NCBI GenBank assembly: GCA_004295105.1
Contig: SHNC01000283.1
Location: forward strand, 1 to 32,649
From: Betaproteobacteria bacterium
GTDB lineage: Bacteria > Pseudomonadota > Gammaproteobacteria > Burkholderiales > Rhodocyclaceae
DNA length: 32,649 bases
Direction of reading: 5' to 3'
Shown: positions 1 through 32,649 of the stretch, piece after piece
How the letters are laid out: the number at the start of each line of letters is the position of its first letter
Numbering within the stretch: position 1 is the first letter of the stretch
Translations under genes and position numbers: made by a program
Notes under the pieces: model-generated
The model's input: only the letters and a program-made list of their open reading frames with translations
Told to the model about the DNA's origin: nothing
Databases searched by the model: none

Positions 1-507
1 GGCCAGCGCCTTTAGCACTTCGTCGGCCTTCTGGGGGGCTGCCTTCGTCAGGTCGACGTCGGCGCGCTCGACGACGCTGTTGATCATCCCCTGCAGTCCC
101 ATCTTCGCGCCCTCCTCGGGCGAGAAGATGTGGCTGACGCCGTAGGCATGCAGTTCCTTGATCTCGGCTGGCACGATCACGCCGCCGCCGCCGCCGAACA
201 CCTTGATGTTCTCGCCGCCGTTGGCGCGCAGCAGGTCGATCATGTACTTGAAGAACTCGACATGGCCGCCCTGGTAGCTGGTGATGGCGATGCCCTGAAC
301 GTCTTCCTGCAGCGCCGCGTTCACGATTTCGCCGACTGAGCGGTTGTGCCCGAGGTGGATGACCTCCGAACCGGTCGACTGCAGGATGCGACGCATGATG
401 TTGATCGAGGCGTCGTGGCCATCGAACAGCGCCGCCGCGGTGACGAAGCGCACCTTGTTCTTCGGCTTGTAGGGTGACAGCTTGTGCGCCACGCTCAGGT
501 CGGTCAT
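1..507 (-). CDS. icmF: Fused isobutyryl-CoA mutase IcmF, N-terminal part (partial)
   Basis: The first 169 codons are in the window; the rest lies beyond base 1. The protein opens with [20 protein letters not shown] and continues as a B12-binding Rossmann domain with DGHDASI (the base-off His motif) near residue 30 and a glycine run VFGGGGG near residue 98. This N-terminal placement of the cobalamin domain is the layout of IcmF, in which a B12 domain, a MeaB-like GTPase and the mutase barrel are fused; ordinary methylmalonyl-CoA mutase carries the domain at its C-terminus. IcmF interconverts isobutyryl-CoA and butyryl-CoA (some members also pivalyl-CoA). A GGAGGAG ribosome site lies 6 nt before the ATG. 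It is divergent from the AraC-type gene. The GTPase and mutase parts are not visible, so the fusion itself is inferred from the N-terminus. Confidence 0.85.
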
Positions 508-569
508 CTCGGTCTCCTCCAACGGTTGAATGTCTGTTTTCGAATGGTAGAAGGCGGCCATCGACATTG

Positions 570-584
570 CCATTGTTGCAATGG
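570..584. promoter_or_regulatory. Inverted repeat between icmF and the AraC-type gene
   Basis: CCATTG-TTG-CAATGG is a perfect 6-bp inverted repeat with a 3-nt centre in the 142-nt divergent region between icmF and the regulator. It could be the regulator's operator. No convincing -35/-10 pair was found on either strand here. The longest open frame of the regulator would begin inside it (ATG at 581), which argues for a later start codon. Confidence 0.4.
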
Positions 585-649
585 ACGATGATCGTGCAAA
601 ATCCGCCAGAATGCCTGGCCACATCTTCGAGGGCCGTCGCACCACCGCC

Positions 650-1738
650 ATGCCCCGCCCCGCCGCTCCGGCCGCCCATGCTTCGCCCCGCGCCTACCGC
701 AGCCGTGCGACGGTGGCGATGGGTTTCGTCACCGGCATGCTGTCCGGGATGCGCAGGCGGGGCCGCGACCCTGCCCCCATACTCGCTGCCAGCGGCATCG
801 ATCTTGCAGACGTTGCCAGCCGCATCCCGGTCGATCGCTATGCGGCCTTGTACAACCGGGTGGTCGCCGAGCTCGACGACGAGGGCTTCGGCCTCTTCGG
901 CCGCAGCATGCCGCCGGGCAGCTTCGAGTTCCTCTGCCGCGGCATGCTGGGCGCCCCGACGCTGGCCGAGGCCCTGGCGCGCGCGGCGCGCTTCTTGCGC
1001 ATCGTGCTGCCCGATCTCGAAGTCGTCCTTCACCGCGACCATGGCCGCGCGGAACTCGGCATCATCGAAAGGCAGCCGCTGACGGCCGACCGCGATGACC
1101 CGGCGCGCGTGTTCGCCTTTGAGTGGCTGCTGCGCCTGCTGCATGGGGTGGCGTGCTGGTTCGTGGGCCGCGGGCTGGCGCTCGATGCGGTGAGCTTTCC
1201 CTACGCGCGCCCGCCGCATGCCGACGACTACGCGCTGGTGTACACCGAGCACTCGAGCTTCGGCAGCGAATCGCTGCGGGCCAGCTTCCAGGCCAACCTG
1301 CTGGATCTGCCGATCCGCCGCGACGAGGCCGCACTCACCGAATTCCTGGACGGCGCGCCAGGCAAGATCTCGATGCTGTACCGCCGCGACCGCGAGATGG
1401 TGTTCCGCGTGCGCGACCTGCTGCGCGACGCCCTGCCCGCCAGCCTGTCGCTGGAAGAGGTCGCTGGCGGCCTGCACGTATCTCCACGCACGCTGCACCG
1501 CCGCCTGCAGGAGGAAGGCGCCAGCTTCCGCAGCATCAAGGACGCCATCCGCCGCGACATCGCGCTTGCCCGCCTGACCAAGACGCAACAGCCGATCGCG
1601 CAACTGGCCGCCGAGCTGGGTTACGCCGACACCTCGGCCTTCTACCGCGCCTTCGTGGCCTGGACCGGCATGTCTCCGGAGCAGTTCCGGCGTCGGCTGA
1701 TCGATCGCGGAAACGGACTTCAGAAGGTCGCGCGATAG
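650..1738 (+). CDS. AraC-family transcriptional regulator
   Basis: The N-terminal two thirds matches the arabinose-binding-type domain of OruR/ArgR-like AraC regulators (for example [16 protein letters not shown] and [20 protein letters not shown]). The C-terminus has two helix-turn-helix units: [20 protein letters not shown] and [20 protein letters not shown] followed by GMSPEQFRR. The frame is open from 581, but conserved sequence begins only near 705. ATG 650 (362 aa) or ATG 719 (339 aa) fit the family length better; none has a good ribosome site, so the start is uncertain. It faces icmF head to head, so icmF and its own gene are the likely targets. The inducer is unknown; regulators of this family often sense amino-acid or fatty-acid-like molecules. 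Confidence 0.85.
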
Positions 1739-1860
1739 ACCATGCCCGCCTGCACATCGCGCTCGCCGGCGACGTGGTCGGCGTTGTCGCGCAGCGCGGC
1801 GACCCAGGACAGGCTGGTGGTGCCCGACAGCGGCATCGCGCAGTCGGGCAATGGAAGAAG
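1720..1860 (-). pseudogene. Possible remnant: C-terminal end of an outer-membrane beta-barrel protein
   Basis: On the minus strand a short open stretch ends [12 protein letters not shown] followed by TGA. The alternating polar/apolar pattern and the C-terminal phenylalanine resemble the last two strands of an outer-membrane protein. It runs from a stop codon (1861-1863) to the TGA at 1720-1722, with an internal ATG at 1836 giving 38 aa. The final 19 bases overlap the 3' end of the AraC-type gene. No signal peptide and no longer barrel are present, so if real it is a leftover after deletion. It is the only hint of coding in the 250-nt gap 1739-1988. A chance open frame in GC-rich DNA is the alternative. 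Confidence 0.3.
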
Positions 1861-1988
1861 TCACGAGGCGGGCAGTCCGCGGCCACGACGCGCGACGGCA
1901 GGTCGAATGGCACAGCCATCGCGGTGCAAGTTGTGCAAACATCGCTCCGACAAGGACAACACCCCGTCCATCCGGAGACACGTCGCCC

Positions 1989-4031
1989 ATGGTGAAGCCT
2001 GCCAATGCCGCGCCCGACGCCCAGGCCTTCACGCCGGAGCAGTTGCGCCGGCACGACCTGATTCTTGCGGGGCTCGACCTCCTCGATCAGGCGATCGCCG
2101 TGTTCGACACCGCACCCAAGCTCGTCACCTGGAACAAGGCCCTGGTGCGCCTGCTCGACTTCCCGGAGGCGCTGGTGCGGGTGGGCACGCCGTTCGAGGC
2201 CTTCGTGCGCTTCAACGCCGAACGCGGCGAATACGGCGAGGGCGACATCGAGACGCTGGTCGCGCAGCGCATGGCGGCGGCACGCGCCTTCCAGCCCCAC
2301 TATGTGGAGCGCGCGCGGCCCAACGGCACGGTGCTGGCGGTGCGCGGCGTGCCGATTCCCAACCTCGGCTTCGTGTCGCTGTGGACCGACATCACCGAGC
2401 AGCGCCGCTACGAGGCGGTGATCCAGCAGCAGAACGCGCAGCTCGAGGCGCGTGTGCGCGAGCGCACGGCGGAGCTCGAACAGGCCAACAGCGAGATCGA
2501 CCAGATCGCCGGCGCATTGCGTCGCAGCGAGCACCGCCTGCAACTGATCATCGATTCCATCCCGGCGCTCATCGCCTATGTGGACAGCGGCGAGATCTAC
2601 CGCTTCGCCAACCGCGGTTATGCCGAATGGTTCGGCTATCCGAAGGACGAGATCGTCGGCCGCAGCATCCGCGAGGTGGTCGGCGAGGAGGCGTATGCCC
2701 AGATCCGCCCGCAGGTCGATCGCGCGCGCGCCGGCGAGCGCGTGTGCTACGAATACAGCCGCGCCGGGGGCAACGGTCGTACGCTGTATGCGCGCAGCGT
2801 GGTCGTACCCGAGATCGGCGCCGACGGCCGCACGGTGGTCGGCTTCTTCGTCATGACCACCGACATCACCGAACAGAAGGCCAACCAGGCGGCCCTGGTG
2901 CAGGCGCAGAAGATGGAGGCGGTGGGCCAGCTCACCGGCGGTCTCGCGCACGATTTCAACAACCTGCTCACCATCATCATCGGCAACCTGGCGGCGCTGC
3001 AGGACCGGCCCGAGGGCGAGAGCGTCGCGCAATACGTCGATCCGTCGCTGCAGGCCGCGCGCCGCGGCGCAGAGCTGATCCGCCGCCTGCTGGGATGCTC
3101 GGGCCGGCAGACGCTGGAGCCGACCGCGGTGGAGGTCGGCTCGCTGGTGCACAACATGACCCACCTGCTGGTGCGCACGCTGGGCGAGACGATCAAGGTG
3201 CGGCTGCGGCTGCCGGGCGAACCGCTGCACGCGCTGGTCGACCCGCATCAGCTCGAGAACGCGATCCTGAACCTGGCGCTGAACGCGCGCGACGCCATGC
3301 CCGACGGCGGCGAGCTGACGATCGCGGTGACGCTTCGCTCGCTCGACGCGGCACTGGCACGCGCCGCCGAGGTGCCGGCGGGCGACTACGTGCAGATCGA
3401 CGTGTCGGACACCGGCTGCGGCATCGACCCGGCGCTGCTGCCACGCGTGCTGGAACCCTTCTTCACCACCAAGCCCTTCGGTGGCGGCAGCGGCCTGGGG
3501 CTGTCGATGGTCTACGGCTTCGTGCGCCAGTCGGGGGGCAATCTGCGCATTCTCAGCACGCCGGGCAAGGGCACGAACGTGCGCTTCGTGCTGCCGATGA
3601 CCTTTGCGCCGCAGGCGGTGGGCGCGGAGGTCGAGCGTCCGGCGCGCAGCCTGCCGCTGCACGACGGCCCGGTGCTGCTGGTGGAGGACGAGCCGGAGGT
3701 GCGCAAGGTGATCCGCATGCAGCTCGCCGCACTCGGCCATCCGGTCATCGAGGCCGGTGACGGCATCGAGGCGCTGAACCTGCTGGAGAACGTGGCCGAC
3801 ATCGCCATCCTGGTCAGCGACACGGTCATGCCCGGCGGCATCGGCGGACCGGAACTGGCAGCGCGCGCCCGCGCGCTGCGTCCCGGCCTGCCGGTGCTGC
3901 TGATCACCGGCTACGCCAGCGAAAGCCTCACCGCCGGCACCGCGCCGGATGTTCCGGTACTGCGCAAACCCTTCGACCAGCCCGCGCTTGCCGACGCCCT
4001 CGCCGAGCTCCTGGAAGCCAGCCCATCATGA
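1989..4031 (+). CDS. PAS-containing hybrid sensor histidine kinase with C-terminal receiver
   Basis: 680 aa. There is a PAS-like region at about residues 25-135 (LDLLDQAIAVFDTAPKLVTW), a coiled coil at 140-180, and a second PAS at about 183-295 (LIIDSIPALIAYVDSGEIYR, ending in TTDITEQK). The phosphoacceptor box GGLAHDFNNLL carries His321. The ATPase shows the N box NAILNLALNARDAMPDGG (424-441), G1 DTGCGID (474-480) and GGGSGLGLSMVYGF (498-511). A receiver domain at 560-675 has Asp611 and K660. No membrane segment is evident, so it is probably cytoplasmic. ATG 1989 is chosen because upstream codons in the same frame are not protein-like; GGAGA lies 11 nt before it. Its stop overlaps the start of the response regulator (ATGA), indicating a pair. 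The signal is unknown. Confidence 0.9.
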   Translation: MVKPANAAPDAQAFTPEQLRRHDLILAGLDLLDQAIAVFDTAPKLVTWNKALVRLLDFPEALVRVGTPFEAFVRFNAERGEYGEGDIETLVAQRMAAARAFQPHYVERARPNGTVLAVRGVPIPNLGFVSLWTDITEQRRYEAVIQQQNAQLEARVRERTAELEQANSEIDQIAGALRRSEHRLQLIIDSIPALIAYVDSGEIYRFANRGYAEWFGYPKDEIVGRSIREVVGEEAYAQIRPQVDRARAGERVCYEYSRAGGNGRTLYARSVVVPEIGADGRTVVGFFVMTTDITEQKANQAALVQAQKMEAVGQLTGGLAHDFNNLLTIIIGNLAALQDRPEGESVAQYVDPSLQAARRGAELIRRLLGCSGRQTLEPTAVEVGSLVHNMTHLLVRTLGETIKVRLRLPGEPLHALVDPHQLENAILNLALNARDAMPDGGELTIAVTLRSLDAALARAAEVPAGDYVQIDVSDTGCGIDPALLPRVLEPFFTTKPFGGGSGLGLSMVYGFVRQSGGNLRILSTPGKGTNVRFVLPMTFAPQAVGAEVERPARSLPLHDGPVLLVEDEPEVRKVIRMQLAALGHPVIEAGDGIEALNLLENVADIAILVSDTVMPGGIGGPELAARARALRPGLPVLLITGYASESLTAGTAPDVPVLRKPFDQPALADALAELLEASPS

Positions 4032-4750
4032 CCCAGCCACGCTCCGACTCCGCCGCCAACATCTTCGTGCTCGAGGACGAACCCGACATCGCACGCCTGA
4101 TCTGCGCCAGCCTCGGTGACTATGGTTTCCGCTGCGAGCACCTCAGCACGGGTCGCCAGTTGCTGTCGCGCGCACGGCAGGCGACGCCCGACCTGTGCAT
4201 CATCGATCTGGGCCTGCCCGACATGGATGGCATGCAGGTGGTGCGCGAGCTGCAGGAAGGCAGCCCGTGCGCGGTGCTGATCCTGACCGGGCGCAACGAC
4301 GTGACCGATCGCGTACTCGGTCTGGAGCTGGGCGCGGACGACTACATCGTGAAGCCCTTCGAGCCGCGTGAACTCGTCGCGCGCGTGCGCTCCATCCTGC
4401 GCCGCTATCAGCGCGCCGCGGCGGTCGAGCCCGCCGAGCGCACGATTGCGCGCTTCTCCGGCTGGACCTTCGACAGCGCCCGTCACACCCTCACCGCGCC
4501 GGACGGGCGCGAGATCGGCTTGTCGTCCTCCGAGGCGGGCCTGCTCGCCACCCTGCTGCGCCGGCCGAACAAGATCCTGTCGCGCGAGCAACTGCTGGGC
4601 GAACGCGAGCTCGACCCCTTCGACCGCAGCATCGACGTGCGCATCTCGCGCCTGCGCCGCAAGCTGGACGACGATCCGCAGAATCCCAAGCTGATCAAGA
4701 CGGTGTATGGGGCGGGGTATCTGTTCTCGGCGCAGGTTGCATGGGAGTGA
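4028..4750 (+). CDS. OmpR/PhoB-type response regulator
   Basis: 240 aa. The receiver domain has the acidic pair in LEDEPD (16-20), phosphoacceptor Asp60 (CIIDLGLPDMDG), a threonine in ILTGR and Lys109 (YIVKPFEPREL). A winged-helix DNA-binding domain follows at about 140-236, with RSIDVRISRLRRKLDD and the C-terminal wing IKTVYGAGYLFS. The start overlaps the kinase stop by 4 bp, so the two are co-translated and almost certainly partners. Because the kinase carries its own receiver, signalling may branch or pass through more than one aspartate. Target genes cannot be told from the sequence. Confidence 0.93.
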   Translation: MTQPRSDSAANIFVLEDEPDIARLICASLGDYGFRCEHLSTGRQLLSRARQATPDLCIIDLGLPDMDGMQVVRELQEGSPCAVLILTGRNDVTDRVLGLELGADDYIVKPFEPRELVARVRSILRRYQRAAAVEPAERTIARFSGWTFDSARHTLTAPDGREIGLSSSEAGLLATLLRRPNKILSREQLLGERELDPFDRSIDVRISRLRRKLDDDPQNPKLIKTVYGAGYLFSAQVAWE

Positions 4751-4870
4751 TCGACGGGGGGTGCTGCCCTGTCGGGGGTGTGCGCCATTTGCTCCGCGGG
4801 CTGCGGAACGAACACCGCCCCGTCCGCCGACGGGTTACAAGCACTCCCCCAAAACGAGCGCAAGCGTCGC

Positions 4871-4890
4871 TATAATTATGAATTCTTAAT
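4871..4890 (+). promoter_or_regulatory. -10 box and candidate operator of the VOC/epimerase gene
   Basis: A perfect TATAAT (4871-4876) lies 40 nt before the VOC start codon and overlaps ATAATTATGAAT (4872-4883), which recurs exactly at 13663-13674 beside the GntR-type gene. The surrounding AT-rich patch has partial symmetry, ATTA-TG-AATT-CT-TAAT. No good -35 hexamer is placed 16-18 nt upstream, which suggests a weak or activator-dependent promoter, or one blocked by a repressor. The 165-nt gap 4751-4915 holds nothing else recognisable. Confidence 0.55.
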
Positions 4891-4915
4891 CCACTTCATA
4901 CCCGGAGACCGCATC

Positions 4916-5395
4916 ATGGCCCAGCGCCCGTTCAAGATCCTCGGCATCCAGCAGATCGCCATCGGCGGACCGAGCAAGGAAAAGCTCAAGACCCTGTGGG
5001 TCGACATGCTGGGGCTGGAAGTCACCGGCAATTTCGTGTCCGAGCGCGAGAACGTGGACGAGGACATCTGCGCCATGGGCAGCGGCCCGTTCAAGGTGGA
5101 AGTGGACCTGATGCAGCCGTTGGATGCGGACAAGAAGCCCGCCGTCCACACCACACCGCTGAACCACGTCGGCCTTTGGGTGGACGACCTGCCGAAAGCG
5201 GTCGAATGGCTGTCGGCCAACGGCGTGCGCTTCGCGCCGGGCGGCATCCGCCGCGGCGCGGCGGGTTTCGACATCACCTTCCTGCATCCGAAGGGCAATG
5301 ACGAGTTTCCGATCGGAGGCGAAGGCGTGCTGATCGAACTGGTGCAGGCGCCGAAGGAAGTGGTCGACGCGTTCGCCCGGCTCGCGGCGGGCTGA
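4916..5395 (+). CDS. VOC-superfamily protein, probable methylmalonyl-CoA epimerase
   Basis: 159 aa, the usual length for methylmalonyl-CoA epimerase, with two betaalphabetabetabeta halves: [20 protein letters not shown] near the N-terminus and [18 protein letters not shown] from residue 82. Of the metal ligands expected in this fold, His84 (LNHVGL) and Glu141 (GVLIELVQ) are present. The first ligand position, normally His in an IDHIAI-type motif, is Gln13. Context supports the epimerase role: carboxylase makes the (S)-epimer and mutase needs the (R)-epimer, no other epimerase is seen beside that operon, and this promoter shares a 12-mer with the operon's control region. A glyoxalase or other VOC enzyme remains possible. 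ATG 4916 follows a GGAGA; the longer frame upstream crosses the promoter. Confidence 0.65.
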
Positions 5396-5402
5396 GGGCG
5401 CC

Positions 5403-6260
5403 CTACAGCGCCGCGCCGCTGAACGTGTCGCAGGCCCGCAGCGTGCCCTGTTGCAGGCCTTCGCGGAACCAGCGTGCGCGCTGCGCCGAGGTGCCGTGGG
5501 TGAAACTGTCGGGCACCGCGTAGCCGCGTGCCTGCTTCTGCAGGCGGTCGTCGCCGGTGGCCGACGCCGCCGCAAGCCCCTCCTCGATATCGCCGGCTTC
5601 CAGCACCTTGCGCGAGCGGTCGGCGTGATGCGCCCACACGCCGGCCAGGCAGTCTGCCTGCAGTTCCAACCGCACCGACAGACGGTTGGCTTCGCGCTCC
5701 GACACACGCTGGCGCGCCTGCTGCACCTTCTCCGAGATGCCCAGCAGGTTCTGCACGTGGTGGCCGACTTCGTGCGCGATGACGTAGGCCTGGGCGAAGT
5801 CGCCGGGGGCGCCGAAGCGCGTGCTCAGTTCGTCGAAGAAGGACAGGTCGAGATAGACCTTGGCGTCGGCCGGGCAATAGAACGGACCCATCGCTGCCTG
5901 CCCCATGCCGCAGGCGCTCTGCGTGGCGCCGGTGTAGAGGACCAGGCGGGGTTGCTGATACTGGCGACCGCCGTTGCGGAAGATCGCGCCCCAGGTGTCT
6001 TCAGTATCGGCCAGCACCATCGAGGTGAAGCGAGCGATCTGATCTTCGGCACGTGAGCGCGGCTGGCTGTCCTGCACCGCCGGCGTCTGCACCACGCTCG
6101 CGGTGTTGAGCACCACGCTGGGGTCGATGCCAAAGTACCAGGCGATCAGCGCCAGCACCACGGTACCGATGCCGATCTTGCCGCCCCCGCCCAGGCGCAT
6201 GCCGCCCTGGCCACGACGATCCTCGACGTTGTCGCTTTCCCTGCCGTTCTCGAAGCGCAT
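5403..6260 (-). CDS. ypfJ: YpfJ-family neutral zinc metallopeptidase
   Basis: 285 aa. A short basic/glycine-rich start (MRFENGRESDNVEDRRGQGG) precedes one membrane segment at about residues 29-44 (IGTVVLALIAWYFGI), so most of the protein probably faces the periplasm. The zinc site is HEVGHH (His163, Glu164, His167), and RLELQADCLAGVWAHH follows about 35 residues later as in the family. Two cysteines (118, 129) sit in SACGMG and FYCPAD. Members are about 280-300 aa and their substrates are unknown. A GGGAGG ribosome site lies just upstream of the ATG. It lies downstream of the carboxylase alpha gene on the same strand, separated by a strong hairpin, and converges on the VOC gene with only 7 nt between stops. 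Confidence 0.9.
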   Translation of the reverse strand: MRFENGRESDNVEDRRGQGGMRLGGGGKIGIGTVVLALIAWYFGIDPSVVLNTASVVQTPAVQDSQPRSRAEDQIARFTSMVLADTEDTWGAIFRNGGRQYQQPRLVLYTGATQSACGMGQAAMGPFYCPADAKVYLDLSFFDELSTRFGAPGDFAQAYVIAHEVGHHVQNLLGISEKVQQARQRVSEREANRLSVRLELQADCLAGVWAHHADRSRKVLEAGDIEEGLAAASATGDDRLQKQARGYAVPDSFTHGTSAQRARWFREGLQQGTLRACDTFSGAAL

Positions 6261-6318
6261 GACAGCCTCCCGCTTTCTGGCGCTGCAACTCTGGCGACAT
6301 TATGGACCGCCACAGGCG

Positions 6319-6346
6319 CGAGAGCCCACCGTCAGGTGGGCTCTCG
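6319..6346 (-). terminator. Strong hairpin after the propionyl-CoA operon
   Basis: CGAGAGCCCACC-GTCA-GGTGGGCTCTCG is a perfect 12-bp stem with a 4-nt loop, 47 nt past the stop of the carboxylase alpha gene and before ypfJ. There is no run of T on either side, so it may act as an mRNA 3' end stabiliser or a weak or assisted terminator rather than a classical one. Confidence 0.6.
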
Positions 6347-6393
6347 TGATGTGCCGGCGCCGCGCGACATCCCGCGACGTCAGGGCGCAAGGC

Positions 6394-8379
6394 TCACTCG
6401 AACTCGATGATCACCTCGTCCACCGCCAGGCTGGCGCCGGGACTGGCAACCACCTTCTTCACCTTGCCGTCCTGCTCGGCCTTGAGCACGTTTTCCATCT
6501 TCATCGCCTCGATGATTGCAAGCTTCTCGCCCGCCTTCACGTCCTGGCCGACGGCGACGGACACTTCGCGCAGCAGGCCCGGCATCGGCGACAGCAGGAA
6601 CTTCGACAGGTCGGGCGGCAGCTTTTCCGGCATCAGCGACAGCAGGTGAGCGGCATGCCGGGTCATCACCATCGGCTCGACCTGCAGGCCGAAGTGCGAG
6701 ATGCGGTAACGCAGCCCGCGACGCTCGAGCTGAAGGCAGATCGGCTCGCCATTGACCGTGCCCTTGAACAGCAGGTCGCCGAAACGCCACTCGGACAGGA
6801 TGCAGTAGGCCTTGTCGTCGCTGCGCATCAGCATGCCGCCATCGACCGGCTCGACCGCCACCGGGTAATGCCGGCCGCCCATCACCACCACCCAGTCCTT
6901 GGCCACATTGCGGCCGTGGCCGGGCATCTGGCCTTCGATCTGCACTGCGCGCTGGATGTAGCGCATGCGGGCGAAGGTGGCGATGGCGGCGAGCAAGGTC
7001 GGGTCGTCATGCGGCACCATCGACGCGTCGAAACCCTGCGGGTACTCCTCGGCGATGAAGCCGGTATTGAAGTGTCCCGAGCAGAAGCGAGGATGCTGCA
7101 GCAGCGCGGCCTGGAACGGGATGTTCGAGCTGATGCCGCGGATCACGAAGGCGTTGAGCGCGTGGCGCATGCGCTCGATCGCGTTCTGGCGGTCATGGCC
7201 ATGCACGATGAGCTTGGCGATCATCGAGTCGTAGTACATCGAGATCTCGCCGCCCTCATACACACCGGTGTCGACGCGCACGCCGTGGCCTTCGGCCGGT
7301 GGCTGGAACTTCACCAGGCGGCCGGTGGAAGGCAGGAAGCCGCGGAACGGGTCTTCGGCGTTGATGCGGCATTCCATCGACCAGCCGTCGATCTTGACGT
7401 CGGCCTGGGTGAAGGACAGCTTCTCGCCGGCGGCGACGCGGATCATCTGCTCGACCAGGTCGAGCCCGGTGATGTTCTCGGTGACCGGATGCTCCACCTG
7501 CAGGCGGGTGTTCATCTCGAGGAAGTAGAAGCTCTTGTCGGCGCCGACGACGAACTCCACCGTGCCGGCGGACTCGTAGTTCACCGCGCGCGCCAGCGCC
7601 ACCGCCTGCTCGCCCATGGCCTTGCGGGTGGCCGGATCGATGAAGGGCGACGGCGCCTCCTCGATGACCTTCTGGTGGCGGCGCTGGATCGAGCATTCAC
7701 GCTCGTTCAGATACACATAGTTGCCGTGGGCGTCGCCGAGCACCTGGATCTCGATGTGGCGCGGCTCGACGACGAACTTCTCGATGAACACGCGATCGTC
7801 GCCGAAGGCGTTCTTCGCCTCATTGACGCAGGAGCTGAAGCCTTCGTGCGCTTCCTTGTCGTTGTAGGCGACACGCAGGCCCTTGCCGCCACCGCCGGCG
7901 GAGGCCTTGATCATGACCGGATAGCCGATCTTCTTCGCGATCTCGACCGCCTCGTCGGGGCCGGCGATGGCTTCGTTGTAGCCGGGGATGGTATTCACCC
8001 CTGCGGCCAGGGCGAGCTTCTTGGACTCGATCTTGTCGCCCATCTTGCCGACGGAGTACGCCTTCGGGCCGATGAACTTGATGCCTTCCTGTTCCAGCCG
8101 GCGCGAGAACTCCTCGTTCTCGGACAGGAAGCCGTAGCCGGGGTGGACGGCCTGGGCGCCGGTCTGCTTGCAGGCGGCGATGATCTTGTCCATGACCAGG
8201 TAGGACTCTTTCGACGGCGCCGGGCCGATGCACACCGCTTCGTCGGCGAGATCGACGTGCAGCGCGTCCTTGTCGGCCACCGAGTACACGGCGACGGTCT
8301 TGATGCCCATCTTGCGGGCGGTCTTGATGACCCGGCAGGCGATTTCACCGCGGTTCGCGATCAGAATCTTCTTAAACAT
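6394..8379 (-). CDS. pccA: Propionyl/acetyl-CoA carboxylase alpha subunit (biotin carboxylase + biotin carrier)
   Basis: 661 aa. The biotin carboxylase domain occupies about residues 1-450, beginning MFKKILIANRGEIACRVIKT, with the ATP-grasp glycine loop KASAGGGGKGLR (about 159-170), ERECSIQRRHQKVIEE and FLEMNTRLQVEHPVTE. A linker domain typical of propionyl-CoA carboxylases follows, then a biotinyl domain with EAMKMEN and biotinylated Lys627 near the C-terminus. It carboxylates biotin, and PccB transfers the carboxyl group to propionyl-CoA to give (S)-methylmalonyl-CoA. It is the last gene of the operon. Its start overlaps the stop of a 40-codon ORF that repeats its own first ten codons, and its ribosome site GGAG lies at the edge of a 15-bp inverted repeat, so initiation may depend on upstream translation. 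Confidence 0.95.
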   Translation of the reverse strand: MFKKILIANRGEIACRVIKTARKMGIKTVAVYSVADKDALHVDLADEAVCIGPAPSKESYLVMDKIIAACKQTGAQAVHPGYGFLSENEEFSRRLEQEGIKFIGPKAYSVGKMGDKIESKKLALAAGVNTIPGYNEAIAGPDEAVEIAKKIGYPVMIKASAGGGGKGLRVAYNDKEAHEGFSSCVNEAKNAFGDDRVFIEKFVVEPRHIEIQVLGDAHGNYVYLNERECSIQRRHQKVIEEAPSPFIDPATRKAMGEQAVALARAVNYESAGTVEFVVGADKSFYFLEMNTRLQVEHPVTENITGLDLVEQMIRVAAGEKLSFTQADVKIDGWSMECRINAEDPFRGFLPSTGRLVKFQPPAEGHGVRVDTGVYEGGEISMYYDSMIAKLIVHGHDRQNAIERMRHALNAFVIRGISSNIPFQAALLQHPRFCSGHFNTGFIAEEYPQGFDASMVPHDDPTLLAAIATFARMRYIQRAVQIEGQMPGHGRNVAKDWVVVMGGRHYPVAVEPVDGGMLMRSDDKAYCILSEWRFGDLLFKGTVNGEPICLQLERRGLRYRISHFGLQVEPMVMTRHAAHLLSLMPEKLPPDLSKFLLSPMPGLLREVSVAVGQDVKAGEKLAIIEAMKMENVLKAEQDGKVKKVVASPGASLAVDEVIIEFE

Positions 8380-8403
8380 GCGTGGTCTCCGCGGTGAAAT
8401 CGC
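8339..8403. repeat. 15-bp inverted repeat enclosing the pccA start codon
   Basis: GCGATTTCACCGCGG (8339-8353) is followed 35 nt later by its exact reverse complement CCGCGGTGAAATCGC (8389-8403). In the minus-strand mRNA the start codon of pccA lies in the loop and one base pair or more of the GGAG ribosome site falls in the stem. The right arm belongs to the leader ORF, the left arm to codons 9-14 of pccA. Confidence 0.75.
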
Positions 8404-8495
8404 AGCGTGCTTCGCACGCCAGGCGGTTTGACTTCGTCGCTGCGCCGCTTCGCGGCTGGTCGCCCCGGTTCGCGATCAGGATTTTCTTGAACATG
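8351..8495 (-). repeat. Direct repeat of the first ten codons of pccA
   Basis: The 30 bases at 8351-8380 and 8466-8495 match at 27 positions. All three differences are third-codon changes that keep the amino acids (TTT/TTC, AAG/AAA, ATT/ATC), so both copies read MFKKILIANR. Between the copies are two small hairpins of the form stem-TTC-stem: GCGTGC-TTC-GCACGC (8405-8419) and GCCGC-TTC-GCGGC (about 8443-8455). Confidence 0.8.
8372..8494 (-). CDS. 40-aa leader ORF duplicating the start of pccA
   Basis: This ORF lies 23 nt after pccB and has a GAGGAAA ribosome site before its ATG. The product begins MFKKILIANRG, identical to PccA, then diverges into GDQPRSGAATKSNRL and further basic residues without any carboxylase similarity. 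Its TAA overlaps the first 8 bases of pccA (ATGTTTAA), an arrangement suited to translational coupling. Either it is the scar of a duplication or insertion at the pccA start, or a working leader peptide that controls carboxylase alpha synthesis. The synonymous-only differences from pccA suggest that the reading frame was kept under selection for some time. There is no evidence that the peptide itself has a function. Confidence 0.55.
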   Translation of the reverse strand: MFKKILIANRGDQPRSGAATKSNRLACEARCDFTAETTHV

Positions 8496-8517
8496 TGGAT
8501 ATTTCCTCGTGCGGCGA

Positions 8518-10050
8518 TCAGAGAGGCATGTTGCCGTGCTTGCGCCACGGATTCTCGAGTTCCTTGTCCTTCAGCATCGCCAGCGAGCGGCACACGCGCT
8601 TGCGCGTGTTGTGCGGCATGATCACGTCGTCGATGAAGCCGCGGTGCGCCGCCACGAACGGGTTGGCGAAGCGCTCCTTGTATTCGGCCTCGCGCTGGGC
8701 GAGCTTCTCGGGGTCGTTCTTCTCTTCGCGGAAGATGATCTCGACCGCCCCCTTGGGGCCCATCACCGCGATCTCGGCGCTGGGCCAGGCGAAATTGACG
8801 TCGCCGCGCAGGTGCTTGGACGACATCACGTCGTAGGCGCCGCCGTAGGCCTTGCGGGTGATGATGGTGACCTTGGGCACCGTGGCTTCGGCATACGCAT
8901 AGAGCAGCTTGGCGCCATGCTTGATGATGCCGCCGTACTCCTGCGAGGTGCCCGGCATGAAGCCCGGCACATCCACCAGCGTCACCACCGGGATGTTGAA
9001 GGCGTCGCAGAAGCGTACGAAGCGGGCCGCCTTGATCGAGCTCTTGATGTCGAGGCAGCCTGCCAGCACCAGCGGCTGGTTGGCGACGATGCCCACCGGC
9101 GAGCCTTCCATGCGCGCGAAGCCGATGATGATGTTCTTGGCGTAGTCGGGCTGCAGTTCGAAGAAGTCGCCGTCGTCGACCATCTTCACGATCAGCTCGT
9201 GCATGTCATAGGGCTGGTTGGGATTGTCGGGCACCAGCGTGTCGAGCGACATCTCGACGCGGTCGGCCGGATCGTAGGACGGCATCACCGGCGGCTTCTC
9301 GCGGTTGCTCGACGGGATGAAGCCGATGAAGCGGCGCGTCATCATCAGCGCCTCGACATCGTTCTCGAAGGCGAGATCCGCCACCCCCGACTTGGTATTG
9401 TGGGTGACGGCGCCGCCCAATTCTTCGGCGGTGACCTCCTCGTGCGTGACCGTCTTCACCACTTCGGGGCCGGTCACGAACATGTAGGACGAGTCCTTGA
9501 CCATGAAGATGAAGTCGGTCATCGCCGGGCTATACACCGCGCCGCCGGCGCAGGGCCCCATGATCAGCGAAATCTGCGGCACCACGCCCGATGCGAGCAC
9601 GTTGCGCTGGAACACGTCGGCATAGCCGCCGAGGGAGTCCACGCCCTCCTGGATGCGCGCGCCGCCCGAGTCGTTGAGGCCGATGACGGGCGCGCCGACC
9701 TTGATCGCATGGTCCATGACCTTGCAGATCTTCTGCGCGTGGGTTTCCGACAGCGAGCCGCCGAACACGGTGAAGTCCTGCGAATAGACGAACACCAGGC
9801 GGCCATTCACCGTGCCGTAGCCGATGACGACGCCGTCGCCGGGCACGTGCTCGGCATCCATGCCGAACTCGGTGCAGCGGTGCTCCTTGAACATGTCCCA
9901 TTCCTCGAAGCTGTCGTCGTCGAGGAACAGTTCGATGCGCTCGCGCGCAGTGAGCTTGCCCTTGGCATGCTGTGCGTCGATGCGCTTCTGCCCGCCGCCG
10001 AGGCGGGCCAGGGCGCGCTTTTCGTCCAGTTGACGAATGATGTCGTGCAT
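8518..10050 (-). CDS. pccB: Propionyl-CoA carboxylase beta subunit (carboxyltransferase)
   Basis: 510 aa, full family length. The N-terminal crotonase-like half contains the oxyanion motif [12 protein letters not shown] (165-176) and the C-terminal half carries the second glycine motif [12 protein letters not shown]. Asp407 in that motif corresponds to the residue that in actinobacterial PccB favours propionyl-CoA, where acetyl-CoA-specific enzymes have Ile, so propionyl-CoA is the likelier substrate. It forms the holoenzyme with PccA encoded downstream. An AGGAGG ribosome site precedes the ATG. It lies 85 nt after meaB on the same strand. Confidence 0.95.
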
Positions 10051-10135
10051 TGTTCGACCTCCTATCGGGTGTTGCTGCCCGCCCCGCCCTGCGGCCGGGG
10101 ACGTTGTTTCGCTTCTTTTCGTTCGCTGCCCGGCG

Positions 10136-11131
10136 TCAAGCCAGATAGCCGAGCAGGCGCTGCGCCGCAGCCGAGGGCGTGGTCGCGCCCTCTTCCACCG
10201 CGCGCGCCAGCGCCGGCAGCGCCTCCTTCACCCGCGGGTGACCGCGGAAGCGGCTGCGCAGTCCGGCATCGATCAGGTCCCACATCCAGGCGAGCGCCTG
10301 ATGACGGCGCTTGCCCTCGAACTCGCCGGACTTCGTCAGTGCGGCGCGGTAGTGCGTCACTTCCTTCCAGAAGTCGGCGATGCCCTGCTTGTGCAGCGCC
10401 GACAGCGTCAGCACCGGCACCGTCCAGTTGGGGCTCGCCGGGCGCAGCATGTGCAGCGCAGTCTTCATCTGCGATTGCGCGCGGGTGGCCGCCATCGGAT
10501 CGATGTCGGCCTTGTTGATGACGATCAGGTCGGCCAGCTCCATGATGCCCTTCTTGATCGCCTGCAGGTCGTCGCCGGCGTTGGGCAATTGCAGCAGACA
10601 GAAGATGTCGGTCATGCCGGCCACCGCGGTTTCGCTCTGCCCGACGCCGACCGTCTCGACGATGATCACGTCGAAGCCGGCGGCTTCGCACACCAGCAGC
10701 GTCTCGCGCGTCTTCTCTGCCACGCCGCCCAGGCTGCCCGCCGACGGACTCGGGCGGATGAAGGCGGCAGGGTTCTGGCTCAGCAGTTCCATGCGCGTCT
10801 TGTCGCCGAGGATGGAACCGCCGGTGAGCGACGAAGACGGGTCGACCGCCAGCACCGCCACCCGCAGCCCCTGCCCGATCAGGTACAGGCCCAGCGCCTC
10901 GATGAAGGTGGACTTGCCCACCCCGGGCACGCCGGAGATGCCGACCCGCATCGAGCCGCCGGTGTGCGGCAGCAGCGCCTCGAGCACCTGGCGCGCGCGC
11001 GCCTTGTGGTCGTCGCGCTGCGATTCGATCAGCGTGATGGCCTTGGCCAGCGGTCGCAGTCGCTGCGCCAGCACGCCGTCGACCAGTGACTGGTCCGCAG
11101 GATCGAGAAGGGATGACGTCGGAGAAAGCAT
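10136..11131 (-). CDS. meaB: Methylmalonyl-CoA mutase-associated GTPase MeaB
   Basis: 331 aa. The P-loop is [12 protein letters not shown] (64-75), followed by [20 protein letters not shown] (switch I region), [15 protein letters not shown] (switch II) and the guanine motif NKAD (206-209). This is the G3E-family chaperone that protects and reactivates adenosylcobalamin-dependent methylmalonyl-CoA mutase, gates cofactor loading, and was formerly misnamed ArgK. It sits directly downstream of the mutase gene, 122 nt away, as expected for a partner. No clear ribosome site is seen before ATG 11131, so the start is less certain than the rest. Confidence 0.95.
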
Positions 11132-11201
11132 GTTCGATCGTAGTTGGCTCGGCCCTTACTCGGCCCTTGTGCATCCGCAGGCACGGCGGCAACCGCGATC
11201 G

Positions 11202-11220
11202 GCGATTCCTGTGGAATCGC
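11202..11220 (-). other. Small hairpin between scpA and meaB
   Basis: GCGATTCC-TGT-GGAATCGC is an 8-bp perfect stem in the 122-nt gap between the mutase stop and meaB. There is no T-tract. It may moderate the ratio of mutase to MeaB by mRNA processing, but nothing shows this. A short tandem CTCGGCCCTT (twice, 11152-11168 region) lies close to the meaB start. Confidence 0.35.
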
Positions 11221-11253
11221 GGCGGCCGACGCTCCTGCAGATTCGATGATGCC

Positions 11254-13422
11254 TTACGCGGCGGCCTTGCGGGCGGCGCGGATCTGCTTGAGCACCTCGC
11301 GCGCCGATTTCTGGATCGGGGTACCCGGGCCGAAGATGCCCTTGGCGCCGGCCGCATACAGCGCGTCGTAGTCCTGTGCCGGAATCACGCCGCCGACGAA
11401 GACGATGATGTCGTCCGCTCCCAGACCCTCCAGCCCCTTGATGATCGCCGGCACCAGCGTCTTGTGGCCGGCGGCGAGGCTGGAGCAGCCCACCGCATGC
11501 ACGTCGTTCTCCACCGCATGGCGCGCGGCCTCTTCCGGCGTCTGGAAGAGCGGGCCGATGTCGATGTCGAAGCCGAGGTCGGCGAAGGCCGAGGCCACCA
11601 CCTTGGCGCCGCGGTCATGCCCGTCCTGGCCCAGCTTGGCGATCATGATGCGCGGGCGGCGGCCTTCCTCGGCGACGAAGGCGTCGATCTCGGCCTTCAG
11701 CGCCTGCCAGTCGTCGTCGCCGTCCACCACCGCGCCGTACACACCGGACACCGCCTGCGGGTTGGCACGGTAGCGGCCGAACACGTTCTCGAGCGCATCC
11801 GAGATCTCGCCGACGGTGGCACGCAGGCGCACCGCCTTCACCGCGAGGTCGAGCAGGTTGCCTTCGCCTGTCTTCGCGCTTTCGGTAAGCGCGGCGAGCG
11901 CGGCATCGACTGCCGCCTGGTCGCGGGTGGCGCGGATGCGCGCCAGGCGCTCGATCTGGGCCTCGCGCACGACGTGGTTGTCGATGTCGAGGATGTCGAT
12001 CGGGTCTTCCTTGGCGAGCTTGTACTTGTTCACGCCGACGATGACGTCCTTGCCGGAGTCGATGCGCGCCTGCTTCTCGGCGGCACACTCCTCGACCTTC
12101 ATCTTGGCCCAGCCGGACTCGACCGCCTTGGTCATGCCGCCCATGGTTTCGATCTCCTCGATCAGCGCCCAGGCCTGGTCGGCCATGTCCTGGGTGAGCT
12201 TCTCCATCATGTAGGAGCCCGCCCAGGGGTCGACCACGTTACAGATGTGGGTCTCTTCCTGGATGATGATCTGGGTGTTGCGCGCGATGCGGGCGGAGAA
12301 CTCGGTGGGCAGCGCGATCGCCTCGTCGAGCGCATTGGTGTGCAGCGACTGGGTGCCGCCGAACACCGCGGCCATCGCCTCGATGGTGGTGCGCACCACG
12401 TTGTTGTACGGGTCCTGCTCGGTGAGCGACCAGCCGGAGGTCTGCGAGTGCGTGCGCAGCATCATCGACTTGGCGCTCTTGGGGTTGAACTGCTTCATGA
12501 TCCGCCACCACAGCAGGCGCGCGGCGCGCATCTTGGCGATCTCGAGGTAGAAGTTCATGCCCACCGCCCAGAAGAAGGACAGGCGGCCGGCGAAGGTGTC
12601 GACGTCCATGCCCGCCTTGATGCCGGTGCGCACGTACTCCAGCCCGTCGGCGAGCGTGAAGGCGAGCTCGATGGCCTGGTTCGCACCCGCTTCCTGGATG
12701 TGGTAGCCCGAGATCGAGATGCTGTTGAACTTGGGCATGTGCGACGACGTGTACTGGAAGATGTCGGCGATGATCTTCATCGACGGCGTCGGCGGGTAGA
12801 TGTAGGTGTTGCGGACCATGAACTCCTTCAGGATGTCGTTCTGGATGGTCCCGGAGAGCTGCTCCTGCGGCACGCCCTGCTCCTCGGCGGCGACGATGTA
12901 GCCGGCGAGGATGGGCAGCACCGCGCCGTTCATCGTCATCGACACCGAGATCTTGTCGAGCGGGATGCCGTCGAACAGGATCTTCATGTCTTCCACCGAG
13001 TCGATCGCCACGCCGGCCTTGCCGACGTCGCCGACCACACGCGGGTTGTCCGAATCGTAGCCGCGGTGGGTGGCAAGATCGAAGGCCACCGACACCCCCT
13101 GGCCCCCGGCGGCAAGCGCCTTGCGATAGAAGGCGTTCGACTCCTCGGCGGTGGAGAACCCCGCGTATTGACGGATGGTCCACGGCTTGACCGCGTACAT
13201 GGTGGGCTGCGGGCCGCGCAGGAAAGGCTCGAAACCGGGCAGCGTGTCGGTGTGCTTGAGGCCGTCGAGGTCGGCCGCGGTATACAAAGGCTTCACCGTC
13301 AGCCCTTCCGGGGTGATCCAGTTCAGCTTGTCCAGGTCTCCGCCTGGCGCCTGCCTGGCAGCGGCCTTCTTCCAGGCCTCCAGATCCGGCTGCGGATAGA
13401 CGGGCTCGTTCGCGTTCGACAT
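11254..13422 (-). CDS. scpA: Methylmalonyl-CoA mutase (single-chain, AdoCbl-dependent)
   Basis: 722 aa from ATG 13422, which has AGAGGA upstream; the frame stays open to 13497 but those codons are not protein-like. The N-terminal TIM-barrel substrate domain contains [15 protein letters not shown] with Tyr86, a residue found in methylmalonyl-CoA mutases where isobutyryl-CoA mutases have Phe. [20 protein letters not shown] follows in the middle. The C-terminal B12 domain has [10 protein letters not shown] with the cobalt-ligating His602, then GCSSLAAGH and FVGGVIP. It converts (R)-methylmalonyl-CoA to succinyl-CoA as a homodimer of E. coli Sbm/ScpA type. It is the first gene of the five-ORF operon and is divergent from the GntR-type regulator, with a leader of about 220 nt that carries no recognisable B12 riboswitch. 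Confidence 0.95.
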
Positions 13423-13444
13423 GACTGATCCTCTCTGACCGTCG

Positions 13445-13460
13445 GGCCGCGGATGCGGCC
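13445..13460 (-). other. Hairpin in the scpA leader
   Basis: GGCCGC-GGAT-GCGGCC is a 6-bp stem in the transcribed leader, 22 nt before the scpA start. The rest of 13423-13744 (322 nt) holds the divergent promoters and operator at its right part; 13461-13620 shows nothing recognisable. Confidence 0.3.
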
Positions 13461-13627
13461 TTGATTTTGGACAATGCGACATTCGGCAATCGCTCAAGCC
13501 GGTGCGGCAACGGGCCGCCCGTGGCGAACACCACGGACGGCCGCCGACGCCCCTCGTGCGACGCGGTCCCTCTCATGTCTGCCGGACAGCCGCCCGGCAC
13601 CTCCCATGCCACGTCGCACGAAGGAAG

Positions 13628-13656
13628 TTGACTTGTTTCACGGACGAAATAATACT
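13628..13656 (+). promoter_or_regulatory. Putative sigma70 promoter of the GntR-type gene
   Basis: TTGACT (13628-13633), 17 nt, AATACT (13651-13656). Transcription would start near 13663, inside the repeated ATAATTATGAAT, leaving a leader of about 80 nt. The hexamers match consensus at 5/6 and 4/6 positions. Confidence 0.5.
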
Positions 13657-13678
13657 TTATCCATAATTATGAATGCAA
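13649..13678 (-). promoter_or_regulatory. Putative promoter of the mutase operon
   Basis: Read on the minus strand: TTGCAT (13678-13673), 18 nt, TATTAT (13654-13649). The -10 matches 5/6, the -35 only 3/6. The spacer contains the ATAATTATGAAT site, so a protein bound there would cover this promoter and the start site of the divergent gntR promoter at once. Confidence 0.4.
13663..13674. promoter_or_regulatory. Candidate operator shared with the VOC/epimerase promoter
   Basis: ATAATTATGAAT, with the 8-bp palindrome ATAATTAT at its left, is identical to 4872-4883. In a GC-rich window with few AT-rich stretches, a 12-bp exact match in two promoters of one pathway is unlikely to be chance. The adjacent GntR/FCD regulator is the natural candidate to bind it. 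Confidence 0.55.
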
Positions 13679-13744
13679 CGGCCAGCGAAGACTCTTGCAA
13701 GGTCGCCCTCCTTACCTGCGGACACCTGTCCCGCATCAGAAGCC

Positions 13745-14422
13745 ATGCCCATGAGTGCCTCACGCATCGCCCCGCTCGCGCTTTATCAGGAAGTCGCCGA
13801 ACGCCTGCGCGAACGCATCTTCTCGCACGAACTGCAGCCCGGTACCTGGGTGGACGAGCAGGCCCTGGCCGAGCAGTACGGCATCTCGCGCACCCCGCTG
13901 CGCGAGGCGCTGAAGGTGCTGGCGTCCGAAGGCCTCGTCACGCTGAAGCCACGACGCGGCTGCTACGTCACCGAGATTTCCGACCGCGACCTTGACGAGA
14001 TCTTCACCGTGATGGCGATGCTCGAGGGCGAGTGCGCCCGGAGCTGCGCCAGCCGCGCCAGCGAGGCCGACCTCGCCCGCCTCAAGGCCATCCACACCGA
14101 CCTCGAGCGCGCCGCCGGCAAGCAGGACATCGACGGCTTCTTCGAGGCCAACCAGGCCTTCCACCAGGCGATCCAGCAGATTGCCGACAACCGCTGGCTG
14201 CTGCACGTGATCGAGGACCTGCGCAAGGTCATCAAGCTGTCGCGCCACCATTCCCTGTTCTCGGAGGGGCGCCTCGAGCAGGCGCTGGCCGAGCACCGCA
14301 CCGTTCTCGATGCGCTGCTCGAGCGCGACGGCGTAGCCGCCGAGGCACGCATGCGCGAACACATCCGCAGCGGCCGCGAGGCGCTGCAGCGCATCGCGCG
14401 GGCAAAGAGCAAGGTCGCCTGA
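13745..14422 (+). CDS. GntR-family regulator with FCD ligand domain
   Basis: 225 aa. The winged helix-turn-helix at about 12-76 contains WVDEQALAEQYGISRTPLRE and LKVLASEGLVTLKPRRGCYV. The all-helical FCD domain at about 85-215 has the usual metal/ligand positions Asn136, His140, His184 and His206 (NQAFH, AEHRTVLDALLERD, MREHI). Such proteins commonly repress catabolic operons and release DNA when an organic acid or acyl-CoA is bound. Divergence from the methylmalonyl-CoA mutase operon and the shared 12-bp site suggest that it controls propionyl-CoA metabolism; propionyl-, methylmalonyl-CoA or methylcitrate-like ligands are guesses. The start is ATG 13745 or 13751; neither has a strong ribosome site, and the open frame extends to 13673. 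Confidence 0.88.
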   Translation: MPMSASRIAPLALYQEVAERLRERIFSHELQPGTWVDEQALAEQYGISRTPLREALKVLASEGLVTLKPRRGCYVTEISDRDLDEIFTVMAMLEGECARSCASRASEADLARLKAIHTDLERAAGKQDIDGFFEANQAFHQAIQQIADNRWLLHVIEDLRKVIKLSRHHSLFSEGRLEQALAEHRTVLDALLERDGVAAEARMREHIRSGREALQRIARAKSKVA

Positions 14423-14452
14423 TCCCGGTGCGCCGCCCGGTCGGTGCGTGAT

Positions 14453-15748
14453 TCAGGCTATGGCTGCCGGATCGCGGGTGACCAGCACCTGGTCGATGCG
14501 GTAGTTGTCGATGTCCACCACCTCGAACGTGTAGCCAGCGTAGTTCACCGAATCGGTACGGCGCGGCACCTTGCGCAAGGTGTACATCAGGAATCCGGCG
14601 ATCGTCTCGTAGTTCTCGAAGCCCTCGAACTGGGCGATGTCCAGGGCAGCCATGACGTCCTCGATCGGCGTGGCGCCATCGATCAGCCACGAGCGGTCGT
14701 CGCGGCGCACGATCATGTCTTCCTGGAACGGACTGACGAGTTCGCCCATCACCGTGTTCATGACGTCCTGCAAGGTCAGCAGGCCGACGACCAGCGCGTA
14801 TTCATTGACCACCAGCGCGAAGTCCTCCTTCGCGTCGCGAAAGCGCTCCAGCGCCTCGAACAGGCTGAGCGAGTCCGGCAGCACCAGCACGTTGCGCACG
14901 ATGGGCGTGGTGCGCAGCGACAGGGGCTTGCCGTCGAGGATGCGCGGCAGGATGTCCTTCCAGTCGACATAGCCGATCACGCTGTCGATGGTGTCCTTGC
15001 ACACCGGGAACTTGCCATGCGGGCTGGTGGCGATCTTGCCGCGGATGCTGTCCTCGGACTCGGCCAGCGTCAGGAACACGATGCTGTCGCGCGCGGTCAT
15101 GGCCGAAGGCACGATACGGGCGTCGAGCTCGAACACGTTGCTGATCATCTGCTGTTCCTGGCGCAGCAGGGCACCGGTGGAGGCGCCGGCATCCGCCATG
15201 GCGACGATGTCGTCGGCGGTGATGTCCTCCGGCCGTGCGCTGGGCAGCTTCAGCAGGCGGAACAGCCGGTCCGCCAACCCGTCGAACACCCACACCAGCG
15301 GCGCGAACGCCACCATGCAGACCTGCATCGGCCGCACCACCGCCATCGCCACCGCCTCGGGTCGCACCATGGCGACGCGCTTGGGCATGACGTCCGCGAA
15401 CAGCACGAACAGCGAGGTGACGAAGGCAAAGGCGATCAGGAAGCTGATCGTGTCGAGGTGGGCGCCGTCGTACACGGCACGCAGCAGGTCGGCGACGTGC
15501 GGCGACAGGGCCTGCTCGCCGACGATGCCGCCCAGGATGGCAATGGCATTGAGGGCGATCTGCACCACGGTGAAGAAGTGGCCGGGGTTCTGCTGCAGCG
15601 CGAGCACGCGCGCGGCGTGTTCGTTGCCCTCGTCGGCGAGCACGCGCAGCTTGATCTTGCGCGAGGCGGCCAGCGAAATCTCGGCAAGCGAAAAGAACGC
15701 GCTGACGGCGATCAGCAGCGCGATGGCGAACAACTGGTTGAGCAGCAC
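14453..15748 (-). CDS. CNNM/CorC (HlyC) family membrane protein with CBS pair
   Basis: 431 aa. The CNNM transmembrane domain spans about residues 1-190: LLNQLFAIALLIAVSAFFSL at the start, then the conserved SLAEISLAASRK, ILGGIVGEQAL and FADVMPKRVA. A CBS pair at about 200-330 includes VPSAMTARDSIVFL and FALVVNEYALVVGLLTLQDV. A C-terminal CorC_HlyC domain has WLIDGATPIEDV and FENYETIAGFLMYTLRKVP. Relatives are implicated in magnesium or other cation efflux; the name hemolysin is historical. GTG 15748 is chosen because AGGAG lies 5 nt upstream; the frame is open to GTG 15766 but that start would include the ribosome site. Its stop faces that of the GntR-type gene across 30 nt. Confidence 0.9.
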   Translation of the reverse strand: MLLNQLFAIALLIAVSAFFSLAEISLAASRKIKLRVLADEGNEHAARVLALQQNPGHFFTVVQIALNAIAILGGIVGEQALSPHVADLLRAVYDGAHLDTISFLIAFAFVTSLFVLFADVMPKRVAMVRPEAVAMAVVRPMQVCMVAFAPLVWVFDGLADRLFRLLKLPSARPEDITADDIVAMADAGASTGALLRQEQQMISNVFELDARIVPSAMTARDSIVFLTLAESEDSIRGKIATSPHGKFPVCKDTIDSVIGYVDWKDILPRILDGKPLSLRTTPIVRNVLVLPDSLSLFEALERFRDAKEDFALVVNEYALVVGLLTLQDVMNTVMGELVSPFQEDMIVRRDDRSWLIDGATPIEDVMAALDIAQFEGFENYETIAGFLMYTLRKVPRRTDSVNYAGYTFEVVDIDNYRIDQVLVTRDPAAIA

Positions 15749-15825
15749 GGCAACTCCTGCGGGCACGGCCCATGCGCGCGCGATGCCTCACGGGCCCTGC
15801 CCCCGAGTCTATCACCCTGCCTTTT

Positions 15826-15850
15826 CGCGCCGGTCGCCGCGCCCGGCGCG
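15826..15850. other. Hairpin between fumC and the CNNM gene
   Basis: CGCGCCGG, 9 nt, CCGGCGCG: an 8-bp stem 14 nt past the fumC stop. On the minus strand it is followed by AAAA rather than T residues, so it is not a classical intrinsic terminator. Confidence 0.3.
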
Positions 15851-15864
15851 ACCCGCAGCGCCAC

Positions 15865-17268
15865 TCAATCGCCGGGTCGCGTCATGGCGGACGGCACCAC
15901 CCAGCTCGCGTACTGCTCCTCGCTCACGTGGCCGCTCGCCAGTGCCGCGGCGCGCAGGCTCAGCCCCTCCTGCAGCGCCTTTTTCGCGATCTGCGCGGCG
16001 CGGTCGTAGCCGATGTGGCGGTTGAGCGCGGTGACCAGCATCAGGTTGGCGTCGAGGTGCGCGCCGATGCGCTCGAGGTCGGGCTCGATGCCGCGCGCGC
16101 AGTAGGCGTCGAAGGCGGCGCAGGCATCGGCCAGCAGATCGATGCTCTCCAGCACGTTGTGCGCCATCACCGGCTTGTAGACGTTGAGCTGGAAGTTGCC
16201 CTGGCTGCCGGCGAAGGCCACCGTGGCGTCGTTGCCGAACACCTGCGCGCACACCATCGTCAGCGCCTCGCACTGGGTGGGATTGACCTTGCCCGGCATG
16301 ATGGACGAGCCCGGCTCGTTCTCCGGAATGCGCAGTTCGCCGATGCCGCAGCGCGGGCCGCTGGCCAGCCAGCGCACGTCATTGGCCATCTTCATGAGGC
16401 CGCCGGCGAGCATGCGCAGCGCCGACGACACCTGCACCAGTGCATCGTGCGCGGCGAGGGCGAAGAACTTGTCCGGTGCGCTGCGCAGCGGCAGGCCGGT
16501 GAGCAGGCCGAGGATCTCGGCGCTACGGCTGCCGAAGCGCGGATGCGCGTTGAGGCCGGTGCCCACCGCGGTACCGCCGATCGCCAGGTCGTGCAGGCCG
16601 GGCAGCGCCGTTCGCACCGCATCGAGGCCGAAATCGATCTGCGCCACCCAGGCACCGATCTCCTGCCCCAGCGTCACCGGCGTGGCATCCTGCAGGTGGG
16701 TGCGGCCCGTCTTCACGACACCGGCGAAAGCGGCCGCCTTGGCCGCGAGCGTGTCGCGCAGCCGGCTGACCTCGGGAAACAGGCGCAGCTCCAGTTCGCC
16801 GAGGATGGCCACGTGCATCGCAGTCGGAAAGGTGTCGTTCGACGACTGCCCGCGATTGACATGGTCGTTGGGATGCACCGGCGACTTGCCGCCGCGCGGC
16901 GCGCCGGCCATCTCGTTGGCGCGGTTGGCGATCACCTCGTTGGCGTTCATGTTCGATTGCGTGCCGGAACCGGTCTGGAACACCACCAGCGGAAAGTGAG
17001 CATCCAGCGCGCCGGAGATGACCTCGTCGGCCGCACGGACTATCAGCACCGCCAGCCCGGGGTCGAGCTCGCCCAGCTCCGCATTGGCCTGGGCGGTGGC
17101 CTTCTTCAGCAGACCGAGCGCGCGCACCATCGGCCGGCCCCAGCGGAAGCGTGCGACGCCGATCGGGAAGTGATGCAGCGAACGCTGTGTCTGCGCACCC
17201 CAGTAGCGATCGGCTGCCACCTCGATCGCGCCCATGGAGTCGTGTTCGATTCGGGTCGAGGCTTGCAT
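15865..17268 (-). CDS. fumC: Class II fumarate hydratase
   Basis: 467 aa, normal length for the class II (iron-independent) enzyme of the TCA cycle, a cytoplasmic tetramer hydrating fumarate to L-malate. Visible signatures are [56 protein letters not shown] and the fumarase/aspartase signature [17 protein letters not shown] containing the mobile catalytic serine loop. The C-terminal portion [20 protein letters not shown] also fits FumC rather than aspartase or argininosuccinate lyase. ATG 17268 has GGAGG at good spacing; the longer open frame upstream is Arg/Pro-rich noise. It is transcribed on the same strand as actP but separated from it by an intrinsic terminator, so it probably has its own promoter in 17269-17340. 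Confidence 0.95.
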
Positions 17269-17339
17269 GGCGGCCTCCGTGCGGACGCATGATGGCCGTT
17301 GGACGCCACGCCACTGCGACAGATTCCCCGCACGAATGG

Positions 17340-17374
17340 AAAACCCCCGCCGCGGCCGACGCCGGGCGGGGGTT
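17340..17374 (-). terminator. Intrinsic terminator of yjcH-actP
   Basis: AACCCCCGCC, 13-nt loop, GGCGGGGGTT: a perfect 10-bp stem 43 nt past the actP stop. On the minus strand the stem runs into TTTT, as in a rho-independent terminator. Confidence 0.75.
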
Positions 17375-17416
17375 CGGATTGCTGCGCGGGCGCGCCGGGT
17401 GGCGCCCCGCCCGTGG

Positions 17417-19099
17417 TCAGTGCGCAGCCGCGGTGGCCGCGCCGACGCCGGTCTGCGCGCGTACGTACTGGTCCTCGAAGGCTTCACGTTCTGCGCCTGC
17501 CATCCTGCTGCTGTCGGTCACCGAGAACAACCAGGTGGCGATGAAGGCGATCGGCATCGAGAACAGCGCCGGCTGGGTGTAGGGGAAGATCGGCGAGGCG
17601 AAGCCCAGCACATCGACCCACACCGACTTCGACAGCACGACGAAGGTCACCGCGCTGAACAGGCCCAGGTAGCCGCCCACCAGCGCGCCGCGGGTGGTGA
17701 GGCCCTTCCAGTACATCGACAGGATCAGCACCGGGAAGTTGGCCGAGGCGGCGACGCCGAAGGCCAGCGCCACCATGAAGGCGACGTTCATCTTCTCGAA
17801 CACCACGCCCAGCAGCACCGCGACGACGCCCAGACCGATGGTGGCGAACTTGGACACCTTCAGCTCGGTGGTCTCGGAGGCCTTGCCCTTCATGATCACG
17901 CGGGCATAGATGTCGTGCGAGATCGCCGACGCGCCGGCCAGCGCCAGCCCTGCCACCACTGCCAGGATGGTGGCGAACGCCACCGCCGACAGGAAGCCGA
18001 GCAGCAGGTTGCCGCCCACCGCGTGCGCCAGGTGCATGGCGACCATGTTGCCGCCGCCGACGATCTTGCCGCCCAGCGTGCCGCCTTCGAAGTACTGCGG
18101 GTTCTGACCGACGATGATGATCGCGGCGACGCCCATGATGGCGATGACGTTGAAGAAGTAGGCGACGATGCCCGATGCGTACAGCACCGACTTGCGCGCT
18201 TCCTTGGCGTCGGTCACGGTGAAGAAGCGCATCAGGATGTGCGGCAGGCCGGCGGTGCCGAACATCAGGCCCAGGCCGAGCGAGATCGCGGTCACCGGAT
18301 CGGCCAGCAGGCTGCCCGGGTTCAGCAGCTTCTGGCCGAGCTTGTGCACGTCCATGGCGCGGGTGGTGAGCTCATCGAAGCTGAAGTCGAACTGGCTGAA
18401 CGCCAGCAGCATCACCGCGGTGCCGCCGATCAGCAGCATGCAGGCCTTGATGATCTGCACCCAGGTGGTGGCAACCATGCCGCCGAAGGTGACGTAGACC
18501 ATCATCAGCGCGCCGACGACGACCAGCGCCACGTTGTAGTCGAGGCCGAACAGCAGCTTGATCAACTGGCCGGCGCCAACCATCTGCGCGACGAGGTAGA
18601 AGCACACCACGGTCAGCGAACTGACCGCCGCCATCGTGCGCACCTTGCCCTGGTCGAGGCGGTAGGCGGTGATGTCGGCGAAGGTGAACTTGCCCAGGTT
18701 ACGCAGGCGTTCGGCCATCAGGAACAGGATGATGGGCCAGCCGACGAAGAACGCGATCATGTAGATGTAGGCGTCCACCCCCTGCGCATACATCATCGCG
18801 GTGAGACCGAGCAGCGTGGCAGCCGACATGTAGTCGCCGGCGATCGCCAGGCCGTTCTGGAAGCCGGTGATGCCGCCGCCGGCGGTGTAGAAGTCGGCGG
18901 TCGACTTGGTGCGGCTGGCCGCCCAGTAGGTGATGCCCAGCGTCATCAGCACGAACACGAAGAACATGCCGATGGCGTGGAGGTTGAGCGGCTGCTTCTG
19001 CGCGGCGTCCATGGCGGGGCCGGCAGCCAGCGCGATGGCCGGGGCCGACAGGCCGAGCAGGCCGGCGCCGAGGCGGGAGATCGATCGGATGCGCATCAT
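17417..19099 (-). CDS. actP: Cation/acetate symporter ActP
   Basis: 560 aa sodium:solute symporter. A cleavable-looking N-terminus ([16 protein letters not shown]) precedes about 13 membrane segments. Family landmarks are [20 protein letters not shown] near the start, [40 protein letters not shown] in the middle, and [20 protein letters not shown]. It imports acetate and other short monocarboxylates such as propionate or glycolate in relatives. Its ATG overlaps the stop of yjcH by 4 bp, the standard yjcH-actP arrangement; no acetyl-CoA synthetase gene is adjacent here. Propionate uptake would link it to the carboxylase/mutase operon, but that is inference. Confidence 0.95.
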
Positions 19100-19416
19100 T
19101 TGTCCTCCTTCCAGGCTGCGTGCACGATTTCCTTGTTGATGTCGTCGAACTCACCGTTGGCGCGACGCACGTAGATCAGCGTGAGCACCCAGAAGAAGAC
19201 GAACTGGAACAGACCCGCGAGCACCCCGAAGGTCACGTTGCTTCCGTCGAACAGCCGTCGGCCGATGAGATCCGGCGCGAAGGCGACGAGCAGAACGAAG
19301 CCGTAGAAGATCACCAGCACCGTGATCGCGAGCAGCGTGGCGAAGCGGGTCCGCTTCGCCACGAGCTCCGCGAACCGCGGATTGCGCCTGATGTGCGCAT
19401 ACATCGAACTAGACAT
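19096..19416 (-). CDS. yjcH: DUF485 membrane protein YjcH
   Basis: 106 aa. Residues near 28-48 ([20 protein letters not shown]) and 63-83 ([20 protein letters not shown]) are two membrane helices, flanked by a charged N-terminus ([15 protein letters not shown]) and a charged C-terminus ([17 protein letters not shown]). This is the small inner-membrane partner always found just upstream of actP; its biochemical role is unknown. A GAGGAGAGG ribosome site lies ahead of the ATG, and its stop overlaps actP. Confidence 0.92.
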
Positions 19417-19512
19417 CTGTCCCTCTCCTCAAGAAAAAAACCAAGCAAGCCCGGTTGTCGCCTCACCCTCTTCCTGCCGACCGCCTGTCTGCTGCGGCGT
19501 ATCGACCGGGCG

Positions 19513-19526
19513 GATGATATATCATC
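19513..19526. promoter_or_regulatory. Perfect 14-bp palindrome GATGATATATCATC
   Basis: This lies in the 225-nt divergent gap between yjcH and the crotonase gene. It is self-complementary across all 14 bases and contains TATCAT, a plausible -10 on either strand. It is probably an operator or overlapping promoter for one or both genes; no matching -35 was found. Confidence 0.5.
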
Positions 19527-19535
19527 TACAAGAGT

Positions 19536-19553
19536 CCATACTAGTGCGTATGG
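19536..19553. promoter_or_regulatory. Inverted repeat CCATAC-N6-GTATGG
   Basis: A perfect 6-bp inverted repeat with a 6-nt spacer, 9 bp downstream of the 14-bp palindrome and about 90 nt before the crotonase start. The spacing of one helical turn between half-sites is typical of dimeric TetR- or LacI-type regulators. No regulator gene is adjacent. Confidence 0.45.
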
Positions 19554-19641
19554 TAAATAAGTAAACGCTTGTCGCGATGGAAGAATTTTTCAACTTCCTG
19601 CGCGACCAGCGCCTCCTTCAACCTGGAGAACGCGGCAGGGC

Positions 19642-20424
19642 ATGGATACACGCATCGAATTCGGCATCGTCGACGGCATTGCCACCGTCACCCTGGTCAA
19701 TCCAGCCAAGCTCAATGCCGTCAATGCCGCGATGTGGCGCGGCCTGCGCGACACCATGCGACGCATCGCCGGCGACGACTGCGTGCGCTGCGTGGTGCTG
19801 CGCGGCGCCGGCGAGGAGGCCTTCGCGGCAGGCGGCGACATCGAGGAGTTCCTGACCGTACGCGCCACGGTGGACGACGCCCTGCACTACCACGACGAGC
19901 TGGTCGCCAATGCGCTCGACGCCGTCCGCGATTGCGCGGTGCCGACCATCGCCGCCATCCGCGGCGCCTGCATCGGTGGCGGACTGGAGATCGCCGGCTG
20001 CTGCGACATCCGCATCGCCGGCGAATCGTCGCGCTTCGGTGCGCCGATCAACCGCCTCGGCTTCTCGATGTATCCGGGGGAAATGGCCGGCCTGCTCGCG
20101 TTGGTAGGGCCGGCGGTGGTGCTGGAGATCCTGCTCGAGGGCCGCATCCTGAACGCGCGCGAGGCCCTGCAGAAGGGGCTGCTGAGCCGGGTGGTGGATG
20201 ACGAGAAGGTGTTCGAAGAGGTGGCCGCCTGCGCCGCACGGATCTGCGCCGGCGCGCCGCTGGTCGCGCGCTGGCACAAGCAGTGGGTGAAGCGGCTGAT
20301 GAGCGGCGCACCGCTGAGCGATGCGGAGAAGCGCGCGGCGTTCGACTTCCTCGCCACCGACGATTACCGCGAGGGTATCGCCGCCTTCCTCGGCAAGCGC
20401 AAGCCGGTGTTCCGCGGCCGCTAG
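19642..20424 (+). CDS. Enoyl-CoA hydratase/isomerase-family (crotonase) protein
   Basis: 260 aa crotonase fold. The oxyanion-hole segments are AAGGDIEEF (62-70) and the glycine motif RGACIGGGLEIAGC. The first catalytic glutamate is present as Glu116 (GGGLE). The second, which hydratases carry in an FGxPE motif, is replaced by Ile136 (FGAPINRLG), so a normal hydratase reaction is doubtful; methylmalonyl-CoA decarboxylase of E. coli (YgfG/ScpB) also has PVN at this place, but lacks a match for its active-site His here (AGG instead of AGH). The C-terminal DDYREGIAAFLGKRKPVFRG is standard for the family. Substrate is unknown. The gene stands alone between two divergent or unrelated units, with operator-like palindromes upstream. 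The ribosome site (GGAG, 13 nt away) is weak. Confidence 0.82.
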   Translation: MDTRIEFGIVDGIATVTLVNPAKLNAVNAAMWRGLRDTMRRIAGDDCVRCVVLRGAGEEAFAAGGDIEEFLTVRATVDDALHYHDELVANALDAVRDCAVPTIAAIRGACIGGGLEIAGCCDIRIAGESSRFGAPINRLGFSMYPGEMAGLLALVGPAVVLEILLEGRILNAREALQKGLLSRVVDDEKVFEEVAACAARICAGAPLVARWHKQWVKRLMSGAPLSDAEKRAAFDFLATDDYREGIAAFLGKRKPVFRGR

Positions 20425-20663
20425 GGACGCCGCACGCGACACCGCGTGGCGGGCTTCACGGTCCGCACCGGGGAGCGCTCGTCTTGCTCGCGCGCCTTGG
20501 CGATAATCGACTCGCGCATGGCGATGAAACGATTGCCGCCGTCTCCCTCCCCCTTCCTGTCGCCGTAGCGGCCTCCCGACGCGAGGGCCGCGACCGCATG
20601 CGCAACGAGGACCCGGCCCCCGGCCATCGAATTCATGACGGCAGCTACAGGAGAGATGCCTTC

Positions 20664-22313
20664 ATGTCGTTGATCAGGCAGTTCTGGATCGCCATTGCAG
20701 TCGTCATGCTGCTGTCGCTGGCTGCCGGCCTCGTCGCCGGCACGCTCGGGCTGGCGAGCCGCAGCGACGACGCTTACCGATCGCTGCAGGGCACGATGCC
20801 GTCGCTCGCCTGGTTCGCCGGCGGCGGCCTGTTGTGCGGCCTCGCCGGCACGCTGCTGCTGAAGCGGATCCGCCGTCCGCTGCGCGCCCTGGTCGAGCAG
20901 GCGCAGGCGATCGGCGATCGGCGCTTCATCACCACGCCCGAACCGCGCACGCGCGAGCTTCGCGCAGTGGTGCGGTCCATGAACCAGTTGTCGGCGCGGA
21001 TCCGCAGCATGCTCGATGCCGAGGCGCAACGACTGGAGGAACTGCAGCGCGAGACGCAGCGGGACGAACCGACCGGCCTCTACAGCCGCAGGCCGTTTCT
21101 CAACCTGATAGACAGCGCGCTCGCGCGCGAGGATGCGCGTGCGGGCGGCGCCCTGGTGCTGGTACGCCTCGAGGGCCTGGCGCGGCTGAACCAGCGTCTG
21201 GGCCGTGCCGCCGCCGATGCGCTGCTGCGCACGCTGGCGCAGCGCCTGCGCGAGGTCGCCGCGCAGCACGTGGAATCCGACTGCGGCCGGCTCAATGCGG
21301 GCGATTTCGCCATCCTCACCAGCGGTGGCGCGGCCAGCGCGCTGGTGGCGGATGCGCTGGACGAGGCACTGAGGAGTCTGCTTGGCGAGGACGCAGCACC
21401 GGCGCGCCTGCTCATCGCGGCAACCGACTATGCGCCGGGAGAGAGCTGCAGCCAGTTGCTCGCCCGCATCGACGGCGCGCTGGCCGCCGCGGCGGAATCG
21501 GGCGAGGCGCGGGCGCAGATCGCCCCCGGCCGCGACACCATGCGGTCGGCGCGGCCGCTGGACGCTTGGCGCGCCGAACTCGAGGCGGCCCTGGCGGGCA
21601 ACCGGCTGCGCCTCGAGCAGTTCGCGGTGGTATCGCGCACGGGCGCGTTGCTGCACCACGAGGCGGCGGCACGCATGCAGTTGTACGGCGAATGGCAGCA
21701 TGCCGGGCGCTTCCTGCCCGCAGCGGCGCGACTGGGAATGGCCTCGGCCATCGACGCCTGCGTGGTACGTGCCGCGGTGCGCAGCCTGGAACAGGACGAC
21801 GACGGCACGCTGGCCATCAACCTGTCCGCCGAGGCGCTGTGCGACCACGGATTCCGCGACGCGCTGTACGACATCCTCAAGACGCGACCGCGGGTGGCCC
21901 GCCGGCTGTGGATCGAGGTGCGGGAGCTCAGCGAGCTGCACCATCAGGTCGAATTCCGCGCGCTGTGCCTGGCATTGCGTCCGCTCGGCTGCCGCGTCGG
22001 CCTGGACCATGCCGGTCGCCACCTTTCGCGCTTTGCCGAGTTGCAGGACATCGGCATCGATTACCTGAAGATCAGCGCGGCCTTCGTGCGGGGAATCGAC
22101 GCATTGCCCGGCAACCGGGCCTTCATGCGCGGCCTGTGTACCATCGCGCACTCGATCGGTCTGATGACGATTGCCCAGGGCGTGGTCAGCCCCGCCGAAC
22201 GCGACTGCCTCGCGGCTCTGGGCGTAGACGGCATGACCGGGCCGGGCATCGGCATCGTCGCCGGCCGGACCCGCCCCCACGCATCGCCGGAAGCCGCAGA
22301 CAGCGGCACCTGA
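20664..22313 (+). CDS. Membrane protein with degenerate GGDEF and EAL domains (LapD-like c-di-GMP receptor)
   Basis: 549 aa. Two membrane helices (about 8-30 and 47-66) leave only a 16-residue periplasmic loop; a HAMP-like linker (KRIRRPLRALVEQAQAIGD) and coiled coil follow to about 135. The GGDEF domain (about 136-285) has NAGDF at 211-215 in place of GGDEF. The EAL domain (about 300-530) has EAAAR (333-337) for EALLR, keeps Asn386, Glu418 and Lys469, but has DHAGR for the DDFG loop (448-452) and AQGV for AEGV. Neither synthesis nor hydrolysis of c-di-GMP is likely; binding is. Domain order resembles LapD, but the periplasmic output domain is missing. ATG 20664 follows AGGAGA. The 239-nt gap 20425-20663 shows nothing recognisable. 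Confidence 0.85.
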   Translation: MSLIRQFWIAIAVVMLLSLAAGLVAGTLGLASRSDDAYRSLQGTMPSLAWFAGGGLLCGLAGTLLLKRIRRPLRALVEQAQAIGDRRFITTPEPRTRELRAVVRSMNQLSARIRSMLDAEAQRLEELQRETQRDEPTGLYSRRPFLNLIDSALAREDARAGGALVLVRLEGLARLNQRLGRAAADALLRTLAQRLREVAAQHVESDCGRLNAGDFAILTSGGAASALVADALDEALRSLLGEDAAPARLLIAATDYAPGESCSQLLARIDGALAAAAESGEARAQIAPGRDTMRSARPLDAWRAELEAALAGNRLRLEQFAVVSRTGALLHHEAAARMQLYGEWQHAGRFLPAAARLGMASAIDACVVRAAVRSLEQDDDGTLAINLSAEALCDHGFRDALYDILKTRPRVARRLWIEVRELSELHHQVEFRALCLALRPLGCRVGLDHAGRHLSRFAELQDIGIDYLKISAAFVRGIDALPGNRAFMRGLCTIAHSIGLMTIAQGVVSPAERDCLAALGVDGMTGPGIGIVAGRTRPHASPEAADSGT

Positions 22314-22367
22314 TGACGCCCCGGTGGCGGGCCGAGCGCGGCGGAAGCGATCGATCGGGGCACCAAA

Positions 22368-22382
22368 TGCTACAATGTTGCA
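22368..22382. promoter_or_regulatory. Candidate Zur box over the -10 of the zinc operon
   Basis: TGCTACA-A-TGTTGCA is a palindrome with one mismatched pair, overlapping TACAAT (22371-22376), a 4-5/6 match to a -10 box. Position and symmetry suit zinc-dependent autorepression of the zur-znuCBA operon. No -35 was assigned. Confidence 0.5.
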
Positions 22383-22454
22383 AGACGACCCTATATCGAC
22401 AGCGCCTTGCCCAGCCCACACAGCCGGTACGCCCCGCCCCCGTCGAGCCACGAC

Positions 22455-22910
22455 GTGTTCGACGCTGCCATTCCGCCCGCCAGTGCGCGAGAGCGCATCG
22501 CCGCGCGCGGCGGCCGTGTCACCCGTACGCGACTGGTGGTGCTGGAACTGCTGCAGTGCAGTGAGCATCCCCTGTCGCACGACGAGATCGGCGACGCGCT
22601 GGCAGCGGCCGGCGTCGCGCACGACCGTGTCACGCTGTATCGCACCCTCGACTGGCTGGTGGAACAGGGGCTGGCACGGCGCATTGCCGGCGGCGAGCGT
22701 GCCTGGCGCTTCGAAGCCGTGCGCGATGCCGCCCACCGCCATGCACATTTCCACTGCGACCGTTGCGGCCAGGTGGTGTGCCTCGAAGGGCTCGAACCGG
22801 CGCCGGCAACCGGCCTGCCGTCGGGCTTTCATGTGGACCGCGCCGAACTCGTGCTGCACGGCAGTTGCGCGGCCTGCGGCCTTGGCAGTGAAGCGGGGCG
22901 CGTGCGATGA
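22455..22910 (+). CDS. zur: Fur-family zinc uptake regulator (Zur-like)
   Basis: 151 aa from GTG 22455; the frame also allows TTG 22407 (167 aa), and neither start has a good ribosome site. The winged helix is GRVTRTRLVVLELLQC to LYRTLDWLVEQGLARRI. The dimerisation domain has HRHAHFHCDRCGQVVCLEG with a CxxC pair and a second CAAC near the C-terminus, which together form the structural zinc site of Fur proteins. Being first gene of an operon with znuCBA identifies it as the zinc sensor: with zinc bound it should repress this operon. Its stop overlaps the start of a 40-codon ORF by 4 bp. Confidence 0.85.
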   Translation: MFDAAIPPASARERIAARGGRVTRTRLVVLELLQCSEHPLSHDEIGDALAAAGVAHDRVTLYRTLDWLVEQGLARRIAGGERAWRFEAVRDAAHRHAHFHCDRCGQVVCLEGLEPAPATGLPSGFHVDRAELVLHGSCAACGLGSEAGRVR

Positions 22911-23029
22911 AGGGCCACGCCGCCAAGCCCGCCTTCAGCCTGCTCACGGCGAGCCTCGGCAAGCGGCTCGCGCTGGCCGCGGCTGCGGCGACCCTGCTGT
23001 GGCTCAGCATCGTGTGGGCGTTGCGCTGA
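22907..23029 (+). CDS. 40-aa single-pass membrane peptide between zur and znuC
   Basis: The ORF begins MKGHAAKPAFSLLTASLGKR and then forms a hydrophobic helix (residues 21-39, Ala/Leu/Trp-rich) ending in Arg. It overlaps zur by 4 bp (ATGA) and ends 1 nt before the znuC ATG, so it is tightly packed into the operon and its translation probably couples the two flanking genes; znuC itself has no visible ribosome site. The charge pattern predicts an inner-membrane peptide with a cytoplasmic N-terminus. It may be a small subunit or modulator of the ZnuBC transporter; no characterised family is recognised. Confidence 0.6.
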   Translation: MKGHAAKPAFSLLTASLGKRLALAAAAATLLWLSIVWALR

Positions 23030-23030
23030 C

Positions 23031-23894
23031 ATGCACCCCGCCCCGCCTCCCGTCGTGCGTTTCGACAACCTCACGCTGGGTTACGAGCGTCACCCTGCGG
23101 TTCATCACCTGAGCGGCGAGATTCCCGCCGGTGCGCTGGTCGCGGTGATCGGCCCGAATGGCGCCGGCAAGTCCACGCTGCTCAAAGGCTTGGCCGGCGA
23201 GCTGCGGCCGCTCGGCGGGCGCATCGAACTCGCCGAATTACCGCGCGGCGGGCTGGCCTACATGCCCCAGCGCAGCGAGATCGACCCCGGCTTTCCGGTA
23301 TCGGTGTTCGATGTCGTGGCCATGGGCCTGTGGCGGGAACTCGGCGCCTTCGGCGGGCTGAAGCGCGCGCAGCGCCAGCGCGTGCGCGAGGCGCTGGCCG
23401 CGGTGGGCATGGAGGGCTTCGAATCGCGGCCGATCGGGTCGCTCTCGGGCGGGCAGTTGCAACGGGCACGTTTTGCGCGCCTGATGCTGCAGGACGCACC
23501 GCTGATCCTGCTCGACGAGCCCTTCGCCGCCATCGACAGCCGTACGGTGGACGACCTGATCCGGCTGATGCTGGGCTGGCATGCGGAAGGGCGCACCATT
23601 CTGACCGTGGTGCATGACTTCGAGCAGGTGCGGCGTTACTTCCCCACCTGCCTGTTGCTGGCCCGCGAGCCGGTCGCCTTCGGCCCCACGCCGCAGGTGC
23701 TCACCGAAACGCTGCTGGCGCGCGCGCGCCGGCTGTCAGAGGCCTTCGACGACCATGCGCCCGAGTGCCACCGCGAGCAAGAGGGCATTCAGGCGGGCGG
23801 CGGCCCCGGCGGCGAGCGCCCGCGTGGCGAAGTGGTGCCGCTTCACGGCCACCGCCACGGCCACCCGCACGACCACGCCGGGCACCGGCACTGA
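23031..23894 (+). CDS. znuC: Zinc ABC transporter ATPase ZnuC
   Basis: 287 aa. Walker A GPNGAGKST (41-49), Q-loop MPQRSEIDPGFPVSVFDVV, signature LSGGQ (138-142), Walker B LILLDEP (158-164) and switch His in TVVHDFEQV are all in place. A C-terminal extension of about 45 residues ends in an alternating His tail (HGHRHGHPHDHAGHRH) that should bind zinc, perhaps as a cytoplasmic buffer or sensor that gates transport. It energises the ZnuB permease next to it. Confidence 0.93.
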   Translation: MHPAPPPVVRFDNLTLGYERHPAVHHLSGEIPAGALVAVIGPNGAGKSTLLKGLAGELRPLGGRIELAELPRGGLAYMPQRSEIDPGFPVSVFDVVAMGLWRELGAFGGLKRAQRQRVREALAAVGMEGFESRPIGSLSGGQLQRARFARLMLQDAPLILLDEPFAAIDSRTVDDLIRLMLGWHAEGRTILTVVHDFEQVRRYFPTCLLLAREPVAFGPTPQVLTETLLARARRLSEAFDDHAPECHREQEGIQAGGGPGGERPRGEVVPLHGHRHGHPHDHAGHRH

Positions 23895-23953
23895 TCCCCG
23901 CGGCGCAAACGCGACCTTCTCCACCCTGCGATCCTGACACCCGCCGACCTGCC

Positions 23954-24820
23954 GTGTACGACCTGCTCGTTTCGCCCTTCACCGACTTCGCCTTCATGCG
24001 CCGCGCGCTTGCGGGCTGCCTCGCGCTGGCGCTGGGCGCCACACCGGTGGGCGTGTTCCTGCTGCTGCGCCGCATGAGCCTGATGGGCGATGCGATGAGC
24101 CACGCCATCCTGCCGGGTGCGGCACTCGGCTACCTCGCTTTCGGGCTGTCGCTGGGCGCGATGACGGTGGGCGGCATCGTCGCCGGCCTCGTCGTGGTGC
24201 TGGCCGCGGGCGTGGTGACGCGCGCCTCCATCCTGAAGGAGGACGCCAGCCTCGCCGCCTTCTACCTGCTGTCCCTCGCCGCCGGCGTGATGATCGTGTC
24301 GCTGCGAGGGCGCAATCTCGACCTGCTGCATGTGCTGTTTGGCTCGGTGCTGGCGCTCGACGACGGATCGCTGTTGCTGATCGGCGGCATCGCCACGCTG
24401 ACGCTGTTCGGCCTCGCGCTGCTGTTCCGGCCGCTGGTGCTCGAATGCTTCGACCCGGCCTTCCTGCGCGGCGTCAGCCGCTGGTCGCCGGTGGCGCACT
24501 ACGGCTTCCTGATGCTGGTGGTGCTGAACCTGGTGAGCGGCTTCCACGCGCTGGGCACGCTGATGGCGGTCGGCATCATGATCCTGCCTTCGGCCGCGGC
24601 GCGCCTGTGGGCGCACGAACTGCCCGTCCTGCTCGGGCTCGCGGTCGTCTTCGCTGCGGGCAGTGGCGTCGCCGGACTGCTGCTGTCCTTCCACGTCGAT
24701 GTGCCGGCCGGCCCGGCCATCGTGCTGATGTGCGGCCTGGTGTATTTCGCCTCGCTGCTCGCCGCCCCCGGCGGCCTGCTCGCCGGCCGCCTGCCGGTGC
24801 GCCACCACCTCGAATCCTGA
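23954..24820 (+). CDS. znuB: Zinc ABC transporter permease ZnuB
   Basis: 288 aa from GTG 23954, which gives the usual family N-terminus (VYDLLVSPFTDFAFMRRALAG); the frame is open to 23765 but overlaps znuC with Arg/Pro-rich noise. Seven to nine hydrophobic segments, with family motifs FLLLRRMSLMGDAMSHAILPG and, in the second half, FHALGTLMAVGIMILPSAAARL. It forms the dimeric inner-membrane channel for zinc delivered by the substrate-binding protein encoded next. A 59-nt gap after znuC has no obvious ribosome site. Confidence 0.93.
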   Translation: MYDLLVSPFTDFAFMRRALAGCLALALGATPVGVFLLLRRMSLMGDAMSHAILPGAALGYLAFGLSLGAMTVGGIVAGLVVVLAAGVVTRASILKEDASLAAFYLLSLAAGVMIVSLRGRNLDLLHVLFGSVLALDDGSLLLIGGIATLTLFGLALLFRPLVLECFDPAFLRGVSRWSPVAHYGFLMLVVLNLVSGFHALGTLMAVGIMILPSAAARLWAHELPVLLGLAVVFAAGSGVAGLLLSFHVDVPAGPAIVLMCGLVYFASLLAAPGGLLAGRLPVRHHLES

Positions 24821-24838
24821 GCGCTGCGGAGAAACCCC

Positions 24839-25774
24839 ATGCGTCTGCCGTTCCGCCACGCGGCGTCTTCCGTCTGCGCGGCGCTGCTCGCCCTGTTCGT
24901 CGCGCCCGCCGCCGCCGCGGCGCTGGACGTCACCACGAGCTTCAGTATCCTCGGCGATTTCGTGCGCCAGGTCGGCGGCGAGCGGGTCGCGGTGCGGGTG
25001 CTGGTGGGCCCCAACGAGGACGCGCATGCCTTCCAGCCACGGCCGTCGGATGCGCGCGCGCTCGGCAATTCGAAGCTGGTGGTGGCCAACGGTCTCGGTT
25101 TCGACGACTGGATCGTCCGCCTCGCCCGCTCCGCCGGCTTCCGCGGCACGCTGGTCGTTGCCAGCGCCGGCGTACGCACCCTGAAGATGACGCAAGTTGG
25201 GGACCGCGACGGCAAGCACGAGGGCGACCATGATCACGGCGGCGGCATCGACCCGCACGCCTGGCAGGATGTGGTCAACGCGCAGCGCTACGTGGCGAAC
25301 ATCGCCGAGGCGCTGGTCGCGGCCGACCCCGAGGGCGCACCGCTCTATCGTGCCAACGCCGAGCGCTACACGGGCAAGCTGCAGGCGCTGGACGCCGAGA
25401 TCCGCGCTGCGCTCACCCGCCTTCCACCCGCACAGCGCAAAGTGGTGAGCTCGCACGACGCATTCGGCTATTTCGCCCGTGCCTATGACATCCGTTTTCT
25501 CGCCCCGGTCGGCGTGTCGAACAATGCGGAGCCGACCGCGCAGGGCGTGGCGCAGCTCATCCGCCAGATCAAGGCGGAGCGGGCACCGGCGGTCTTCATC
25601 GAGAACGTCGCCGACCCACGCCTGATCGAGCGCATCCGCAGCGAGAGCGGCGCCCGTGTCGGCGGCACGCTTTACTCCGACGCGCTGTCCGCGGCGGACG
25701 GTGCCGCGCCCGATTACCTGGCCATGATGCGGCACAACCTGCAGCGGCTGGTTGAAGCCCTGGCGGCGCGCTGA
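24839..25774 (+). CDS. znuA: Zinc-binding periplasmic protein ZnuA
   Basis: 311 aa. A Sec signal peptide (SVCAALLALFVAPAAAAA) is cleaved near residue 28. The metal site is His63 (EDAHAFQP), His140 (IDPHAW), His206 (SSHDAFGYF) and Asp281 (YSDALS); three histidines rather than His-His-Glu-Asp favour zinc over manganese. A short acidic/His loop (KHEGDHDHGGG) precedes His140, shorter than in E. coli ZnuA. It captures zinc in the periplasm for ZnuBC. GGAG precedes the ATG. It is the last gene of the operon; no terminator hairpin was found before the phasin promoter. Confidence 0.93.
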   Translation: MRLPFRHAASSVCAALLALFVAPAAAAALDVTTSFSILGDFVRQVGGERVAVRVLVGPNEDAHAFQPRPSDARALGNSKLVVANGLGFDDWIVRLARSAGFRGTLVVASAGVRTLKMTQVGDRDGKHEGDHDHGGGIDPHAWQDVVNAQRYVANIAEALVAADPEGAPLYRANAERYTGKLQALDAEIRAALTRLPPAQRKVVSSHDAFGYFARAYDIRFLAPVGVSNNAEPTAQGVAQLIRQIKAERAPAVFIENVADPRLIERIRSESGARVGGTLYSDALSAADGAAPDYLAMMRHNLQRLVEALAAR

Positions 25775-25802
25775 AGCATCGACGCCCCTCCAAGAAAGAG
25801 AA

Positions 25803-25878
25803 TTGTGCACTGCAGCAAAAAAGGTATTGACGGCCGCTTCGGAACGCTTATACTTCGCTCCAATGCTGCAGCGCACAA
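25803..25878 (+). promoter_or_regulatory. Phasin promoter bracketed by a 15-bp inverted repeat
   Basis: TTGACG (25827-25832), 16 nt, TATACT (25849-25854) is a good sigma70 promoter. Just upstream, TTGTGCACTGCAGCA (25803-25817) and, just after the start site, TGCTGCAGCGCACAA (25864-25878) are inverted copies matching at 14 of 15 bases. Each holds the CTGCAG core. PhaR-type regulators bind CTGC/GCAG-rich sites upstream of phasin genes in other bacteria, so PhaR is the natural candidate. Confidence 0.7.
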
Positions 25879-25936
25879 AACGCAGCAGCGAAGACTTCCA
25901 ATCCGTACTTGCGACTCAACCGCCAGGAGATCCACC

Positions 25937-26506
25937 ATGAACTACTTCACCACCCCCGACGCTTTCGCCGCCGCCAACAAGGCCAACATGGACGCGATGC
26001 AGAACATGATCGCCGGCATCCAGAACCGTGCCGAGCGCCTCGCCGCGCTGAACATGAACATCGTGCGCGCCGTGCTGGAAGACAGCGCCGCCAGCACCAA
26101 GACCCTGCTCGAACTCAAGCAGCCCCAGGATCTCGCCAAGCTGCAACAGGAGCTGGCCCAGCCGGTGGTCGACAAGTTCGTCGATTACAGCCGCAGCGTG
26201 TTCGAGATCGCCACGGAAGGCCAGCAAGAGCTGACCAAGCTGGTCGAAGCGAACATCGCCGATGTGAACAAGGCCATTGCGCAAGCGCTCGAGCAAGCCG
26301 AGAAGTCGGCCCCCAAGGGTTCGGAGCCGCTGTTCGCCGGCATGAAGCAGGCGATCGCTACCGCCAACGACGCGTACGCCGAATTCACCAAGCTGGTGAA
26401 GCAGGCCACCGAGACGCTGGAAGCCAACCTGACCGCCGCGCAGAAGGCCGCCGTGCCGGCGCCGGCCCCGAAGAAGGCCGCTGCCAAGAAGGATGCCGCC
26501 GCCTGA
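25937..26506 (+). CDS. phaP: Phasin family protein
   Basis: 189 aa, beginning MNYFTTPDAFAAANKANMDA, with long amphipathic helices, no membrane segment, and an Ala/Lys-rich C-terminal tail (PAPKKAAAKKDAAA) as in the Phasin_2 family. Phasins coat polyhydroxyalkanoate granules, control their size and prevent nonspecific protein binding. ATG 25937 has AGGAGA 6 nt upstream; the longer frame would run through the promoter. Monocistronic, with a regulated-looking promoter and a strong hairpin after it. Propionyl-CoA from the pathway genes earlier in the window could feed 3-hydroxyvalerate units, but no PHA synthase gene is in the window. Confidence 0.9.
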   Translation: MNYFTTPDAFAAANKANMDAMQNMIAGIQNRAERLAALNMNIVRAVLEDSAASTKTLLELKQPQDLAKLQQELAQPVVDKFVDYSRSVFEIATEGQQELTKLVEANIADVNKAIAQALEQAEKSAPKGSEPLFAGMKQAIATANDAYAEFTKLVKQATETLEANLTAAQKAAVPAPAPKKAAAKKDAAA

Positions 26507-26558
26507 TGACGGCTTGCCCGGGGTGATGCCAGCATCGCCCCGACTCCGGCAGCACCCG

Positions 26559-26593
26559 CATTCGCCGCCCGGCACCACGCCGGGCGGCGAATG
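26559..26593 (+). terminator. Strong hairpin after the phasin gene
   Basis: CATTCGCCGCCCGGC-ACCAC-GCCGGGCGGCGAATG, a perfect 15-bp stem with a 5-nt loop, 52 nt past the stop. There is no long T run (followed by CCGTTTA), but position and strength make it the likely end of the phasin transcript. Confidence 0.65.
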
Positions 26594-26876
26594 CCGTTTA
26601 CGGCAGCCGTGCCCGCCGATGCGCCGCGAGAGCGCGCCGTCTTTCGCTGCGGGCGTCATCCCCGCGCTTGCAAACGGGGTATTTCCTGCTACGAATTAAG
26701 TACTAGAAACAAGCTGCGGGCGCGCGGCAGGGGCTGCGCGCCCGTCGAGTCGACAGAGAGCCCTGCTGCGTATCGTCCGCCGCGACGCATGCTGCGTTGA
26801 GCGGTGGCGCACCGCGTCCGCGAGGATGGGTGGGCGTCGCACCGTCGATGTCGGCCTGCCCCCCGGAGGTGGCATC
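26594..26876. other. Gap before the cytochrome cluster
   Basis: No credible coding frame. An AT-richer patch at 26665-26710 could hold a promoter (TTGCAA 26667-26672, 16 nt, TACGAA 26689-26694), but the hexamers are weak. GGGCGCGC (26718-26725) and GCGCGCCC (26736-26743) form an 8-bp hairpin in what would be the leader of the cytochrome genes. Confidence 0.3.
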
Positions 26877-29477
26877 ATGAAGCGCGCGCTCGCCGTCATC
26901 GTCCTGCTGGTCGCGGTGTTCGTCGCGGCAATCCCCCTCACCGCCACCACACCGCAGGGCGCGGAGACGGCTGGAGCCGCCGATGCCGTCGGCGGACCGG
27001 CCCCGGCAGCGACCGCTGCGCCGACGGCGACGAAGATCGTGCACGAGCAGGACGCGCCCTACTACGAAGCCTGCGCGCGCGAAGGCCTCAACGAGTCCGA
27101 ATGCGCCGGCCGCCTGATCTGGTTCAAGGCCACCGCCGGCAACGAACGCTTCCATACCTACGTCTTCCAGCAACGCGTCGGCGTGCTGATCGACTGGTTC
27201 CGAGTGCTGCGCGCCGACCAGCGCGGCGACCGCTTCCGCGCGTGGGGCATCATCAATGACCCGGCGTGCTGCGTGCCCGGATCGAAGAACTGCCCGGCCA
27301 AGAGCCTGGACGAGACCTACGGCCTCGACTGGTGTCCGGGCGACGAGGAACTGCTCGGCTACGTCGGCCGCAGCGGTTATCCGGATCCCGCGTGCGATTT
27401 CCGTGACGCGCCGCTGAAGGAAGGCGACCCGCACGGTAGCAGCGAACAGCGCCAGTCCGCGTGCGACCTCCACTTCGGCACCTCGACCGGCGCGCTCGGC
27501 ATCCGCAAGTTTCCCAATCCGCGCTTCGACAAGGCGGCCTGGATCAAGCTCAACGGCAAGGCCGGCTCGTGGGAAGGCTACAACCGGCCCATCGCCGCTG
27601 CCGGCGGCGGCAGCGAGGCGGCACGCTCGCACCTGCAGGACGGCGGAGTGGAACCGCCCTTCCTGATCGGCACTTCCTGCGGCTCGTGCCACATCGCCTT
27701 CGACCCGCTGAACCCGCCCGCCGACCCGGCGAACCCGAAGTGGGAAAACATCAAAGGGCTGGTCGGCAACCAGTACACCCGCATCTCCGAAATCATGGTG
27801 TCGGGCATGGCCAGCAACACGCTCGAATGGCAGATGTTCGCTCACGCACGTCCCGGCACCAGCGACACCTCGGCGATCCCCACCGACCAGGTGAACAACC
27901 CCGGCACGATCAACGCACTGATCAACATCGCCAAGCGCCCCACCTTCGCCGACGAAGACGTCATCAAGTGGCGCAAGGTCGCCAGTTGCGGCGACGACAA
28001 GGACGAGATGAGCTGCTGGTGCGAACCCGGGCGCAACGGCAAGTGCTGGAAGAAGTCGCTGCAGAAGGACACCGTGCATCACATCCTGAAGGGCGGCGAG
28101 GATTCGATCGGCGCCCTCGAGGCGATCCAGCGGGTGTATTTCAACATCGGCTCCTGCTCCGAGCAGTGCTGGGTGAACCACCTCACCGACCTGCGCCAGA
28201 TCGATCCGCAGCAGCGCAACTTCGGCCAGACGCCGTTCGACATCGGCCAGTGCCGGCGCGACTGCCCCCAATTCCGTGCGATCGAGGACCGGCTCGTCAA
28301 TATCCTCGACTTCTTCCTGTCGGCCGAGGCGCACGTCACCGACCTGCGCGCCGCGCGCGAGAACATCCGGCGCGCGGCCATGCCGACGGCGGCCTACACC
28401 GAACAGGACCTGATCGCCGATCTCGAGCAGGAATTCGGCGCCGGCGCGGTAGCGCGCGGCAGCGAGGTCTTCGCCAACACCTGCGCCCGCTGCCACTCGA
28501 GCCAGCCCGAGGCGCTCGCCGGACAGTTTGCCGGACTCGACTTCCACAAGCTCGACCTCGGCAGTGGCCTGCGCGAGGACTGGTTGGGCAACGACCGCGC
28601 CACGCCGGTGTCCGAGGTCGGCACCTTCCGCTGCCGTGCGCTGCACTCCAACCACATGGCCGGCCACGTGTGGCAGGAATATGGCTCCGAGACCCTGCGC
28701 GCACGCGCGCCCGACCCCAACGTGAAGGAGCCGGGCGACGGCGGGCGCGGCTACTACCGCAACATCTCGCTGCTCAACCTGTGGGCCCACGCCCCCTTCC
28801 TGCACAACAACGCGATGGGGCCGGAACTGTGCGGCAAGCCGAAGAACGCCGCGAACGACTTCTACGCCAAGCGGCCGCGCTATGTCGACGCCAGCAACGT
28901 CAAGCTGCTGCCGGCCGACCAGCAGCCCGCCTGCTTCGATTACGACCCCAGCGTGGAAGGCCGCTTCCGCCTGTACAAGGCTTCGATGGAGGAGCTGCTG
29001 AACCCGGCGCAGCGCATCCCCAAGGTCACCCTGCTCAACGAGGACGTCACGCTGCGCGTCGGCCCGCGGTTGTGGGACGGGACCGACAAGGAAAGGCTGC
29101 TCGGCTTCGAACTCACGATCCCGAGCGAGATCGACGGTCGCGGCGTGACCGCCGGCACCATCGGCAACTTCCAGCACAAACAGTTCATCGTCGACCTCGT
29201 ACGGGCCAAGACCGACGCCAAGGCACTGGAAGGCAGCCTCGCCGAACGCTTCGGCGCAGAGACCGGCGGCAAGGTGATGCAGGATCTGCAGGCGATCACC
29301 GGCGAGCTCGTCGGCAAGCCCAATGCGCTGGTCGAAGCGCTGAAGGCGCGCCCCTACCTGATCAAGCAGATCTACAGCAGTTGCACGGCAGAAATCGAGA
29401 ACGAAGGCCACCGCTTCGGCGAGGACCTGCCCGAGAGCGACAAGAAGGCCTTGATCGCCTTCCTCGCCACGCTGTGA
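26877..29477 (+). CDS. Exported 866-aa protein with two CXXCH haem c sites
   Basis: A hydrophobic N-terminus (residues 5-20) is a signal peptide or anchor, followed by an Ala/Pro-rich linker to about 55. Haem sites are C268-GS-C271-H272 and C536-AR-C539-H540, 268 residues apart, a long spacing resembling RoxA-type dihaem oxygenases more than cytochrome c peroxidase. LLNLWAHAPFLHNN (632-645) matches the WAxAPYLHN element of large dihaem cytochromes. About 20 further cysteines (for example CC at 131-132, CxC at 380-382, Cx3C at 427-431 and 459-463) suggest many disulfides and periplasmic or outer-surface location. ATG 26877 follows GGAGGT. It leads a cluster with a lipoprotein and a second CXXCH protein; function is unknown. 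Confidence 0.8.
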   Translation: MKRALAVIVLLVAVFVAAIPLTATTPQGAETAGAADAVGGPAPAATAAPTATKIVHEQDAPYYEACAREGLNESECAGRLIWFKATAGNERFHTYVFQQRVGVLIDWFRVLRADQRGDRFRAWGIINDPACCVPGSKNCPAKSLDETYGLDWCPGDEELLGYVGRSGYPDPACDFRDAPLKEGDPHGSSEQRQSACDLHFGTSTGALGIRKFPNPRFDKAAWIKLNGKAGSWEGYNRPIAAAGGGSEAARSHLQDGGVEPPFLIGTSCGSCHIAFDPLNPPADPANPKWENIKGLVGNQYTRISEIMVSGMASNTLEWQMFAHARPGTSDTSAIPTDQVNNPGTINALINIAKRPTFADEDVIKWRKVASCGDDKDEMSCWCEPGRNGKCWKKSLQKDTVHHILKGGEDSIGALEAIQRVYFNIGSCSEQCWVNHLTDLRQIDPQQRNFGQTPFDIGQCRRDCPQFRAIEDRLVNILDFFLSAEAHVTDLRAARENIRRAAMPTAAYTEQDLIADLEQEFGAGAVARGSEVFANTCARCHSSQPEALAGQFAGLDFHKLDLGSGLREDWLGNDRATPVSEVGTFRCRALHSNHMAGHVWQEYGSETLRARAPDPNVKEPGDGGRGYYRNISLLNLWAHAPFLHNNAMGPELCGKPKNAANDFYAKRPRYVDASNVKLLPADQQPACFDYDPSVEGRFRLYKASMEELLNPAQRIPKVTLLNEDVTLRVGPRLWDGTDKERLLGFELTIPSEIDGRGVTAGTIGNFQHKQFIVDLVRAKTDAKALEGSLAERFGAETGGKVMQDLQAITGELVGKPNALVEALKARPYLIKQIYSSCTAEIENEGHRFGEDLPESDKKALIAFLATL

Positions 29478-29494
29478 TTGCAGGGGGACATGCC

Positions 29495-30415
29495 ATGAGA
29501 CCGATCCCGACCCTCGCGCGCGCAGGCGCTGTGCTCACCGCGTTCGCGCTCGCCGGCTGCGGCTTCTTCGAGAGCGCCGAGGACAAGGCGGCGCCGGTGA
29601 TCGCGTTCGCGCCCTATACCGAACACTACGCCGGCAAACCGGACTTCGCCTACGTGGAACACCGCTTCCCGCTATCGACGACAGACCTCTACAAGATCAC
29701 GCCGAAGAACCTGTCCTTTCTCGATCAGGAACAGGTCGACCAGATCTACGCGCGACTCACTGCGGGCCCGATCCCGGACGGGCCGTTCGAGGGCGACCTG
29801 TTCTTCCCGCGCGGCGGCAGCGGCAAGCTGCGGCTATCCGAGATCGCCGGTGGTGGTCTGAAGAGCCTGCTGGTGAACGTGGCCGGCGCCAAGCTCGACG
29901 TGATCGGCGAAACGCTGTGGAAGGGCAAGGTCTTCTACCGCGACCAGCGCCTGCTGCGCAATCGCATCGAGGACCTGGCTGCGTTGAAGAAGCTTGGGCT
30001 GGTCGAGGAAAGCGCGACCAATCCGCTGCAGAAGACGCGCGTGGACGGCAAGGATCAGTGGCTGCTGTTCCCGGCCAAGCTGTATTGCGGGCAAAGCCTG
30101 CTCGACGGCCGGCGCGAGTCCATCATCATCGACTACGCGTTTACCGACGAGCTGCCGGGCTACCGCCGCATGCCCGACATCATGGCCGGCCGCGACGGCT
30201 TCGCGATCCGCGACGAGATCCGCATGGTGTATCCCGGCTTCTACCTGGGCCGCGCCTACATGGACCGCGCCTTCGTCGTGAATTTCGTGCTCTACAACAA
30301 GGAAATCGCCGAGCGCGCGAAGGATGAGTTCCTGAAGTCGGGCAAGGTGCAGCAGGATTGCTGGACCGGCACGCAGCAGCGTCTGGTGGTGATGGCGCCG
30401 GCCAGAACCGGGTAG
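29495..30415 (+). CDS. Lipoprotein of unknown function in the cytochrome cluster
   Basis: 306 aa. The signal peptide ends in a lipobox LAGC with lipidated Cys22; the next residues GFFESAED carry no Asp at +2, so outer-membrane sorting is plausible. The mature part is soluble, with no CXXCH and only two other cysteines (in KLYCGQSLL and QQDCWTG), which may form a disulfide. Features are an aromatic/charged core (AYMDRAFVVNFVLYNKEIAE near the C-terminus) and DELPGYRRMPDIMAGRDGF. I do not recognise a family. It starts 17 nt after the dihaem gene with AGGGGG upstream, so the two are co-transcribed; a scaffold or partner that docks the cytochromes on the membrane is a guess. Confidence 0.75.
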   Translation: MRPIPTLARAGAVLTAFALAGCGFFESAEDKAAPVIAFAPYTEHYAGKPDFAYVEHRFPLSTTDLYKITPKNLSFLDQEQVDQIYARLTAGPIPDGPFEGDLFFPRGGSGKLRLSEIAGGGLKSLLVNVAGAKLDVIGETLWKGKVFYRDQRLLRNRIEDLAALKKLGLVEESATNPLQKTRVDGKDQWLLFPAKLYCGQSLLDGRRESIIIDYAFTDELPGYRRMPDIMAGRDGFAIRDEIRMVYPGFYLGRAYMDRAFVVNFVLYNKEIAERAKDEFLKSGKVQQDCWTGTQQRLVVMAPARTG

Positions 30416-30474
30416 TGATCCCGGCCGTGCCTTGACGCACGTCCGGCTGCGGCCGACCTGTGCAGGGGGCGGAC

Positions 30475-32649
30475 ATGTTTCGATCGACGTCGCTGTGCGC
30501 AAGCCTGGCGCTGGCTGTGACGCCGGCACCCGCGGGCACGACGACCGCGTGGGCGGCTGCTCCGGCCAGCGTCCTCGAGGCAGCCGGTCCCGACCTGCCT
30601 CCCGTTGGACGCTCGATGTTCGACGAACTGTTCGAGGTCGGCGCCAGCGGCTCATCCTCATTGCCCTTCCCCTTCCCGGCGATGTTGCAGCGCATTGCGA
30701 GCCGACTCGACGCCAGCCAGCCGTCAGGGGGGCTTTCCGTGGTGCTGATTCCGCTCGGCCGCTCGCTTCAACGTCATGCCGCAGGCGACGTAGACGCCTT
30801 CCGCTACCCGCGCGTGGTCGCGGCCGTGACCGGCGAACCGACGGTGACGGCGCCTCCGGGCCACCCCTACCTGCGCGACCGACTTTACGTGGCCTACCAC
30901 GAGAAGGCCGCCGCCCTCGAGGTGATCAGCTACAACGAGGGCGCCGGACGCTTCGAATTCCAGTTGGTGCGCAATTATCGCGCGGGCGCCACGGCCGACG
31001 TCGGCTACGCCAGTCGTACGCTGTGCCTCGCCTGCCATCACAACGCCGCGCCCATCTTCTCGCGTCAGTCATGGGACGAGACCAGCGCCAGCGCGCCCGT
31101 GGCGGCGCGGCTGGCCGCGACCGGACTGCCGTATTACGGCCTCGACTGGCGCCATGGGGTGGACGTGCCGGATGCGATCGATGCCGCCACTGCGCGCGCC
31201 AACCTGCTCGGCGCAGCCCAACGCCTGTGGCGCGAGGGCTGCGCGGCGCCGAGCCGTGAGGCGGCGGTGGGCTGCCGTGCCGAGGCGCTGCGCCAGGCCC
31301 TGCGCCATCGGCTCACCGACGGCCGCAGCACGACGGTCGATGCGCTCGCCCAGCGGCCGGCCCTGCTCGGACCGCTGCTGGCAAACTGGCAGCAGCACTG
31401 GCCGGCAGGGCTGGCGATCGCCGACCCGTCATTGCCCAACCGGCAGCCCTTCGCCGGCATCGAGGGCGGCCGCCCGCCGCCCTCCGACGAGGAGCTGCGC
31501 CGCTACGCCGATATTTCCGCGGCTTTCGATCCGCTGGCGCTGCGCGCGCCGCTGGAAACATGGCCGGGCCGCAGTGCTGCCGATGCGGTCCGCTTCGTCG
31601 GTGCGCTGTCGATGTTCTTTTCACGGGCGGACATCGCGCTGATCGACCGGCGGCTGGCCGCCATGTCGGCTCGGCACGGCGCCGTGGCCAGCATGGCGGC
31701 ACCCGCAGGGTCGCAGCGAGGGGCCACCAACGGTCTGGCGGTCACCGACGTCGCCACCGCGAATGTCCGCCAGATCGCCCTGACCTGCACCGGACGCGCG
31801 TCCCACCCGGACAGGCTCGACCTCGACTGCCACGGGGCTGGGGGCGCCCGGCTGCAGGCGCGCCTGGTGCTGCGGGGCGGGACGCCGGCCGGCGGCAGTG
31901 TCGATCGGCTGGTCCTTCCCGGCAACGACGCCATCGGTGCGGCCGCGCTCGATCCGATTTCCGCGCCCGGAGGCGCGGCGCAGGGAACAACGCATTTTCT
32001 GCCCAGTCGCAGCGATCGCAGCGTGCGCGCCGCCAGCGGCGAGGCCGTCCGACGGATCGACGTCATGTGGCCCGCTGCGTCTGCCGACGCCGGGTCGGCG
32101 CCCCTGCGCGCAAACGTGACGCTGGTCGCCGACCTGGCGCCGCTGGACGCGGCGATCGACCGGCTCGCCGAAGCCACGCTCGCCGGTACCAGCGATGCCC
32201 TCGACGCGCTGCCGCTGCGCCGCTCGGCGGTGCTGGCACCAGTGCTCGCCAGCCTTGGCGTCTCGTCGGCAGCGATGAATTCGCCAACCGACCGGCAGTC
32301 GCGCATTGCGCCACGGCTCGCCGATCCGATCGCGGTGCGCGAGACCGTCTGGCCGCCCGACCTGCAACCTTTCGCACGCCAGTGCGGCCAGTGCCATGCC
32401 CTGGCAACCGCCTTCCCGCCGGCTTTCCTGCGCGGCAGCGACGAGCAGGTGCGGGCGCAGATCACCGGCTGCGCCGAACGCATGCTGTTCCGGCTGGCGA
32501 TGAACGCGCGCCAGCCCGCCGCACGGCCGAAGACGCCAATGCCACCACCGGCCGCCGCCCATGCGGCCGCCTTCCTGCAGTCGGCTGACCTGCCGGCGAT
32601 GACAGCCCAGCTCGAAGGGCTGCTGACGCAGCGTTCCCTCACGCCCGCC
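30475..32649 (+). CDS. Exported protein with two CXXCH haem c sites (partial at the window end)
   Basis: 725 codons, still open at the window edge. A signal-like N-terminus (CASLALAVTPAPAGTTTAWA) is followed by a region without known domain, then C184-LA-C187-H188 in CLACHHNAAPIFSRQSWDET, and far downstream C637-GQ-C640-H641 (CGQCHALA). After the second site, ARPKTPMPPP supplies a methionine in the MPP context typical of the sixth haem ligand in class I cytochromes c. About 450 residues separate the two sites, including two more cysteines (ALTC, LDLDC) near the middle. ATG 30475 is preceded by AGGGGGCGG and lies 59 nt after the lipoprotein gene. It looks like a second electron carrier or enzyme of the same cluster; family not recognised. 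Confidence 0.72.
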   Translation, partial: MFRSTSLCASLALAVTPAPAGTTTAWAAAPASVLEAAGPDLPPVGRSMFDELFEVGASGSSSLPFPFPAMLQRIASRLDASQPSGGLSVVLIPLGRSLQRHAAGDVDAFRYPRVVAAVTGEPTVTAPPGHPYLRDRLYVAYHEKAAALEVISYNEGAGRFEFQLVRNYRAGATADVGYASRTLCLACHHNAAPIFSRQSWDETSASAPVAARLAATGLPYYGLDWRHGVDVPDAIDAATARANLLGAAQRLWREGCAAPSREAAVGCRAEALRQALRHRLTDGRSTTVDALAQRPALLGPLLANWQQHWPAGLAIADPSLPNRQPFAGIEGGRPPPSDEELRRYADISAAFDPLALRAPLETWPGRSAADAVRFVGALSMFFSRADIALIDRRLAAMSARHGAVASMAAPAGSQRGATNGLAVTDVATANVRQIALTCTGRASHPDRLDLDCHGAGGARLQARLVLRGGTPAGGSVDRLVLPGNDAIGAAALDPISAPGGAAQGTTHFLPSRSDRSVRAASGEAVRRIDVMWPAASADAGSAPLRANVTLVADLAPLDAAIDRLAEATLAGTSDALDALPLRRSAVLAPVLASLGVSSAAMNSPTDRQSRIAPRLADPIAVRETVWPPDLQPFARQCGQCHALATAFPPAFLRGSDEQVRAQITGCAERMLFRLAMNARQPAARPKTPMPPPAAAHAAAFLQSADLPAMTAQLEGLLTQRSLTPA

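Follow-up and report, generated by a model that had tools for sequence, protein, structure and literature searches.

A five-gene operon encoding RoxA-like di-haem proteins, further exported cytochromes and a lipoprotein with a predicted calycin-like fold

The stretch of DNA analysed here, which we call the window, comprises 32,649 nucleotides and corresponds to one contig (C23) of a genome assembled in 294 contigs. It ends in three tandem genes on the same strand, P0001, P0002 and P0003, whose intergenic gaps of 17 and 59 bases bear out the tight, one-strand spacing reported in a preliminary description of this DNA. The P0003 frame is still open where the window stops, and the gene cluster continues on another contig of the same genome, C46. 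Read on its opposite strand, the end of C46 matches the final 211 bases of the window at all but one position and supplies the 18 residues and the stop codon that P0003 lacks in the window. Two further genes then follow, C3a (526 amino acids), whose ATG lies 21 bases past the P0003 stop codon, and C3b (517 amino acids), which begins 14 bases after C3a. Because this overlap adds C3a and C3b, the operon is one of five genes. The three consecutive genes of the preliminary description are indeed present but do not make up the whole unit; past the window end, where it proposed to look, lie the rest of P0003 and the two clear RoxA-type genes. Eight CXXCH sites are spread over four of the operon proteins.

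Table 1. Coordinates of the operon genes and of selected features within them
Feature	Position	Strand	Description
P0001, first gene	26877..29477	+	866-aa exported (predicted) di-haem c-type cytochrome
P0001 first CXXCH (residues 268-272)	27678..27692	+	invariant in 25/25 aligned sequences
P0001 twin CX3C (C427-C431, C459-C463)	28155..28265	+	invariant in 25/25
P0001 second CXXCH (residues 536-540)	28482..28496	+	invariant in 25/25
P0001 WAHAPFLHNN (residues 636-645)	28782..28811	+	equivalent of RoxA/MauG 'APYxHNGSVP'; H643 in 25/25
P0001 H845	29409..29411	+	aligns with H641 of RoxA, the second axial ligand to its C-terminal haem
P0002, second gene	29495..30415	+	306-aa lipoprotein, predicted calycin-like (lipocalin/FABP-type) barrel
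P0002 lipobox LAGC (residues 19-22)	29549..29560	+	
P0003, third gene	30475..32649	+	exported (predicted) di-haem cytochrome, cut by the contig end
P0003 first CXXCH (residues 184-188)	31024..31038	+	invariant in 27/27 aligned sequences
P0003 second CXXCH (residues 637-641)	32383..32397	+	followed by M689-P690
C3a, fourth gene; C3b, fifth gene	contig C46, beyond the window		

Export was read from N-terminal hydrophobic segments and from the lipobox. The earlier claim that the products of all three window genes are exported agrees with their hydrophobic N-terminal segments and with the P0002 lipobox; the P0003 signal is read by eye only, because no 19-residue segment of this protein exceeds 1.6 on the Kyte-Doolittle scale. 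C3a and C3b of the same genome have one N-terminal hydrophobic stretch each, which we read as a probable membrane anchor.

The clearest relationship to a known enzyme is that of C3a. The C3a family profile finds RoxA (4b2n) with an E-value of 1.5e-16, and the Pfam RoxA-like model PF21419 matches the proteins of locus L033 with values of 1.5e-16 for C3a and 2e-17 for C3b. C3a carries two CXXCH haem sites and a MauG motif, PYxHNGSVP, whose His is present in 19/19 sequences. Residues W276, F292, H420 and H486 (numbered as in the L033 sequence of alignment A5) align with RoxA W302, F317, H517 and H641, and are conserved in 19, 17, 19 and 19 of 19 sequences, respectively; the two exceptions at the F317 position, which in RoxA lies near the O2-binding haem, are Leu. 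The numbering is consistent with the published location of H517 within PYFH517NGSVP, as given in excerpts of PMC6311187. The RoxA stretch containing W302 and F317, taken alone, aligns only weakly (i-Evalue 0.12), although its WDG and FG texts match up. In the C3b family the F317 position is Leu in 18/18 sequences, and the W302 position is Phe in 10 and Trp in 8. Judged from these alignments, C3a falls within the RoxA superfamily and has kept the active-site residues, and C3b is a paralogue of C3a in which Leu occupies the F317 position.

The two proteins thus resemble RoxA and RoxB (Steroidobacter cummioxidans 35Y; 4b2n) in having two CXXCH haems, the APYxHNGSVP motif and a C-terminal GH ligand. 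They differ in being shorter, in their predicted N-terminal anchor, and in forming a tandem pair inside a five-gene operon. Both also stay far under the cut-offs of the curated RoxA, RoxB and RoxC models (1000, 900 and 900 bits), L033 C3a scoring 48.6, 51.1 and 75.7 bits.

P0001 appears to be a more remote relative. Its CXXCH sites lie at residues 268 and 536, and 20 of its 24 cysteines fall outside the haem sites, just as the preliminary description had stated for an 866-residue protein with widely spaced CXXCH sites and about 20 extra cysteines. The twin CX3C likely forms a disulfide hairpin. H272, H540, H590, H593, H597, H643 and H845 are invariant in 25/25 sequences. When P0001 is compared feature by feature with RoxA and RoxB, the two CXXCH sites, the C-terminal axial His and the MauG-type His are each found in 25/25, whereas P0001 is larger, has the 20 additional cysteines and has an altered motif, in which the NGSVP text is missing and HNNAMGPE is read instead. 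No conserved equivalent of F317 was found in P0001: the guessed position, F422, is Phe, Ile or Val in 20, 4 and 1 of the 25 sequences, and is uncertain in that the automatic alignment does not put F317 there.

Pfam recognises the haem stretches of P0001 and returns a sub-threshold RoxA-like match (12.3 versus 26.7 bits), and the P0001 profile meets RoxA weakly at H845 (E 0.022). A comparison of the P0001 and C3b family profiles gives a probability of 97.9 (E 5.4e-13) for a match that covers only the second-haem region, as far as the LHNN element. The AlphaFold model of P0001, built from 25 sequences, is poor (pLDDT 55), and a Foldseek search with this model returned no matches. The resemblance to RoxA suspected earlier is real, if distant, and P0001 is best described, on its sequence, as a distant, Cys-rich member of the RoxA/CCP superfamily.

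A different function is suggested by the name of an NCBIfam model, NF040606, di-heme cytochrome C peroxidase. C3a exceeds its cut-off of 150 bits both in L033 (177.8) and in the genome of the window (159.6), and C3b scores 147.6 in L033, 160.7 in L074 and 113.3 in the genome of the window; each of the 25 scanned P0001 sequences gives some match to the model, P0001 itself staying below the cut-off at 27.7 bits. These scores are consistent with a periplasmic reductase of H2O2 or organic peroxides, wherein C3a and C3b would act as di-haem cytochrome c peroxidases supplied by P0001 and P0003. The model name is an annotation, however, for which the activity is only putative, and C3a has the RoxA pair W302/F317 together with a RoxA-type C-terminus. 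Furthermore, peroxide removal needs no calycin lipoprotein and no patatin or GMC neighbours of the kind described below. We consider this explanation unlikely, although it is the strongest of the alternatives.

P0003 runs for 725 residues in the window without a stop codon. As previously described, this second large protein has two CXXCH sites, at residues 184 and 637, and the segment NAAPIFSRQSWDE after the first of them. Both CXXCH sites and M689-P690 are kept in 27/27 P0003 sequences, and Met-Pro-Pro in 26/27, a pattern by which the C-terminus would fit a His/Met class-I-type haem. Outside the CXXCH stretches, no homology to RoxA or to any family was detected; P0003 passes no Pfam or NCBIfam cut-off, and a search of PDB sequences gave nothing below E 0.02. 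P0003 represents a new two-haem family. The preliminary description held that no described system fits these genes, and none of P0001, P0002 and P0003 reaches the cut-off of a characterised family.

The lipoprotein P0002, with its lipobox LAGC22, was originally assigned to no known family, and it indeed passes no Pfam or NCBIfam cut-off and matches no PDB sequence below E 0.02. Its fold can now be predicted. A structure model based on 40 sequences (pLDDT 86, pTM 0.83) was submitted to the Foldseek check proposed earlier, and the single significant match in the PDB is 4mve (Tcur_1030; E 5.6e-4). No later match reaches significance, NanoLuc and CRABP-II coming next with E-values of about 0.08-0.1, and among the matches listed no TM-score by query length exceeds 0.31. 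Tcur_1030, NanoLuc and CRABP presumably share the calycin fold, and the matches therefore point to a calycin-like barrel for P0002. P0002 would be like the calycins (CRABP/FABP, NanoLuc, 4mve) in this predicted barrel and unlike them in its lipoprotein anchor and an additional N-terminal helical part. A search of a viral fold library gave no match below E 0.001.

Short P0002-like proteins of 147-192 amino acids that lack the lipobox also exist. Alignment A8 matches alignment A7 with a probability of 100, but the two are not independent, the A7 sequences being part of A8; an independent figure comes from the reverse search, in which P0002 is the sole match in the window genome (E 2.1e-8). One residue, W142, is invariant in 40/40 P0002-type sequences. 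A conserved Trp on a conserved lipoprotein partner, along with the MauG-type His found in C3a, C3b and P0001, would be expected if the di-haem enzymes oxidised a residue of P0002, for instance W142, in a protein modification like those of MauG and MbnH. The MbnH model TIGR04039, however, gives only 11-16 bits on the three C3 proteins scored, against a cut-off of 362.85, and the Trp is kept in the short forms that have no lipobox, which indicates a structural role. Protein modification is accordingly the most improbable of the functions considered here.

We next asked how far the genes occur together. Relatives of P0001 were found in 71 loci by a scan of genome contigs that reaches close relatives only (36-93% identity over the best segment), so P0001 is more than a chance reading frame. 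The records range by name from Thauera to a Holophagales assembly, and the closest named relative is that of Thauera sp. 2A1 (93%), which makes Thauera or a near neighbour the probable host. P0002 lies downstream of P0001 on the same strand in every locus that offers 1.5 kb or more of downstream sequence (65/65), and P0003 does so in 56/57 loci with at least 4.5 kb, L090 being the exception. Where the downstream sequence extends to 7 kb or more (46 loci), P0002 and P0003 are both present in 45, the C3 pair is near P0001 in 40, and all five genes are found in 39. The C3 genes of L092 are located upstream of P0001. The six loci of this set that have no C3 genes (L068, L082, L100, L077, L091 and L102), of which the first three belong to Nitrosospira and Nitrosovibrio, imply that P0001, P0002 and P0003 may function on their own. 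In about 10 loci (e.g. L061, L063, L064, L066, L071, L077, L091), other genes of at least 2 kb interrupt the trio. Six loci offer less than 1.5 kb downstream of P0001, and in four of these (L078, L081, L098, L099) no partner gene is visible. The survey suggested in the preliminary description thus finds the three genes to be neighbours in most loci.

A similar association is observed among 150 relatives, the genome of the window included (E limits of 1e-10 for P0001, 1e-6 for P0002 and P0003, and 1e-30 for C3b). P0001 and P0003 occur in an identical set of 27 genomes, and P0002 and C3b in 24 each. The P0001-bearing genomes that lack P0002 are G042 and G093, which have divergent copies only, and G063, which has a P0001 fragment; those that lack C3b are G042, G093 and G104. 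Within the genus, P0001 is found in 11 of 29 genomes (G000-G028, some of them incomplete), a pattern that looks like acquisition or loss of the unit en bloc. In 398 genomes drawn evenly from the phylum, an orthologous P0002 is present in the genome of the window alone, and three others hold only the short type. Across the phylum, the operon is thus uncommon and patchily distributed. A plasmid search gave no match for P0002 or P0003 and found P0001 relatives in 21 records, all from rhizobia.

More distant paralogues of P0001 (26-27% identity, E 1e-59 to 3e-66) occupy another setting. A GMC oxidoreductase gene directly adjoins the paralogue in four of the seven paralogue loci fetched (L104, L105, L106 and L110), and the other three (L107, L108, L109) have no such neighbour; the same pairing is seen in Nitrosospira/Nitrosovibrio loci. 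At the position of the MauG-type His, the seven aligned GMC-linked sequences have Leu and the other four have His. This replacement suggests that the family probably serves another reaction, and the GMC-linked paralogue perhaps acts as an electron acceptor. The hhalign comparison of alignments A1 and A4 is inflated in that both contain the sequence L102, and the identity and E-values given above are the independent figures. Genes for short P0002-like proteins also adjoin a GMC oxidoreductase gene in two of four loci (L121, L122), the first of which additionally holds a P0001 relative and a DyP-like peroxidase gene. The neighbour in L123 is weakly catalase-like, below the Pfam cut-off, and in L134 neither a GMC nor a catalase-like gene lies within 3.4 kb.

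Other neighbours hint at lipids. A patatin-like gene, C4, is located directly upstream in 15 of the 58 loci whose upstream sequence extends 3.2 kb or more (17/71 overall). Its motifs GGGIRS, SGGG and DGG are present in 14, 15 and 16 of 16 C4 frames. The C4 protein of L096 passes the Pfam patatin cut-off of 27.7 bits with 28.0, that of L061 stays slightly under it at 26.0, and that of L060 has no Pfam match at E-values up to 0.01. On plasmid pRL11 of Rhizobium johnstonii 3841, the gene order is NADH:flavin oxidoreductase, C3a-like (45% to L033 C3a), small membrane protein, C3b-like (40% to L033 C3b), P0001-like, GMC oxidoreductase and patatin, and Sinorhizobium fredii keeps this order with a hypothetical protein replacing the patatin. 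The rhizobial clusters therefore imply that proteins of the C3a, C3b and P0001 types stay associated where P0002 and P0003 are missing. A phospholipase joins these proteins in two settings, and the two patatins are only faintly alike.

The GMC neighbours bear on one more explanation, a respiratory or extracellular electron conduit, wherein a dehydrogenase-linked chain would run through P0001 and P0003 and the C3 proteins would be extra electron carriers. It would account for the eight CXXCH sites over four proteins, for the GMC oxidoreductases that adjoin P0001 paralogues in the loci above (including L121, Rhizobium and Sinorhizobium), and for the Met-Pro-Pro after the second haem of P0003, as in class-I cytochromes. 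The five genes, however, include no outer-membrane porin, no multi-haem conduit and no dehydrogenase, and the oxygenase-type site is complete in C3a. A conduit therefore seems to us slightly less probable than a peroxide reductase.

Overall, the evidence leans toward an oxygenase plus electron-transfer partners. The fuller prediction, that the operon encodes a periplasmic RoxA-type oxygenase and electron-transfer system acting on hydrophobic, probably lipid, substrates, has in our estimation an even chance of being correct. Anchored through its N-terminal membrane helix, C3a would bind O2 at the N-terminal haem and oxygenate a hydrophobic substrate, for which unsaturated lipid acyl chains and isoprenoids are the likeliest candidates. 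C3b would perform a second step, much as oleate oxidation in Pseudomonas is divided into two steps between OdsA and OdsB. P0002 would shuttle or present the substrate or product, and P0001 and P0003 would transfer electrons or perform further oxidation.

OdsA and OdsB are a close parallel by description. According to excerpts of PMC4496055, these fatty-acid oxygenating di-haem relatives of RoxA are PA2077 and PA2078, an oleate dioxygenase and a diol synthase of the periplasmic 'FadCcp' subfamily, and carry PYFHNGSVP; an excerpt of PMC11941309 places both genes in one operon. Like C3a and C3b, they form a tandem RoxA-like pair in which both members have CXXCH sites and the MauG motif. They are longer (634 and 624 amino acids versus 526 and 517), PA2078 keeps F260 where C3b carries Leu, and the description in those excerpts of PMC4496055 includes no partner like P0001, P0002 or P0003. 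A literature search of limited depth, covering titles and the starts of abstracts, found no paper naming the five-gene operon. Rubber catabolism was considered as the role of the oxygenase and was not our first choice, because the Rox models score far under their cut-offs and because many of the host genera, by the names in the P0001 scan, are presumably autotrophs.

Inheritance as a block (39/46 loci) and presence in genera of autotrophs suggest that the operon may serve to oxidise cell-envelope lipids or isoprenoids. We regard more tentatively the broader proposal that it is a lipid-oxidation machine new to science and present in several phyla, in which a calycin lipoprotein captures lipids, a membrane-anchored RoxA-type pair oxygenates them and two new cytochrome families are connected to that pair; this is possible, though doubtful. 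If it were true, the lipids would be released by the phospholipase or derived from the membrane, in an oxylipin or membrane-remodelling pathway, and the hosts would be denitrifiers and sulfur oxidisers without an obvious use for rubber, the ammonia oxidisers having the trio only. In the literature covered here, RoxA-type oxygenases are characterised with rubber as substrate and, for a single species, with oleate. The operon would supply partner proteins for such oxygenases, with P0002 and P0003 defining two families, and the 'cytochrome c peroxidase' labels on C3-type genes may mislead.

The end of the window and a second contig of the same assembly (C46) share a 211-base overlap with one mismatch, and C46 carries the rest of the operon, comprising the end of the di-haem cytochrome gene P0003 together with the genes for the RoxA-like proteins C3a and C3b. 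Within the genus, the Cys-rich di-haem cytochrome P0001 is carried by 11 of the 29 genomes (G000–G028), across which the presence of the remaining operon genes tracks that of P0001. The operon is preceded in the window by genes for a ZnuA-type zinc-binding protein and a phasin, the first of which belongs to a cluster (C33) that recurs in three of the 71 P0001 loci (L033, L034, and L039).

Coordinates of operon genes and neighboring features
Feature	Location	Remark
ZnuA-type zinc-binding protein gene	window 24839-25774	precedes operon
Phasin gene	window 25940-26506	precedes operon
End of P0003, C3a, C3b	G000:C46:19436-22867 (L115)	other contig, same assembly
Alpha-amylase family gene	L077:11435-13282	between P0002 and P0003; Pfam
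P0002-like genes	L102:7383-7871 and L102:10524-11201	flank divergent P0001
FadL/TodX-type outer-membrane transporter gene	L108:17554-18951	

Six loci (cluster C9), including those from Hydrogenophilales and Thiobacillus, have an alpha-amylase family gene between the genes for P0002, a lipoprotein with a predicted calycin-like fold, and P0003, an assignment made by Pfam for the L077 gene only. The deltaproteobacterial L102 has a P0002-like gene on either side of its P0001, and a divergent P0001–P0003 pair at L108 lies ~6 kb from the transporter gene.

At L104, L105, L106, L110, and L121, the gene for a GMC oxidoreductase comes immediately after that for a P0001 paralogue, and the two make up a pair of their own. 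In all seven GMC-linked paralogue sequences aligned (L121 lies outside the alignment), the position of the MauG-type His, H643 in P0001, is occupied by Leu.
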